Shown: positions 1 through 64,000 of the stretch, one piece after another
How the letters are laid out: every line of letters begins with the position of its first letter
Position numbering within the stretch: the first letter of the stretch is position 1
From: Helicobacter cholecystus
GTDB taxonomy: Bacteria; Campylobacterota; Campylobacteria; Campylobacterales; Helicobacteraceae
Length of the DNA: 64,000 bases
Direction of reading: 5' to 3'
Assembly: GCF_003364215.1 (NCBI RefSeq)
Contig: NZ_NXLU01000001.1
Coordinates: 1-64,000 of the forward strand
The notes under the pieces: model-generated
Seen by the model: only the letters and a program-made list of their open reading frames with translations
Databases searched by the model: none
Told to the model about the DNA's origin: nothing
Position numbers and translations under genes: made by a program

Positions 1-663
1 TCCTCCCAATCTTAGTTCAGCAGTTTTAGAGGAGTAATTTTGCTTATTTCCATCTGTTTTACCTGTGAAATTAAGATTTCCATAAAAAGCATAAGAAGAC
101 TCCTCTACACCAGAGAGATCCATAATGAAAGTTTTTTCATCTGTATTATTTTTGGATGTCCATTGGTCGAGTTGCAATGTTCCTCCTCCATTCTCACCCA
201 TAGCTAAACCTTGAGTTGAAACAAATATTGAGTTTTTAGGAATAGTTAACTGTTTTTTAGAGTCATCCCATACGACAGATTCTCCTGTAACATACAGTTT
301 AAAGGTGTCTAGAGCTTGATCTGAAAACTTAAATGTAGAATAATTTTTACCATCAATAACTACTGTATCAAAGGCAATGATTGTAGAAGTGTCTAACAAT
401 TCCCCTTTAGTCATATCATCTTTGAGTTGATAAAATCCTGGAGATACTGAAGGAACAAACTTAGATGAATAGTTTGATGAAACTAACTCTATTGATGAAG
501 GATCTTTAGTTTGCAACTCTAGCACTTTTGCAAGATTGCTGACTGTCTCATCAGCAATTGCAACGCTGCAAAACAATGAGCTTAACCCAATGCTACGAGT
601 AGTGCAGAAGATTTTTCTCCAAGAAGATTTACTTACTTTATCCTTTAAAGTGATGCTTTTCAT
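1..663 (-). CDS. Autotransporter-like surface protein, N-terminal part (cut by window edge)
   Basis: The minus strand is open without a stop from an ATG at 663 to the window edge, giving 221 residues of a longer protein. The N-terminus is basic, followed by a hydrophobic stretch (about residues 25-38) ending in AIADET, which looks like the extended signal peptide of large type V secreted proteins. The remainder is rich in Ser, Thr, Asn and Gly with alternating polar and hydrophobic residues and a GENGGG turn, as in beta-helical passenger domains of Helicobacter VacA-like or other autotransporters. A GGAGA ribosome binding site lies just before the ATG. The C-terminal barrel is not in view, so the autotransporter call is inference. 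Expression is probably phase variable through the poly-C tract in its promoter. Confidence 0.6.
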   Translation of the reverse strand, partial: MKSITLKDKVSKSSWRKIFCTTRSIGLSSLFCSVAIADETVSNLAKVLELQTKDPSSIELVSSNYSSKFVPSVSPGFYQLKDDMTKGELLDTSTIIAFDTVVIDGKNYSTFKFSDQALDTFKLYVTGESVVWDDSKKQLTIPKNSIFVSTQGLAMGENGGGTLQLDQWTSKNNTDEKTFIMDLSGVEESSYAFYGNLNFTGKTDGNKQNYSSKTAELRLGG

Positions 664-681
664 TTTGTCTCCATTTTGTTT

Positions 682-698
682 GTAAAAGAATCTTTTAC
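682..698. repeat. Perfect 8-bp palindrome in the autotransporter leader
   Basis: GTAAAAGA and TCTTTTAC are separated by one base, directly upstream of the GGAGA ribosome binding site of the gene starting at 663. In DNA it could be an operator. In RNA the arms would have too small a loop unless the inner pairs open, so a protein site or a short 5' stem is possible. Confidence 0.4.
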
Positions 699-740
699 TT
701 TTATTTATCTTAACTTATTAATTTAAATTAAGATTAGACC

Positions 741-771
741 ATTATATCTGAAATCTTTTAGGGGGGGGGGG
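741..771 (-). promoter_or_regulatory. Promoter with 11-base poly-C tract (phase-variable candidate)
   Basis: On the minus strand a perfect TATAAT (746 to 741) lies about 78 bases before the autotransporter start codon. Fourteen bases further upstream is an uninterrupted run of 11 C (771-761; G on the plus strand), which covers the place where a -35 element would sit. Slippage in such a run would change the -35/-10 geometry and so switch transcription, as known for Bordetella fim promoters. Variation itself cannot be seen in one sequence. Confidence 0.6.
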
Positions 772-933
772 ATAAATATTAAAAATATAAAAATAATAAA
801 TATAAGTATTTATTAAGTATTTCTTGTCATGATAAAATTAAAGAGACATTACTTCCTCTCTTTTTAGCGTCTATTCTCATCATCTTTTTTCCCTATTATT
901 TTATAAGGTTTTAACTTAAGAATAAGCTTTGGT

Positions 934-939
934 TATAAT
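934..939 (+). promoter_or_regulatory. Sigma-70 -10 element of ubiD
   Basis: TATAAT preceded by GGT lies 41 bases before the ubiD start codon. No clear -35 box is visible, which is usual for this bacterial group. The 317 bases between the two divergent genes (664-980) hold this element, the poly-C promoter and AT-rich sequence, and no gene. Confidence 0.55.
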
Positions 940-980
940 TCTAGTCTTTAAAGATTATTAATTTCATACAAAGGGTAAAA

Positions 981-2813
981 ATGCAAAATTTCATCAACCT
1001 CGCCCAAAAACATAATCTACTCAAAGTCATTGACACTCCACTTGATATTGATCTAGAAATCGCCCACCTCTCCTATATTGAAGTTAAAAAACAAAATCCC
1101 CAAGCCCTTCTCTTCACTCATCCTAAAAGAGGAAATAAAAGCTTTACAACCCCAGTCTTAACAAATATTTTTGGTTCTTTTAAGCTCCTTGATCTGATTG
1201 TGGGAAAAGAGATTGAAGAGATTGCACATAGAATTGAAAATCTCCTTAAACTCTCTCCTCCAAAAACCCTTGGGGATAAAATCATCAAAGCCAAAGAGCT
1301 TTTTTCCCTTAGACATGCATTTCCTAAGATCCTTCGCACTAAAGGAGAGTGCCAAGAAATTATCAATCTTAATCCCTCCCTTCTAGAACTTCCAGCTCTT
1401 AAGACTTGGGAGAGAGATGGGGGAGCATTCATTACAATGGGGCAAGTTTATACCCAAAGTCTTAAAGGAGAAGTGAAAAATCTAGGAATGTATCGCTTGC
1501 AAATCTTTGATGATACTCACCTAGCTTTGCATTGGCAAATCCACAAAGACTCCAATCACTTCTTCCATGAGTATCAAAAAGCGGGAGTAAAAATGCCTGT
1601 AAGCATTGCACTGGGTGGGGATCCACTCTATACTTGGTGTGGACAAGCTCCAATGCCCTATGGTGCATTTGAGTTAATGCTCTATGGAATGATTCGCTCC
1701 AAAAAGGTTAAACTTGTTAAATCTATCACTAATCCCATTATGATCCCTTCTGATGTAGATTTTGTCATTGAGGGATGGGTAGATCCTAGTAAAATGGAGC
1801 TTGAAGGACCTTTTGGAGACCATACTGGATACTATACGCCTATTGAGCCCTATCCTGTATTAGAAGTTAGCGCAATCACTCACAAACGCTCTGCCATATT
1901 CCCTGCTACTGTTGTAGGTAAGCCTCCACTAGAAGATAAATATATGGGCTATCTTACTGAACGACTCTTTCTCCCTATACTCAAAACTACAGCTCATGGA
2001 CTGCTTGATTATCATATGCCAGAAAATGGGGTTTTTCATAATCTTATCCTTGCTCAAATCTCTCCAAACTATCCCGCCCACTCTCAACAAATTATGCATG
2101 CTTTTTGGGGTGTGGGTCAAATGAGTTTTGTCAAACATGCAATCTTTGTGAATGCTTCCTCTCCTAAACTCACAGATTATCAAGCCCTCACCACTCACAT
2201 TCTCAATCGCTTCCACCCTAGTAAAATCCTTATTACTGAGGGGATTTGCGATGCGCTCGATCACTCCTCACCAAAATATGCACAAGGGGGGAAACTTGGG
2301 CTTGATGTGAGTGGAGATGAAGTGAGAAATGAAGATTTTGTGCTTTTAAGCGATGAGGAATTATTTAAAAAAATTAAAGCCCTTATGCCAGAAGCAGAGC
2401 TCTTGCGTCAATACTTTACTCACACCCACCATCCCATTACTTTACTTGGAGTGCAAAAAGATTCCCACTCTTTGCTCCCCTCTTTCCATGCTCTTGCTCC
2501 ACTACAAAAGCATCTAAGCATTCTTATTGCTCTTGATGCACATAAGAATGATTTGGATAATCCCTATATGATTGTTTGGAGAGTTGCAAATAATATTGAT
2601 GCCAAAAGAGATATTGTGATCTTAGAAAATCTTGTATGCATTGATGCTACAGATAAAGGAGAATGTGATGGCTATACAAGAGAGTGGCCATTAGAAACTG
2701 ATTGTAATTCTGAAGTTATTTCTTCTTTAAGAGAGAGGGGCTTACTTGATGTGAATGATGAGTTTTTACACCACTTTCACATCACAGGCTCAAGCCAAAC
2801 TAAAGCACACTGA
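981..2813 (+). CDS. UbiD family decarboxylase (prenyl-FMN dependent)
   Basis: A 610-residue UbiD family protein, the usual long form of the Campylobacterota. The family signature around GPFGDHTGYY (about residues 276-285), inside the prenylated-FMN and metal binding region, is intact. These enzymes decarboxylate aromatic acids using prenyl-FMN supplied by a UbiX partner, which is not in this window. Helicobacter makes menaquinone by the futalosine route and has no ubiquinone, so the likely role is the late decarboxylation of a naphthoate intermediate (the MqnL-type step) rather than ubiquinone synthesis; that assignment is inference. The start ATG follows an AAAGGGTAAAA ribosome binding site. 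The gene runs tail to tail into the next gene, with 14 bases of overlap. Confidence 0.85.
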   Translation: MQNFINLAQKHNLLKVIDTPLDIDLEIAHLSYIEVKKQNPQALLFTHPKRGNKSFTTPVLTNIFGSFKLLDLIVGKEIEEIAHRIENLLKLSPPKTLGDKIIKAKELFSLRHAFPKILRTKGECQEIINLNPSLLELPALKTWERDGGAFITMGQVYTQSLKGEVKNLGMYRLQIFDDTHLALHWQIHKDSNHFFHEYQKAGVKMPVSIALGGDPLYTWCGQAPMPYGAFELMLYGMIRSKKVKLVKSITNPIMIPSDVDFVIEGWVDPSKMELEGPFGDHTGYYTPIEPYPVLEVSAITHKRSAIFPATVVGKPPLEDKYMGYLTERLFLPILKTTAHGLLDYHMPENGVFHNLILAQISPNYPAHSQQIMHAFWGVGQMSFVKHAIFVNASSPKLTDYQALTTHILNRFHPSKILITEGICDALDHSSPKYAQGGKLGLDVSGDEVRNEDFVLLSDEELFKKIKALMPEAELLRQYFTHTHHPITLLGVQKDSHSLLPSFHALAPLQKHLSILIALDAHKNDLDNPYMIVWRVANNIDAKRDIVILENLVCIDATDKGECDGYTREWPLETDCNSEVISSLRERGLLDVNDEFLHHFHITGSSQTKAH

Positions 2814-3405
2814 TAAAATAAGGCAGAATGCCTTGAGTGTGCAAAAGAGAGATAATATAAATTAACGCTCCCATTCCTACCCATACAAGCGCACGTTTCA
2901 TCTCTACATGATAGAAATGCACCAAGATTGTAAGTTTTTGAGGATATGTAAAGTTTTTGATACGAGTATCGGGAAAAAATCGAGGGACATCTTTGAGGAA
3001 TTGGCGATAACTCTCCCCATAAAGCCCCTCAAGATAAGTTTCTTCATCTCTGATTGTTACACGATAGGCTAAAAGATAAGCAATGATTCCTACAATCAAA
3101 AAACTCAGTTGTGCTTTAATCAAAAGCAAACCAATAAATCCAATGAAAGAAAAAAGATATAAAGGATTTCGACAAATTCCATATACTCCTTCTTTAACAA
3201 AACTATTGCCATCACTTCCCCTATTTTTCATTCCACCAATATACAAAGTGGCATAAAGTCGGCCTAAAACTCCCACCATAATCAAACAAAATCCCCCCAC
3301 AAGCATAAGATTTTGAACAATTTGAGGCAATGCACTTTGACTAAAAATCACCCAAATGGCAAAAAATGATCCAATAATGTATTGCACAATCATGCGTTTT
3401 GTCAT
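2800..3405 (-). CDS. Isoprenylcysteine/phospholipid methyltransferase-like membrane protein
   Basis: A 201-residue integral membrane protein with about five hydrophobic segments. The C-terminal half carries the pattern of the isoprenylcysteine carboxyl methyltransferase superfamily: a GVYGICRNPLYL segment (about residues 94-105), then an RDEETYLEGLYGESYRQF segment (about 139-156), which together form the S-adenosylmethionine site in this fold. Bacterial members methylate small molecules or lipids; the substrate here is unknown. It has its own extended -10 promoter upstream and stands alone, convergent with ubiD. Confidence 0.65.
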   Translation of the reverse strand: MTKRMIVQYIIGSFFAIWVIFSQSALPQIVQNLMLVGGFCLIMVGVLGRLYATLYIGGMKNRGSDGNSFVKEGVYGICRNPLYLFSFIGFIGLLLIKAQLSFLIVGIIAYLLAYRVTIRDEETYLEGLYGESYRQFLKDVPRFFPDTRIKNFTYPQKLTILVHFYHVEMKRALVWVGMGALIYIISLLHTQGILPYFISVL

Positions 3406-3435
3406 TGATTTTCCTTACATAATGATTTTTTAAAA

Positions 3436-3444
3436 ATTCTAGCA
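3436..3444 (-). promoter_or_regulatory. Extended -10 promoter of the membrane methyltransferase
   Basis: TGCTAGAAT on the minus strand, 30 bases before the start codon at 3405. The same extended -10 pattern recurs before prfB and, with one base changed, before dnaG and the TonB receptor. Confidence 0.5.
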
Positions 3445-3489
3445 GGTTTATCTTGGATAAAAATATGTTTTAAGCATTTTCTAGTAAGT

Positions 3490-3495
3490 TATAAT
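3490..3495 (+). promoter_or_regulatory. -10 element of prs
   Basis: TATAAT 31 bases upstream of the prs ATG, which itself has an AAAGGAAAAAT ribosome binding site. Confidence 0.55.
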
Positions 3496-3526
3496 TTTAT
3501 TTTAACTCTAAGCTCAAAGGAAAAAT

Positions 3527-4456
3527 ATGAGAGGCTATAAGATTTTTACAGGAACTGCCTACCCTGATTTTGCACAAGAGGTTGCACGTTTTTTGGATGT
3601 GCCTGTTGCAAATGCGATTGTTGGAAAGTTTAGCGATGGTGAAATCAATGTACAAATCAGTGAATCTGTGCGTGGGAAAGATACTTTTATCATTCAACCC
3701 ACTTGTGCACCCACAAATGACAATCTTATGGAATTACTGATTATGGCAGATGCATTTAAACGAAGTTCTGCACGCACAATTAATGCAATCATCCCCTACT
3801 TTGGCTATGCAAGACAAGATAGAAAAGCAGCTCCAAGAGTGCCTATCACTGCTAAGCTTGTAGCCAATCTAATGGAAACTGCAGGGATTAATCGAATTGT
3901 AACAATGGATTTGCATGCAGGACAAATTCAGGGATTTTTTGATGTGCCTGTAGATAATCTCTATGGCTCTATCATTTTCCGTGACTACATTAAACAAAAA
4001 AATCTTCCCAATCCAATCATTGCCTCTCCTGATATTGGCGGAGTATCACGTGCAAGATATTTTGCTGATCAATTAGGATTTGATCTTGTCATTGTAGATA
4101 AAAAAAGAGAAAAAGCAAATATCAGCGAAGTGATGAATATCATTGGTGATGTCAATGGAAAAGATGTAATCCTTGTAGATGATATGATTGATACCGCAGG
4201 GACAATGTGTAAGGCCGCAGATGTGCTAAAAAAACATGGAGCAAAAAGTGTAATGGCACTCGGCACTCATCCTGTTTTAAGCGGTGGGGCAATTCAAAGA
4301 ATTCAAGAGAGTGTGCTCGATGAAGTTGTCATGAGTAATACCATCCCTTTAACACAAACCTGTTCTAAAATCAAAATCCTTAGTGTTGCTCCACTTTTTG
4401 CTGAAGTGATTCGCAGGATTAATAATGATGAGAGTGTTAATTCTCTCTTTATCTAA
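3527..4456 (+). CDS. prs: Ribose-phosphate pyrophosphokinase
   Basis: A 309-residue PRPP synthetase, of normal length. It transfers pyrophosphate from ATP to ribose 5-phosphate, giving PRPP for purine, pyrimidine, histidine and tryptophan synthesis in the cytoplasm. The ATP loop FGYARQDRK (about residues 94-102), the metal site DLHAGQIQGFFD (about 128-139) and the PRPP-binding loop VDDMIDTAGT (about 218-227) are all intact. The gene has its own promoter and is followed 24 bases later by the type II secretion F protein, so the two are probably co-transcribed. Confidence 0.97.
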   Translation: MRGYKIFTGTAYPDFAQEVARFLDVPVANAIVGKFSDGEINVQISESVRGKDTFIIQPTCAPTNDNLMELLIMADAFKRSSARTINAIIPYFGYARQDRKAAPRVPITAKLVANLMETAGINRIVTMDLHAGQIQGFFDVPVDNLYGSIIFRDYIKQKNLPNPIIASPDIGGVSRARYFADQLGFDLVIVDKKREKANISEVMNIIGDVNGKDVILVDDMIDTAGTMCKAADVLKKHGAKSVMALGTHPVLSGGAIQRIQESVLDEVVMSNTIPLTQTCSKIKILSVAPLFAEVIRRINNDESVNSLFI

Positions 4457-4480
4457 TTCTCCCCTCTTTGGGGAAAAATC

Positions 4481-5650
4481 ATGAGATATAAAATCAAATA
4501 TCTTCAAGCCAATCAACTTAAAGAAACTACACTCAAAGCCCAATCTCCTCAAGAAGCCAAAGATATTCTTATCGCACAAGGCTATATTCCTCTTGAAATT
4601 CAAGAACTCCCTACTCTTACAAATCTTTTGCCTATTTCCTCAAAAGAAATCATTGCTTCACTTTGGCAACTCTCCTTAATGATTTCAGCCTCAATTCCGC
4701 TCTCTCAATCCCTTAATCTTCTTAAAGACCATTGTCCCAATGCAAAACTTAAAAGGATCTTTGCCTCTATTGAAAATTCTGTAGAGAATGGAGTGAGTTT
4801 ACCTGAGGCTTTTGCTCCTTATGTGCATATTTTTGGAGATCTCTCTTTAGCGATGATTAGCTCAGGGAGTAAAAGTGGCAATCTTTCTCATACCCTAAAA
4901 CTTCTAATTAATGAGCTTAAAATCAAAGAGAAAAATCAAAAAGCAATCAAAAAGGCTTTGTTTTATCCAAGTATTGTTTTATTTTCAACCTTAGCCTGTT
5001 TTGCATTTGTGCTTATTTTTGTTCTTCCTAATTTTGCACAAATCTTTGCTCAAAACTCTATTTCCCTCCCCCTAAGCACACGCTTTCTTTTTGCACTCTC
5101 ACATTTTTTCTCTCAATATTCTCTTTCTTTCTTCTTGGCTGTTTTAGGAGGGGTGGGGATGTTCATCTTGTGGATCAAGTCTAAGAAAGGACGGGCGCAA
5201 GATTTGCTTCTTGCCCTGCCTTATATTGGAGAGATTTTTAAATCTTCCTACATTCAACGTTATTGTCTTTCTCTAGAGATTCTTCTTAACTCAGGAATTC
5301 CACTTTTACAATCTCACATCATCGCTCAAAGCTCTTTTTCATCTTCTAAAATCTCTAATGCCCTCTGCCTTACTCAAGAAGCTTTAAAAAATGGAAAATC
5401 TCTCTGTGCATCTCTAAAAGAAAGTAAGCTTTTCACCCCTCTTGATCTTGCTTTGCTCCAAATCGCCCAGCATAGCGGAAAAGTAGAAGAAATCCTAAAT
5501 ATCCTCTCTAAAGAATATGCAGAAAAAATGCAAGAGAGGATTGAGAAAATCATCGCTGTGCTTGAGCCATTGCTCACTCTCTTGCTCGGTGGCTTTATTT
5601 TACTTTTGGCACTGGGAATCTTTGTGCCTATTTGGGAAATGGGCGCATAG
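4481..5650 (+). CDS. Type II secretion system F family protein (CtsF/GspF/PilC-like)
   Basis: A 389-residue inner membrane platform protein. It has two repeated T2SS-F cytoplasmic domains (about residues 60-180 and 260-375), each followed by strong membrane segments, including LACFAFVLIFVLPNF and LLTLLLGGFILLLALGIFV at the C-terminus. Proteins of this family bind the assembly ATPase and extrude pseudopilins. In Campylobacter the counterpart CtsF is needed for DNA uptake. No ATPase or secretin gene lies beside it; the other visible parts are the PilMNO-like trio at 52780-54828 and the pseudopilins at 56308-57139. It follows prs on the same strand and ends 1 base before the convergent gene. Confidence 0.8.
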   Translation: MRYKIKYLQANQLKETTLKAQSPQEAKDILIAQGYIPLEIQELPTLTNLLPISSKEIIASLWQLSLMISASIPLSQSLNLLKDHCPNAKLKRIFASIENSVENGVSLPEAFAPYVHIFGDLSLAMISSGSKSGNLSHTLKLLINELKIKEKNQKAIKKALFYPSIVLFSTLACFAFVLIFVLPNFAQIFAQNSISLPLSTRFLFALSHFFSQYSLSFFLAVLGGVGMFILWIKSKKGRAQDLLLALPYIGEIFKSSYIQRYCLSLEILLNSGIPLLQSHIIAQSSFSSSKISNALCLTQEALKNGKSLCASLKESKLFTPLDLALLQIAQHSGKVEEILNILSKEYAEKMQERIEKIIAVLEPLLTLLLGGFILLLALGIFVPIWEMGA

Positions 5651-5651
5651 A

Positions 5652-6617
5652 TTAAAGAATTTTTTTGAGCTTGAGGTATTGCTCCATTTTCTCATCATCA
5701 AGGACTTTGTCATAATCTTTTTGAATAATATATTCAGCATTGGCGACTTTAATATTTGCATTAATACTTTCAATAAATTTTTTAAAATCAGGATTCTCTT
5801 CTACAAGCAAATCCATTGTTTTAAAATCTAAAATCTCTTTTTCTTCTGCAGGAATTAAAATTTCAGAAGCAAGCAAATCTTGGGAGTTGAGTTTAATCAC
5901 TCCAATTCCAAAAGCATTATTTAATCGCCAAAGCTCATTGATAAACTCTTTACTCTCATTCACTTCCAAAACGACTAAATACCCCTCATTTGCCCAGCTT
6001 GAATTGCTCACTGCTTGAAAATAGCACTCTCTAAGATTTGAAAAATCTAATGAAATTTTCAACTCAAAACTATAGAGTTCATAAGGAGTTTGACTAAAAT
6101 TTTGCAGAAGATCTAACGTCTCTCTCTGAAATCCAAAGGGATAATGCACCCCTACAATATCAGGGTGTATCCATCGATTTTTTCCACCCTTTGCCCTTTT
6201 GCTTGATTCATGAAAAATTGTTTTACAGTAGAGATTAAATTCTTCACTCTCTCGCATAAACTTCACAAGTAAAGGGTGCAAATCTCTCTCATCAAACTCA
6301 TATTTTCTTGCTCTTTCTTTATTTTCCTCTTGGGCTTGGATATTCTTCTGCACCTCTTGAGAATCTAGCTCTTGCCTCCTTGATTTAAGCCAAAATTTTG
6401 TGGGTTTTTTTGAGGAAATATAAAAAATGGAATCTATGTTTTTAATATTATTGTATAGCATTGCACCTAATGAATTTTGCGGGGTTTTACCCTCACTGCC
6501 TAATTTTTGATCCAATCCCTTTTCTTTTGCAAAATCCCATAATTCATCAGGTGTCATAGGAAAATCTGCTCTCTGGAGTGCTTCTTTTGCCAAGTCAAAA
6601 AATGTGTATTTTCTCAT
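5652..6617 (-). CDS. HARE-HTH domain protein, COG2958/HrgA-like
   Basis: A 321-residue protein starting with a HARE-HTH winged-helix domain (about residues 1-75; the FFDLAKEALQRADFPMT and LWDFAKEKG segments are typical). This domain occurs in RNA polymerase delta, ASXL proteins and restriction enzymes. A Lys/Glu-rich linker (about 80-110) leads to an alpha/beta region with WIHPDIVGV and ELYSFELKISL, which resembles a restriction-endonuclease fold core with D and E-x-K residues. Proteins of this kind are annotated as COG2958 or HrgA in Helicobacter, where hrgA replaces a restriction gene in some H. pylori strains. Nuclease activity is inference. It is the last gene of the prfB operon, 2 bases after the U32 gene, with no methyltransferase nearby. 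Confidence 0.65.
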   Translation of the reverse strand: MRKYTFFDLAKEALQRADFPMTPDELWDFAKEKGLDQKLGSEGKTPQNSLGAMLYNNIKNIDSIFYISSKKPTKFWLKSRRQELDSQEVQKNIQAQEENKERARKYEFDERDLHPLLVKFMRESEEFNLYCKTIFHESSKRAKGGKNRWIHPDIVGVHYPFGFQRETLDLLQNFSQTPYELYSFELKISLDFSNLRECYFQAVSNSSWANEGYLVVLEVNESKEFINELWRLNNAFGIGVIKLNSQDLLASEILIPAEEKEILDFKTMDLLVEENPDFKKFIESINANIKVANAEYIIQKDYDKVLDDEKMEQYLKLKKIL

Positions 6618-6619
6618 TC

Positions 6620-7885
6620 CTATACAATCTCCTCTCTAAAAAAACTAAAAGCTGGGAGTTTTGCAGGGAGTTTAAAACGATTGATATTTCCACTATGAAT
6701 TTCGCTAAGCTCCTTGCCATTTTCAAGCTCAATCTTTTTAAAACTAATAAGATATTTATCATTATGTTTAACAATCACGCCAATTTCATTATTTACACAA
6801 ACAATCTCTTCTCTCTTAGGGGCAATGATCTCTTTATATTCTCCTAGCCTAATCGTATGGCGACATACACACCATTCTCCACACTCACTCACCTCTGCAT
6901 TGACTTGATAACTCCCCTCACTGATAGCTGTTTTATGGTTTTGGGTATTGAGCTTTTCATGGGGACGATGGATAATATAGCCATCAGTGAATCCACGATT
7001 TTTTAGAGTATTGAGCTCTTGTTGGTATTTGGGCGCACGATATTCTCCAGCATAATAATCATCAATTGCCTCACGATAGGCACGTGCTGTAATTCCTGCA
7101 TAATAATTGCTTTTGGTTCTACCCTCAATTTTAAGTGCATCAATTCCTCCACTCTTAAGAATCTCATCAAGATGAGAGGCAAGATTAAGATCTTTGGCAT
7201 TAAAAATATGTGTTCCTACCCCCTCTTCTTCGTGCAACCTCATCATCACCCCATTATCAGGATTTCTCACATAATATTCATAATCAAATCTGCAATCATT
7301 TGCACAACTTCCACGATTGGGGACTCTACCATTTTGTAAAGCAGAGATTAAACAACGTCCCGAGAAAGCAAAACACATGCTTCCATGCACAAAAATTTCA
7401 AGTTCAAGATCTGGAAGATGCTTTTTAATTTCAACAGCATCTGAGAGGCTAAGCTCTCGTGCTGCTACAATTCTCTTTACTCCTAGCTCATAAAACACCT
7501 CAGCATCTAAAACATTAAGCACATTGGCTTGTGTGGAGAGATGGATAGGAATATGAGGGGCAAGCTTTCTTGCTAATCGCACTACTCCTGGAGTTGCAAT
7601 AATAAAGGCATCAGGAGAAAGCTCTGCCATTTTGAGAATATGATTTTCTAAGAGTTTGAGTTGGGAATTAAAGGGGAAACCATTGATTGTGGCATACACT
7701 TTTTTTCCTCTTGCATGTGCATACTCAATCCCTTCCTTAAAACTCTCTAAATTAAATTCCTTTCCCGCACGATTCCTAAGAGAGAAATGTGATACCCCTC
7801 CATACACTGCATCTGCCCCATAATTAATAGCGATTTTAAGCTTTGTAAGATTTCCTGCTGGAGAGAGAAGCTCAACCTTGTTCAT
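6620..7885 (-). CDS. Peptidase U32 family protein (TrhP-type tRNA hydroxylation factor)
   Basis: A 421-residue U32 protein. The family core LLSPAGNLTKLKIAINYGAD near the N-terminus, and the later HGSMCFAFSGRC and NRGSCANDC segments (about residues 168-198) with four cysteines, are all present. U32 proteins were long called collagenases (PrtC in H. pylori), but members with these cysteines act in prephenate-dependent 5-hydroxyuridine formation in tRNA (TrhP) or in rRNA hydroxylation (RlhA). It lies between a small conserved protein and the HARE-HTH gene in the prfB operon and overlaps its upstream neighbour by 4 bases. The tRNA role is inferred from the family. Confidence 0.85.
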   Translation of the reverse strand: MNKVELLSPAGNLTKLKIAINYGADAVYGGVSHFSLRNRAGKEFNLESFKEGIEYAHARGKKVYATINGFPFNSQLKLLENHILKMAELSPDAFIIATPGVVRLARKLAPHIPIHLSTQANVLNVLDAEVFYELGVKRIVAARELSLSDAVEIKKHLPDLELEIFVHGSMCFAFSGRCLISALQNGRVPNRGSCANDCRFDYEYYVRNPDNGVMMRLHEEEGVGTHIFNAKDLNLASHLDEILKSGGIDALKIEGRTKSNYYAGITARAYREAIDDYYAGEYRAPKYQQELNTLKNRGFTDGYIIHRPHEKLNTQNHKTAISEGSYQVNAEVSECGEWCVCRHTIRLGEYKEIIAPKREEIVCVNNEIGVIVKHNDKYLISFKKIELENGKELSEIHSGNINRFKLPAKLPAFSFFREEIV

Positions 7886-8391
7886 TTTACCCCCTTTAAA
7901 TAAAAATGATGTTTGAGACTCTGCAAACTCTGTGCATCAATCTCTTGGATACCTGCATTTTGATTGTTTGCTGTTGTTTGAATAAAATCCTCTATCTTCT
8001 CGCCCAAAAGCATATCCAAACACCCAATCACACTTTTTAAAAGCAAAGAAGCCTTAGCAATCCCCTCTTGTTCTTGGCTTGTATTAGCACTGACTTCAAG
8101 AATTTCAAGTCCTCTTTCACTTAACTGTGTAAGAGCAAGAGAATGTAGAAGTGCCTCTTGAATTTGATCTTTTGAGCTCTTAAAAATTTCAAATTCTGGA
8201 TTTTGCTCACTGACAATTTTCATAACTTGGGCTTGCTCTTTAAGACATTGTTGCACAAAAGTATTTCTTCCCTGCATTTGAGTCATAACAGAACAAAGCT
8301 TCTCAATACGCTCCAACATCTCTACACTATAAGTTTTTGCCTCTTTAATGAGTTCTAAAATTTCTTGAATCTGTGGAAGTTGGGGACTCAT
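7882..8391 (-). CDS. Conserved hypothetical protein between prfB and U32 gene
   Basis: A 169-residue, mostly helical, soluble protein rich in Gln, Glu and Leu, with no signal peptide, no membrane segment and no recognised domain. Several stretches have coiled-coil periodicity (about residues 5-60 and 80-130). It overlaps prfB by 4 bases and the U32 gene by 4 bases, so the three are translationally coupled. The same order, with a hypothetical gene between prfB and the U32 gene, is found in H. pylori as I remember it (HP0169-HP0171). The function is unknown. Confidence 0.75.
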
Positions 8392-9479
8392 TGCACTGCT
8401 CCACTCACCAAAACCCCCTCAATCATTTCATCTAAATCCCCATCTAAAATTGCATCAACATTACTATAGGCTAGATTGCTTCTAGAATCTTTGACTTGCT
8501 GATAAGGAGCTAGGACATAACTTCGAATCTGATGTCCCCATCCAATTTCACTTTTTTCTTGCAAAGAGGCTGAAGCATTTTGCTTTTCTTTCTCTAATTC
8601 ATAGAGTTTGCTTTTTAGCATTTTCATCGCTGTGGCCTTATTTTTGTGCTGACTGCGATCATTTTGACACTGCACCACAATGCCTGTAGGGATATGGGTG
8701 ATACGGATTGCAGATTCGGTTTTATTCACATGCTGTCCCCCAGCTCCACTGGCTCGATAGGTATCAATTCTAATATCTTTCTCTTCAATCACAATATCAA
8801 TATCATCATCAAGCTCAGGACTAACTTGCACACTTGAAAAACTTGTGTGTCGCTTAGCATTGGCGTCAAAGGGTGAAATTCTCACAAGACGATGCACTCC
8901 ATTCTCACTCTTCATATATCCATATGCATTCTCTCCCTTAATGATAAATGCCACACCTTTAATCCCTGCCTCTTCACCATCTTGATAATCAAGTAACTCA
9001 ACCTTAAATCCTCTTCTCTCAGCCCATCTCAGATACATTCTATAAAGAATACTTCCCCAATCTTGACTTTCAGTTCCTCCAGCTCCTGGTTGAATTGTAA
9101 TAATTGCATTAGCTCCATCATTCTCCCCACTGAGCATGACTTCAATCTCTACTTTTTTAATCACCCCCTCAAGCTTAGGACTTTCAGAAAAAAGTTGCTC
9201 TTTTAAACTTTCATCTTCTTGGGCAATTTCAAACAACTCTTTTGCATCATCAAGCATTCCCCTAGCATGATGATAAGTTTGCAAAAGTCTTGTAAGTCTT
9301 GATTTCTCTTTCCCTACTTCTCCTGCCTTTTTTGCATCATTCCAAAAGTTAGGATCTTGCTCTATTGCCTCAATCTCATTAAGCTGGGCTTGAATATTAT
9401 GGGGCTTTATAATTTTTTCAATATTATTACATTTGTTATCAAGTTCTTTAAGAAGTTCTGAGTATTCATAATTATCCAT
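8388..9479 (-). CDS. prfB: Peptide chain release factor 2
   Basis: A 363-residue RF2, which releases the finished peptide at UAA and UGA stops. The catalytic GGQ loop ([12 protein letters not shown], about residues 245-256) and the stop-reading SPF tripeptide (about 203-205) identify RF2 rather than RF1. The reading frame is continuous from the ATG, so the autoregulatory +1 frameshift at an in-frame UGA that controls RF2 in E. coli is absent. Instead, a perfect 10-bp dyad overlaps its promoter and ribosome binding site. It heads the operon prfB, small protein, U32 protein, HARE-HTH protein. Confidence 0.97.
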
Positions 9480-9482
9480 AAG

Positions 9483-9508
9483 ATTCCTAAAATTTAATTT
9501 TTAGGAAT
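9483..9508. promoter_or_regulatory. Perfect dyad covering prfB start region
   Basis: ATTCCTAAAA and TTTTAGGAAT form a perfect 10-bp inverted repeat with a 6-base spacer. On the minus strand the distal arm includes the AGGA ribosome binding site (9488-9485), five bases before the prfB ATG, and the proximal arm overlaps the end of the extended -10 box. It is either an operator, or an RNA hairpin hiding the ribosome binding site if transcription begins further upstream. Confidence 0.55.
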
Positions 9509-9515
9509 TCTAGCA
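9507..9515 (-). promoter_or_regulatory. Extended -10 promoter of prfB
   Basis: TGCTAGAAT on the minus strand, 27 bases before the prfB ATG. Initiation about seven bases downstream of the hexamer would give a leader of roughly 20 bases and would place the dyad across the start site. Confidence 0.5.
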
Positions 9516-9564
9516 AAAGATGCTCTTTTTGCAGATTTTCACCCCCTCTTTTTTCTTATGGCAA

Positions 9565-10062
9565 TTAAATAAATTCGCCCTTAATTTGTTTTACCCAAGC
9601 CTTAATTCTTCCCTCTGTTAGCTCACTTTGATTTTCTTCATCAATAGCAAGTCCTAAAAACTCTCCTTCATCAACAGATAAACTCTCATCATAGATATAC
9701 CCTTCAGCATTTACTCTTCCCACAATTTTGGCACTTTTAACCTTTTCATAGAGATGGTAAATACTATCGCAAAATGTATCTGAGTAACTGTCCCCATCTC
9801 CTACCCCCACTAGAGCAATAACCTTAGAGGCAAAATCACTTTCATTAAAATTTTTAAAAGCCTTTTCCCAATCATCTTGCAAATCTCCACTTCCATAAGT
9901 TGCACTTGCTAAAATAAGGTTGTCAAACCCTAAAATCTGCTCCTTACTTGCCCCTGACACATCAAAAACTTCTGCCTCATCCCCAATCTCTTGGGCAATC
10001 TTTTGGCAAACCTCTTTAGTATTTCCACTCTCACTTCCATAAAAAATTCCAACTTTTTTCAT
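9565..10062 (-). CDS. fldA: Flavodoxin
   Basis: A 165-residue long-chain flavodoxin, a small FMN protein that carries single electrons. The phosphate-binding loop FYGSESGNTKEV at the N-terminus and the FMN-contact loops ASATYGSGDLQDDW (about residues 54-67) and VGDGDSYSD (about 88-96) are clear. The start is taken as the ATG at 10062, giving MKKVGIFYG, because it has an AAAGGAAAA ribosome binding site; an upstream in-frame ATG at 10095 would add 11 unlikely residues. In H. pylori FldA accepts electrons from 2-oxoacid oxidoreductases. Here it sits about 150 bases downstream of oorC on the same strand, which fits that role. Confidence 0.95.
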   Translation of the reverse strand: MKKVGIFYGSESGNTKEVCQKIAQEIGDEAEVFDVSGASKEQILGFDNLILASATYGSGDLQDDWEKAFKNFNESDFASKVIALVGVGDGDSYSDTFCDSIYHLYEKVKSAKIVGRVNAEGYIYDESLSVDEGEFLGLAIDEENQSELTEGRIKAWVKQIKGEFI

Positions 10063-10208
10063 TTTTTTCCTTTCTTCAATAATTTGCTTTTGCAAGTAAG
10101 CGTATATCCAAAATATGATTTATTTTTTATTAATTTAAATGAAAATTTAAGGTTATTTAATCTGAGAAAGTTTTATGAATACACAAATCAATAAAAAGAG
10201 CAAGAGCC

Positions 10209-10763
10209 CTAGCGACTCCTTGCTCTTTTGGCATATTCTTCTCCAATTTCAAAGGCTTTTTTATTGATTTCAAGCACCTTGCTTGGCACTTTCTTTTGCA
10301 TCACACAAAAGACCAAATCCCTATCCATACATTCTGAAAGTTCTACACTTACCCCCAAAGCAACAACAGATTGAGTCACAACATTTCCAACTTCATTTTT
10401 AGCAATAGAGATGATAGGAATTTCAATGATTTTGTACTTTTGCCTATCCTCCTCACCCACTCTAACAAGATTGCTATCAATAACAATAATCCCCCCTTCC
10501 TTAATCCCACTTTTAAAAAGATCAAATCCTATTTGGGCTGTAGAGAGCATAAAATCAATACTTCCCTCTGTGGCATAGGGATAGAGAATGGGTTCATTAT
10601 CTAAGAGAATATCCACCTTTGTTGGACCTCCACGCACTTGACTTGTATAGCTTGCGGCCTTAATTCCATAGCCCCCACTTTCAATCTTAGCCTCTGCTAG
10701 GATTTCTCCAGCAAGCAATACCCCCTGTCCCCCTACTCCACTAAATCTTAGTTGCTTTCTCAT
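10209..10763 (-). CDS. oorC: 2-oxoglutarate:acceptor oxidoreductase, gamma subunit
   Basis: A 184-residue gamma subunit. The N-terminal SGVGGQGVLLAGEIL motif is the hallmark of the family. With OorA, OorB and OorD it forms the enzyme that converts 2-oxoglutarate and CoA to succinyl-CoA and CO2, replacing 2-oxoglutarate dehydrogenase in the incomplete citric acid cycle of microaerophilic Campylobacterota. It overlaps oorB by 4 bases and is the last gene of oorDABC. Confidence 0.95.
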   Translation of the reverse strand: MRKQLRFSGVGGQGVLLAGEILAEAKIESGGYGIKAASYTSQVRGGPTKVDILLDNEPILYPYATEGSIDFMLSTAQIGFDLFKSGIKEGGIIVIDSNLVRVGEEDRQKYKIIEIPIISIAKNEVGNVVTQSVVALGVSVELSECMDRDLVFCVMQKKVPSKVLEINKKAFEIGEEYAKRARSR

Positions 10764-11578
10764 CTGCTCCCCCTTGCTTTCTCTCTAATGCCCTCATAAG
10801 CCTTGGTATATTCCATCCTGTTATCTTGATGCAAGATACCTGTAGGAAATTTTCCTACCCTCTCCTCAGATGAAAGAGTGTCAAATTTTGCTTTTGATAC
10901 AGTTAGGCTATCAATCCAATTAAGACATTCAATGGCTTCCCCCATTTTATTTTTGCGTCCAAGATTAATATGACAATTACTAAAAATCTCCATAAAACTA
11001 AAACCCTCATGAGCAAACCCTTGTGCAAAAATCTTTTCCATCTTCTTTGGATCAAGCACACTTTCTCTTGCCACAAAAGAAGCCCCTGCACTTAAGGCAA
11101 GTGAGCAAGCATCAAAGTTTGGATCAATATTGCCATATTGTGCCGTAGCAGTCCAAAATCCTTGAGGCGTTGTGGGTGAAGTTTGAGAATTTGTTAAGCC
11201 ATAGATAAAATTATTCACAAGTACAAGATTAAGATCAATATTCCTTCTGCATGCATGGATTGTATGATTCCCGCCGATTGCCAAAGCATCTCCATCGCCA
11301 CAAACCACAATCACTTTTTTACTTGGATTTGCGAGTTTAATCCCACTTGCATATGCTAATGCCCTTCCATGCGTAGTATGAACAGTATTACAATTAATAT
11401 AAGAACTCATTCTTCCACTGCATCCAATACCACTGACCACACATACATCTTTCATATTCCAACTATTATGAGCAATTGCTCTAATGATCGCTTTTAAAAT
11501 CACACCATCACCACAGCCCCAACACCAAAGTGTGGGCATTTTGTCCATTCTTAAATACGGGCTATAATCAAATGCCAT
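10760..11578 (-). CDS. oorB: 2-oxoglutarate:acceptor oxidoreductase, beta subunit
   Basis: A 272-residue thiamine diphosphate-binding subunit. CWGCGDG (about residues 19-25) carries the cysteines usual for this subunit, and the GDGDALAIGGNH stretch (about 95-106) is the thiamine diphosphate/Mg site. Length is typical for the family. It binds 2-oxoglutarate and performs decarboxylation, passing electrons to the iron-sulfur centres. Its start codon touches the oorA stop codon and it overlaps oorC by 4 bases. Confidence 0.95.
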   Translation of the reverse strand: MAFDYSPYLRMDKMPTLWCWGCGDGVILKAIIRAIAHNSWNMKDVCVVSGIGCSGRMSSYINCNTVHTTHGRALAYASGIKLANPSKKVIVVCGDGDALAIGGNHTIHACRRNIDLNLVLVNNFIYGLTNSQTSPTTPQGFWTATAQYGNIDPNFDACSLALSAGASFVARESVLDPKKMEKIFAQGFAHEGFSFMEIFSNCHINLGRKNKMGEAIECLNWIDSLTVSKAKFDTLSSEERVGKFPTGILHQDNRMEYTKAYEGIREKARGSR

Positions 11579-12705
11579 TATTTCTCTCCTAATACTTCTA
11601 AAACTTTTTCTTTCATTACAAGTGGATCAATAGGACGTCCATCAGATTGTCCAATAAACTCTACTTCTCTCCCTAATGCAAGCTCAATTTCTTTAACATA
11701 CTGCCCACTATTAAGCTCAATAACAATCACTCTCTTCCCCTCTAAAAGGGCTTTAAGCTTTTCTTTTGCAACAGGATAAAGAAGTTTTGGAGAAAGAATT
11801 CCTACTTTCACTCCATCTTTTCTTAAAGCCTCAAGTGCTTCCATTGCTGAGAGATAGACTGAGCCATAGACAACAATCACACTCTGTGCATCCTCAAATT
11901 CAGCGATACTATAGTCAAAAAATTCTTCAGCTCTACTTTGTATTTTTCCCAGTAAGCGATCAATCAGGGCCTGAGAGAGAGCCTTATCCTCTGTGGGGAA
12001 TCCCGCTCTACCATGATGAAGACCCGTAATATGATAATAATAACCTTGAAAAAATGGATTAAGAACTGCGGGAGAGTTTTCTTCTACACCATAAGGGAAA
12101 TATTCGCAAGGATCTCCACTAAATCTTGCACGATTCATAATCTTTAATTCACTCACTTCGGGCAAAAGGACTTTTCCATACATATGCCCAATAGTTTCAT
12201 CAAGCATCAAAAATACAGGTGTCATCAACTCTTCAGCAAGATTAAATGCCTCAATGGTTTTAAGATAAATCTCCTCTAAATTTGAGGGGGTAATCACAAC
12301 AGCTTGAAAATCTCCATGTGTTGGATGTTTAAGAAATTCTACATCCCCTTGAGAAACACGAGTGGGAAGTCCTGTTGAGGGTCCACCACGCATCACATCC
12401 ACAATCACTAATGGAATCTCAGCCATAAAACCATAGCCAATTTGCTCACTTTTAAGAGAAAGTCCTGGCCCTGAACTTGCAGTCATTGCCTTAACCCCAC
12501 TCATTGAAGCACCCAATGCTACACAAATTCCACCAATTTCATCTTCCATTTGGATAAAAGTCCCTTCATTTTGAGGAAGCAAAATACTCATTTGATGAGC
12601 AATTTCACTTGAAGGGGTGATGGGATAGCCTCCAAAAAATTTGCATCCCGCATCAATTGCGGCAATTGCTACAAGCTCATTCCCATTAATGATCAATTCT
12701 CTCAT
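11578..12705 (-). CDS. oorA: 2-oxoglutarate:acceptor oxidoreductase, alpha subunit
   Basis: A 375-residue alpha subunit with the pyrimidine-binding part of the thiamine site: GYPITPSSEIAHQM (about residues 25-38), then the ASSGPGLSL segment (about 76-84), both hallmarks of 2-oxoacid:ferredoxin oxidoreductase alpha chains. The C-terminal third (IVVYGSVYLSAMEAL onward) is the transketolase C-terminal-like domain. It overlaps oorD by 4 bases and shares one base with oorB, so translation is coupled throughout. Confidence 0.95.
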   Translation of the reverse strand: MRELIINGNELVAIAAIDAGCKFFGGYPITPSSEIAHQMSILLPQNEGTFIQMEDEIGGICVALGASMSGVKAMTASSGPGLSLKSEQIGYGFMAEIPLVIVDVMRGGPSTGLPTRVSQGDVEFLKHPTHGDFQAVVITPSNLEEIYLKTIEAFNLAEELMTPVFLMLDETIGHMYGKVLLPEVSELKIMNRARFSGDPCEYFPYGVEENSPAVLNPFFQGYYYHITGLHHGRAGFPTEDKALSQALIDRLLGKIQSRAEEFFDYSIAEFEDAQSVIVVYGSVYLSAMEALEALRKDGVKVGILSPKLLYPVAKEKLKALLEGKRVIVIELNSGQYVKEIELALGREVEFIGQSDGRPIDPLVMKEKVLEVLGEK

Positions 12706-13013
12706 GCTTTTTCTCCTTGGGGCAATACATAATTATTATTTTTAATTCTCTTTCCTCGCTCTTGGGCTTCAAAGCTAATTTTTGCAAAACTGTATTCCCC
12801 CTTCTCTGCAACAAAAATTGCAAAATCAGGGCAGTGCAGCTCACACTCCCTACATCCAATACAGCTATGAGGAAAGCTCACCTCAGCGACTTTCCCTAAA
12901 ACTTTATGAGCATCTAATCTCATTGATAATACCCCTGCAGGACAAAGAGAAACACAAATATCACAACCCTTGCACCTCTCCTCTTCAACCCATACAGGAA
13001 CCTTGTCCTCCAT
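12702..13013 (-). CDS. oorD: 2-oxoglutarate:acceptor oxidoreductase, delta (ferredoxin-like) subunit
   Basis: A 103-residue subunit with two 4Fe-4S motifs: CKGCDICVSLCP (about residues 13-24) and CIGCRECELHCP (about 51-62). It carries electrons from the catalytic subunits to the acceptor, probably flavodoxin. It is the first gene of oorDABC; an AGGAGGG ribosome binding site precedes the ATG. A TATACT -10 candidate lies at 13052-13057 on the minus strand. Confidence 0.95.
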   Translation of the reverse strand: MEDKVPVWVEEERCKGCDICVSLCPAGVLSMRLDAHKVLGKVAEVSFPHSCIGCRECELHCPDFAIFVAEKGEYSFAKISFEAQERGKRIKNNNYVLPQGEKA

Positions 13014-13051
13014 AATAACCCTCCTAAAAAATAAAATTTATCAATTATGAT

Positions 13052-13057
13052 AGTATA
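13052..13057 (-). promoter_or_regulatory. -10 candidate of oorDABC
   Basis: TATACT on the minus strand, 38 bases before the oorD ATG. A divergent candidate for gltX (TACAAT, 13241-13246) lies further right in the same 262-base gap, which otherwise shows only AT-rich sequence. Confidence 0.4.
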
Positions 13058-13275
13058 TCTTTACTTTAAACTTTAAAAACCAAGACATCAACTATCTATA
13101 AAATTACACAAAATCTCATTTTACTCAAAGCTTATTTAACCCTCTCTTTTTTCTCTATAATTTATCAATACCCTATCAATGATCTTAAGAACTCTCTTCT
13201 TTTCTTATAAAGAATAAGCAAAGCAAGTGGGGGTTTGAGCTACAATAATATAAAACTTTTTATCAAGGAAATGTT

Positions 13276-14649
13276 ATGAGCGTTGTAACACGATTTGCCC
13301 CCTCTCCTACAGGATATCTCCATATTGGAGGATTAAGAACTGCATTATTTAATTATCTTTATGCCAAAAAAGAAGGGGGTAAGTTTTTACTCAGAATTGA
13401 AGATACAGATTTACAAAGAAACTCTCAAGAGGCTGCCAATGCTATTATCAAAGCATTCCAATGGTGTGAAATGCATCATGATGGTGAAGTCATCTATCAA
13501 AGTCAAAGATTTCCGCTTTATAAAGAATATATTCAAAAGCTTCTTGATGAAGATAAAGCTTATTACTGCTATATGACAAAAGAAGAGTTGGATGCACTAA
13601 GAGAAGAACAAAGAGCCAATAAACTCCCTCCACGCTATGATAATCGCTATAGAGATTTTAAAGGAATTCCACCCAAAGGTGTGCAACCTGTAGTGAGGAT
13701 TAAAGCACCTCTTGAAGGAAGCATTATTTTTGAAGATGGGGTAAAGGGGAGAATTGAAATTGCTGCAAAAGAGATTGATGACTTTATTATTGCAAGAAGC
13801 GATGGAAGCCCAACATATAACTTTGTTGTAGCCATTGATGATGCTCTTATGGGAGTGACTGATATTATCAGGGGAGATGATCATACAACAAATACTTCTA
13901 AGCAAATTGTAGTTTATGAGGCGCTAGGGTTTAAAGTGCCAAAATTTTTCCATGTGCCCATGATCCTAAATCCCGATGGCAAGAAGCTTAGCAAACGTGA
14001 TGGGGCTACAGATGTTATGGAATATAAAACAATGGGCTATTTGCATGAAGCCTTACTAAATTTTCTTGTTCGCTTGGGGTGGAGCAGTGGAGATAAGGAG
14101 ATTTTCTCCATGGAAGAAATGATTACTCTTTTCTCACCCAATCATCTCAATAGTTCTGCAAGTTGTTATAACCAATCCAAACTTGATTGGCTTAATAACC
14201 ACTATATTAGAGAGATGGATAATTCCAAACTCAAAGCAATGCTCAAAGACTTTGGCTCTGAAGTAAACTTGGAAGGAGAAAAGCTTGAAGTTTTATTTCA
14301 AGCACTTAAGGAAAGAAATTATACACTTGTAAGTTTTGCAAAAGGAGTAGAAGAGGTATTGAATGCTCCAGAGAAATATGATGAAAAAATGTATACAAAA
14401 CTCAGCCAAAACAGCAAAGAGAACCTCTCTAAATTTATTGCAACTCTAAGTGAGGGTTTAAGTGTAAGTGAGTATGAGGCAAAGAGCAAGGAGTTTATGA
14501 GCAAGCATTCTCTTAAACCTGCAGACTTTCTCCAACCCCTCCGTTTAGCAATTCTTGGAAAAGGTGGAGGAATTGGAATGGCTGAGTGTATTTTTGTTCT
14601 TGGGGTTAAAGAATGTGCCAAAAGAATTGAGACGCTTATAACAAAATAA
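13276..14649 (+). CDS. gltX: Glutamyl-tRNA synthetase (GltX1 type)
   Basis: A 457-residue class I glutamyl-tRNA synthetase charging tRNA-Glu in the cytoplasm. The ATP-binding HIGH-type motif appears as YLHIGG (about residues 14-19) and the KMSKS-type motif as KLSKRDGA (about 237-244). Campylobacterota have two such enzymes: GltX1 for tRNA-Glu, and GltX2, which misacylates tRNA-Gln for later amidation by GatCAB. From memory, the middle region (YYCYM, RYDNRYRDFKG, DDFIIARSDG) and the C-terminal LGKGGGIG follow H. pylori GltX1 closely, so GltX1 is favoured. The gene is divergent from oorD and convergent with the ribosomal operon. Confidence 0.93.
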   Translation: MSVVTRFAPSPTGYLHIGGLRTALFNYLYAKKEGGKFLLRIEDTDLQRNSQEAANAIIKAFQWCEMHHDGEVIYQSQRFPLYKEYIQKLLDEDKAYYCYMTKEELDALREEQRANKLPPRYDNRYRDFKGIPPKGVQPVVRIKAPLEGSIIFEDGVKGRIEIAAKEIDDFIIARSDGSPTYNFVVAIDDALMGVTDIIRGDDHTTNTSKQIVVYEALGFKVPKFFHVPMILNPDGKKLSKRDGATDVMEYKTMGYLHEALLNFLVRLGWSSGDKEIFSMEEMITLFSPNHLNSSASCYNQSKLDWLNNHYIREMDNSKLKAMLKDFGSEVNLEGEKLEVLFQALKERNYTLVSFAKGVEEVLNAPEKYDEKMYTKLSQNSKENLSKFIATLSEGLSVSEYEAKSKEFMSKHSLKPADFLQPLRLAILGKGGGIGMAECIFVLGVKECAKRIETLITK

Positions 14650-14675
14650 AAAAAGACAAACCCTCAAAAGGGTTT
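14648..14675 (-). terminator. Rho-independent terminator of the S10-spc operon
   Basis: On the minus strand, 12 bases after the infA stop, a 7-bp stem AAACCCT/AGGGTTT with a 4-base loop is followed by GTC and seven T. A C-rich stretch (two runs of five C) lies between infA and the hairpin. The stem could also serve gltX from the other side, although no U run follows in that direction. Confidence 0.75.
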
Positions 14676-14687
14676 AGGGGGAGGGGG

Positions 14688-14906
14688 TTATTTATATCTA
14701 AATGTGATTCTGCCTTTATCTAGACTATAGGGTGTAAGTTCGATCTTAACACGATCTCCAAGTAAAATCTTGATATAGTGCATTCTCATCTTCCCAGCAA
14801 TATGGCAAAGTACAACATGCCCATTATCTAGCTCAACTCTAAAGGTTGCATTAGGCAGCACCTCAATCACCTTCCCATCAATTTCAATGACATCATCTTT
14901 TGCCAT
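14688..14906 (-). CDS. infA: Translation initiation factor IF-1
   Basis: A 72-residue S1/OB-fold protein beginning [11 protein letters not shown], the standard IF-1 length and start. It binds the ribosomal A site during initiation. The longer in-frame opening upstream is rejected because residues before this Met match no IF-1. The gene overlaps the end of map by 14 bases. It is the last gene of the ribosomal operon here. In most relatives infA is followed by rpmJ, rpsM, rpsK, rpsD, rpoA and rplQ; none of them is present. Confidence 0.96.
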
Positions 14907-15669
14907 TCTCATCCTCCTTTGACAAAATTTCTGCTTTACCACCCACAATAGCAACTGTATGTTCATAATGACTTGTATTTAATCCATCTTCTGACACGAC
15001 CGACCAAGCATCAGCCAAAATCCTAGGTTTTCCGCTTCTTTGGCAGATCATTGGTTCAATGCAAAACACCATTCCTTCTTTAATCTTTGGCCCCTGTTTT
15101 GCACTTCCATATTTAAGATAATTAGGGATTTGAGGATCTTCGTGGGGCTTCCTTCCAATCCCATGACCACAAAAATCTTCCAAGGGGACATATCCATATC
15201 CCTCAATGAGTTCTTGCAAAATGACACTGAGTTCTTTAAAATGCATTCCTACCCTAATGCTCTCAATCCCTTCAAACAAAACATTACGCGAACAATCAAT
15301 TAAGGCTTGGTCAGAATGAGAGATTTTTCCTACACCTGCCGTAATTGCAGCATCACCAAACCAACCATCTTTTTCCACTCCAATATCAATCCCTAAAATA
15401 TCTCCCTCTTGGAGCTTATAATCTGTGGGAATTCCATGGATGATCACTGAATTAAGAGATAAACAAGCAGAATTAGGAAAACCATAAAGCCCCTTAAAGG
15501 CTGGGCGAGCACCTTGAGAGAGGATAAAATCTTCAACCATTTTATCGATCTCTAAAAGTGAGATTCCAACTTTTAAAGAACGTTTTGCTAAACTCAAAGC
15601 TTCAGCGACAATACGATTAGAGGCACGTAAAGAATCAATCTCGCGTGCATTTCGTGTTGCAATTGCCAT
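14893..15669 (-). CDS. map: Methionine aminopeptidase, type I
   Basis: A 258-residue type I enzyme that removes the initiator Met from new proteins. Metal-ligand segments are intact: [14 protein letters not shown] (about residues 93-106), [10 protein letters not shown] (about 167-176) and FCIEPM (about 200-205). It lies between secY and infA, with its ATG overlapping the secY stop, as in many spc operons. Confidence 0.96.
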
Positions 15670-16922
15670 TAAAGTCCAGTTGCGCTTAAAGTTTTATAGC
15701 GACTCATATACACTTGTGCTTCAATCTTTCTCATTGTATCTATTGCAACTTGCACAACAATCAATACTGCAGTTCCTCCAAAATAAAAAGGTACTCCCAT
15801 TCCTTTAAGTAAGATCCAAGGCAATGTAGAAATGACTGCAAGATACAATGCTCCCCAAAATGTAAGATTATTTGCAACCTGATTAAGAAAACTCACTGTT
15901 CCCTCACCTGGCCTAAGACCGGGAATAAAACCTCCCTGCTTTTTAAGATTTTCAGCAATATCTTTTGAATTAAAAACAATGGAAGCATAAAAATATGCAA
16001 AGAAAATAATAAATACAAACATTAAAACATTGTAGAGGTACCCACTAGGATTAATCCAATCTGCAATTTGAAGCAAATAGGGATTGCTCGAACTTTGCAA
16101 AACCGTTGAGGGGAAGACAAGCAATGCAGAAGCAAAAATTGAGGGGATCACCCCACTTAAGTTCACTTTAATAGGAATGTAATTGACAATTCTCTTATTT
16201 TGATTTTGCATCACCACTTTTCTTGCATAAGAAACAGGAATTCTTCTCTCTGCTAATTCCATATACAAAATCACAAACACAGTAGCCAAAATCAACACAG
16301 CAATAACAATAAGTTTGAGAATATTAAGTTCTCCAGTATTGACAAGCTCAAATGTTTTTGCAATTGAAGAAGGAATTGCTGAAACAATTCCTGCAAAAAT
16401 AATCAAACTCACCCCATTTCCTACACCTCTTTGGGTAATCTGCTCACCAATCCAAAGTAAAAGCATCGTTCCTGCAAGCATCGAGAAGGCAGAAATCAAT
16501 ACAAAGTGCGTCATATCAATCATAATTGCACCATTATCATTAAGACTTCGTAATCCAAAGCTTACACTTACAGCCTGAATGAGGGTAATTACAATTGTTG
16601 CATACTTAATAATTTGAGTGTATTTTTGAATCCCATCTCTCTCTTTCTTAAGCTTTCCTAAAGAAGGAAAGGTCGCAGCCAAAAGCTCCATAATAATAGA
16701 AGCGGTAATATAGGGCATCACTCCCAAAGAAATGATACTAAAACGCTCTACCGCATTTCCACTAAACATATTAAATAAACCCAGAGCATTATTTGCATTT
16801 TGATCTAAAAATCTTTTGATTTCAAGGAGATCTACTCCTGGCACAGGAATATATGCCAAAAGTCGATACAAGAAGATAAAAAGAAGGGTGATTAAAATTT
16901 TATCTACAATCTTTTTATTCAT
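15669..16922 (-). CDS. secY: Preprotein translocase subunit SecY
   Basis: A 417-residue inner membrane channel subunit with ten predicted membrane segments. It forms the SecYEG pore for export and membrane insertion. The cytoplasmic loop with ERRIPVSYARK (about residues 226-236) and the GLRPGEGT loop (about 337-344) are typical of SecY. It overlaps rplO and map by single bases. Confidence 0.97.
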   Translation of the reverse strand: MNKKIVDKILITLLFIFLYRLLAYIPVPGVDLLEIKRFLDQNANNALGLFNMFSGNAVERFSIISLGVMPYITASIIMELLAATFPSLGKLKKERDGIQKYTQIIKYATIVITLIQAVSVSFGLRSLNDNGAIMIDMTHFVLISAFSMLAGTMLLLWIGEQITQRGVGNGVSLIIFAGIVSAIPSSIAKTFELVNTGELNILKLIVIAVLILATVFVILYMELAERRIPVSYARKVVMQNQNKRIVNYIPIKVNLSGVIPSIFASALLVFPSTVLQSSSNPYLLQIADWINPSGYLYNVLMFVFIIFFAYFYASIVFNSKDIAENLKKQGGFIPGLRPGEGTVSFLNQVANNLTFWGALYLAVISTLPWILLKGMGVPFYFGGTAVLIVVQVAIDTMRKIEAQVYMSRYKTLSATGL

Positions 16923-17323
16923 TATTTAGCCTTGGTCGCCTTCACTCTCTCATCTTTGATTTTAGATACCAAAGTATTTGCCTTGCTTCCAATCAGTTTT
17001 ACACTCTTGATATAAAGAGGAAATCCATAAACTTCACGCAATGATTCTAAAGAAATTTCAGCAATTTTACTGACTGCCTCACTTTTATCAACATTGATAA
17101 TATAAGGCTTTTGAACTCTTGATTTAAAGCCAACTTTAGGCAATCTTCTTTGAAGGGGTTGTTGGCCTCCTTCAAATCCTCTTTTTGCCTTATAACCAGT
17201 TCTTGCTGTTTGTCCTTTACCGCCACGAGTAGAAGTTTTTCCCATACCACTTCCTTGACCTCGTCCAACACGCTTGATATCACGTGTGCTTCCAATGGCA
17301 GGCTTAATTTGTTCTAATGCCAT
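16922..17323 (-). CDS. rplO: 50S ribosomal protein L15
   Basis: A 133-residue L15 with the Gly/Arg-rich N-terminus ([20 protein letters not shown]). It follows rpsE directly; the rpmD gene (L30) usual between these two in Gammaproteobacteria is absent, as in other Campylobacterota. Confidence 0.97.
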
Positions 17324-17333
17324 TTCCTACTCC

Positions 17334-17774
17334 TTAAGCTTTAATTTTTGCTAGAGCATCAATTGTAGCTCTTACAACATTATAAGGATTGTTTGATCCC
17401 AAAGACTTTGTCAAAATATCTTTGATTCCTGCAAGTTCAATAACAGGTCTTGCACTACCACCAGCAATTACCCCTGTTCCCTCACTAGCAGGTTTTAACA
17501 AAATTTTGCTTGCATTATATTTGTGTTCAATGTCATGAGCGATTGTAGTTCCTTTGATATTGACTTCAATGATATTTTTAAATGCATCATCAATTGCTTT
17601 TTTAATTGCATCAGGAACTTCCTTGGCTTTTCCAAGTCCAAATCCTACAAGTCCATTCTTATTTCCTACAACAACAAGAGCGTTAAAGCGGAATCTTCTA
17701 CCACCTTTTACAACCTTTGTAACACGTCCAATATTTACAACAACTTCACTAAATTCTTCTCTATTGATTTCCAT
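17334..17774 (-). CDS. rpsE: 30S ribosomal protein S5
   Basis: A 146-residue S5. The start MEINREEF at 17774 is chosen because the family homology begins there; the in-frame opening upstream runs into the rplR coding region and is spurious. The double-stranded RNA-binding domain with [17 protein letters not shown] and the [12 protein letters not shown] segment near the C-terminus are intact. Confidence 0.96.
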
Positions 17775-17787
17775 ACACCTATCCTTA

Positions 17788-18144
17788 TTATAGCATAATG
17801 CCATTTTCACGTAATGCATCAGCAAAGCTTGCGACAACACCGTGATAAATGTATCCATTACGATCAAAAATAACTTCAGAGATTCCTGCTTTTTTAAGAT
17901 TTTGTGCAAACTGCTTTGCCACCTCTTTTGCATTCTCCTTGTTGTTTCCAAGCCCAAGTTTCTTTCCATCAATACTTGCAAGAGTTATACCTTTTTGATC
18001 ATCAATCGCTTGTGCATAAAGATAACGATTAGATCTAAAAATGCTCACTCTTGGTTTAGAAGCAATACCAAAGATATTTCCTCTTACTCTAAGCTTTCTT
18101 TTTGCTCTAAGTTTTTTCTTTTGCTCTAATACTTTATTTGTCAT
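17788..18144 (-). CDS. rplR: 50S ribosomal protein L18
   Basis: A 118-residue 5S rRNA-binding protein, of normal length. The segments [15 protein letters not shown] and [18 protein letters not shown] (C-terminal half) are characteristic. It lies between rplF and rpsE in the standard spc order. Confidence 0.97.
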
Positions 18145-18154
18145 TTTTCACCCC

Positions 18155-18691
18155 TTACTTCTTAGCAGTTTTTCCAGCTTTTCTGATGATGACTTCATCG
18201 CTGTATTTAATTCCCTTACCTTTGTAAGGCTCTGGTGGTCTAAACTCTCTAATTTCAGCAGCAATTTGCCCAATTTGTTGCTTATCAGCACCCTTAATTG
18301 TAATTGTATTTTTATCCACAGTGATTTCAATACCCTCAGGAATATCATATTTTACAGGGTGAGAGAATCCTAAAGCAAGTTCAAGAACTTTTCCAGAAAC
18401 ACCTGCTTTATAACCTACTCCATTAATCTCAAGTGTTTTGCTAAACCCTTGGCTAAGACCTATGACAATATTGTTTGCCAAAGCTCTATAAGTTCCCCAA
18501 AATGCTCTTGATTGAGGCTCATCATTAATAGGTTTAAAGCTAAGCTGTTGTTCAGAACACTCAATCATTACTCTATTGTGTGTTTCTAACTCTTTAACAA
18601 GCTTAGAATTTTTAAAGACAATTTTGCTCCCCTCAACGCTTACCTTAAGCTCTGAAGGAATGCTAATTGGTCGCTTTCCAACTCTTGACAT
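18155..18691 (-). CDS. rplF: 50S ribosomal protein L6
   Basis: A 178-residue L6 with the usual duplicated fold. The start MSRVGKRPI and the C-terminal signature [11 protein letters not shown] are typical. It is located 12 bases downstream of rpsH and 10 bases upstream of rplR. Confidence 0.97.
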
Positions 18692-18703
18692 TTCTTTCTC
18701 CTC

Positions 18704-19099
18704 TTACCAAATACTACAAAGTGCTTCGCCACCAACATTGGCTTTATAAGCATCTTCATTTGCAATTACACCCCTAGAAGTGCTCACAACGATTGTTCCA
18801 TAACCATTTTTGAATCGCTTAAGTTCATTTCTACTCTTATACACTCTTCTTCCTGGCTTGCTGATTCGCTTCACTTCACTGATTACACTATAACCTCTTT
18901 CATCATAAGCCAATTGAACGCTAATGGATTGTTTTCCATCTTTATCATTAATCTTATAATCTTTGATGAAGCCTTTATTTTTAAATACTTCAAGAATTGA
19001 GACAACAATCTTTGCATAATAAAGTGTCGTATACTCTAATCTTCTCATTGAAGCATTTCTAATTCTTGTTAGAGAATCTGCAATAATATCATTTACCAT
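18704..19099 (-). CDS. rpsH: 30S ribosomal protein S8
   Basis: A 131-residue S8. The N-terminal [13 protein letters not shown] and the C-terminal [20 protein letters not shown] segments match the family. In other bacteria S8 represses the spc operon by binding its mRNA near rplE; no such site was identified here. Confidence 0.97.
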
Positions 19100-19108
19100 A
19101 ATTTCTCC

Positions 19109-19294
19109 TTACCAACTTGCCTTACGAAGCCCAGGAATTAGACCTTCGTTACCCATTTTTCTGAGACATACTCTACATAAACCAAAATCCCTATAAACAG
19201 AGTGTGGTCTTCCACAAACTTGACATCTTGTATATGCTCTTGAACTAAATTTTGTTTTTCTGCTAGCTTTAGCAATCATTGATTTTTTTGCCAT
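19109..19294 (-). CDS. rpsN: 30S ribosomal protein S14, zinc-binding short form
   Basis: A 61-residue type Z S14, starting [10 protein letters not shown] at 19294 (a longer in-frame start would overlap rplE). The zinc ribbon is formed by CQVCGRP and CRVC, the four-cysteine version that zinc-independent S14 lacks. Confidence 0.96.
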
Positions 19295-19295
19295 C

Positions 19296-19841
19296 TTATT
19301 TTCCTTTTGCAAAAGGCATACCAAGAAGTTCTAACAACTTGAATGCTTCTTTATCACTATTTGTTGATGTTACAAGTGTGATATTCATTCCATGAGTAAC
19401 CATAATGTCATCATAAACAACCTCAGGGAACATCAACTGCTCATTTAAACCAAAACTATAATTTCCACGTCCATCAAAACCATTTCGAGAAACACCTCTA
19501 AAGTCTTTCACTCTTGGTAATGAGATCACAATGAGTTTTTCAAGGAAGTTATACATCATATTGCCACGCAATGTAACTTTTACACCCATTGGCATTCCTT
19601 CCCTCATCTTAAATCCAGCAACAGATTTCTTAGCCTTGGTAATGACAGCTTTTTGACCAGCAATAATAGAAATTGTATCTGCAATATTTTGCATAATCTT
19701 CATATCTTTTGCATACTCACCTGCACCTACACTGATAACAATTTTCTCAAGTTTAGGAGTAAGCATAGGATTTTTGATATCTAATTCTTGAACTAACTTT
19801 TGTTTAATTTCATTTTGATAAACACTTTTTAATCCAAACAT
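19296..19841 (-). CDS. rplE: 50S ribosomal protein L5
   Basis: A 181-residue 5S rRNA-binding protein. [15 protein letters not shown] and RVKDFRGV in the middle third and the C-terminal LLGMPF are characteristic. It abuts rplX with no gap. Confidence 0.97.
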
Positions 19842-20069
19842 TTATTGCTCCTTCTTTACATTAGAAATACTCATTGGAGCTTCTTTATTGATAAATCCAC
19901 CTTTTGGATTCTCTTCAGTTGGTTTAATTGCTTTTTTAACCATTTTGCAACCCTCAACCACAACCTGAGCAGTTTTTGGATATACAAAAAGCACTTTACC
20001 TATCTTTCCTTTATCATCACCAGCGATTACTTTTACAGTATCACCTCTTTTAATCTTAAATTTTATCAC
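19842..20069 (-). CDS. rplX: 50S ribosomal protein L24
   Basis: A 75-residue L24 with the KOW motif near the N-terminus ([20 protein letters not shown]). This is shorter than the roughly 104 residues of E. coli L24 but normal for Helicobacter. Confidence 0.96.
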
Positions 20070-20438
20070 TTACAATACCTCCGGAGCTAACGATACAATC
20101 TTCATAAAATTTGCATATCGCACTTCTCTACTTACAGGACCAAAAATTCTCGTTCCAATTGGCTCTCTTTTTGCATCTAAGATTACTGCTGCATTATCAT
20201 CAAATCGTACTAGAGATCCATCTTCTCTTTGAATTTCTTTCTTGGTTCTTACAACAACTGCTTTGACAACCTGCCCTTTTTTGACCTTTCCATTAGGAAT
20301 AGCTTTTTTAACAGATGCCACGATTACATCACCAACTGTTGCATATCTTCTATGGCTTCCACCCAAAACCTTGATACACATAATCTCTTTTGCACCACTA
20401 TTGTCTGCAACATTTAATCGTGTAAAACTTTGAATCAT
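20070..20438 (-). CDS. rplN: 50S ribosomal protein L14
   Basis: A 122-residue L14. The start [18 protein letters not shown] and the later [11 protein letters not shown] segment match the family. The stop codon adjoins the rplX start. Confidence 0.97.
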
Positions 20439-20440
20439 AC

Positions 20441-20701
20441 TTAAACTCCTACCGATACAATATTTTGCAAGTTAAATGTTTTTGTCTTAGAGATTGGTTT
20501 GCACTCAATCGCACTAATTACATCACCTACCTTAACACTATTACTTTCATCGTGAATTGTGTACTTCTTGAATCTCTTAACGATTTTTCTGTACTTAGGG
20601 TGAACAACTTTTCGCTCAACCAAAATCACAACACTTTTATCTCCAGCCTTGCTAACAACTTTTCCTTGAATGACTCTTTTGTGTGGCTCTTTCTTGATCA
20701 T
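20441..20701 (-). CDS. rpsQ: 30S ribosomal protein S17
   Basis: An 86-residue OB-fold S17. The [20 protein letters not shown] and [19 protein letters not shown] segments are typical. It lies between rpmC and rplN. Confidence 0.97.
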
Positions 20702-20704
20702 CTC

Positions 20705-20893
20705 TTAGTCCTTTTTTGCATTAATCGCTGTATTGATTCTTGCGATGTCTTTTCTCACACTTCTAATCTCACTAGGATTAGTCAATTGCATTGTTTTAAG
20801 TTTGAGTTTAAGCTCAAACAACGCCGTTTTTTTCTCTTTAAGAAGCCCTTCTAGCTCCTTTATCCCTTTTTCTCTCAACTCAGTAAATTTCAT
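20705..20893 (-). CDS. rpmC: 50S ribosomal protein L29
   Basis: A 62-residue L29, starting [10 protein letters not shown] at 20893, which overlaps the rplP end by 14 bases; an earlier in-frame start would add seven residues not seen in the family. The ends MKFTEL and [10 protein letters not shown] are characteristic. Confidence 0.95.
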
Positions 20894-21305
20894 TTTCACT
20901 CTCACTAGTAACAATTTTAGTTTTGAAAGGCAATTTGCTTTGCGCGAGTGCTAAAGCATCTCTAGCTGTTGCCTCATCGATTCCAATCATTTCATAGATA
21001 ATTCTTCCAGGCTTAATATTCATTACCCACTTATCTACTGCACCTTTACCTTTACCCATTCTTGTCTCAAGAGGTTTAGCGGTCAGAGGCTTGTCAGGAA
21101 AAACACGAATCCAAACCTTACCTGCTCTCTTGATATGTCTTGTCATCGCAATTCTAGCTGCTTCAATTTGTCTAGAATCAATTCTTCCATGCTCAACAGC
21201 CTTAATTCCAATGTTTCCAAATGCTAAAGATGCACCTCTAAAAGATTTTCCTCTATTGCGCCCTTTTTGCTGTTTTCTGTATTTTGTTCTTTTTGGCATC
21301 AACAT
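20880..21305 (-). CDS. rplP: 50S ribosomal protein L16
   Basis: A 141-residue L16. The start [12 protein letters not shown] at 21305 is kept because L16 proteins of relatives begin with the same two extra residues. [16 protein letters not shown] and [10 protein letters not shown] are family signatures. Confidence 0.97.
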
Positions 21306-21308
21306 CGC

Positions 21309-22010
21309 TTATTGTCTCCCTCTTCTTGATTTTGAGCGATCTTCTTTGCTACTCTCTTCACGCTTCTCAGTTTGGATTCCCTTATGGAGAACCTCACCTT
21401 TGAAGATCCATACCTTTACACCAATGATTCCATAGGTTGTCATCGCCTCGGCAAAACCATAATCAATTTTTGCCCTGAGTGTATGAAGTGGAACTCTCCC
21501 CTCCATATACCACTCAGTCCTTGCCATTTCAGCACCAGCAAGTCTTCCAGAAACCTTAACTTTAATTCCCTTTGCACCTGATTTCATTGCTGATTGCATC
21601 ACTTTCTTCATTGCACGTCTAAATGCAACCCTTCTTTCAAGTTGTGTTGCAACACTTTCGGCTGCGAGTTGAGCATCTGCTTGAGGACGTTTAACTTCTT
21701 TGATATTAATCGCAACATCTTTTTGAACAATTTTTTTCAAAGACTCTTTGACTTTCTCAATATCTGCACCTTTCTTACCAATAATAAGTCCTGGGCGTGC
21801 AGCCACAACAGTTACCCTAAGTTTCTTTGCTGCTTTCTCAATAATAATTTCACTGATTCCTGCATAATAAAGTTCTTTTTTAAGAAATTTTCTAATCTTA
21901 TGATCTTCTAAAATATTATTTGGAGTCACAGCAGAACCAGGAAACCATCTAGAAGTCCAATTTCTATTAATACCTAGTCTTAAACCTATTGGATTAACTT
22001 TTTGTCCCAT
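21309..22010 (-). CDS. rpsC: 30S ribosomal protein S3
   Basis: A 233-residue S3 with the KH domain ([16 protein letters not shown], about residues 72-87) and the C-terminal domain around [15 protein letters not shown] basic, serine-rich tail ends the protein. Confidence 0.97.
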
Positions 22011-22364
22011 TTATTTGCCCTCTTTCTTAGTTTTTTTCTTATCTGCTGACTGTAATGCAACCTCTACTAAAATATGTGAAGTTGGTTTTCTAATTGGTGT
22101 TGCCCTACCTCGTGCTCTTGGCATAAAACGTCTTAGCACTGGACCTGCATCAACACGGCAAGATTTCACAACCACTGATTGTGGTTCATACCCCCCATTT
22201 GCAACTGCTGAAGCAATAACTTTTGAAATCACCCTTGCTGCCTTATTGGGTGTAAATTCAAGTGAAGCAATCGCAAGTTCCGCATTCATTCCTTGCACTT
22301 CTCTTGCTACCAATCGAGCTTTTGTAGGAGAGAGTCTGATGTATCTTAATAATGCTTTACTCAT
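22011..22364 (-). CDS. rplV: 50S ribosomal protein L22
   Basis: A 117-residue L22. [17 protein letters not shown] at the N-terminus and [20 protein letters not shown] near the C-terminus are typical; the latter is the exit-tunnel beta hairpin. Confidence 0.97.
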
Positions 22365-22373
22365 TGTTGCTCC

Positions 22374-22655
22374 TTACTTACCGATTTTCTTTTGGACACT
22401 ACCTTTGTGTCCTTTAAATGTTCTTGTAGGGGCGAACTCACCAAGTTTATAGCCTACATGATTTTCTGTAACATACACAGGCACAAAAGCACGACCATTA
22501 TGAACATTGAAAGTTAATCCAATCATATCAGGCAAAATCATACTTCTGCGTGACCAAGTCTTAATAGGTTTACTGTCCTTTGTTTCTTTTGCTCTAAGCA
22601 CTTTTTTCAACAAGCTCTCATCGATAAAAGGACCTTTTTTTACTGATCTAGCCAT
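22374..22655 (-). CDS. rpsS: 30S ribosomal protein S19
   Basis: A 93-residue S19. The start [12 protein letters not shown] and the [15 protein letters not shown] segment match the family. It lies between rplB and rplV. Confidence 0.97.
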
Positions 22656-22664
22656 TTTCTTTCC

Positions 22665-23492
22665 TTATTTTTTTCTTCTTGAGATAATCAATCGATCACT
22701 TGCTTTTTTGCGTCGTGTCTTGTAACCCTTAGCAGGTGTTCCCCATGGAGATACAGGATGCCCACTTGAACCTGTTTTACCTTCACCTCCACCATGTGGG
22801 TGATCTACTGGGTTCATTGCACTACCTCTAGTTTGAGGTCTAATCCCTCTATGTCTATTGCGTCCAGCTTTACCGATAGAGATGTTGATAAAGTCTTCAT
22901 TTCCAACTACACCAATTGTTGCCATACATTCTTCTAAAATGTATCTCATTTCACCACTTGGCATTCTAAGAGTAGTGTATTTTCCTTCTCTACCCATAAT
23001 TTGTGCACTTGCTCCAGCACTTCTGGCAAGTTGTCCTCCTGCACCTGGATGCATTTCAATATTATGAACAACTGTTCCTACGGGAATACTCTTGAGCTTC
23101 ATTGCAAAACCAACTTTAATATCAAGGCCACTCTCAGCGGCAATGACACTATCACCAATATTAAGCCCACTGGGACGAATAATATATCTCTTCTCACCAT
23201 CAGGATAGACAACTAAGGCAATTCTACAGTTTCTGTATGGATCATACTCAATTGCTGCTACCTTTCCTTCAATATTGAATTTATTTCTTTTAAAATCAAT
23301 GATTCTATAAAGCTTCTTAGCTCCACCTTCTTTATGTCGACTTGTAATTCTTCCATTGTTGTTTCTACCTGCACTTACAGGAAGTTTCACAAGAAGAGAT
23401 CGAACACTTGGCTTTGCTGTAATATCTTTTGAGCTAAGGTTTGACATAAATCGCCTAGAAGGCGTATAGGGTTTATAAGTTTTAATAGCCAT
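22665..23492 (-). CDS. rplB: 50S ribosomal protein L2
   Basis: A 275-residue L2 of normal length. The C-terminal [12 protein letters not shown] stretch, with the histidine implicated near the peptidyl transferase centre, is intact. Confidence 0.97.
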
Positions 23493-23503
23493 TTAACTCT
23501 CCT

Positions 23504-23785
23504 TTACACTGCCAATGAATCGATTTTTGCGCCCTCAGGCAATTTTACATAGAACTTCTTATAAGATGCTCTCTTGCCCTCGCGACCTTTAAATCTTTTC
23601 ACTTTTCCACTTTGTTTCAAAGAATTTATTCTTATAGGAGTAAATCCAAAATACTCTTTGAATACTTGCTTGAGTTGATTTTTACTCACTTTTGAAGAAG
23701 TTTGCACAACCAACACACCACTCTCTTGAAGTGCCAAAGACTTCTCTGTGTATAAAATTGATTTGATATCTGTAATATCTGCCAT
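23504..23785 (-). CDS. rplW: 50S ribosomal protein L23
   Basis: A 93-residue L23, which forms part of the exit-tunnel rim and docks trigger factor and [14 protein letters not shown] and the [15 protein letters not shown] region are typical. Confidence 0.96.
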
Positions 23786-23789
23786 AACC

Positions 23790-24401
23790 TTAACCCTCTT
23801 TCACAATTTCATCAAAAACTGCTTTTTCAATCACAACAGATCTAAATGCAGCCACAAGATAAGCATTAAGCTCATTAGAATCTGCAAGATAGCAATTTTT
23901 TAAATTTCTATAAGCCAAGAATGTAGGTTCATCGCTCATTTGAGCAACAAAAAGTGTGCTTCTTTCATTGAGACTTTTAAATACATTAAATGCATCTTTT
24001 GTTTTTCCGCTTGATATGGCAACAGAATCTACAACATAAAGTTTCCCCATTTCAGCCTTTTGCTTAAGAGCAAACTCAAGTGCAAGTCTCTTTTGTTTTT
24101 TATTGACTTTGAGATCATAATTTTTATTATTGCTTGGTCCATGAGATACCCCTCCACCTACAAATACTGGAGAAGTAATACTTCCTGCTCTCGCACGACC
24201 GCCACCTTTTTGTGCCCAAGGCTTCTTGCCTCCCCCACTCACCTGTCCTCTTGTTTTTGCATTTGCACTATTTGCACGCAAAGAAGCAAGATAGGACTTA
24301 ACATAAAGATAAAGATTATGCTCTTTAATGTCTTTATATCTTTCAGGCAACGCAACTTCACTGGTTTGTTTCATTTTAGAATCTAAAACTAATGCTTTCA
24401 T
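23790..24401 (-). CDS. rplD: 50S ribosomal protein L4
   Basis: A 203-residue L4. The tunnel loop [20 protein letters not shown] (about residues 49-68) is intact. In E. coli L4 also represses its own operon; a small dyad in the rpsJ leader is the only candidate site here. Confidence 0.97.
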
Positions 24402-24405
24402 TACC

Positions 24406-24984
24406 TTATCCTACAACTTTAATTTTTCCATATGCATTGTTAAAACCTGCAACGGAACCCTTAAGAACTAAAATTCCATTCTCTTTATCAAAAGAGATGA
24501 TTTCATTTTTTGCACTTACTTGCTCATTTCCATAGTGTCCAGCCATTTTTTTACCTGGTTGAACTCTCCCTGGCCACTCACGATTACCAATTGATCCTAA
24601 TCTTCTGTGAAATCGGCTTCCATGTGCTGCAGGTCCACCTTGGAAATTCCATCGCTTCATCGCACCACTAAATCCACGACCTTTAGTTTTAAAAGTCGTT
24701 TTTACTACCTTGCTCTGTGCTAAAACACTTGTATCCAAATCACCCACTTCTTGATTTGCAACAATCAAAGTTGCAAACTTATTAAACTCTTTAGCAAGGC
24801 TGTATTTTTTTTGTTGTCCCTCAATGGCCTTATTAAAATCCTTACCTTGAGAGTAAGCAACCAAAGCCTTGCCATCTTCACGCAAAGCACATACTTTTGC
24901 ATCTAAAACTTTCAGAAGTGTTACAGCAGTGCTTGAAGACCCTATTGTTCTACTCATGCCAATTTTTTGAACGATAAATTCCAT
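24406..24984 (-). CDS. rplC: 50S ribosomal protein L3
   Basis: A 192-residue L3. The ATG at 24984 ([12 protein letters not shown]) is preferred to a GTG two codons upstream because the AGAGG ribosome binding site is well spaced for the ATG only. FKGKGRGFSG-like and [20 protein letters not shown] segments identify the family. Confidence 0.96.
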
Positions 24985-25000
24985 AATCACTACCTCTTAC

Positions 25001-25315
25001 TTAATTTTTACCCATAGATACGACTTCTACATCGACCTCTGGTGCCAAATCCAGGCTCATCAAACTATCCACAGTATCAGGAGTTGCAGACATGATGTCA
25101 ATGATTCTGCTGTGAATTCTAATCTCAAACTGCTCTCTTGAATCTTTATTAATATGTGGAGATCTAAGAACTGTATATCTTCTTTTCTTAGTTGGCAAAG
25201 GAATTGGACCCTTGATCTCCGAACCTGTTCTCTTCACTGCTTCTACGATAGATACAACTGATCTATCAAGCACTCTATGATCGTAAGCCTTAAGCTTTAA
25301 TCTAATTTTTTCCAT
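25001..25315 (-). CDS. rpsJ: 30S ribosomal protein S10
   Basis: A 104-residue S10, also known as NusE for its antitermination role. [13 protein letters not shown] and [20 protein letters not shown] are family signatures. It is the first gene of the 10.6-kb minus-strand operon ending with infA. Confidence 0.97.
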
Positions 25316-25339
25316 TATTTTTCCTCACTTAAAAGAACT

Positions 25340-25381
25340 CATCAATTCCCATTGATGTATTTTTTGGAAGTCGTGATTATA
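25340..25381 (-). promoter_or_regulatory. S10 operon promoter and leader dyad
   Basis: TATAAT on the minus strand (25381-25376) lies 60 bases before the rpsJ ATG. Between it and the gene, a perfect 7-bp inverted repeat (ATCAAT core, 25340-25357, 4-base loop) would fold near the 5' end of the mRNA. The leader is too short for the long S10 leader of E. coli. Confidence 0.55.
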
Positions 25382-25441
25382 TGAAAATCCATTTTAGAAG
25401 TCAATACAATCTCTAAAAAACGACATTCTCTAAAAAAATTG

Positions 25442-25473
25442 TTTCCTTTTAAAAAGGAAATTCTACATATAAT
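25442..25473 (+). promoter_or_regulatory. Promoter and 9-bp palindrome before the ATPase gene
   Basis: TATAAT (25468-25473) precedes the ATG at 25503 by 29 bases. Directly upstream, TTTCCTTTT and AAAAGGAAA form a perfect inverted repeat around one base (25442-25460), overlapping where the -35 region would be; it may be an operator. Confidence 0.45.
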
Positions 25474-25502
25474 TCAAATTAAAATTTAAAAGAAGGATTT
25501 TG

Positions 25503-26540
25503 ATGCACATTTTCTCACAGTTTTTTAATGAAAAAACTTACAACATTCTCCCTAGAGAGCTTTGTATTTCTTCCAATAAAATTGTTATTTACGGGCCTCC
25601 AAAAAGTGGAAAAACTTCTTTAGCACTGGATTACATAAACTCATTAGAGATTTCTAGCAAAAAAATTGCCTACCTTGATTGTCAAGATCCAAGAGTGAGG
25701 ATAGAAGAAGCTAAAAGCGAACTTCTTAAACTCTATTTAGAAAAAAAGATTGAGGCTCTTATTTTAGAATCCTATCCCCCATCCTTTGCTTTGCCCAATC
25801 TCCCTATCATTTTACTCACCTCAAACTCTCCAATTTCTCTCCCTACCTTTTCTCTTCTTAAAACTCGTAATCTCAGCTTTGCAGAATATATAAGCTTTGA
25901 TAGGAAAAATTCCTCAACCCAAACTCTACTTAAAAATTTCATCAAGGATGGAAATCTTCCTCAAATTCACTTCTTGAATGATTATCAAAAAATTAAAACA
26001 AAACAAGATAATTTGAAAATTGCTCTTGAGGAAAACTATCCTCTCTTTTGTAAACTCTCCTCTTTCTCTGCTTCTAAGCTCACCGCTCATCAATTCTACT
26101 CACTCCTTAAAAAAGAGCAAAAAATCTCAAAAGATCGTCTCTATAAGTTTTGGGAGAGATTAGAGAGTGAGGGTATTTTGATCAATATCCCCCATATTCA
26201 AGAAAGTAAAAATAAAAAAATTTACTTCTATGATTTCACTCTGCCCAAAGCCCTGAATTCACAAAGCACAATTTTGCAAATCTTAGAAAATATGTTTATA
26301 CTTGAGCTTTTAATCTTTTTGGAAAAAAGGGGTGATACCCTAGCTTATGATGATCAAAATTTCTTTATTACCCAAAAAAATGGAGTATTTCTTTTTGCCC
26401 CCTTTGCACATCAAGACTTTATTATTCAAAAACTCAAAAAATCTCCTTATTCACAAGTTAAAATCATCACGCTTGAAAAAGACTGGGAGATGGATGGGGT
26501 TTATGATTTTATGGAGTTTAGCTTAGGAGAAATTGAATGA
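25503..26540 (+). CDS. P-loop ATPase, conserved upstream of rnhB
   Basis: A 345-residue protein with an N-terminal Walker A motif (YGPPKSGKTS, about residues 30-39) and LAYLDC/ILLTS beta-strand segments of an AAA-type ATPase. The middle (about 160-225) looks like a winged helix (LTAHQFYSLLKKEQKISKDR), and the C-terminal part (about 260-345) resembles the nuclease-like domain of archaeal-type ATP-binding proteins (COG1373), though the match is weak. The ATG at 25503 is taken as start over a TTG one codon earlier, with AGAAGGA as ribosome binding site. It is divergent from rpsJ and overlaps rnhB by 4 bases, an order also found in H. pylori from memory. The function is unknown. Confidence 0.65.
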   Translation: MHIFSQFFNEKTYNILPRELCISSNKIVIYGPPKSGKTSLALDYINSLEISSKKIAYLDCQDPRVRIEEAKSELLKLYLEKKIEALILESYPPSFALPNLPIILLTSNSPISLPTFSLLKTRNLSFAEYISFDRKNSSTQTLLKNFIKDGNLPQIHFLNDYQKIKTKQDNLKIALEENYPLFCKLSSFSASKLTAHQFYSLLKKEQKISKDRLYKFWERLESEGILINIPHIQESKNKKIYFYDFTLPKALNSQSTILQILENMFILELLIFLEKRGDTLAYDDQNFFITQKNGVFLFAPFAHQDFIIQKLKKSPYSQVKIITLEKDWEMDGVYDFMEFSLGEIE

Positions 26541-27112
26541 TTTGTGGAATTGATGAGGCTGGAAGAGGTTGTGTGGGAGGAAGCCTTTTTGTCTGTGGGG
26601 TAGCATACCCCAATGAGTTTATCCCTTCACTCTCTCACCTAAAAATTAAAGACAGCAAAAAGCTCTCTTCTCAAGTAAGAGAACAAATTGCTCAAGAACT
26701 TCTCTCAAACCCTAAATTCATTTATCATCTGGTCAAAAAAGAGGCTCAAGATATTGATAAGAGAGGACTAAGTGCATGCTTAAGGGAGGGGCTAGAAGAG
26801 ATTATGCATACCCTCTCTCAAAGATACCCAATCAAAAAGTTTGTTTATGATGGTAATTCCACCTTCAAAGCTCAACCCCCACTTTTTATCCCTCTTAAAA
26901 CATTGATTAAAGGGGATATTCTGATGCATCAAATCTCTTGCGCTTCCATTTTGGCTAAATATGCCAAAGATAAAGAATGCCAAGAAATTCATACCCTATA
27001 CCCAGAATATGAATTTCTCTCTCATAGTGGATATTGCACGCCAAAACACAAGGAACTCATCAAAACTTTAGGTTATTTGCCCTTTCACAGAAGAAATTAC
27101 AAACTTACTTAA
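26537..27112 (+). CDS. rnhB: Ribonuclease HII
   Basis: A 191-residue RNase HII that cuts RNA in RNA-DNA hybrids and at single ribonucleotides. The catalytic GIDEAGRGCVGG motif (about residues 4-15), the KDSKKLS segment (about 39-45) and the later SILAKYAKD segment are intact. It overlaps the upstream ATPase gene by 4 bases. A second, unrelated RNase H (rnhA) is at 60954-61376. Confidence 0.96.
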   Translation: MICGIDEAGRGCVGGSLFVCGVAYPNEFIPSLSHLKIKDSKKLSSQVREQIAQELLSNPKFIYHLVKKEAQDIDKRGLSACLREGLEEIMHTLSQRYPIKKFVYDGNSTFKAQPPLFIPLKTLIKGDILMHQISCASILAKYAKDKECQEIHTLYPEYEFLSHSGYCTPKHKELIKTLGYLPFHRRNYKLT

Positions 27113-28190
27113 TATAAGTAAGCCCAAGAGAGAAAAGGGTAAAACTATCTCTTGTCATTGCTTTTCCTTGGTTTTATTTTGATATTCCAATGCTTGACAC
27201 CCCACAAATAGCACTTAAAATTTTAATGATCTTGGTGAAAAGAGAATGAAGCTTAATGTGTATGTTTCTTTGCATTGACCTCTATTCCTTCACTCTTTAA
27301 ATTTTTAAGCTTATTTCAAAAAGCCAAAAAAGAAAGTTTTGTAAGGCAAGATTTATAGAGAAAAAAGATTTGAAAAAGATGGGGCTTAATTTTAAAAATA
27401 GCTTTGTTTCATCCAAAAAATAGGGAAAAGATTTATTATAAGGATTCTTTCCTTTCTATGTTTTGCTCCACCAAGTAGGGGTAAACTCAAACCATTTATG
27501 CTCCCCAGTATACACAAGCTTTCCACACTCAAATCACTGAAAATACACGCTTTCAACCCCTTCTTCTTGGAAAAGTTTAGTTTTCATAACTAAAAATTAA
27601 GAAAAGGCTTTTGATCATTTTAAGGTATGCATAAAGTTAAGTCGGGTTAGAGAAGATCCAAGTTTTGTATGCAAATGCAGAAGATAAAATCTTTTCTTAA
27701 TAAGATCATATATCATTTGGCAGAGAGTTTTATGAGGAGGAGTTAAAAGAGGTATCATAAAAGGGGTTCTAAAAGTCCTTGTTTCATTAAAATAATGCAC
27801 TTTTTGCCAATTTTACAAAAACTTGCATTTTCTTGCTTTCCACTGTCTACTTCTTCCCCTACTTTTTGTTCCTCTCTTTTTTAGTCTTTGGGGACAATAT
27901 GGCAATTTCTGCACCTTGCCTCATGCATCTCTTTGGCTCCTATTTGTATGACATTATTATTATAGGGTTCTCCTTTTATAAGTCCTATTCAAGATTGAGC
28001 AAGAAAATTTCATTATATAAACACAGTAAAAATTTTATTAAATATTAAGGACTTAAATAAAAACTTAAGTCATGAAGAAAAATGCTATCTATTTTAAAAA
28101 GGTGTAAAACCTTCTTTTAAGAAATAATTCCTTAAAGTAGGCAATACCTTTTTAAATTTTGTGCTCAAGATATTTTAAGAGATATGCTTG
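27113..28190. other. Gene-poor, apparently degraded 1.1-kb region
   Basis: No convincing gene is present. Short open stretches occur on both strands, for example one of 71 codons at 27833-28048 (plus) and one of 61 codons at 27615-27800 (minus), but they lack ribosome binding sites and recognisable families. A 44-codon minus-strand frame at 27456-27587 has a protein-like ending (WFEFTPTWWSKT) interrupted by one TGA. A perfect 7-bp repeat GACTTAA/TTAAGTC lies near 28050-28072. The picture suits decayed genes; no insertion sequence ends were found. Confidence 0.4.
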
Positions 28191-28730
28191 TTAAATGACA
28201 CTTAAGTACCCCAATATAATTGTTATTAAAAATCCAATTCCCACTGTTATCCACGCTTTAGTCTTAATTTTGTTAAGGTTTGCAATAATTAATCCAGAAA
28301 TATATAGTGCAACTAGAGCAAAAGCAAAACCAAAAGCAAGAACATTAAAATACCATTTAATTTTTCCTTTATGTAAAAGCATAATTAGACCAATGAAGCT
28401 TCTTTGTGTTACAGTCACACGCATACCTTTTTCTTCTGCCTGAACAACAACATTATATGCTGCACTTCCATACATTACACCCCCACCCTTTGCCTTTTGA
28501 GGCTCAAAGTTTGAGGGAAGAGCAATATTATTACTTTGCAACAAAATTTTAAGCTCTTGGACAACCCTATTTCTATCAAATTCTCCAGGAAGATGGAGGA
28601 CTTGTTTTTTTGCACCTGTATCCTGATTAAATCCACATACAAGCATAATTCCTGTTACTGCATACATTAATGCTAAAGGTAAAAAGAATAGACTTACATA
28701 AATATGAATTTGTCTAAAAGTCTTTCCCAT
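28191..28730 (-). CDS. PepSY-associated membrane protein
   Basis: A 179-residue inner membrane protein starting MGKTFRQIHIYVSLFFLPLALMY-like, with one N-terminal membrane helix carrying the R-x-I-H-I pattern of PepSY_TM proteins, a periplasmic domain (about residues 40-115), and two or three more helices. The histidine in the first helix and the LLHKGK segment before the second (about 118-123) fit a heme- or metal-binding PepSY_TM arrangement. Such proteins often accompany iron or copper uptake. The substrate here is unknown. It follows the tRNA operon terminator by 12 bases. Confidence 0.6.
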   Translation of the reverse strand: MGKTFRQIHIYVSLFFLPLALMYAVTGIMLVCGFNQDTGAKKQVLHLPGEFDRNRVVQELKILLQSNNIALPSNFEPQKAKGGGVMYGSAAYNVVVQAEEKGMRVTVTQRSFIGLIMLLHKGKIKWYFNVLAFGFAFALVALYISGLIIANLNKIKTKAWITVGIGFLITIILGYLSVI

Positions 28731-28741
28731 AAAAGTTCCTT

Positions 28742-28772
28742 AAAAAAAATTATGCCCCATTAAAGGAGCATA
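28742..28772 (-). terminator. Rho-independent terminator of the tRNA operon
   Basis: On the minus strand, TATGCTCC and GGGGCATA pair (one G-U) around a TTTAAT loop and are followed by a run of eight T. It lies 58 bases after the last tRNA and just before the PepSY gene. Confidence 0.8.
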
Positions 28773-28830
28773 AAAAAATTTTAAAAGCAAAATATAAATT
28801 TTGTATAAAATAAAGAAGTTTCATTCAATC

Positions 28831-28906
28831 TGGCGACCCCTAGAAGATTTGAACTTCTGTAACTGCCTAGAAAGGGCAGTATCCTTGGCCACTAGATGAA
28901 GGGGTC
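28831..28906 (-). tRNA. tRNA-Glu (UUC), second divergent copy
   Basis: 76 bases, CCA encoded. The acceptor stem GACCCCT/AGGGGTC pairs fully, the discriminator is G, the anticodon stem CTGCC/GGCAG encloses the loop CTTTCTA, so the anticodon is TTC. Position 37 is U rather than the usual A, and the T arm (AGAAG/CTTCT) differs from the other tRNA-Glu in this operon. It is the last of five tRNAs on the minus strand. Confidence 0.85.
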
Positions 28907-28931
28907 ATCGTCAATACTTTACTTTGGGTAA

Positions 28932-29008
28932 TGGCGGAGCGGACGGGGCTCGAACCCGCGACCCCCTGCGTGACAGGCAGGTATTCTAACCAACTGAACT
29001 ACCGCTCC
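28932..29008 (-). tRNA. tRNA-Asp (GUC)
   Basis: 77 bases with encoded CCA. Acceptor GGAGCGG/CCGCTCC, anticodon arm CCTGC-CTGTCAC-GCAGG giving GTC, T loop TTCGAGC. It is the fourth gene of the minus-strand tRNA operon. Confidence 0.95.
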
Positions 29009-29026
29009 AAGACGAAAGAATCAAAG

Positions 29027-29102
29027 TGGTGGTCGCTACAAGACTCGAACTTGTGACATCTACCTTGTAAGGGTAGCGCTCTACCAACTGAGCTAAGCGA
29101 CC
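29027..29102 (-). tRNA. tRNA-Val (UAC)
   Basis: 76 bases with encoded CCA. Acceptor GGTCGCT/AGCGACC, anticodon arm CTACC-CTTACAA-GGTAG giving TAC, standard D and T loops. Third gene of the operon. Confidence 0.95.
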
Positions 29103-29139
29103 TAATATCTTTGATATAAATGAGAAAAAGAAGTTAAAG

Positions 29140-29214
29140 TGGTGACCCCTAGGGGACTCGAACCCCTGTAGCCACCGTGAAAGGGTGGTATCCTAACCGC
29201 TAGATGAAGGGGCC
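29140..29214 (-). tRNA. tRNA-Glu (UUC)
   Basis: 75 bases with encoded CCA. Anticodon arm CCACC-CTTTCAC-GGTGG gives TTC with the usual A37. Acceptor GGCCCCT/AGGGGTC with one G-U pair; discriminator A. Second gene of the operon, and the standard glutamate tRNA of the pair. Confidence 0.95.
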
Positions 29215-29236
29215 ACTGCGTTTAACTATCAAATAA

Positions 29237-29312
29237 TGGTGACCCGTGTTGGATTCGAACCAACGGCCCACTCCTTAAAAGGGAGTTGCTCTACCGACTG
29301 AGCTAACGGGTC
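29237..29312 (-). tRNA. tRNA-Lys (UUU)
   Basis: 76 bases with encoded CCA. Acceptor GACCCGT/ACGGGTC, anticodon arm ACTCC-CTTTTAA-GGAGT giving TTT. First gene of the operon Lys-Glu-Val-Asp-Glu. Confidence 0.95.
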
Positions 29313-29358
29313 ATTCTTCTAAGCCCTTTTTTATGGCTGGTTAAAAATAGAAAGTGTG

Positions 29359-29387
29359 ATTATATTTGCTTCTATAAAAAAAGTCAA
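29359..29387 (-). promoter_or_regulatory. Strong sigma-70 promoter of the tRNA operon
   Basis: On the minus strand, TTGACT (29387-29382), a 17-base spacer and TATAAT (29364-29359), 47 bases before tRNA-Lys. This is the best -35/-10 match in the window, as expected for stable RNA genes. Confidence 0.8.
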
Positions 29388-29554
29388 GGGCAAAATGCTA
29401 TTTTTTTGTTTTTTTTTATTTTTTAGACAATTTTGTCCCTTTTGGTTACATTTTTATAAAAAACTCTATATTTTTTGTTTAAAAAAACTATCAAAGCTTA
29501 AAACTTCAATTATTATTCTAAAACAGGGTTTATCTTATTTTTAGAGGAAGCAAA

Positions 29555-31246
29555 ATGGAATTCGTACAAAAGCTTAACAAACGCTTAGAAAATCTTTCTC
29601 CTTATTTTTTAAGAGATTTTAGCAATCAAGAAAAAGAATGGGTAAAAAATGCAATCACACTTTTAGGATTGCCCAAGGAGCATCTTGATACCTATTATGA
29701 GATTCTTACACATTCAAACTACAGGGTAATTTGGTTACATATGGAAGAATGTTCTGGATGCAGTGAGAGTCTTTTAATGAACTCAGACTTTGGATTTGAG
29801 CGCTTTGTCATTGATTTTATGCAAATTCAATATCACGATATGCTTATGGCAAATAGTGGCTATCAAACTAAACAAACCCTTAAAGAAAGTATTACAAACC
29901 ATCCTTATATTCTTATTGTAGAGGGCAGTATTTCTGAAGAGGGGGATATGTATCTCACTCTTGGGGCAGAAGCACACAGTGGTGCAAAAGAGTGCAGAGA
30001 ATTGGCACAGGGGGCTGAATTTGTAATTGCCGTAGGCTCTTGCTCTTCTTTTGGTGGAATCCAAGTTGCCCATCCCAATCCTTCCAAAGCTAAACCACTG
30101 AATGAAATCATTCAAAGACAAACAATTAATATTGCAGGATGCCCTCCCAGTGATACCAATATCTGTGCAACCTTGCTTTATCTTGCCCTTATGGGTGAGT
30201 CTCCTAAACTTGATGATTATTCACGTCCTATTTGGTCCCATGGAAAAACAGTGCATGATTTATGTGAGAGAAAAGGAGCTTTTGGTGCTGGGGAATTTGT
30301 GCAAGAATTTGGTGATGAAGGATCAAAACTTGGCTATTGCCTATACAAGGTAGGATGTCGTGGACCTTATGTATACAACAACTGCGGAAAAGTAAAGTTC
30401 AACTCAAAACTCAGTTGGCCAATCCAAGCAGGACATGGATGCATTGGATGCAGTGAACCAAATTTCTGGGATAATATGGGGAAATTTGAAGAACCTATGG
30501 GCAATAATATCCCTAAGCTCGCTCCTAGTGATAAATATAATCCAAAATTAGCAAAATTTTTTACTGCCCAATCATTCCAAAATGAGAGTGCGCTTCCCGA
30601 ATTCTGTGATCAAAAAAGAATTAATCATGCACTCTTAATCTCACTTTGGTTTGATAAACCAAGCAAATTTATCTCCTATAAAGAGGGCAAGTGCCAAGAG
30701 GTTGATGCCCTTGCATTTGAATGTAATCCCAAAATCCTTTTTGAAACTCTCAAAACTAAGACAAAGATTGGAGGAAAACTTGCAGATAACTATCTTAAGG
30801 CATTCCCTACAAAAGAAGCTTTTATCAACTCTTTGAGTGCAGATTCTAAAATCAGCTCAAATCTCACTGATCTTTTTGGAGCAATTTGTATGCTCATTGG
30901 AGAAGATAGACAATATGCAAACAAAGAACTTCCCCAACTTGCAGAGCAATTCATTCATAGCTATGCAAGTAAATATGCAATGAAATTTAAAGCTGATGCA
31001 GAGGGCAAATATAATGTAGATTTCTCAAAATTTATTAATCCTCTCTTTTCTTATGCAGTGGGTGGGCTTGATATTTATGGACTATGCTATGGTGTCATTG
31101 ATAGCTATGCTGAAAGTTTTGGAGATATTGCAAATGGATTTGAAAATATCATTCTTTGCGGAGATGTATTTGCCCAAAAAGAAAAGAGTCTCTTTGTTAG
31201 GAAACTCTTAGAATATGGGCGAGGAAAAACATTTTATCTTGCCTAA
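29555..31246 (+). CDS. Orphan NiFe-hydrogenase small subunit homologue with C-terminal extension (HydA2-like)
   Basis: A 563-residue protein. Residues about 55-340 match NiFe-hydrogenase small subunits: EECSGCSESLL (Cys66, Cys69), GSCSSFGG, AGCPPSD, then further cysteines in GYCLYKVGCRGP and GHGCIGCSEPNFWD, enough for the three iron-sulfur clusters of the electron path. There is no twin-arginine signal at the N-terminus, so it should be cytoplasmic, unlike HydA. About 220 residues follow the usual end of the family, with no recognised domain. No large subunit or maturation gene is adjacent. Campylobacter jejuni carries a similar lone gene called hydA2. What it does without a nickel subunit is unknown. 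It is convergent with the PP-loop gene, overlapping by 4 bases. Confidence 0.75.
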   Translation: MEFVQKLNKRLENLSPYFLRDFSNQEKEWVKNAITLLGLPKEHLDTYYEILTHSNYRVIWLHMEECSGCSESLLMNSDFGFERFVIDFMQIQYHDMLMANSGYQTKQTLKESITNHPYILIVEGSISEEGDMYLTLGAEAHSGAKECRELAQGAEFVIAVGSCSSFGGIQVAHPNPSKAKPLNEIIQRQTINIAGCPPSDTNICATLLYLALMGESPKLDDYSRPIWSHGKTVHDLCERKGAFGAGEFVQEFGDEGSKLGYCLYKVGCRGPYVYNNCGKVKFNSKLSWPIQAGHGCIGCSEPNFWDNMGKFEEPMGNNIPKLAPSDKYNPKLAKFFTAQSFQNESALPEFCDQKRINHALLISLWFDKPSKFISYKEGKCQEVDALAFECNPKILFETLKTKTKIGGKLADNYLKAFPTKEAFINSLSADSKISSNLTDLFGAICMLIGEDRQYANKELPQLAEQFIHSYASKYAMKFKADAEGKYNVDFSKFINPLFSYAVGGLDIYGLCYGVIDSYAESFGDIANGFENIILCGDVFAQKEKSLFVRKLLEYGRGKTFYLA

Positions 31247-32298
31247 TTGAGAAATAAAAACTTCTGAGCCTCATTTCTAGGAAGAGGCTCTAAAGTATAA
31301 CTCTTCTCTCCAATACTCACTTCATATTCTTGATTCATTTCACTCTTTCCATAACCCAAGGCAATACGTCCTGCAAGAAGTTTATCCTCATATGATGCAC
31401 TCTTTTCAACAAGTGCAATAGGGCCCTTACAGTTTTGTAAAATAATTAAGTCCATTTTAGGATTGGGTTTATGAAGCTTGATATTCTCTTCTTCATTTCT
31501 TGCAATCACGCATCTTGCTCCACTTGGAAGAACCATATATCGGCCAACTTTAACAAGCTCAATATCTTCAAAGACCATTCCCCGATGAGTGTTGAGGTCT
31601 TTAATTTTCTCTGCCACACTTGTATCTGTAAGCAAACATCCTCCACCTGGTTTTTCATAGTATTTCCAACCATAATGTTTAATCATTTCTAATTGGCGAT
31701 TTCTTCCTCTTCCTTGCACATCAAGAAGCTTATTTCTATCTACCCACCCTACGCGCTCAGGATAAGTTTCTTCTAAAAGTTTTGCACTCATGGGACGTAA
31801 AATTAACTCATCTAAACTTTTAGGCTTTGCAATCCCATCGCCATAAGGATCGATTAGGTGGGCAAAACGGGTATCCTCTCCTAACTTTCTAACCAAACTT
31901 CTTACTTGATCAAGCGCCTCTTTTCTTTGACTTTTAGGCCTTTGCCCCACAACCTCACCGCTAATGACAAAATCAGCCTCAAGCTCTAAAAGAAGTAAGA
32001 AAGCATTTTTAAACATATTGGCATGGCAATCAATGCAGGGGTTAAAATATTTTCCATAGCCATATTTTGGTGTAAAAAGCACATCATCAAAAAACTGCTT
32101 TCTGATATCTACGCTCTTAAACTCAACACCAATTTGTTTTGTTGCATTATGAAAATACTCACTTTTATTTTTATTACTTCCAAATCCAATATTAAAATTG
32201 AGTGCAATCACCTCAATCCCTTGCTCTTTAAGCAATTGCATACTGATAAGACTATCACATCCTCCACTAAAGAGAGCAAGAGCTTTTCTTTTTTTCAT
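31243..32298 (-). CDS. PP-loop ATPase of the ThiI/MnmA-like tRNA-modification type
   Basis: A 351-residue protein starting with an adenylating PP-loop (LFSGGCDSL, about residues 9-17), then CIDCH (about 88-92) and an HGRG-like RGRGRNRQ segment. The C-terminal part, from PGGGCLLTD onward (about residues 217-320), resembles the NFACT-R/DUF814 RNA-binding domain. The combination suggests sulfur transfer or another adenylation-dependent modification of tRNA, but it is distinct from MnmA and the exact reaction cannot be given. It begins directly at the dnaG stop codon, so it is co-transcribed with dnaG; I recall a hypothetical gene beside dnaG in H. pylori that may be the same. Confidence 0.65.
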   Translation of the reverse strand: MKKRKALALFSGGCDSLISMQLLKEQGIEVIALNFNIGFGSNKNKSEYFHNATKQIGVEFKSVDIRKQFFDDVLFTPKYGYGKYFNPCIDCHANMFKNAFLLLLELEADFVISGEVVGQRPKSQRKEALDQVRSLVRKLGEDTRFAHLIDPYGDGIAKPKSLDELILRPMSAKLLEETYPERVGWVDRNKLLDVQGRGRNRQLEMIKHYGWKYYEKPGGGCLLTDTSVAEKIKDLNTHRGMVFEDIELVKVGRYMVLPSGARCVIARNEEENIKLHKPNPKMDLIILQNCKGPIALVEKSASYEDKLLAGRIALGYGKSEMNQEYEVSIGEKSYTLEPLPRNEAQKFLFLN

Positions 32299-33930
32299 CT
32301 ATAACTCCTTTTTAATTTGTTGAATTTTTTGTTGAAGTTGTGTAATTGCTTTGAGCTTTGTATCATAATCTAGCTCATTTGAGGAAATAATTTTTTGTAT
32401 TTTATTCTCATTTTCTTTGCAAACTTTAAGTAAGACTTGTTTTTTAAATTCTTCTTCATGTGCAACTCTAGCATTGGCGGAAGAAAGGAGTGCTTGAAGC
32501 CTACTATCTTCTTTCCGATTAGCCAAAAGCGCTTCATACTCACTTTTACATTCTAAAAAATGATCTTTTTCTAGATATTCAATCGCCCACTCTAACAACT
32601 CCTCTTTCTCATACATTGTAGTGATGATCATCACCTCAAGGGGATTGTTGTAAATAGAAATTTGGGATTGAACTTGCAAGACTTTGGACTTTTTAACCCT
32701 AATAAATTCTGGAGGGACTTTAAAGATAGCAGAAAATGAGGCAAAATAGGTTCTTTGAACTATTGCTGAGAGAGTTGAGAAAAACTCTCTCCCCTCCTTA
32801 AGTGCTTTCTCTTTTTGGAATACATCATTTAAATCATAAGAATAGGCAATCTGCTCTAAAGCAAATCTCACAAAGGGGATAGGTGAGGCAAAGAGGACTT
32901 TTAACTCTTCAATTCTCCCTTGAGTGACCATATCTGCAGGATCAGCTCCATTGGGAAATATTACCACTCCTCCCTCTTTGCCCTCACTTGCCAAAAGTTT
33001 TGAAGCTTTTGTAGCTGAATTTATTCCAGCCTTATCTCCATCATAACCTACAATAATCTTTGGTTCTCCGCGGTTAAGCAATGGGAGATGCTCAGGTGTA
33101 AGAGCTGTTCCAAGAGTGGCTACTGCATTCTTAATTCCTGCTTGATGGAGTGCAATGACATCAATATATCCCTCTGTGATAATGATTTCTTTTTTACTAA
33201 AAATACTCTCTTTTGCAAGATGATAAGCATAAAGCAACTTGCTTTTATTAAAAACCTTACTTTGAGGGGAATTAAGATATTTTGCTAACTTGCTATCACT
33301 TTGAATCACTCTCCCTCCAAATCCTACAACCTTACCATTTGCAGAATGGATAGGGAAAATCACCCTCTCAGAAAATCTTGCATACACCCTACTCTCATTT
33401 TCCCCCAATACCCCTAACTCTATCGCCTCTTTTCTAGCATTAAGAGAATCTGCAAAGTTGATACTTAAAAATCCTGCTCCGCAATAGCCCAATTTAAATT
33501 GAGCAATGCTCTGTGAAGTAATACCTCTTTCTTTAAAATAGGAGAGATGGGTAGGGGAGGAAGCAAGAGAGTTAGCATAAAAGGTTGCAAAGCTTTCTAA
33601 AAGAGAACTCTCCTTTTTAATATTCTCTCCCCTATCTTTAGTATAAGTGAGAGTAAAACCACTCAAGGCTGCAACTTTCTCTACACTCTCTGCAAAACTC
33701 AGCTTCTCATACTCCATCACAAAAGAAAATGCATCCCCACCCACCCCACAACCAAAACAATGATATGTCCCTCTTGAGGGGCTTACCATAAAACTAGGAG
33801 TCTTCTCTCCATGAAAAGGACAACAAGCAGAATAATTAATCCCTGAGCGTTTCAGTGGGATATAGCTTGAAATGATCGAAACAATATCAAGTGAGTTTTT
33901 TAATGATTCAATGCTTTCTTTAGTAATCAT
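32299..33930 (-). CDS. dnaG: DNA primase
   Basis: A 543-residue primase making RNA primers at the fork. The N-terminal CHC2 zinc finger (CCPFHGEKTPSF ... YHCFGCG, about residues 36-63), the TOPRIM core (EGYIDVIALHQAG and VGYDGDKAG, about 250-305) and a C-terminal helicase-binding region are in the expected order. No clear ribosome binding site precedes the ATG, and an extended -10 box lies just upstream, so a leaderless transcript is possible. It sits 9 bases after the end of the broken TonB receptor gene. Confidence 0.96.
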   Translation of the reverse strand: MITKESIESLKNSLDIVSIISSYIPLKRSGINYSACCPFHGEKTPSFMVSPSRGTYHCFGCGVGGDAFSFVMEYEKLSFAESVEKVAALSGFTLTYTKDRGENIKKESSLLESFATFYANSLASSPTHLSYFKERGITSQSIAQFKLGYCGAGFLSINFADSLNARKEAIELGVLGENESRVYARFSERVIFPIHSANGKVVGFGGRVIQSDSKLAKYLNSPQSKVFNKSKLLYAYHLAKESIFSKKEIIITEGYIDVIALHQAGIKNAVATLGTALTPEHLPLLNRGEPKIIVGYDGDKAGINSATKASKLLASEGKEGGVVIFPNGADPADMVTQGRIEELKVLFASPIPFVRFALEQIAYSYDLNDVFQKEKALKEGREFFSTLSAIVQRTYFASFSAIFKVPPEFIRVKKSKVLQVQSQISIYNNPLEVMIITTMYEKEELLEWAIEYLEKDHFLECKSEYEALLANRKEDSRLQALLSSANARVAHEEEFKKQVLLKVCKENENKIQKIISSNELDYDTKLKAITQLQQKIQQIKKEL

Positions 33931-33936
33931 AAAAGA

Positions 33937-33945
33937 ATTTTAGCA
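33937..33945 (-). promoter_or_regulatory. Extended -10 box directly before dnaG
   Basis: TGCTAAAAT on the minus strand, inside the last codons of the TonB receptor gene. Its hexamer ends 6 bases before the dnaG ATG, so initiation would fall at or next to the start codon. This would let dnaG be expressed when the thiamine-controlled transcript is off. Confidence 0.4.
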
Positions 33946-36105
33946 GGAATAAAAGGTATCTACACTAAGCCAAAACTCTCTCTTTGTATTTTTAATACTT
34001 AGTACCCCCACTTTTGCACCAACATTAAAAGGATTCCCTGCCGTATAAGCCCTACCCTCTCCATCCCATAGAACACTTGTGGCATAACGAGAATTTGTAA
34101 GATTTTGAGCAAAAAATGTGATTTCATAGTGCTTGAAAAGTTTATATATCAAGCTTATATCCCAAAGCACATAAGGTTTTTGGACTAATTCACTCTCACG
34201 ATTAAAATCATCAAGATAATACATACTTGAAAAACTCAAAAGATTACTGAATGTGAGGCGATGATTGGAATTAGAAAAAAGCAAAAAATCTAGCCCTGTA
34301 TTAAAACTTGCTCTAGGAGAAAACCTCGTACGAAGCCCTCTTACATCATAAATGCTAGGATTGCCGCCAATGATTAATACCCCTTTGTTTTTCTCATCAT
34401 CTCCAAAATATGAATACCCCACATTAGCATTTAAAAATGTAGAAAGAAAAGAATTTTCATAAGAGAGCTCTATATCCACTCCAAAAGCATAAGCTTTTCC
34501 GATATTAGCAATACTTTTATTATATCCCTCCCCTACATAAGCTTGAGTATTTTCACGAATCATGGCATAAAGAGAAGAATCAAACTTTAAACTTTGAAGT
34601 AAAAACCTAGAATGATTCCCAAACTCTAATGTATAGATTTGCTCTTGCTTATAGGGAAGTGTGTCTGTATCTGTAAAAGGGAATTTACTAAATCCTGCAG
34701 GTTTAGTGGAGTTTGCAAAGGTAAAAAAGAGCTGATGCTCAGAGTTAAAAGAGTACATCACACTTACTCTAGGATTAAGGAAATGAAAAGAAATTGAGTT
34801 TTTATAAGCAGGCATTAGCGGTGACATCGGAGGAAGAGGAACATCAATCCCTGTGTTGTAAAATTGATATCGCAATCCCAAATTAAATCCCCATTGTTTA
34901 TAGGGAATATAAACATCTGAGAAAAAAGCTATTGCGTGAGTTTGCTCAATGGCCCTCCAATTACCATTGTAATACAATGGTGGAAGTCCAGGAAAAGCAT
35001 TTCCCGTAGGAACATTATCCATTCCATTGTCAAGCAAAAGATACTTATAATACATCCCCAAAAGACTTTCAATTCCTTGAGGATAGTTTATATGAACCTT
35101 AAGCTCTTGGACAAACTCAGTCGTATCATAATAATTTCCATCCTTACTCACATCTTGAACAAAAATTCCTGGATAACTATTACCCAAGGTATCTGTTTTT
35201 TGAAAAGCACTGATAGAGCTTAGAGTACTCTCTGTGAAAAAATATTCCATTTTTACACTTGCATTATGGGCTTGGAGTGTATTAAAGGGAGACTTATTGA
35301 AAATTTTGTTTTGCACTCCATTTTGATATTCCTCATATCCACTGATTTATTCAAAACTCTCAAGAGAGAGCGAATCAAACTGTGACTTAGAGAGAAAAAA
35401 ATCTTTGTGAGTATAGACATAATGATGGTTATACTGCAATGAAAGCAAAAACTGCTCTATAGGCATATAATACACTCCCACTCCCACCAAAGCGCTCTCT
35501 CCAGAATTGAGCATTTTTCCACTTTGAGGATCTTTAATAAATCCATTATCCCTAATGTATCGCCCATTGACTTTAAACCATAATTTAGAAGGAAGAAGAT
35601 TCCACCCAATGCTTGTTTGAACATCCTCGTGTAAAAATGAAGCACTCAAAGAGAGATTTGCATAATTGCCTTTTAAAGGACTTTTTGTTGTAATTTCAAG
35701 CAAACCCAAAGATGCATTCTCTCCATAAAATAATCCTTCAGCACCCTTAATAAGCCTTACATTCTCCACATCACCTAGAGTTTGAATCATAAAGTTCGGG
35801 CTTTGAGGCACACCATCAATATACAATCCTAAAACATAAGAGTAATAATCTGCTCCGCTTACACCCCTAAGAGTAATCATAGGAAATGTATCGCTCCCTT
35901 GAGCATAGATTTTGAGATTAGGGAAAAAGGAAGAAAAAGAAGAGGTTGAGGAAATTAAACTTTTATAAATCTGCTCTTCTTTAAGGATTGAAGAACTTTG
36001 AGAAGCTTCTGCTTGAGTGCGATACTCTGGAGTTCCTATCTTGACCTCATCTAAATTTTCTCCATAAACTATAAAACAGAGTGCTAATAATAAAAATTTA
36101 CTCAT
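33940..36105 (-). pseudogene. TonB-dependent outer membrane receptor interrupted by one stop codon
   Basis: The start at 36105 (MSKFLLLALCF, signal peptide, AGGACAGG ribosome binding site) opens a TonB-dependent receptor. The plug domain (about residues 35-150) includes MITLRGVSGADYY, YIDGVPQSP and VRLIKGAEG, followed by barrel strands to the C-terminus. Codon 253, TAA at 35347-35349, interrupts the barrel; reading through it continues in the same frame (ISGYEEYQNGVQNK) for another 468 codons with normal barrel sequence, so only a single base change (for example CAA to TAA) separates this from a complete gene of about 721 codons. The leader carries a TPP riboswitch, so the ligand is probably thiamine or a precursor; that is inference. 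It may be a recent pseudogene, a readthrough gene or a sequencing error. Confidence 0.8.
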
Positions 36106-36164
36106 AACCTGTCCTTTAAAATAAAGTGACAAGCAAAGGGTTTATTGGGGTAAATGAAGTTTTA

Positions 36165-36253
36165 GTATTCCCGACGCTGGCATTACCCAGATCCGGTTCG
36201 GTCTAAGTTCACAACTTACTCTCAGCCTATTTATAGACTCCCGTCACTTGCAA
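36165..36253 (-). promoter_or_regulatory. TPP riboswitch (THI element)
   Basis: On the minus strand the conserved thiamine pyrophosphate aptamer is plain: GACGGGAG near the 5' end, GGCTGAGA of the pyrimidine pocket, then GGATCTGGGTAATGCCAGCG and TCGGGAA at the 3' end. It lies between the promoter and the TonB receptor start, with a 60-base platform before the ATG. Sequences just outside the aptamer, AAGTGAC (36249-36243) and GTCACTT (36130-36124), can pair and may form part of the switch. TPP binding should lower expression of the receptor. Confidence 0.92.
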
Positions 36254-36259
36254 GTCAAG

Positions 36260-36268
36260 ATTGTAGCA
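36260..36268 (-). promoter_or_regulatory. Extended -10 promoter of the TPP riboswitch transcript
   Basis: TGCTACAAT on the minus strand, placing the start site near 36253, right at the 5' edge of the aptamer. It lies in the short gap after the tupC stop codon. Confidence 0.55.
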
Positions 36269-36290
36269 GAAAAATTGAAATTTAGGATTT

Positions 36291-37277
36291 TTAATTGACT
36301 CCTAAGATTCCCTCTATATCAAAGCCTATGCGAATCTTTTGAAAGATTTTAAACTCTGAGGCTCTATGAAGGGGGATGAGTTTTTTTACAATCTCATCCC
36401 CAATTTTTAGCTCCAACAAAAGCTCTTTACCCTCTTTGGGTTCAAGTCTTATGCCAATAATATCAGCTTCAAAACTTTTGCCCTCTTTGGGTTCAAGCAG
36501 AAGATGGTCTTGGGTAATGATGATCCCCTCTCTTCTGTCTAAATGTTTAGAATTTGGAAGCAAAAGTACTTCACCATTACCAAATTCATAGAATTTCTCC
36601 CCATTATATGTCTCACTCCAATTATGTGAGAAGAGATTGGCATCATTTTGAGTAATCAATGAACCAAAATGAAGTTTAAGACGACGATTAGAATTTGCAT
36701 CTAACCATTTTTTATCATGAGAGATTGTAATTACACAGGTATTAAAATGAGTATGTGCCCATTTTATAGCATTAGAAAATGCCTTTGTCCCTGCACTATC
36801 CAAGCTATTTGTAGGCTCATCTAAAAGCAAAACCTTTGGCTCCAATAAAAGTCTTTGTGCTAATCCTACTCTTTGTCTCTCTCCACTACTGAGCTCATAA
36901 TGCTCTCTTTGCAAAAACTTCTTAGGGTCAAGTCCCACAAGCTCCATAACTTCGTAAATCTTATTGCTTGATGGAGTTTTTTTGCGGATTTTAAACATAT
37001 ATTCTAGATTGGCTTTGACAGAACGTGAAAGCAGATAAACTTCTGGGAGTAAAATTGCAATTTCCTCACTTGAGCTAAGCTTTTCTCCGCGATAAAGTAT
37101 CTCACCCTCACTAGGAATTTCAAGAAAAGATAAAAGTCGCAATAAAGTGCTTTTCCCACTTCCATTCTTCCCACTAATTCCAATAATTTCCCCCTCGTGA
37201 ATTTCTAGATTTTTAAAATCCAACACCACCTTTTGATGATAACGTTGGACAATATTGCTCAATTTATAGAGAATCAT
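36291..37277 (-). CDS. tupC: Tungstate ABC transporter, ATP-binding protein
   Basis: A 328-residue ABC ATPase. Walker A is GKNGSGKST (about residues 38-46), the signature LSSGERQRVGL (about 124-134) and Walker B VLLLDEPT (about 147-154). Residues about 210-328 form an extra C-terminal domain, like the oxyanion-binding domains of Mod and Tup ATPases. It energises uptake through TupB and overlaps it by 4 bases. Tungstate is favoured over molybdate because TupA and TupB are of the Tup type. Confidence 0.82.
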   Translation of the reverse strand: MILYKLSNIVQRYHQKVVLDFKNLEIHEGEIIGISGKNGSGKSTLLRLLSFLEIPSEGEILYRGEKLSSSEEIAILLPEVYLLSRSVKANLEYMFKIRKKTPSSNKIYEVMELVGLDPKKFLQREHYELSSGERQRVGLAQRLLLEPKVLLLDEPTNSLDSAGTKAFSNAIKWAHTHFNTCVITISHDKKWLDANSNRRLKLHFGSLITQNDANLFSHNWSETYNGEKFYEFGNGEVLLLPNSKHLDRREGIIITQDHLLLEPKEGKSFEADIIGIRLEPKEGKELLLELKIGDEIVKKLIPLHRASEFKIFQKIRIGFDIEGILGVN

Positions 37278-37966
37278 CGCTGCTTTCTCCTTAAAAATGA
37301 AAGGGCAAGATTAATACAAAGTGCAATCACCACAAGCACAATTCCTAGGGCAATTGCTAGGGCAAACTCTCCTTTATTGGTTTCAAGCGAGATGGCGGTA
37401 GTGATTGTGCGTGTATGCCATTTAATATTTCCTCCAATCATCATAGCAATTCCAATTTCACTCACAATCCTTGCATATGCCGTAATCACCACGCTCAGTA
37501 AAGAATGTCTAAGCTCCCAGAGCGTGGTGGTAATCATTTGGACTTTTTTTAATGCAAATGAGCGCAAGGTTAAAGAGAGGCGGTTGTCCATATTTTCCAC
37601 AACAGAGGAGGAAAGAGAGATGATGATAGGAAGAGCTAAAAGAGTTTGACCAATGATCACTCCCTCATTACTAAAAAGCAATCCATACTTCCCTAAGGGC
37701 CCTTGAGAACTAATAAAGGCATAAACAACAAGTCCTACAACTACTGTAGGAAAAGCTAAGAGTGTATCACAAATAAGCTTAATTGTTTGCTTCCCCCAAA
37801 AATCAAAATACCCCAAAATAAATCCTGCAGGAAGTCCAATAAGTGTACCCATCATGATTGAAATACTGGTAGTGAGAATTGTGTTATAAATTGCATTAAG
37901 CGTCTCTCCATCAAGATGGTAGAGAAGTAAAAATGCTTCATAAAAACCATTGAGTATAAAATCCAT
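37274..37966 (-). CDS. tupB: Tungstate ABC transporter, permease
   Basis: A 230-residue inner membrane permease with about five membrane segments. The permease-ATPase contact loop (EIGIAMMIGGNIKW region, about residues 166-180) and the LLAFPTVVVGLVVYAF segment are typical of TupB. It forms an operon with tupC. The partner binding protein, TupA, is about 1.9 kb away on the other strand, separated by a helicase gene. Confidence 0.85.
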   Translation of the reverse strand: MDFILNGFYEAFLLLYHLDGETLNAIYNTILTTSISIMMGTLIGLPAGFILGYFDFWGKQTIKLICDTLLAFPTVVVGLVVYAFISSQGPLGKYGLLFSNEGVIIGQTLLALPIIISLSSSVVENMDNRLSLTLRSFALKKVQMITTTLWELRHSLLSVVITAYARIVSEIGIAMMIGGNIKWHTRTITTAISLETNKGEFALAIALGIVLVVIALCINLALSFLRRKQR

Positions 37967-37992
37967 GCCTACTTCTTAAATAAGATCAAAGA

Positions 37993-37998
37993 ATTCTA
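37993..37998 (-). promoter_or_regulatory. -10 candidate of tupBC
   Basis: TAGAAT on the minus strand, preceded by CGC, 27 bases before the tupB ATG and inside the short gap after the helicase gene. It suggests that tupBC keep their own promoter. Confidence 0.4.
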
Positions 37999-38004
37999 GC
38001 GATT

Positions 38005-39702
38005 TTAGAAATATTTTTTCCACCCTTGCCCATATTCTCTATATCTTTCCTTTGTATTTAAAACAATCAAACATTCCGTAGCTCTTGTAATAGCAACATA
38101 AGTTTCAAAATCATTTTTTTGATCTTCTTTCCCATCGCTAATATAAATTACCACTCCATTTTCTAGCCCCTTAAAACTATGCAAAGTGAGAATTTTAAGA
38201 TTCTCATCTTTTTGCATAAAGCCTTCTTTACTTTGAGCATCAAAATAAGTTTTCACCCCAATATTTTCACTCTCTAAAAATTCTTTAAGTTCTAAGCCAC
38301 TTTTACTTGTAAGAACCAAAACAACAATATTTTTATTCTTATAACCTCTCTTCATCAGATATTGATAAGCACTTAAAAAACTCTGTTTAATTTCTTGTGT
38401 GTTTTTCCAAAATAAATCCACACTCTTAAAAAGTCGCTTAATTGGACCTGTTTTTTGAATATTTTCACATTTAATGGGTATACCAAAATTTCGATCTGGG
38501 TGAGCTTGCAAAAAGTCTTTTAAAAAGAGTTCAAAAAAGCGATTGGATTCTTCAATAACTTCAGGGAATTTTCTTTGGCGTATATTATCTTTGAGGATTC
38601 CCCAAACTCCTTTAAATTTGTATCCACACCCTGCCATACTCTCATTAATCCAAGAAATCTCTCGATTATAAATATTTTGCTTATCATCAGCTACAAGCAA
38701 GACCTCATCATTCTCACTCAAAAATTTCAAAAGAAAATCAAACCACTCCTTTTTAAAATCCTGTGCCTCATCAATCAAAATTGCATCATATTTTCTTGAT
38801 TTTGCATTCTCTCCCTGTGATAAAAGTGTATTTGCACAAAGGAGCATATTTTTCTCATATTGCTCAAATCCTCTCCCATTCTCAACCTTTGCACCATTTT
38901 CATCTATAAAGAGCTTTAAAAACTCGTGAAAGTAATGACACTCAATGAGATTCCAATCAAACTCTTCTTGACTTCTGGCAATATTTTCTTTGATATAGGA
39001 TTTGAGCGTTTTGTTAAAACAAAGGATCAGTACTCTTTTTTGATTTGAAGCAATACTTGCTGCCTTTTGTGTAATCACTATAGTTTTTCCTGCTCCCGCC
39101 ACACCCTTTACTCTTCGCCAAGAATTTGGAGTGTGAGTAATAAGCGTTTTTTGCTGTTGAGTAAGTTTGAGTCTTTCTCCCTCTTCTTTTTTATGTAGAG
39201 GAACAATCAAAATATTGCGAACTTTTTTCTCATCAATCTCCTCATAACTTTTAGCTTGTAAAATATGCTCTTTAATGGTTTTAAAATTATCAAAACCAAA
39301 AAATTTCACTCCTTTTACTTGAAAAAAGCTCTCTATATCTTGAGATTTTGCATTATGAAAATATCCAATAGTTGTAATAGGAATACTCTCAAATAAATTC
39401 TTACACACAAAAACGTATCGCTCAATCTGACTTGCAGGGTTAATGATTTGAATCACGCTATCTTTTTCACGCTTGAAAAAAGCATTCTCTTTCTTAAAAA
39501 ATCTATCAAGCTTCCAATCTTTGACCTCAATGATAAAAATCCCTTGCTCTTTGTGGAACAAAATCATATCTGGACGATTTCCTTGCAAATTGGGTTGAAT
39601 ATAAAGATCATATTCTAAAGGCAAGGTTTGGTTTAAAAAATTAAAAATAAATTCTTCTCCCTCTGTGAGAGAATAAGAAGTATTGTGATATATAAATCTC
39701 AA
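38005..39702 (-). CDS. NERD nuclease domain-UvrD-type helicase fusion
   Basis: A 565-residue protein. The N-terminal NERD domain (about residues 12-110) has acidic E14-E16-E17, then RPDMILF with D45 and IIEVKDW with E59 and K61, the residues expected for a restriction-type nuclease. A superfamily 1 helicase follows: Walker A VKGVAGAGKT (about 198-207), DEAQD Walker B (311-315), DNIRQ (motif IV region) and YVAITRATECL (motif VI). The architecture suggests a DNA-processing or phage-defence enzyme; several single-gene defence proteins pair a nuclease with a helicase, but no specific system can be named. It lies between tupBC and the divergent tupA, an unusual place that suggests insertion. Confidence 0.8.
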   Translation of the reverse strand: MRFIYHNTSYSLTEGEEFIFNFLNQTLPLEYDLYIQPNLQGNRPDMILFHKEQGIFIIEVKDWKLDRFFKKENAFFKREKDSVIQIINPASQIERYVFVCKNLFESIPITTIGYFHNAKSQDIESFFQVKGVKFFGFDNFKTIKEHILQAKSYEEIDEKKVRNILIVPLHKKEEGERLKLTQQQKTLITHTPNSWRRVKGVAGAGKTIVITQKAASIASNQKRVLILCFNKTLKSYIKENIARSQEEFDWNLIECHYFHEFLKLFIDENGAKVENGRGFEQYEKNMLLCANTLLSQGENAKSRKYDAILIDEAQDFKKEWFDFLLKFLSENDEVLLVADDKQNIYNREISWINESMAGCGYKFKGVWGILKDNIRQRKFPEVIEESNRFFELFLKDFLQAHPDRNFGIPIKCENIQKTGPIKRLFKSVDLFWKNTQEIKQSFLSAYQYLMKRGYKNKNIVVLVLTSKSGLELKEFLESENIGVKTYFDAQSKEGFMQKDENLKILTLHSFKGLENGVVIYISDGKEDQKNDFETYVAITRATECLIVLNTKERYREYGQGWKKYF

Positions 39703-39780
39703 GACCTGCCCTTAAACTTAACAAAATAAATTAAGTCATTATAGAAAAAAATAAACATTTTCATTCCAAAAATACTTTTA

Positions 39781-39826
39781 TTGACTCTTAAATAAGGTTT
39801 TTTAATATAAGATAACATCTTGTTAT
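39781..39826 (+). promoter_or_regulatory. tupA promoter with dyad operator candidate
   Basis: TTGACT (39781-39786), a 16-base spacer and TAATAT (39803-39808) precede tupA. Immediately downstream, ATAAC and GTTAT (39813-39826) form a dyad with a 5-base gap, extendable with mismatches, where a repressor such as a ModE-type regulator could bind. The link to ModE is only a suggestion. Confidence 0.4.
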
Positions 39827-39853
39827 TTTTAATCTCAATATAAAGGAAACAAA

Positions 39854-40660
39854 ATGCTAAAGAAAATCTTTTTAGCAGGTGCATTTTTTACGAGCTTTGC
39901 ACTAGCTCAAACACTTCAAATGGCTACAACAACAAGTACAGATAATACAGGATTGCTTGATGTTCTTGCTCCAAAGTTCCAAAAGGATACGGGGATTGAA
40001 CTCAAATGGGTAAGTGTGGGAACAGGAAATGCACTCAAACTTGGGCAAAACTGTGATGTAAGCGTTTTACTTGTACATTCTCCAAAGGTGGAAGAAAAAT
40101 ACGTTGCTGATGGTTATGGAGTGGATAGAAAAGCTGTGATGTATAATGATTTTGTCATTATTGGTGATGAGAGCTATCTTAAAGATCTTCAAGGAAAAAG
40201 TCTTAAAGATGCTTTTACTTACATCAAAGAACATAAGATTTCATTTATTTCAAGAGGGGATAAAAGTGGAACTCATAACAAAGAGATTGGAATTTGGAAA
40301 AGCTTAGAAGGTGGTGTTCCAAGCAAAGAAGATGCATGGTATAAAGAGAGTGGACAAGGGATGTTAGCAACAATTAATATTGCAAATGAACAAAAAGCAA
40401 TTACCCTTACAGATCGTGGAACTTTTATCAAATATCAGAGTGCTCTTAAGGGTAAAAAAGGGCTTGTAATCCTTATCCAAGGTGATGACGCACTTAAAAA
40501 CTTTTATTCTGTAATGGCGGTTAATCCTAAGAAATGCAAAAATACTGATTATCAAGGTGCTTTAGCATTTATCAACTGGATTACTGGAAAAAATGGACAA
40601 GAAGCAATCAAAAATTTTAAACTCAATGACAAAGAACTCTTCACCCCAAATGCCCAATAA
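39854..40660 (+). CDS. tupA: Tungstate-binding periplasmic protein
   Basis: A 268-residue substrate-binding protein with a signal peptide (cleavage probably after FALA, about residue 18). The mature start has the TupA motif TTTSTDNTGLLD (about residues 25-36), and SRGDKSGTHNKE (about 135-146) is the second oxyanion-contact region. TupA binds tungstate far more tightly than molybdate in characterised species. Tungstate would serve formate dehydrogenase or other pterin enzymes, none of which is in this window. AAAGGAAACAAA is the ribosome binding site. Confidence 0.9.
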   Translation: MLKKIFLAGAFFTSFALAQTLQMATTTSTDNTGLLDVLAPKFQKDTGIELKWVSVGTGNALKLGQNCDVSVLLVHSPKVEEKYVADGYGVDRKAVMYNDFVIIGDESYLKDLQGKSLKDAFTYIKEHKISFISRGDKSGTHNKEIGIWKSLEGGVPSKEDAWYKESGQGMLATINIANEQKAITLTDRGTFIKYQSALKGKKGLVILIQGDDALKNFYSVMAVNPKKCKNTDYQGALAFINWITGKNGQEAIKNFKLNDKELFTPNAQ

Positions 40661-41558
40661 GATTCTCCTCCTATGCACTGGGGGGACAATCGCTGGAATG
40701 ACTAAAGAAAAAACAACCTCATCGGTTTATCAGGCCGGAGAACTCTCCGGTGCTTCGCTCCTTGAAACTCTTCCTATTCAAGATGATCATTTACAGATAC
40801 AAGAAATTGCACAAATTGATAGTGTAGATATGAATTTTTCTATCTGGCAAAAGCTCTATAAAGCAATTCATGAAAGTGCAGATGTCAAAGGGATTGTCAT
40901 CACGCATGGGACAGATTCTATGGAAGAGAGTGTATTTTTCTTTTCTGTGGTCTTAAAACCAAAAGTACCCATAGTATTTGTAGGGGCAATGCGGCCTAGT
41001 AATGCCATAGGAAGTGATGGTGGAAAAAATCTTTGCAATGCCCTAGCTCTAGCTAATCAAGCTCAAGCGGGTGTATATATGATCAATAATGATTATGTCT
41101 TTGATCATTATGTGCAAAAATCTCATACACACAATCTTAATGCCTTCTCCTCCTTCTCTCCCTTAGGCTATATTTTAGATGGGAATTATTTCCCCAGTTT
41201 TGAACCAAAAGAGAGAATGCATCTGCCTATGCCCCACACTCTCCCCAAGGTAGAATGTATCTATACTTATGCAGGAATTGAGGACTTTGCTTTAAGTGAA
41301 GGTGTCAAGGGTGTAGTGCTTATTGGAAGTGGAGCAGGAAGTATCCCTAACAAACTTATAAAAAAACTCCAAGAGCTTGAAAAAAATGGTATTTCCTTGG
41401 TTGTCTCTACACGTGTAGCTTATGGAAGAGTGATTGCAGATCGTTTTATTCCCTCTTACTCTCTTACTCCTCCCAAAGCTAGAATCTTACTAGCCCTCTG
41501 CCTTGCTCATTCTAAAAGTAAAGCAGAGATAAAAAAATTCTTTGAAATGTGGGGGTAA
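40650..41558 (+). CDS. L-asparaginase (asparaginase/glutaminase family)
   Basis: A 302-residue enzyme from the ATG at 40650 (MPNKILLLCTGGTIAG), hydrolysing asparagine to aspartate and ammonia. The first catalytic loop TGGTIAG and the second HGTDSMEES (about residues 84-92 from this start) with its Thr-Asp pair are intact. No signal peptide is visible, so it should be cytoplasmic, unlike the periplasmic AnsB of many relatives. An in-frame ATG at 40626 would overlap tupA further. The protein is some 25 residues shorter than typical type II enzymes, mostly through loops. It overlaps the end of tupA by 11 bases, so co-transcription is likely. Confidence 0.85.
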   Translation: MPNKILLLCTGGTIAGMTKEKTTSSVYQAGELSGASLLETLPIQDDHLQIQEIAQIDSVDMNFSIWQKLYKAIHESADVKGIVITHGTDSMEESVFFFSVVLKPKVPIVFVGAMRPSNAIGSDGGKNLCNALALANQAQAGVYMINNDYVFDHYVQKSHTHNLNAFSSFSPLGYILDGNYFPSFEPKERMHLPMPHTLPKVECIYTYAGIEDFALSEGVKGVVLIGSGAGSIPNKLIKKLQELEKNGISLVVSTRVAYGRVIADRFIPSYSLTPPKARILLALCLAHSKSKAEIKKFFEMWG

Positions 41559-41566
41559 GAATACCC

Positions 41567-42673
41567 TTAAGAATAAAACTCCTTAATCCTCCTAACCACC
41601 TCTGCTTGCTCATCTTCTGTGATAAATGCACTCATTGGAATTGAAAGGATATGCTTACTCACTTCTTCGCTGATAGGAAAATCTCCTTGTTTATAGCCCA
41701 AAGACGCAAAAGCTTCTTGGAGATGCAAGGGCTTTGGATAATGAATGGCTGTAGGGATAGAGTGGGATGTTAAATATTCTCTAAGAGCATCACGTTCTTT
41801 GACATAAAGAGAGTATTGAGCAAATACACTTAAATTATGTGGCTTGATATAAGGAGTCTTAAGCCATTGATCCAAGCCCTCAGAGATCAAAGATTGTGTA
41901 TAAATTTTGGCTACTTTTTGGCGTTTTGCAATCTCTTCTTTAAAGTATTTAAGCTTTACACATAAAATTGATGCCTGAAGAGAATCCATTCTTGCATTCA
42001 TCCCAATGGATTGATGCATATAACGTTTGACTTGACCATGTGAGAGCAGAGAACGGATTTTTTTCTCCATCTCCTTACTCTGGACAAATATCGCTCCTCC
42101 ATCACCATAGGCTCCCAAGGGTTTGCTAGGAAAAAAACTCGTGATTGCAAAAGGGGTGAGTGAACAAGAATACCTACCCTTATAAAGTGCTCCAAAACTC
42201 TGTGCTCCATCCTCAATCACGCTCAAATTATATTGTTGGGCAATGGAGTTAATCTCATCAATTTCACACACTTGCCCATAGAGGCTAACGGGTAAAATTG
42301 CCTTGGTTTTTGAAGTGATTTTCTCTTCAATTAAAGAGGGGTTAATGTTATAAGTGTTGGGACAAATATCTACAAATACTACTTTTGCACCTAAAAATGT
42401 GGCAGCCTCTGCTGTGGCAATAAAAGTAAAAGGTGTAGTAATCACCTCATCTCCAACTCCAATTCCCAAAGCCATTAACGCAAGTATTATTGCATCTGTT
42501 CCACTTGAACATGCAACAACATAAGGCACATGAGCAAACTCTCCGAGTCCCTTTTCAAGACGAGCGATACTCTCTCCTCCAATATAACTTGAAGTATTTA
42601 AAACTTTTTGAATTTCTTGATGAATCTCATCTTTGTAGAGCTGATATTGAGCTTGAAGATTTGTAAAGTCCAT
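41567..42673 (-). CDS. DegT/DnrJ/EryC1 family sugar aminotransferase
   Basis: A 368-residue PLP-dependent aminotransferase acting on nucleotide-linked keto sugars. The pyridine-ring Asp is in IEDGAQSFGA (about residues 156-165) and the PLP lysine in FPSKPLGAYGDGG (about 186-198). Sequence features are closest to the WbpE/WlbC type that aminates UDP-3-keto-GlcNAcA, but PseC- or PglE-like roles cannot be excluded. No other sugar-nucleotide genes are next to it. It lies 36 bases downstream of an outer membrane protein gene on the same strand. Confidence 0.85.
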   Translation of the reverse strand: MDFTNLQAQYQLYKDEIHQEIQKVLNTSSYIGGESIARLEKGLGEFAHVPYVVACSSGTDAIILALMALGIGVGDEVITTPFTFIATAEAATFLGAKVVFVDICPNTYNINPSLIEEKITSKTKAILPVSLYGQVCEIDEINSIAQQYNLSVIEDGAQSFGALYKGRYSCSLTPFAITSFFPSKPLGAYGDGGAIFVQSKEMEKKIRSLLSHGQVKRYMHQSIGMNARMDSLQASILCVKLKYFKEEIAKRQKVAKIYTQSLISEGLDQWLKTPYIKPHNLSVFAQYSLYVKERDALREYLTSHSIPTAIHYPKPLHLQEAFASLGYKQGDFPISEEVSKHILSIPMSAFITEDEQAEVVRRIKEFYS

Positions 42674-42709
42674 AATATTACCTTACTCCCTTTCACCCCC
42701 TAGAAGGGA

Positions 42710-43870
42710 TTAAAAAGAAAATTTTGTAAAAGCAATAGCGCGATCAAAAGAATTTTCTCTTACATATCCTCCACCAATAGAAAACTTGGTATAACGATTA
42801 TTAATAAGATTAACTTGAGCCACTGCTGAAATCTCTTTATAATCCAAACCTGAATAAAGTACATCAAGTTCAAAATATTTATGTGTAAGTCCTACAAATG
42901 CATACCACACATCATTTCCAGCTGCAAAATAATTACTTCCAACCCCAAAAGTACTTCCATAAAATCTTGTCCGATCGCTTGGATGATAGATTCCTGTATT
43001 ATTTCCCACAGAATAATAACCCCCACCAAACTTGAAGAGATCAGCAAGTACAAATTCTTGATCTATCCACCATAAATAAGTGCTTTGTGTTGCATTTTGA
43101 TACATTCCTCTAAGTGTTGTATCTGAAGAAAAATTTCTTCCGCCAAAGATAAACTCTAATTTACCTCCAGCCTGAAGAAGATCATTTCCATCTTGGAGCA
43201 AATAAGTTGCATAAGGATCAATATAAATCATATCATCAATATTGATATCAACCCCTGTTGAGAAATAATGCGAATCCCCTAATCCATTTTTACTATATTG
43301 ATGAAATCCCATTAAATTATTCCCTATTCTTCCGGGATTTCTTGAACCAAAGTCCATTGTTTCATAAGAGTAGATTCCCCACCAATTGACATACCTACTT
43401 TCCAATCTAAAGCTTAAACCTTCATTAAGACCTGAGAACCAATCTACGCCATTAGCATACTTTCCATCTTTGCCATCAAAGAAAGCACTGAGATCATAAC
43501 GACCTCCAATAATTGAAAAATAGCGTGTATCTACTCTTAAAAATGCATCAGAAAGCCAGTTATACCACTTAATATCACCAGCCTTTGTAAAATATCCATT
43601 TTGTATTAAATCTTTAAAATCTCCACTAGGAGAAATAGCATAAGGTAATCCACCTGCAACACCAAAACCGAGACTTACAGGACCCATACCTACTTCAAAT
43701 CCTACTCTACCTGTTGCACCACCAAACCGAGGTTTATTCCCATCTCCTAGCTTGTCAAGGCCAAAACTATATCCACTTCCAATGTGACCAAATGCTTCAA
43801 AAGTAGCTGCTTGAGAGCTAGCCACCAAGGTACTAATCAGTGCAATTGAGCCTAAAAATCTTTTTTTCAT
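42710..43870 (-). CDS. Helicobacter outer membrane protein (Hof-like family)
   Basis: A 386-residue outer membrane protein. The signal peptide MKKRFLGSIALISTLVASSQA is followed by beta-strand-like alternation rich in Gly, Tyr and Phe, ending FTKFSF with the terminal Phe recognised by the Bam machinery. The overall character (FEAFGHIGSGYSFG near the start, FSIGGGY near the end) fits the Helicobacter outer membrane protein family sometimes called Hof. Porin or adhesin function is not shown by sequence. The ribosome binding site is AAAAGGAGA. Confidence 0.75.
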   Translation of the reverse strand: MKKRFLGSIALISTLVASSQAATFEAFGHIGSGYSFGLDKLGDGNKPRFGGATGRVGFEVGMGPVSLGFGVAGGLPYAISPSGDFKDLIQNGYFTKAGDIKWYNWLSDAFLRVDTRYFSIIGGRYDLSAFFDGKDGKYANGVDWFSGLNEGLSFRLESRYVNWWGIYSYETMDFGSRNPGRIGNNLMGFHQYSKNGLGDSHYFSTGVDINIDDMIYIDPYATYLLQDGNDLLQAGGKLEFIFGGRNFSSDTTLRGMYQNATQSTYLWWIDQEFVLADLFKFGGGYYSVGNNTGIYHPSDRTRFYGSTFGVGSNYFAAGNDVWYAFVGLTHKYFELDVLYSGLDYKEISAVAQVNLINNRYTKFSIGGGYVRENSFDRAIAFTKFSF

Positions 43871-43943
43871 TTTTTCTCCTTTTAATGGTATAAATTATGC
43901 TCATTCTATTAGAAATTATAAAATCGTCTGCAAACAAAAATCT

Positions 43944-45050
43944 TTAATAAAAAAACTGCACATAGGTTCTCATTCCATATTGATCTCCTTGGATTTGAGG
44001 AAACTTATTAGCTCCTGATACCATAGTAAGATCAAGACCAAGTTTAAGGTTTTTAATGGGATAATAACCCGTTTGTGCTTCAAAACCAATGATCGTTCCT
44101 CCTTGTGTTGAGATACTTGTCCTTAGGGAAGTTTTAAGCGAAATATCATATTTGAAATTCAATTTTCCAAAAGCATAAAGTGTGATCATATTTCCCTCAA
44201 AAATTCCTGTCGTATTGATAAAATCTGTGTTTTGTCCAAATACATCAATATCCTTAACTCCATAACTTGAAACTGCCATCATTCCCCCACCAGCCTCAAA
44301 TCTATTGCGTGTATCCTTCCAGATTAAATCTGACCAATACATCACACTATCTCCCCTAAACTTCCTATTATGATAAGCTACATAAAAAAGTAATGTCGCT
44401 CTTGCCTCAAGATTCCCACTTATTGTAGGAAAATAAAAATTCATACTTCCCTTAGCTGCTGATGCCCAAAACAAATCTGCAACACTATAAATATAAGGAG
44501 TCACAACTACTGTGGTATTGGGGATTTTAAAATTACCACTTACCCAAAGCCCTCCTAGCCAATTTTCTGCACCATGAAACATCTGCACTTTGTAATATTC
44601 AATTGTTGCAGCACGATTAATCCAAGTAATCTCATAGTCAATATCTTGAGTGGGTGCATGATAAAAACTGGCTCCCTGCACATAATTTTTAATCCAATCT
44701 CTCGTATAAGAAAACCTTCCTGCATCAAAACCAAAATTCAGACGATTATTAAAAAATCTAATTCCTAGCTCTGGAAACTCAAGCCAAGTTTTATTCTCTC
44801 TCCATCCTCGATTCATCTCATAAAGTTTTGGATTAAGCCAACCTGATATATAAAATTTATATCCATAAAAATTTCCACTTTCATAAGCAAGTGATGCACT
44901 CAAATCCAAATATGTTCCATCCCCCACAAAATCAGCATCTATAAGTGAGCCTACATGCCCTTTGGCTTTTCCTGCTCTAAAAGCTTCTCCAATCTCCGAG
45001 GAGTAAAGAAAGGTTGACAATAACAAGACTAAAAATAGTCGAAGAATCAA
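43944..45050 (-). CDS. Outer membrane protein, OprD/Hof-like
   Basis: A 368-residue outer membrane protein starting at TTG 45050, with AAAAGGAAAAG as ribosome binding site. A short signal peptide (LVLLLSTFLYSSEIG) is followed by AFRAGKAKGHVG, a segment reminiscent of OprD-type porins, and by beta strands rich in aromatic residues. It ends VQFFY. The two adjacent outer membrane protein genes are only distantly alike, so this is not a recent duplication. An 11-base poly-C tract lies 156 bases upstream. Confidence 0.7.
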   Translation of the reverse strand: MILRLFLVLLLSTFLYSSEIGEAFRAGKAKGHVGSLIDADFVGDGTYLDLSASLAYESGNFYGYKFYISGWLNPKLYEMNRGWRENKTWLEFPELGIRFFNNRLNFGFDAGRFSYTRDWIKNYVQGASFYHAPTQDIDYEITWINRAATIEYYKVQMFHGAENWLGGLWVSGNFKIPNTTVVVTPYIYSVADLFWASAAKGSMNFYFPTISGNLEARATLLFYVAYHNRKFRGDSVMYWSDLIWKDTRNRFEAGGGMMAVSSYGVKDIDVFGQNTDFINTTGIFEGNMITLYAFGKLNFKYDISLKTSLRTSISTQGGTIIGFEAQTGYYPIKNLKLGLDLTMVSGANKFPQIQGDQYGMRTYVQFFY

Positions 45051-45205
45051 AACTTTTCCTTTTTAGAATACAACTTAGATGTATTCGATCTAAGCAATTT
45101 CTAGTCCAATTCTATTTTTTAAAGAAAAATCGAGATTTCTAAAAAGTTTGCTTATAGAAAATTAAAGGAAAAATTGTAAAGATTTTTTAGAAGAAAAAGA
45201 AGTGA

Positions 45206-45216
45206 GGGGGGGGGGG
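45206..45216 (-). repeat. Poly-C tract (11 bases) after groEL
   Basis: An uninterrupted C11 on the minus strand, one base after the groEL stop codon. It is upstream of the outer membrane protein gene starting at 45050; a TACAAT box (45178-45173) lies 27 bases further on, so the tract would sit just before a -35 region. It is the same length as the tract at 761-771. Confidence 0.6.
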
Positions 45217-45217
45217 A

Positions 45218-46858
<1,641 letters not shown>

Positions 46859-46865
46859 TTACTCC

Positions 46866-47126
46866 TTATTTAATTATTCCTAATACATCTTCAATATCTA
46901 AAACAATATATTCTTTTCCATCAAGTTTGATTTCATCACCCTTATATTTTCCAAATACAACAATTTCACCTACTGAAACCTCATTGCATCCATCACTGAT
47001 TGCGATAACTTTTGCACTGAGTGGTTTTTCTTTTGCATTATCAGGAATAATAATCCCAGAGCTTGTCTTTGTATCTTCTTCAAGTCTCTCAACTAAGATT
47101 CGTTTTCCCAGTGGTTTAAAATTCAT
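46866..47126 (-). CDS. groES: Co-chaperonin GroES (10 kDa), short form
   Basis: An 86-residue GroES that caps GroEL. The mobile loop [13 protein letters not shown] (about residues 17-29) and the C-terminal [13 protein letters not shown] are intact. The nickel-binding, histidine- and cysteine-rich C-terminal domain found in H. pylori HspA is absent; the protein ends at the normal bacterial position. Confidence 0.97.
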
Positions 47127-47149
47127 TTCAAAACTCCTTTATTTGAAAA

Positions 47150-47174
47150 TAGCACTTAAAATCTTTAAGTGCCA
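47150..47174 (-). promoter_or_regulatory. CIRCE operator of groESL
   Basis: On the plus strand TAGCACTT, nine bases, AAGTGCCA: the CIRCE pattern (GCACTN-N9-NAGTGC) bound by the heat-shock repressor HrcA. It lies 24 bases before the groES ATG and just downstream of a TAGAAT/TATAGA -10 region (about 47179-47186) with TTGAAA as -35 (47206-47201), so bound HrcA would block initiation. Confidence 0.8.
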
Positions 47175-47206
47175 TAATTCTATAATTTTTTTGATTTACT
47201 TTCAAT

Positions 47207-47586
47207 ACAATATTATTAATACTATAAAGATTATTTAGTCATATACACTAAAGAATATTTAGCTAATCTATAATATCTTTCTTATTTTATTTGTTGTTAT
47301 ACCGAATTTTGTATCGATTCTTAAAGTTTTATCTTATTTATAATTTATGCAGAAACTGATAAAACACTCTATAATTGATTACTTGATTTTATAAATATTT
47401 TATTAATCTTATTCCAACCCTTTGTTTTAAAGAATTAAAAGACAAGTTTAATCTCTTGATAAAAGACTGGGTGATGTAAATGTATTTTCTAGGGAATACT
47501 TATAGACTTAAGCACACATTAGAGACAATAGATCTTGAGATAGCCATCAATTTGTAGCATATAGAATTTATTTAAAAGTTCCTCAC
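47207..47586. other. Intergenic region without a recognised gene
   Basis: About 380 very AT-rich bases between the groES promoter and the end of the phosphoethanolamine transferase gene. No open frame of note is present. A short minus-strand peptide-like stretch near 47500-47580 is broken by stops and frameshifts, possibly a remnant. No RNA gene could be recognised. Confidence 0.35.
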
Positions 47587-49239
47587 TCAATATCTACTCT
47601 TTTGCCCCTTTAACTCCTTATCATAATCACTTCCCCTACTTCCACCCACAATTCTTTTTCTTTTATCATCAAACTTTTCATGGATCACGCTTCTTGTAGG
47701 ATCAAACTCTGGGGTTTTTATTCCTGCAATATCTAAAATCATATGAATCAAATCATCACTCATAAAGGGGCGATGAATTGAAGATTTAAGTCTTTTATAA
47801 AGTTCTGGATGCTTTTGGATAAACAAATCAGATACATAAATAAGCATAGGGATTTCACAAGTAAAGCGTGTAATTCTATTTTCTCCATGTCCAATAAAAT
47901 CATCAATCTCATAAATTTCTTCCCCATGATCAGAAAGATAAATCACAATTGAATCACTTTGAGAAAATCTCTTAAAAATTTCATTTAGGATATTGTCATT
48001 GTAAAGCATAGCATTATCATAAAGAGCGATTTTTCTTTTTTTCTCATTAAACTTTACCGATTTAAAGATTCCAAACCCTACAGGATAGCGATCTGCATAG
48101 GCATTATGTACTCCGATAAGATGAATGGTTAAAAATTGTTTATGCGTCCCCCTCTCTTTAAGTATTTGATCAATATAGGGCAAAAGTGCTCCATCGTGAA
48201 ATTGTTTATATGCTGAAACAAATAAACTCTGGTCACAAATCGATGCAAGCATTCCTGCTGGAGTAATATACAAAGCGGGTTCTTGATTAGAGAGCCAATA
48301 AGTTTTATAACCCACAGTTTTAAAAAATGAAATAAGCGTAGCTCTTTGATACCAAGGGCCCTGCGCTTCATTTTCATAATTTGCAAGAGTAAAAATCTTT
48401 GGAATAGAAAGGCTAGTTTGAGCATGAGGGGAAATAACATCATCAAAAACTAAAAGATTTTTTGTTTTTTCTAAAACAGTCATATAGGGACTTGTAGGTT
48501 TTGTATAACCATAGAGTTGCATATGCCCTCTTTGTGCAGACTCTCCTAGCAATAAAACAATATTTTGGATGGGATTTTCTTGAAGTTGTGCTTTTAGATT
48601 TTGCTTAAGTGATTTAAGTTGAAAATCAAATTCTTGCTTAGTTTTCTCTTTTGTCTCAAAAGTATAGGCCATATTCATTCCTATTCTTATTGGCTCAAAA
48701 TATGCAAGATTTTGATGTGTATAGTAGGGACTCATAGTAAATAAGAGTTTATGACACTCCACGATCCAATTAATTATTCCCACAAATGAAAAAACTGCAA
48801 ATACAATATAAATCTTTTTCCCCACAAAAGAAAAGGAGATCTTATAGTACAAAAAACTTGCACTCAAAAAAAGGACAATCGCCAGAAGTGTTTTTGCATT
48901 TAAATAAAGCCCTAAAAATTCCCAGCTCTCTTGCAGAGTTGTTTCAAAAAGTGCATAACACATAGGAATGCTTAGATTTGAAGAAAAATTGATATAACAA
49001 AACAAATCTATAACAAAGCAAATAAGAGAGACAATGATAAAAAGTTTCAATACTTTTTTCCCAAACCAAGGGGGAGTATGGGAGAGAGCAAACACAATAA
49101 AAGCAAGCATAGAAAAGCCTAAAAAAGCATTTCTAATATCAATAAACCCCACTATTTCGGCATTAAAACCAAAAAAATAAGCAAATGAATAAATTAAAGA
49201 AAGATAAATAAATCCTTTTAAAAAAAGACTTTTCTCCAC
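47587..49239 (-). CDS. Phosphoethanolamine transferase (EptA/sulfatase family)
   Basis: A 550-residue inner membrane enzyme. Five N-terminal membrane helices (about residues 1-170) carry a periplasmic sulfatase-fold domain. GESAQRGHMQLYGY (about 234-247) is the family's first metal-site region, the catalytic Thr is in the AQTSLSIP segment (about 278-285), and SDHGEEI and HGEN near residues 444-460 give further zinc ligands. Enzymes of this type add phosphoethanolamine to lipid A, core sugars or flagellar proteins; in Helicobacter and Campylobacter this affects polymyxin resistance. The acceptor cannot be told from sequence. It follows nusA by one base. Confidence 0.85.
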   Translation of the reverse strand: MEKSLFLKGFIYLSLIYSFAYFFGFNAEIVGFIDIRNAFLGFSMLAFIVFALSHTPPWFGKKVLKLFIIVSLICFVIDLFCYINFSSNLSIPMCYALFETTLQESWEFLGLYLNAKTLLAIVLFLSASFLYYKISFSFVGKKIYIVFAVFSFVGIINWIVECHKLLFTMSPYYTHQNLAYFEPIRIGMNMAYTFETKEKTKQEFDFQLKSLKQNLKAQLQENPIQNIVLLLGESAQRGHMQLYGYTKPTSPYMTVLEKTKNLLVFDDVISPHAQTSLSIPKIFTLANYENEAQGPWYQRATLISFFKTVGYKTYWLSNQEPALYITPAGMLASICDQSLFVSAYKQFHDGALLPYIDQILKERGTHKQFLTIHLIGVHNAYADRYPVGFGIFKSVKFNEKKRKIALYDNAMLYNDNILNEIFKRFSQSDSIVIYLSDHGEEIYEIDDFIGHGENRITRFTCEIPMLIYVSDLFIQKHPELYKRLKSSIHRPFMSDDLIHMILDIAGIKTPEFDPTRSVIHEKFDDKRKRIVGGSRGSDYDKELKGQKSRY

Positions 49240-49240
49240 A

Positions 49241-50371
49241 CTAATCCTTGAATAATGATTCTAGTGCATCAAGTCCTGTCTTTTTCCCACTTTCCTCACC
49301 TCCATTTTCTTGAACCTCAAAAAGATCACTTACTCCAACTTCTTTAATCTCAATCTCATATCCTGTAAGCATTGAAGCGAGTCGAATATTTACCCCTCCT
49401 CGTCCAATTGCTTTAGATTTTTGATCACTTGTAAGAGTCACAATGGCTTTCTTTTTTTCTTCATTTTCTTCATTAATCTTTACACTAATAATAGTCGCTG
49501 GAGAAAGAGATTTTGCAATAAACATCTCAGGATTTTCACAATATTCCACACAATCAATACTCTCTCCATGAAGCTCTTTGCTTACGGCATTAATTCTTAC
49601 ACCCTTTGTTCCAACAGTTGAACCAATAGGATCAATTCTTGGATTTTGCGTAGAAAGAGCAATTTTAGCTCGATCTCCTGGAATCCTTGCACATTTTTCA
49701 ATCACCACTTCCCCATCTTTAATCTCTGGCACTTCAAGTGCTAAGAGTTCCATAAGAAATTTTGGAGTAGTTCTAGAGAGTTCAATCTTCATTTCTCCCC
49801 CCTTACCAAAACGCAAACCCTTAAGAATGCAATAAATTGTATCTCCAACTTTAAATCTCTCCCCTTTAATGCGATTTTTCATACTCAAAACCCCACGCAA
49901 CTCTTCAATCTCTACATAGGTATTTTCTTCATCATCTACTCTTACAACCTGCCCACTTACAATTTTACCTATACGAGTGCGGAGCTTCTCATAAAGCTTA
50001 TCTTCTAGAAGTTTTTGTAATCGCATCTCAAACATTTTAAAGAGTGCATTAATTGCACTTCGACTCATATTCTCCAAGCTGATTTCATAATTTAACTCAT
50101 CGCCTACACTTGCTTCAGCATTAAGGGCTTTTGCCTCTGAGAGTGGTATATGTGTCGCTGAAATCTGTTCTCCATCAGGGCAAATACTTAGTGTTTGAAA
50201 TAATTTAAGTGTTCGCTCTTTCTCATCGACAACAACACTAAAATTTGCATCTTCACTGAGTTCTTCTTGTGCAATTTTGATTAAACATTCTTTAATAATC
50301 TCAGTAACAATAGAGTTTTCTAAACCCTTTTCATAGGAAATAACCTCAACAATATCTAGTATTTTTTCCAT
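49241..50371 (-). CDS. nusA: Transcription termination/antitermination factor NusA
   Basis: A 376-residue NusA with an N-terminal RNA polymerase-binding domain, an S1 domain (about residues 133-200, from KIVSGQVVRVDDEE) and two KH domains (PIGSTVGTKGVRINAV about 248-263; KAIGRGGVNIRLASML about 315-330). The C-terminal acidic repeats of E. coli NusA are missing, as is normal for this group. It lies directly before the phosphoethanolamine transferase gene. Confidence 0.96.
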   Translation of the reverse strand: MEKILDIVEVISYEKGLENSIVTEIIKECLIKIAQEELSEDANFSVVVDEKERTLKLFQTLSICPDGEQISATHIPLSEAKALNAEASVGDELNYEISLENMSRSAINALFKMFEMRLQKLLEDKLYEKLRTRIGKIVSGQVVRVDDEENTYVEIEELRGVLSMKNRIKGERFKVGDTIYCILKGLRFGKGGEMKIELSRTTPKFLMELLALEVPEIKDGEVVIEKCARIPGDRAKIALSTQNPRIDPIGSTVGTKGVRINAVSKELHGESIDCVEYCENPEMFIAKSLSPATIISVKINEENEEKKKAIVTLTSDQKSKAIGRGGVNIRLASMLTGYEIEIKEVGVSDLFEVQENGGEESGKKTGLDALESLFKD

Positions 50372-50461
50372 TTCTTTCCTTTCTTTTCTGCAAAAACTTA
50401 TGGATTCTTTGAGAGATTGAAGTTTTGGATGATTATAGCAATACTTTTAAACTCTAAAGAG

Positions 50462-50467
50462 TATAAT
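50462..50467 (+). promoter_or_regulatory. -10 element of the small nuclease-miaB-lpxJ operon
   Basis: TATAAT 37 bases before the ATG at 50505, divergent from nusA. The downstream genes overlap or nearly touch up to 54828, so this may be the main promoter for all of them. Confidence 0.55.
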
Positions 50468-50504
50468 ATAGGTTTTCAATCTCAAAAACCCTAAGGATAT
50501 TTTT

Positions 50505-50744
50505 ATGGATTTTAAACTTGCTAAATCAACACTTGATAGCAAAAGTGCAAAAATTTCACTCAAGCAAATTGAGGAAGAATGTGCAAAAGAGGGAAAAATT
50601 TATTATTTCTCTAATGAAAATGCACATAAAGATTTACTCAAAATCATAGGAGCTTTTAACACTCAAGGTCGAAATGCATACTTGCACGAAACAAAATACG
50701 GGCTTGATGAAAAAGAATATATCTATGAACTCCATATCATTTAA
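50505..50744 (+). CDS. HP0268-like small nicking endonuclease
   Basis: A 79-residue protein closely resembling H. pylori HP0268 in length and pattern, including the [13 protein letters not shown] middle and the [12 protein letters not shown] end. HP0268 was reported to be a small metal-dependent nicking endonuclease with a fold related to Smr domains. The biological role is unknown. The gene overlaps miaB through TAATG, the same order as in H. pylori. Confidence 0.75.
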
Positions 50745-52066
50745 TGCCAATGAGTGAAAAGAAGCTCTATATAGAAACTATGGGCTGTGCGATGAATAAT
50801 CGTGACAGCGACCACCTCATCGCCGAACTTAAAGAAAAAGAAGGCTACACTCTTACAAATAACCCAAAGGAAGCAGATCTTATCTTAATCAACACTTGCT
50901 CCGTAAGAGAAAAGCCCGAAAGAAAGCTTTTTTCTGAAATCGGTCAATTCAATACGATCAAAAAACCCAATGCAAAAATTGGTGTATGTGGTTGTACAGC
51001 TAGTCATCTTGGAGAACAAATCATTAAAAAAGCTCCCAGTGTTAATTTTGTACTAGGTGCAAGAAATATTAGCAAAATCACCCAAGTTATTCATCAAGAT
51101 AAGGCTGTAGAAGTTGCAACAGACTTTGATGACAGTACCTATATGTTTTCTAAAAATAGTAATCCTGACATTAAAGCTCTATTGAATATTTCCATAGGCT
51201 GTGATAAAAAATGCTCTTATTGTATTGTGCCCCATACAAGAGGAAAAGAGATCTCAATCCCCACTGCCATGCTTTTAGACGAAGCTAAACGCCTTGTAAG
51301 CAATGGGGTTAAGGAGATCTTACTTTTAGGACAAAATGTTAATAACTATGGAGCAAGATTTTCTACCCCTCACAAACAAACCAATTTCACTCAACTCCTT
51401 AGAGAACTCAGTGAAATTCAAGGGCTTGAGCGTATTAGATTTACTTCTCCACACCCCTTACATATGAATGATGAGTTTTTAGAAGAGTTTGCAAGTAATC
51501 CAAAGATTTGCAAAAGTATTCACATTCCTCTTCAAAGCGGATCTACAAAGGTCTTAGCGGATATGAAAAGAGGGTATACCAAAGAGTGGTATCTCAATCG
51601 TATACAAAAACTTCGCTCTCTTGTGCCAGAGGTGGGGATTAGCACAGACATTATTGTGGCATTCCCCACAGAGAGGGACGAGGATTTTGAGGACACAATG
51701 GATGTGCTGGAACAAGTGCGATTTGACACACTTTATAGCTTTATCTATTCTCCTCGCCCACACACTACTGCACAAAATCTACCCAATTGTATCAGCAAAG
51801 AAGCAGCCTCAGCACGTCTTACAAAACTGCAAAATCGTCATAAAGAGATTCTAAGAGAAAAAGGTGCGGATGAAATTGGCAAAGAGCATTGGGTGCTGGT
51901 AGAAAATTATCGAGATGATGAGGGAGAGAAGTGGAGTGAAGGAAGAAGTGACAGCAACCGTTTGATTAAAATTCCCAACATTATTCTTCCTTTAGGTTCA
52001 ATCATCAAGGTCAAGATTGCTTCTCATGACGGAGGAAGTTTGAGTGGAGAAATCCTTGCAAAATGA
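50744..52066 (+). CDS. miaB: tRNA-2-methylthio-N6-dimethylallyladenosine synthase
   Basis: A 440-residue radical SAM methylthiotransferase modifying A37 of tRNAs reading UNN codons. The N-terminal UPF0004 domain has Cys in [15 protein letters not shown] and CGCTAS for one 4Fe-4S cluster; the radical SAM motif is [15 protein letters not shown] (about residues 147-161); a TRAM domain ends the protein. The ATG at 50744 overlaps the previous stop; a second Met two codons on is equally possible. Confidence 0.96.
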
Positions 52067-52731
52067 GCAAGAAAATTAAAGTCTTTTTACTCACCTCTAT
52101 CTTTCCTTACATAATGTATGTATATTTACGCTTTGTTTCTTGGAGCAGTAAGCATCATTTTTTTATTGCTCAAGATTCTTTGCAGGGAAATTTTATTGCC
52201 ACATTTTGGCATGGAGAAATTCCTATGCAAGGCCATCTTTACCATCATATTCTTAAAACAAGAGGAAAAGAAATTGATTTAGACAATATGCGCTATGGCA
52301 CAATTATTAGTGAGCACACTGATGGAGAATTTGCAGCCAAGCTCTATGCTCTTTATGGTTTTAAGGGAATTAGAGGTTCAAGCTCAAGAGGTGGAGCAAA
52401 AGCGCTTGTTAATGCCTTAGGAAAACTCAAAGAAAAATGGGATATTGGATTAACCCCTGATGGTCCAAGAGGACCCTATCACTCTATTGCCAATGGTGCA
52501 GTAGTTATGGCAACTAAGAGTCAAACAAAAATTGTAGGCTTTAGAGTAGAACCAAGCAAGTTTTGGCAACTTAAAAGTTGGGATAAAATGAAAATCCCTA
52601 AACCCTTTGGAGAAATCAAATACTATATCCTCCCTCCACTTTATTTAGATGAGAATGAAACTTTAGAAAATAACAAAGAAAAGTTAAAAAGATATCTAGA
52701 AGCAGATCCACAAGAATATTTTATGGAATAA
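52063..52731 (+). CDS. lpxJ: Lipid A secondary acyltransferase LpxJ (DUF374)
   Basis: A 222-residue membrane-associated acyltransferase. FWHGEIPMQ (about residues 48-56), [10 protein letters not shown] (about 104-113) and [11 protein letters not shown] (about 131-141) are the DUF374 motifs. LpxJ was identified in C. jejuni and H. pylori (Jhp0255) as the enzyme that adds the secondary acyl chain to lipid A, replacing LpxL/LpxM. The position after miaB matches H. pylori. It overlaps miaB by 4 bases. Confidence 0.85.
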
Positions 52732-52779
52732 TTCTTGCTAACATATTGGCTAGATTAAAGTAAAAAATAAGGGCAAAAA

Positions 52780-53775
52780 GTGTTGAAAGGATTGTTGCAG
52801 TTTTTCTATTCTAAAGTTTTGATTGGATTAAATCTTGATTATGATAACTGCCAAGTGCATGTTATTCGTATCAAAAATAAATCAATCAAACAAAACATTA
52901 AAACAGACATTAAAACCATTGACAATATTTTTCCTGCAGAAACCCTAAAGCTTATTAAATATTACAAAAAGAAGTTTCCTTTTACCTATATTGGGATCTT
53001 TAGTAAAACCTACAATCAGGGAGCAATTCCGACAACAAAACCTAAAGAATTCATTAAATACGATGTCAATCTTCAAGGCTATAGCACAAAATCCTTTGAT
53101 GGATCTTGGAGTGCATATATTAAAAATCAAGACTGTCTTAATGAAGTCTCACAAAATCCTGATTTAGGAGATATTGATCTAGTTTTTTCTCCCTTTATCT
53201 CAATTTATTTACAGAGCAAAAAAGAAGCAGGAAAAACCTCACTTTTTGTCTTGCAAGAAAAACAAAATATCAGTGTAGTCATTAGCAATGATCAACAAGT
53301 CTTCTTTGGTGGATTTTTTGAAATTCAAAATGATGCCATAGAAATGAATACTTCACCCAATAATCAAAATAATCCCTCACCCTCAAACTTCAATACCCTT
53401 GAAGACATTCTTAGCTCCTTGAATGAAAATATTGATGATGATATTGATAATTTTGATATTGAGATGCTCGAGGAGGAAGATAGTGAAGAATATCGCAAAC
53501 AAGAGCAAAATCGCATTGAAGAACTCAAAGATTTTATGCGTGCAACAACCACTGTCAGTATACTTGAAAATGTGATTAGCAATTATTATACAAATCCAAA
53601 CTTCCAAAGCACTTTTATTGATCAAATCATTATCTTGGATACCTATGGAATCACACCTGATGCAATTGGACATATTAAAGATTCTTTAATGATTGAAACT
53701 TTTGTGCGACCATTCTCTATTTCTGAAGCTATTACAACATTAATGTTAGAAGAAATCAAAAGGAAGAGCCTATGA
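52780..53775 (+). CDS. PilM/GspL-like protein of a pilus-type assembly system
   Basis: A 331-residue cytoplasmic protein starting with GTG. No membrane segment is obvious. The N-terminal VLIGLNLDYDNCQVHVI and the later FVLQEKQNISVVISNDQQVFFGG resemble the actin-like fold of PilM/GspL proteins, and an acidic, Asp/Glu-rich insert spans about residues 215-250. Similarity is faint; the call rests mainly on the next two genes, which look like PilN and PilO. Related conserved genes of unknown role follow lpxJ in H. pylori as I remember it. It overlaps the next gene by 4 bases. Confidence 0.5.
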   Translation: MLKGLLQFFYSKVLIGLNLDYDNCQVHVIRIKNKSIKQNIKTDIKTIDNIFPAETLKLIKYYKKKFPFTYIGIFSKTYNQGAIPTTKPKEFIKYDVNLQGYSTKSFDGSWSAYIKNQDCLNEVSQNPDLGDIDLVFSPFISIYLQSKKEAGKTSLFVLQEKQNISVVISNDQQVFFGGFFEIQNDAIEMNTSPNNQNNPSPSNFNTLEDILSSLNENIDDDIDNFDIEMLEEEDSEEYRKQEQNRIEELKDFMRATTTVSILENVISNYYTNPNFQSTFIDQIIILDTYGITPDAIGHIKDSLMIETFVRPFSISEAITTLMLEEIKRKSL

Positions 53776-54299
53776 CTTTTAGTTTTACCACACCTACAGA
53801 TAAACCTATCTTTTCTCCAATAACAAAATCATGGCTAGCATGTTTTTTTGCTTCATTTCTGATTGTTTTGATGGTTTTCTTTATATTAGGAGAGCAAACT
53901 CGTTCCATGATCAATCAAACAAATTCTATTGATGCAGAAATTGATCAACAAGGCATAGTCAAAGCCAATCTCCAATCCAAAATCCAATACCTTAACACCC
54001 AAATTCAACAAATCTCAAATATTAAACAAGAAAATTCTGCTTTGCTTGCAGGGCTTGAAAATCTTTTTAGACTCATCCCTGAACAAATCACGCTTGATAC
54101 CATATCACTTGATAATGATAGTTTAACAATTAAGGGGATTACTCCTTCAAAAGAACTCTACCTTTTCTTACTTGAATCACCTCTAAAAGCAATTTTTAAT
54201 GAAACTAGTGTGGATTTTTTTGTTCTCCCTAGCGGATGGTACAACTTTGTATCAATTAATAAAATTATCAAACCTCAAGGAAATAACAATGCCCAATAA
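53772..54299 (+). CDS. PilN-like inner membrane assembly protein
   Basis: A 175-residue protein with a single membrane helix near the N-terminus (WLACFFASFLIVLMVFFIL, about residues 23-41), then a coiled coil (about 45-95) and a small alpha/beta domain with IPEQITLDTISLDNDSLTIKG (about 114-134), the pattern of PilN/GspL C-terminal domains. It would sit in the inner membrane with PilO-like and PilM-like partners encoded on either side. Overlaps both neighbours. Confidence 0.6.
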   Translation: MTFSFTTPTDKPIFSPITKSWLACFFASFLIVLMVFFILGEQTRSMINQTNSIDAEIDQQGIVKANLQSKIQYLNTQIQQISNIKQENSALLAGLENLFRLIPEQITLDTISLDNDSLTIKGITPSKELYLFLLESPLKAIFNETSVDFFVLPSGWYNFVSINKIIKPQGNNNAQ

Positions 54300-54828
54300 A
54301 AGAGAAGAGCTTGCAGAATATATCATTAAAAATCTTTTATTTATGGTTGTTTTTCTTTTTGTTATTGCCTATGTTTTCTCTGGAATTATTCTCCCCAAAG
54401 TCAATATGTATAAAGACAAAAAAAATGATCTTCGCTACACTCAACTTGCTTATGCTAAAACTTTAGAGCAAAATAAACTGCTTAATCAAAAGATTGAAAC
54501 AGATCAGCAAAACAATCAAAAGCTTCTCACTCTTCTTAAAAATCCTCCAGCAGTTACAAAGATTCATGCTCTTGCTCAAGAATTCTTTGAGGTAAACTCA
54601 CTTAAACAAATTGAACGAAAAAAAGAAGAAATTTTTGTAGATAGAATCTTTAGGATGCAGGGCAAAATAAAAAATCCTCAAGACTTTTTTAACTTTACCA
54701 AAAAGCTTGAAATACTATATCCTAATATTACACTTATTCTACCCTTTGAAATGAAAAAGCAAAACCCTCTTGACAGTATTCTTGATCTGACATTTCACTT
54801 TAAAATTACACAAATTGACCAAACATAA
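54289..54828 (+). CDS. PilO-like inner membrane assembly protein
   Basis: A 179-residue protein from the ATG at 54289 (MPNKREELAEY), which overlaps the stop of the previous gene by 11 bases. One membrane helix (LLFMVVFLFVIAYVFSGIIL, about residues 16-35) is followed by a coiled coil (about 40-85) and a small ferredoxin-like domain, as in PilO/GspM. With its two upstream neighbours it forms the alignment subcomplex of a type II secretion or type IV pilus machine. Confidence 0.6.
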   Translation: MPNKREELAEYIIKNLLFMVVFLFVIAYVFSGIILPKVNMYKDKKNDLRYTQLAYAKTLEQNKLLNQKIETDQQNNQKLLTLLKNPPAVTKIHALAQEFFEVNSLKQIERKKEEIFVDRIFRMQGKIKNPQDFFNFTKKLEILYPNITLILPFEMKKQNPLDSILDLTFHFKITQIDQT

Positions 54829-54921
54829 CATTTCTTGATTAATCTTTGGAAAAAATCGCTTATTTTTAATGTAATATTACATACAGGCTCAAATTGAGCG
54901 TTTAAAACTTAGGAGGAAGGA

Positions 54922-56271
54922 ATGAAAATGACAAAAACTTCACTTGCAGCACTTGCGGCAATGGGAGCACTTACATGTGCAAATGCTGAAACTTCTCTAG
55001 AAGAAGCAATCAAGGGTACAACAATCAGTGGTTATGTTTATGGACAGCTTACATCAATGTTTGGTGATGATGCTAGCGGTTCAGCATTCAGATCAAGGGT
55101 ATTTACCAATATCAAAACAGGGGGCGTTGGTGGTTTTAATATTGGATCAACAGCAATTGCTACAATAGGTGGGGGTGCTCCAGATGGTGGAGATTTTATC
55201 AGCAACTCAACACGTACCGGTAGTGTTGCCGATACACTTAATCTAGGACTACTCTCTCTTTATGGAAATATGAATTTTTCTGAATACGGAAGCAAAACGA
55301 CTCTTATGGCTGGAAAAGTCAATATTCTCACTTCTTTTAACGATAATGTATGGGACTTTGGATATGGTGTCTATGTAAAGAATGAGGATATCGAAGGTGT
55401 TAAAATCTCTGCACAAGCTCTTGGTGCTTGGAGTTTAGACAATAATGATTTTATGAGTGGTGGAACGAGTGAAATCAACTCAAACAGTGGCTTATTTATT
55501 GCTGGTGTTGAGGCTGGTGGAGAGAAACTTGCTGGAGCATCTATTAAGTTTTATGCAGGACATGCAACAAAAACAATCGATTATATGCTTGCAACAGATT
55601 TGGCCTATACTATTTCTGGGATCACAATCCAAACTCAAGTAGCTGTAGCTGATGTGGATGTCAATAGCTACCATTTTGCCAAAATTGGTGCTTATAATGA
55701 AGATCTTTCTGCAAATCTTAGAGGACTTTATAACATTCAGCTTGCTTACACAAACAAAGATGTAGGATTCTCTGCAAAAGGTGGTTTTACAGGTAGCTTT
55801 GGAGATGGTTATGGTGCATTGTTGAATAATTCCTCATTTAATATGGGTGGACAATTCTGGTATGACACACTTTCAAGTGGAGCAAATGGATATGGTTTAG
55901 CAGGTGCTGGAGGGATGAAATATGCAACTGGGGAAGCCAATAGTGTTACCACTCATAGCACAGATATTATGGTGGGATATGTAGGCGTAGCTTATACTGG
56001 TGTAAAATCCCTTAAACTTGGACTTGACTATGCTTTTGTAGGTGGAAACAATAACTATGCATTGATGAAAAAAGGAAAAACAAATCCTGCAAATACTTCA
56101 AAAAAGAATCTTGATCCTAATGGTCATATCAATGCAACTTTCCACGAAGTTTCTTTCACAGCAAGCTATGGCTTCTTTGATAATAAACTCATGCTCTCAG
56201 GTCTTATTGGATCTACATTTGGCGACCTTCAAATGGCTAGAGCAAGAATGAAGGTTCAATATTCATTCTAA
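54922..56271 (+). CDS. Campylobacter-type major outer membrane porin (MOMP)
   Basis: A 449-residue porin. A signal peptide ending CANA (about residue 22) is followed by the MOMP start LEEAIKGTTISGYVYGQL (about 26-43), SRVFTNIKTGG, and beta strands throughout; it ends VQYSF with the terminal Phe. MOMP-family porins form trimeric cation-selective pores in Campylobacter and some enterohepatic Helicobacter. AGGAGGAAGG is a very strong ribosome binding site, in line with high expression. It stands alone, with its own terminator. Confidence 0.88.
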   Translation: MKMTKTSLAALAAMGALTCANAETSLEEAIKGTTISGYVYGQLTSMFGDDASGSAFRSRVFTNIKTGGVGGFNIGSTAIATIGGGAPDGGDFISNSTRTGSVADTLNLGLLSLYGNMNFSEYGSKTTLMAGKVNILTSFNDNVWDFGYGVYVKNEDIEGVKISAQALGAWSLDNNDFMSGGTSEINSNSGLFIAGVEAGGEKLAGASIKFYAGHATKTIDYMLATDLAYTISGITIQTQVAVADVDVNSYHFAKIGAYNEDLSANLRGLYNIQLAYTNKDVGFSAKGGFTGSFGDGYGALLNNSSFNMGGQFWYDTLSSGANGYGLAGAGGMKYATGEANSVTTHSTDIMVGYVGVAYTGVKSLKLGLDYAFVGGNNNYALMKKGKTNPANTSKKNLDPNGHINATFHEVSFTASYGFFDNKLMLSGLIGSTFGDLQMARARMKVQYSF

Positions 56272-56278
56272 TCCCTCT

Positions 56279-56295
56279 TGAGGGGTTACCCCTCA
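56279..56295 (+). terminator. Hairpin terminator of the porin gene
   Basis: TGAGGGG and CCCCTCA form a perfect 7-bp stem around TTA, 7 bases after the porin stop. A T-rich stretch ending in seven T starts about 13 bases later, so the U tract is not directly adjacent. The stem could act in both directions, as the next genes converge on it. Confidence 0.65.
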
Positions 56296-56307
56296 TTGTG
56301 TTCAATT

Positions 56308-56742
56308 CTATTTTTTTAATTCTTTACCCCAAAAATCTCGACATATAGAGCTTGAAAGTGAGCAATAAATCTTTGGTTTATAAGAAAAATCCTGAGGAGA
56401 AAGTGTAAAAATAAGTTTTTTTCCATAGACAAAGGCAATAATTTGAGAGGGTTTGACTTGGAAATAGCATTGTGGATTCTTCTTTTGGGCAAGAGCATTA
56501 AGGATATTTTGAGGAGATTTAGGGGGTGAATGATTAAGAAGTGCTTCAGAATAAAGAAAAAAGAGCTCATCTTGAGCTTTAAGAAGTTTGGTTCTTAAGA
56601 GATATAAGCATTCTTTTTGGGATAGAGAGCTAACTTTGGGCATAGCCATAAAAACAAGGATTCCCAAAATCCCTATACATAATATTAATTCTAAAAGAGA
56701 AAAACCCTTAGTGAGTGATAAGAGGGATGATCTTACTCTCAT
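56308..56742 (-). CDS. Pseudopilin with prepilin cleavage site
   Basis: A 144-residue protein. After a basic leader, KGFSLLELILCIGILGILV gives a classical prepilin peptidase site (cut after G, before FSLLE, with Glu at +5) and hydrophobic assembly helix. The globular part carries three cysteines. The start is taken as ATG 56742; a GTG at 56763 is also possible. Either overlaps the upstream pseudopilin gene, by 35 or 56 bases. It is a likely minor pseudopilin of the scattered type II secretion/competence system. Confidence 0.75.
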   Translation of the reverse strand: MRVRSSLLSLTKGFSLLELILCIGILGILVFMAMPKVSSLSQKECLYLLRTKLLKAQDELFFLYSEALLNHSPPKSPQNILNALAQKKNPQCYFQVKPSQIIAFVYGKKLIFTLSPQDFSYKPKIYCSLSSSICRDFWGKELKK

Positions 56743-57139
56743 AGGTTTTGTTGAGTTTCTCACATAAGGCTGAAGAAGGTAGAGACGTAATTTCTAATAC
56801 CAAATCTTTTTGATTAGCAAATTCAAGAGAAATGCAATCATTATCATGGTCAATACTACCATTTTTGGCAAGCTTAATTTGATTGCCCACAGCAATCCAT
56901 CGCGATTTATTCAAACCTGCAATTTGTATCATAGTATCTGCATTAATTGCATTGGCTGAAAGATTTTTAACAAACACCTCTCTTTGAATTGCACTGAGAG
57001 TTTGAGTAAGATCAGCCTGAATGCTTACTGCCTCAGCTTCACTACGAGTAGAGGAGAATTTAGGAATAGCAATAGAAGCCAAAATCCCCAAGATCACAAT
57101 CACAAATACTAGCTCTAACATACTAAAAGCCCTTCTCAC
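56708..57139 (-). CDS. Pseudopilin (CtsG/GspG-like)
   Basis: A 143-residue protein starting at GTG 57139 with a GGAGGAGAGG ribosome binding site. The leader is only three or four residues long: MRRA then FSMLELVFVIVILGILASIAIPKF, with Ala instead of Gly at -1, as in several Campylobacter pseudopilins, and Glu at +5. Two cysteines in the C-terminal half may form a disulfide. With the next gene it forms a small pseudopilin operon, convergent with the porin gene. Confidence 0.78.
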   Translation of the reverse strand: MRRAFSMLELVFVIVILGILASIAIPKFSSTRSEAEAVSIQADLTQTLSAIQREVFVKNLSANAINADTMIQIAGLNKSRWIAVGNQIKLAKNGSIDHDNDCISLEFANQKDLVLEITSLPSSALCEKLNKTYESKIIPLITH

Positions 57140-57160
57140 CCTCTCCTCCTTTTTAAGTAA

Positions 57161-57850
57161 TTAAAATATTTTTGCCAACATTGCCTCCACAAAATCTGCA
57201 CTGACTTGAGCACTATGCTCTAAAAACTCATCAAAGCTTATATCAGCCCCTCCATCTGCACTATCACTAATAGAGCGTAAAATACAAAAAGGTATTTTAA
57301 GCAAATGGCAAACATTTGCCACACTTGCCCCTTCCATCTCTACTGCATCAGCTTGAAAATTTTCAATCAACCACTTTTTCTTTTCACTACTTGCAATAAA
57401 GCTATCTCCACTCGCAATCACACCCTCCATTAAATCAATCCCTTTTTGTTGAGCAACCTCTTTTGCAATTTGGTTAAGAGAGTGGTCAGAATCAATATAA
57501 ACACTGCTTTGCGGAATAAATCCAAGCGGATGCCCAAACGCTGTAATATCCACATCATATTGGCAAAGTTTTGAGGCAATAATCAAATCCCCCACCTTTA
57601 ACTTAGGATTCAACCCTCCAGCAACACCACTAAAAATCAACTTCTCACAATTAAATTTTAAAATCATTGTACTTGCACTCAATGCAGAATGAACTTTTCC
57701 AATCTTACTGTATGCCAAGATTAATTCATTCCCATTATAAGGGATTTTATAAAAGGTATTTCCTCCAACCTCTTCTTGAGTGTAGTGAGGGAATTTCTTC
57801 AAAAATGGTGTAATCTCTTCACGCATTGCACCCAAAATTGCAATCTTCAT
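57161..57850 (-). CDS. mtnN: 5'-methylthioadenosine/S-adenosylhomocysteine/aminodeoxyfutalosine nucleosidase
   Basis: A 229-residue nucleosidase of normal length. MKIAILGAMREEI at the start, the substrate-binding VEMEGASVA (about residues 170-178) and the catalytic Asp in SISDSADGGAD (about 193-203) are intact. In Helicobacter and Campylobacter this enzyme also splits 6-amino-6-deoxyfutalosine, an essential step of menaquinone synthesis, as well as recycling methylthioadenosine. It follows fabD by 9 bases. Confidence 0.95.
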   Translation of the reverse strand: MKIAILGAMREEITPFLKKFPHYTQEEVGGNTFYKIPYNGNELILAYSKIGKVHSALSASTMILKFNCEKLIFSGVAGGLNPKLKVGDLIIASKLCQYDVDITAFGHPLGFIPQSSVYIDSDHSLNQIAKEVAQQKGIDLMEGVIASGDSFIASSEKKKWLIENFQADAVEMEGASVANVCHLLKIPFCILRSISDSADGGADISFDEFLEHSAQVSADFVEAMLAKIF

Positions 57851-57859
57851 CTTTTCTCC

Positions 57860-58786
57860 TTATTGTAATATTTGAATGGTTTCTTTAAGCGTTGTCACAT
57901 CGCTCACACTATATGTTGGCTTATCACTCAATCTCTTATTAAGCCCTTTAAGCACTGAGCCATTCCCAAACTCAATAAATCCATCAATTTCACCTAAAAT
58001 TTTTTGAATACTTTGTTTATACAGAACAGGCATCACAAGTTGTTGGGTAAGCAGTGTTTTAGCCTCAGGTTTTTGCGTATAGCTCTGAAGTGTAGCATTA
58101 GAAAGAATGGGATTAACAAATTCATCTTCAAGCAATTCCTCAAGCAAACTTTCAAACTCTGTATATATCTCTTCCAACATTGGACAATGACTTGCCACAG
58201 ACATTGGCAACAATAGCGTTCTCTTGGCTCCCAAAGATTTAAGATCAGCTTCAATCAAACCAAGATCTGCTTTTTTTCCTGCAAGCACAACCTGCCCATC
58301 TGCATTATAATTTGCACACCATACACTTTTGCCCTCTTCTCTCACTTTAGTGCAAAATTCTTCAAGCACACCATCTTCTAAACCAACAACCACCATCATT
58401 CCAGCATCTTTACCCTCACATGCCTTTGCCATAAGCCCCCCTCTCTCATAGGTAAGCTTCAATGCATTCTCAAAGCTCATACCCTTAGCCATTGCCACTG
58501 CGCTCACCTCACCCAAAGAATGTCCTAGTGAAATATTGGGGAGTAAGGGGAATTCATTTTGCAAAATTGTATGAGCAATATAACTGACAAGAAAAATGCA
58601 AGGTTGGGTATATTGTGTGAGATTAAGCTTGTCATTTTCTTCAAAAAGTAGATATTTAAAATCAAATCCTAATGTATCACTGGCTTGTTCAATAAGTTCT
58701 TTAGCAATTGAAAAGTTATCATAAAAATCCTTTCCCATGCCTTTGCTTTGGCTACCTTGGCCAGGGAAAATAAAAGCATATTTCAT
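57860..58786 (-). CDS. fabD: Malonyl-CoA:ACP transacylase
   Basis: A 308-residue enzyme supplying malonyl-ACP for fatty acid synthesis. FPGQGSQSKGMG at the N-terminus, the nucleophile motif GHSLGE (about residues 87-92) and ASHCPML with the catalytic His (about 196-202) are intact. It is the first gene of a fabD-mtnN pair, the same pairing I recall in H. pylori. Confidence 0.96.
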   Translation of the reverse strand: MKYAFIFPGQGSQSKGMGKDFYDNFSIAKELIEQASDTLGFDFKYLLFEENDKLNLTQYTQPCIFLVSYIAHTILQNEFPLLPNISLGHSLGEVSAVAMAKGMSFENALKLTYERGGLMAKACEGKDAGMMVVVGLEDGVLEEFCTKVREEGKSVWCANYNADGQVVLAGKKADLGLIEADLKSLGAKRTLLLPMSVASHCPMLEEIYTEFESLLEELLEDEFVNPILSNATLQSYTQKPEAKTLLTQQLVMPVLYKQSIQKILGEIDGFIEFGNGSVLKGLNKRLSDKPTYSVSDVTTLKETIQILQ

Positions 58787-58900
58787 TCTTTTATCCTTTT
58801 GTTTTGATTTTTTTTTGAGAGTTTAGCATAAAAAAATTTTTCTAAAAAATTAAGGTTTTTTTTAGAAAAATAAGATAAAATTGCTTTTTTACTTTAATTT

Positions 58901-58991
58901 GGACAGATGGGTGAGTTGGCTGAAACCACATCCCTGCTAAGGATGCGTAGCCGCAAGGTTACCGAGGGTTCGAATCCCTCTCTGTCCGCCA
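58901..58991 (+). tRNA. tRNA-Ser (GCU)
   Basis: 91 bases with encoded CCA and a long variable arm. Acceptor GGACAGA/TCTGTCC, anticodon arm CATCC-CTGCTAA-GGATG giving GCT, T loop TTCGAAT. It stands alone between fabD (divergent) and the surA-like operon. Confidence 0.95.
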
Positions 58992-59085
58992 CTAATTTAT
59001 TTCTACTTTTTATATCATCTCCCCTAAATTAGACTTGCTTTGAGATTTTTAGATAAAATATAAAAAATATTTTTTGGAGAAAAAA

Positions 59086-59919
59086 GTGAGATGGATTAAA
59101 TCTATATTAATATTGATGATGATTGTAGGCCTTAGGGCAGAAAATATTATCGATGGAATTGCTTTTAAGGTCAATAATGCCCCAGTCACTCTCTATGAAC
59201 TCAAATCTCTGCAAAAAAGTAAAAATATCAGTGAAAAAGAAGCAAAAAAAGAACTTATTTTAAAGGTTATTAAAGCTCAAGAAGCCCAAAGACTGCAGAT
59301 TGTTGCTGATGAGACAATGATTGATCAGCAAATCCAAGAGGCTGCAAGTATGAAAGGAATTAGTCGTGATGAATTTGTGGCTAATATGATTAGTAGTGGT
59401 TACTCTTATGAGGAACTCCGAGCCTTTTATAAAAACTATATTCAAGAGCAACTTCTCACTCAACGTATTCTTTCTACAAATCTAAAGATTGTTGATGAAC
59501 AAGAGTTAAAAAAGTTTTATGACTCGCATCAAAAAGATTTTACCCTTCCCCAAGAAGTGGTTGTGATTCAATATGCATCAAATAATGAAAAGCTTCTTGC
59601 CCAAGCGATGAATAATCCTTTAATGCAGATTCGGGGAGTGGATAAAAGAGAAGATAGAATTTCCCTTTTAAGTATCAATCCTCAAATTGCACAACTTTTT
59701 GCAGATACACCCAAGGGAAAATTCACACAAATTCTTAATAATGGAGGTGCTGTTGTAGCCTTTTATGTTAAGGACAAGATTGGAAGCTCCCTACTTCCTT
59801 ATGATCAAATCAAACCTATGATTATGCAAAAAGTTGTTTATGCTAGAAAAGACAAGATTTTACAAGAGTATTTTGAAAGATTGCTTGCAAGTGCAATCAT
59901 TACAAATATAAGGGAATAA
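59086..59919 (+). CDS. SurA-like periplasmic chaperone/peptidyl-prolyl isomerase
   Basis: A 277-residue protein from the GTG at 59086, which has GGAG six bases upstream; a TTG at 59074 is less likely. A signal peptide (ILILMMIVGLRAE) precedes a SurA-type N-terminal domain with IIDGIAFKVNNAPVTLYEL (about residues 20-38) and long helices; a partial parvulin-like domain follows (about 145-240). Such proteins help outer membrane proteins through the periplasm. C. jejuni Cj1289 and H. pylori HP0659 appear to be counterparts from memory. It starts the operon that runs to ruvB. Confidence 0.75.
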   Translation: MRWIKSILILMMIVGLRAENIIDGIAFKVNNAPVTLYELKSLQKSKNISEKEAKKELILKVIKAQEAQRLQIVADETMIDQQIQEAASMKGISRDEFVANMISSGYSYEELRAFYKNYIQEQLLTQRILSTNLKIVDEQELKKFYDSHQKDFTLPQEVVVIQYASNNEKLLAQAMNNPLMQIRGVDKREDRISLLSINPQIAQLFADTPKGKFTQILNNGGAVVAFYVKDKIGSSLLPYDQIKPMIMQKVVYARKDKILQEYFERLLASAIITNIRE

Positions 59920-59923
59920 AGGT

Positions 59924-60979
59924 TTGGGAGATTTAAGCTACATTTATCGTGACCCACTTTTTGGAATAGCTACTCTTATTGCTATTATTGCCTTTGTGCT
60001 TATTGCGGACTACTATCGTAATCTTTATCAAAAAAAACAGCGCCAAAAATCTCTTAATGCTTTAGTGAAAAGCTATGAACATCATGGTATTTTTGATGGA
60101 ATTGCAGAATTTTTAAAAGTTTCAAAAGAACCTATCCCAACCCTTATATTTCTTGCTAAAAGCTATGCAAAAGGAGGAAATAATCAACAAGCAATTAAAA
60201 TCTATCTTACCCTGATTGAACAATTTGATGAATCTAGGCAAAAAATTGAAATCCTAGAAGAACTTGGGCTACTTTATGTTCGTGCAGGATTTTTACAAAA
60301 AGGAAAAGATATTTTTTTAGAAATTCTTAAAAATAATCCAAAAAACCTCAAAATCCTTGCAAATCTTGTAGAACTCTATGGAATACTTGGGGATTATCAA
60401 AGTGCCTTTGATACACTTGAATGCATTGAAGAGAATATGGGGGAATTAAGCAAAAAAGACAAGGATAAACTTGCATTAGCAAGAGAGTATTTTAGAATGC
60501 AAATGACTTTTATTCTTAGAGATGAAGAAGAAAGAAATACAAGACTTATTGAGATCTTATATAAAGAACCTCGTGTGCATAGAGTAATCCTTAACTTTTT
60601 CAAAATCAATGCCCCAAGACTTTTTTGGGAGCATTTTCCCCATGAAGATTGGGAAAATCTCATTGATCTACTCTGGGATATTCCACCAAATAAAATCCCT
60701 CTTGCTATCATCAAAACTAGCCCTGCAATTGAGGTCTTTCAAGCTAAGGGGTATTTTCCTACAAAGCAGTGCAAAAATTTTTCATTAGAGACTATTAGGT
60801 TGTTTGAAACTTATTCCAATCAAAAAGCAACATTAAGTTTTTTATATGTTTGTCCACATTGTCAAAGTCAATTTCCCTTTGATGATTTTAGATGTGCTGT
60901 TTGTGGTGAACTAGGAGAACTCAAACTCATTACCAAACCCCAAAGGTTACAGTATGAAAAAAATCACACTTTATTGTGA
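59924..60979 (+). CDS. TPR protein with rubredoxin-like zinc site (LapB-like)
   Basis: A 351-residue protein starting at TTG. An N-terminal membrane helix (GIATLIAIIAFVLIADYY, about residues 14-31) anchors a cytoplasmic array of tetratricopeptide repeats (about 45-220), ending with a four-cysteine knuckle CPHC ... CAVC (about 312-330). This layout matches LapB (YciM), which controls lipopolysaccharide synthesis via LpxC degradation in E. coli. Whether the same role holds here is inference. It lies between the surA-like gene and rnhA and overlaps rnhA by 26 bases. Confidence 0.75.
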   Translation: MGDLSYIYRDPLFGIATLIAIIAFVLIADYYRNLYQKKQRQKSLNALVKSYEHHGIFDGIAEFLKVSKEPIPTLIFLAKSYAKGGNNQQAIKIYLTLIEQFDESRQKIEILEELGLLYVRAGFLQKGKDIFLEILKNNPKNLKILANLVELYGILGDYQSAFDTLECIEENMGELSKKDKDKLALAREYFRMQMTFILRDEEERNTRLIEILYKEPRVHRVILNFFKINAPRLFWEHFPHEDWENLIDLLWDIPPNKIPLAIIKTSPAIEVFQAKGYFPTKQCKNFSLETIRLFETYSNQKATLSFLYVCPHCQSQFPFDDFRCAVCGELGELKLITKPQRLQYEKNHTLL

Positions 60980-61376
60980 TGGCTCCTCTCTTGGCAATCC
61001 TGGGGCTGGGGGATGGTGTGCAATCCTTTGCTACAAAGATAAAGAAAAGATTTTAAGCGGTGGAGAAGCCAATGCAACAAATAATCAAATGGAACTTAAA
61101 GCTGTTGTAGAATCTCTTAAAGCCTTAAAGGAATCTTGTGAAGTAGAAATAGTAAGTGATTCAAAATACGTATGTGAGGGGATTAATTCTTGGTTAAATA
61201 CTTGGGTGAAAAAAAATTTTAAAGATGTTAAAAACCCTTTAATGTGGCAAGAATATCTCCAAGTTTCTGCACCTCACAAAATCAAAGCAACTTGGGTTAG
61301 AGGACATGCAGGACATATATATAATGAGAGATGCGATACAATAGCCAAAGAAGAAGCCCAAAAATACAAGGTTTGA
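60954..61376 (+). CDS. rnhA: Ribonuclease HI
   Basis: A 140-residue RNase HI cutting RNA in hybrids. Catalytic acids are in YCDGSSLGNPG (Asp8), NQMELKAV (Glu), SDSKYV (Asp) and RCDTIAKEEA (Asp). Start overlaps the TPR gene by 26 bases and the stop is one base before rnc. Confidence 0.96.
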   Translation: MKKITLYCDGSSLGNPGAGGWCAILCYKDKEKILSGGEANATNNQMELKAVVESLKALKESCEVEIVSDSKYVCEGINSWLNTWVKKNFKDVKNPLMWQEYLQVSAPHKIKATWVRGHAGHIYNERCDTIAKEEAQKYKV

Positions 61377-61377
61377 G

Positions 61378-62046
61378 ATGCTAGAGAAATTACAAAAAAA
61401 TATCCATTATCTTTTTAAGGATCAAAAACTCCTCCATCTTTCTCTCACTCACAAAAGCTATAAACGTAGAGAAAATAATGAGAGATTGGAGTTTTTAGGA
61501 GATGCGGTTGTAGATTTGATTGTGGGGGAGTATCTTTATTCACGTTTTGACAATCATCAAGAAGGAAAACTTAGCCAAATTCGCGCAAGCATTGTGAATG
61601 AAGAGGGATTGGCAATGTTTGCGAGGGATTTAGGGATACAGGATTACCTTTATCTCTCCAATGCAGAAGAGAGTAATAATGGACGCAATAAACCTTCAAT
61701 CCTAGCTGATGCACTAGAAGCTTTAGTTGGGGCAATTTTTTTAGAATCAGGATTTGAAGAAGCAAAAAAATTTTTACTTCCCCTCATTGAAAAACATTAT
61801 GCAAAAATAGATTTTGAGAAAAAAATTTTAGACTATAAAACTACGCTTCAAGAACTTACACAATCTTTATTTGGGGAAATTCCTCAATATGTTCTCTTGC
61901 AAGAAATAGGTCCTGATCATCAAAAGTTTTTTGAAATGGCAATTTTTATTCAAGGGAAAGAATACGCTAAAGCAATTGGAGCAAGTAAAAAACAGGCTCA
62001 ACAAGAATGTGCCAAACTCGCTTATAAGATTTTAAAAAAATCATGA
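61378..62046 (+). CDS. rnc: Ribonuclease III
   Basis: A 222-residue RNase III cutting double-stranded RNA in rRNA and mRNA processing. The signature ERLEFLGDAVVDLIV (about residues 35-49) and the ADALEALVGAIFLE segment (about 107-120) hold the active-site acids; a double-stranded RNA-binding domain fills the C-terminus. Overlaps aroC by 4 bases. Confidence 0.97.
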   Translation: MLEKLQKNIHYLFKDQKLLHLSLTHKSYKRRENNERLEFLGDAVVDLIVGEYLYSRFDNHQEGKLSQIRASIVNEEGLAMFARDLGIQDYLYLSNAEESNNGRNKPSILADALEALVGAIFLESGFEEAKKFLLPLIEKHYAKIDFEKKILDYKTTLQELTQSLFGEIPQYVLLQEIGPDHQKFFEMAIFIQGKEYAKAIGASKKQAQQECAKLAYKILKKS

Positions 62047-63080
62047 ATACTTTTGGCACCGCACTTAGGCTTACAACCTTTGGAGAATCTCATGGAGAAT
62101 GTGTTGGGGGAGTGCTTGATGGACTCCCTGCAAATCTATCAATCAATCTCCAATCTATTCATCAAGCAATCAAAAAAAGGGCGGGGGGAAGAAATGCGTT
62201 TGTAACTCCAAGAAGTGAGAGCGATATTTGTGAGATTTTAAGTGGTGTGTTTGAGGGAAAAAGCACAGGAGCACCCCTTGCTTTTATTGTTAGAAACACT
62301 CATCAAAAAACTCAAGATTACTCAAATCTCAAAGATGTCTTTCGACCCTCTCACGCAGATTTTACCTATTTTTATAAATACGGTAATAGCGACTATCGTG
62401 GTGGAGGAAGGGCCAGTGCAAGGGAAACTTTGGTGCGTGTCATTGCCTCAAGCATAGTTGAGCCCTTATTACAAAATATCAGTGTGCAAAGTGGAATTCT
62501 TGGCATTGGAGAGATTGTAGGGGAGCAATTAGATTTTTCTTTTGCATCACAGAGTGAGATTTTTGCCCTTGATCAAAACAAGGAATTTGCTCAAAAACAA
62601 TGTATCACCGAGTGTAGAGAGAATGGAGATAGCATTGGTGGGGTTGTCCTTTTAAGGGTTAGGGGAGATTTATTAGGATTGGGTGAACCCATCTATTACA
62701 AGCTTGATGCAGAGATTGCAAGAGCCATGATGGGGATTAATGGTGTTAAGGCTGTTGAGATTGGTGAAGGCGTTCATGCCTCAAAATTCAAAGGCTCACG
62801 ATATAATGACATGCTTAGCAAAAAAGGATTTCTTAGCAATCATAGTGGAGGGATTTTAGGAGGAATTGCAAATGGAGAGGAGATTTTAGTCAAGATTCAT
62901 TTCAAGCCCACACCAAGTATTGCACTTCCTCAAACTACGCTCAATAAATATGGAGAAGAGCAAATGCTACAAATTAAGGGACGTCATGACCCTTGCATTG
63001 CAATTCGTGGAAGTGTTGTTGCACAAGCAATGATGAAACTTGTTCTAGCAGATATGATATTACTCAGGAGGAGACAATGA
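62043..63080 (+). CDS. aroC: Chorismate synthase
   Basis: A 345-residue enzyme converting EPSP to chorismate with reduced [20 protein letters not shown] (about residues 13-29), GRASARET (about 122-129) and [11 protein letters not shown] (near 315) are family signatures. It completes the shikimate pathway, which also gives the start compound of menaquinone synthesis. Overlaps rnc and panB by 4 bases each. Confidence 0.97.
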
Positions 63081-63856
63081 CAATTACACAAATTCAAGCT
63101 AAAAAAGGGAAAGAAAAAATCACAGCCATTACAGCCTATGATGCATTATTTGGAAAAATTTTTGATGGCGAAGTGGATCTTATCTTGGTAGGAGATAGTC
63201 TTTCTCATAGTTTTGGGGGGATGGAGGATACCCTAAGTATTGGGATTGATGAGATGATTTATCACACAAAGGCAGTATGTAGAGGTGTAAAGCAAAGTCT
63301 TGTGGTTGGAGATATGAGCTTTGGGAGCTATTGCAATGAGATGGATGCTATTAAGAATGCCATCCGATTTTATAAAGAAACTCATGCTGGGGCGGTCAAA
63401 CTTGAGGGTGGAATCAATCGCGCAAAGACTATTAAATCCATCATCAATGAGGGAGTAGCAGTCATGGGACATATGGGATTAATGCCTCAATTTGCTCGCA
63501 GTGAGGGGGGATATAAAATTAAAGGAAAAAATGAAGAGAGTATAACAAAACTCAAAGAAGATGCCTTGGCATTACAGGAGGCAGGAGTATTTTCTATTGT
63601 TTTAGAGGGAGTGAAACACGAAGTTGCTGAACAAATTACCCAAATGCTTTCCATCCCCACTATTGGAATTGGCAGTGGAGTGCATTGTGATGGGCAAATT
63701 TTGGTATGGAGTGACGCATTTGGATTTTTCACTGAGTTTAAACCCAAGTTTGTAAGACACTACTTCCAAGGAGAAAAACTGCTTAAAAATGCAATTAGAG
63801 AGTATGCTAAAGATGTCAAAGAACAAAAATTTCCAAGTTTGGATGAGAGTTATTAA
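63077..63856 (+). CDS. panB: 3-methyl-2-oxobutanoate hydroxymethyltransferase
   Basis: A 259-residue enzyme making ketopantoate, an early step of pantothenate and CoA synthesis. [12 protein letters not shown] and [11 protein letters not shown] (about residues 36-46) bind metal and substrate; KLEGG and the HMGLMPQ segment follow. The start is the ATG at 63077 with GGAGGAGAC upstream; the longer in-frame opening is a shadow of aroC. It overlaps aroC by 4 bases and ruvB by one base. Confidence 0.95.
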
Positions 63857-64000
63857 TGGAGAGAATTGTTGATATTGAAAAAATCAACTTTGAAGAGAGT
63901 TCTGAAGTTTCCCTACGCCCAAGCCTATGGGAAGATTACATTGGACAAGAACAAATCAAAAAAAATCTTCAAGTCTTTATCCAAGCTTCCAAAAAACGAG
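63856..64000 (+). CDS. ruvB: Holliday junction helicase RuvB, N-terminal part (cut by window edge)
   Basis: The ATG at 63856 overlaps the panB stop (TAATG). The visible 48 residues, with [20 protein letters not shown], are the RuvB N-terminus directly before the AAA domain. RuvB drives branch migration with RuvA. The rest lies beyond the window. Confidence 0.93.

Follow-up and report, generated by a model that had tools for sequence, protein, structure and literature searches.

A TPP riboswitch before an interrupted TonB-dependent receptor gene in Helicobacter cholecystus, with a likely link to thiamine salvage

The window under study, a stretch of 64,000 nucleotides from Helicobacter cholecystus, contains on its reverse strand a frame (36105-33940) that encodes a TonB-dependent receptor, with a Plug domain (PF07715) in its first part and a beta-barrel domain (PF00593) in its second. 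An in-frame TAA codon (35347-35349, reverse strand) splits this frame into segments of 252 and 468 residues. The first of these (35347-36105, reverse strand) comprises the signal, the TonB box, the plug and the first five barrel strands and ends at the premature TAA, and the remaining beta-barrel portion (33940-35346, reverse strand) contains no further stop or frameshift. Of the plug and the 22-strand barrel that a TonB-dependent receptor joins in one protein, both domains are encoded at the locus, but with the TAA between them. Accordingly, of the receptor gene under a TPP aptamer proposed in the first-pass annotation, the receptor frame and its linkage to TPP stand, but the single open reading frame does not. 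The flanking genes are those for the tungstate transport components TupC and TupB upstream and a dnaG-like primase gene (named from sequence) downstream, and no thiamine transporter gene adjoins the receptor at this locus. The dnaG-like gene starts 9 nt past the receptor frame (33930-33950, reverse strand). The element TGCTAAAAT, which has the look of an extended -10 box, overlaps the final stop codon of the receptor, and no clear Shine-Dalgarno sequence was seen before the dnaG ATG; hence, dnaG may be transcribed from a separate promoter into an mRNA with almost no leader. In another Helicobacter genus (G132, locus L104, 2136-6606) a TPP-pnuT-thiN operon lies directly upstream of dnaG and a tRNA-thiolation-like gene, in the slot that the TPP-receptor gene occupies in the window.

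The leader of the receptor gene harbors the one TPP aptamer of the window (36151-36254, reverse strand). It is full length, spanning positions 1-105 of the Rfam covariance model RF00059, and scores 54.7 bits against a curated gathering cut-off of 54.3 bits (E 6e-8), which bears out the complete aptamer that had been proposed for this leader together with the Rfam search that was to check it. The same aptamer was also recovered by a whole-genome search, and the leaders of the orthologous receptors score 52-59 bits with this model. An aptamer is found directly before the orthologous receptor in three further members of the genus (G002, G003 and G005) and in five genomes of genus g12 (G016, G027, G131, G133 and G134), so that, with the window genome, the aptamer-receptor pair is present in nine Helicobacteraceae genomes from two genera. 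Because the pair recurs in nine genomes, the aptamer in the window is genuine and not a chance match. The carriers include the cultured H. pametensis ATCC 51478 (G002; 100% identity), and H. anseris and an uncultured Helicobacter are among those with intact orthologs. No receptor was found in the two other members of the genus (G001 and G004).

The architecture of the leader offers clues regarding its potential mode of action. Each of the nine leaders with an aptamer and a receptor has an extended -10 box (TGnTAnAAT type) that ends 8-9 nt short of the motif CAAGTGA; the version in the window is TGCTACAAT (36260-36268, reverse strand), 9 nt before this first switching arm. The assignment of the box as a promoter element derives solely from its conservation across the nine leaders, and matches in pattern-based promoter scans were no more numerous than in shuffled sequences. 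Given this spacing, the transcript would be expected to start almost at the aptamer. At the other end, 45 nt separate the aptamer from the ATG at 36105, which is preceded by the Shine-Dalgarno sequence AAAGGA (36112-36117). Pairing counts and folds indicate that CAAGTGA (36244-36250, reverse strand), the 5' strand of the aptamer helix P1, can alternatively pair with a linker arm, TTGCTTGTC (36128-36136, reverse strand), and that the latter can also partner a Shine-Dalgarno arm, GACAGG (36108-36113, reverse strand), in a six-pair helix. Over the nine genomes 93% of the cells are paired between the linker arm and CAAGTGA, as against 28-40% when the arm is slid by 1-3 columns, and 91% are paired between the linker and the Shine-Dalgarno arm; the linker arms having been picked by hand, these percentages are biased upward, and more weight attaches to the double changes. 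In the Shine-Dalgarno helix three pairs have changed on both sides, giving seven such cells, a count reached in 0 of 500 shuffles. Both pairings require identical linker bases and are mutually exclusive, and the folds give nearly equal ligand-free energies for the two states of the window leader (-35.2 vs -35.0 kcal/mol). The leader yielded no intrinsic terminator. It therefore contains an expression platform able to mask the Shine-Dalgarno sequence, comprising two alternative helices, of which the Shine-Dalgarno helix has compensatory changes. Since one of these competing helices covers the Shine-Dalgarno sequence, the simplest reading points to a translational OFF switch, its direction being that predicted from the helices. 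At low cellular TPP in the relatives, the P1 5' arm would pair with the linker, leaving the Shine-Dalgarno sequence exposed and the receptor translated; binding of TPP would close P1 and release the linker onto the Shine-Dalgarno arm, thereby turning translation off.

The interruption of the receptor appears to be peculiar to the window genome. The frame is uninterrupted in the eight other genomes, all of which have a sense codon at the position of the TAA (glutamine in the three relatives from the same genus). Of the invariant positions, the window copy retains 57/62 upstream of the stop and 105/114 downstream; for the intact relative G003, with its own invariant set, the figures are 62/70 and 114/124. 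As the two halves are equally conserved and there is only one disabling change, the stop is either recent or an assembly error. An AlphaFold model of the ortholog from H. pametensis (mean pLDDT 76.9, pTM 0.80) shows both plug and barrel and places the stop in the loop that follows barrel strand five, so that truncation would leave a plug and roughly one quarter of a barrel. An error of sequencing or assembly, with an intact receptor in the living strain, would account for a single disabling change in 2.17 kb, for the equal conservation of both halves and for the intact state of the aptamer, promoter box and Shine-Dalgarno sequence. However, the stop is situated in the middle of a contig of 336,604 bases (C11), outside homopolymer runs, and G001 and G004 from the same genus lack any such receptor. 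Furthermore, the PnuT-type permeases of these two are nearer to that of the window genome (64 and 67% identity) than are those of G002, G003 and G005 (44-49%). With the receptor absent from the genomes that are near in PnuT, this neighborhood seems to be losing it, and we consider an assembly error unlikely. Nor is there any indication of an alternative genetic code by which the TAA would be read through. A tree of the PnuT and ThiN genes left the order within the genus unresolved, and no clade of receptor loss is claimed. Another TonB receptor of the same genus (G004, C8:13098-13985) has an in-frame TGA, which suggests that receptor loss may be frequent in the genus; the PF00593 counts for individual genus members are lower bounds, as they miss known receptors. 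Thus, in H. cholecystus the receptor gene appears to have been disabled by a nonsense codon behind a switch that is still intact, and, the gene being interrupted, the strain probably makes no use of the receptor.

The gene content of these genomes provides a metabolic context for the receptor family. ThiC and ThiG are absent above cut-off from all six genomes of the genus and ThiE from five of the six, while each of the six encodes one PnuT-type permease. PnuT was found in no ThiC-positive genome (37 genomes). With an estimated completeness of 99.99% for the window genome (the figure given by the tool), the absence of these genes predicts auxotrophy, i.e. this Helicobacter probably cannot make vitamin B1. 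A search of the genome for pnuT had been suggested as a check, and the genome carries a PnuT-type gene whose start overlaps a second TPP aptamer at C11:251245-251341 (locus L003, reverse strand; 60.3 bits) and which is followed by a gene for thiamine pyrophosphokinase (thiN; TIGR01378, 148 bits). The designation PnuT is by context, the protein model itself calling PnuC. This pair of genes is located on the same contig as the receptor, about 215 kb away. The earlier statement that no inner membrane thiamine transporter lies next to the receptor is therefore correct for the locus, with its tupC/tupB and dnaG-like flanks, but a PnuT under its own TPP aptamer is present elsewhere in the genome. 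The Shine-Dalgarno sequence of pnuT, AAGGAA, constitutes the 3' end of its own aptamer, a layout shared by genus g7, and closure of P1 would consequently mask it directly. No TPP aptamer was found near the pnuT of G003. Receptor and PnuT co-occur in all five genomes checked (the window genome, G002, G003, G005 and G016), and the receptor clade, where checked, is restricted to genomes without ThiC. The window genome also encodes two TonB_C proteins, the energizing proteins of TonB-dependent uptake.

The proposal in the first-pass annotation of a candidate for the uptake of thiamine or a precursor is upheld for the receptor family by the absent synthesis genes, the presence of PnuT and the second TPP site, which drives pnuT-thiN. 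We infer that the likely ligand of the family is thiamine. The receptor would then represent the outer-membrane half of a TPP riboswitch-controlled system for salvage of thiamine (or thiamine phosphate): energized by TonB, it would move thiamine into the periplasm, PnuT would take over at the inner membrane, and trapping as TPP would be the task of thiamine pyrophosphokinase. Against thiamine stands the absence of the receptor from G001 and G004, which presumably manage without one. Taking these observations together, the locus is probably best explained by a thiamine salvage receptor under a TPP translational switch whose gene is broken in this strain.

The relationships of the receptor bear on whether it might instead transport a siderophore (phenolate or FyuA-like), being under TPP control for some other reason. 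Among 397 genomes of the class its close relatives are confined to the Helicobacteraceae. The closest solved structure is the ferric yersiniabactin receptor FyuA (PDB 4epa), by both sequence profile (E 3.6e-52) and fold (E 7e-37, 20% identity). The nearest group to the TPP-linked clade consists of three receptors without an aptamer, all of which adjoin AraC-type regulators, two also MFS permeases and one two ABC transporters, a setting that is siderophore-like. However, the nine TPP-linked receptors form a single clade in the protein tree with support of 100/100, these three falling in a separate clade, and the aptamer is kept in all nine genomes, those checked being ThiC-less as noted above. 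The H. pametensis ortholog also misses the cut-off of the siderophore receptor model TIGR01783 (79.2 vs 223.5 bits). Moreover, kinship to FyuA does not exclude thiamine, because in a published clustering some predicted thiamin receptors lie close to those for yersiniabactin (PMC2771747). The firm placement with another ligand group that was to count against thiamine is therefore not cleanly seen: FyuA is the nearest structure, but at low identity, and the receptors have a clade of their own. Altogether, a siderophore as the cargo appears rather improbable.

A precursor or degradation product of thiamine, such as HMP or thiazole, is a very doubtful cargo: precursor transporters are also found under TPP riboswitches (PMC3766115), and an NCS2 nucleobase permease gene that may be co-transcribed with the receptor under TPP control follows it by 9-14 nt in two relatives (L036, 9805-11148; L037, 11506-12864), but precursors could not be joined without ThiE, ThiG too is absent, and PnuT with thiamine pyrophosphokinase suits thiamine itself. 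Near the receptor of H. pametensis (L036, 11199-15593) there are several similar genes, of which one that was examined encodes a CST-I type sialyltransferase, with sialic-acid-synthesis-like genes beyond.

Returning to the thiamine salvage reading, the aptamers themselves hint at how the receptor might have come under TPP control. Compared with thiC aptamers from other genera of Helicobacter (g11 and g13), the receptor aptamers are on average 73% identical, but compared with pnuT aptamers from the same genus the figure is about 49%. In an aptamer tree from which the long rows G041, G043 and G132 were left out, the receptor and thiC aptamers are joined with support of 100/100. This resemblance to thiC aptamers, unlike those of pnuT in the same genus, suggests that the receptor aptamer is a regulator retained from a lost thiC. 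A plausible history would be one in which the riboswitch of the lost gene was retained before a receptor derived from a siderophore lineage. A fuller scenario, which we put forward only tentatively, is that thiC was lost, its TPP riboswitch was recruited to a FyuA-like iron receptor that became a receptor for vitamin B1, and the window genome represents the next step, with the receptor lost and the switch remaining. The kinship with thiC aptamers suggests a route by which a riboswitch could outlive the gene that it once served.

Receptors at the outer membrane for vitamins other than B12 form a poorly known field, and a nine-member TPP-controlled clade in predicted auxotrophs, including the cultured H. 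pametensis ATCC 51478, makes the present case directly testable. The searched literature, which covered few subscription papers, reports no TonB receptor under TPP control from this class, and thiamine goes unmentioned in a 2026 study of the TonB systems of H. pylori (PMC13367063). The TPP riboswitches described for the class precede pnuC/pnuT in H. pylori (PMC8322730) and thiC in Campylobacter jejuni (PMC3847290). These are similar in placing thiamine genes under TPP control, and the window genome shares the pnuT site; however, they name no TonB-dependent receptor as a target, and the receptor aptamer of the window is of a thiC-like subtype. In the case of FyuA, the likeness is one of structure to a siderophore receptor, from which the clade described here differs in being TPP-controlled and set apart from its AraC-neighbored sisters. 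A parallel in arrangement is SO2715 of Shewanella oneidensis, a TonB-dependent receptor with an RF00059 leader (PMC2659441), which likewise combines a TPP riboswitch with such a receptor in a proteobacterium. Its genome, however, is gammaproteobacterial with a TPP-controlled thiC, and the likeness drawn here is one of arrangement. This case also qualifies the earlier statement that TPP-controlled TonB receptors are known mainly in Bacteroidetes, which holds roughly. The system is also reminiscent of the TPP-linked TonB receptor OMthi (BT2390) of Bacteroides thetaiotaomicron, which is backed by genetics together with PnuT (PMC5613172). As in the OMthi/PnuT-Tnr3 system, receptor and PnuT each have a TPP riboswitch and lie apart in the genome, and the receptor shows the aptamer in its leader that marks an OMthi-type receptor, with control itself predicted. 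Where synthesis is lacking, low thiamine makes OMthi necessary (PMC5613172), and the OMthi mutant of B. thetaiotaomicron shows a raised thiamine requirement below about 100 nM. The Bacteroidetes genome differs in possessing a biosynthetic operon as well, and the receptor copy of the window in being interrupted, the likeness being drawn at the level of the system. Thus, the receptor system is of a kind already known from Bacteroides and Shewanella, here seen, within the searched literature, for the first time in this class.
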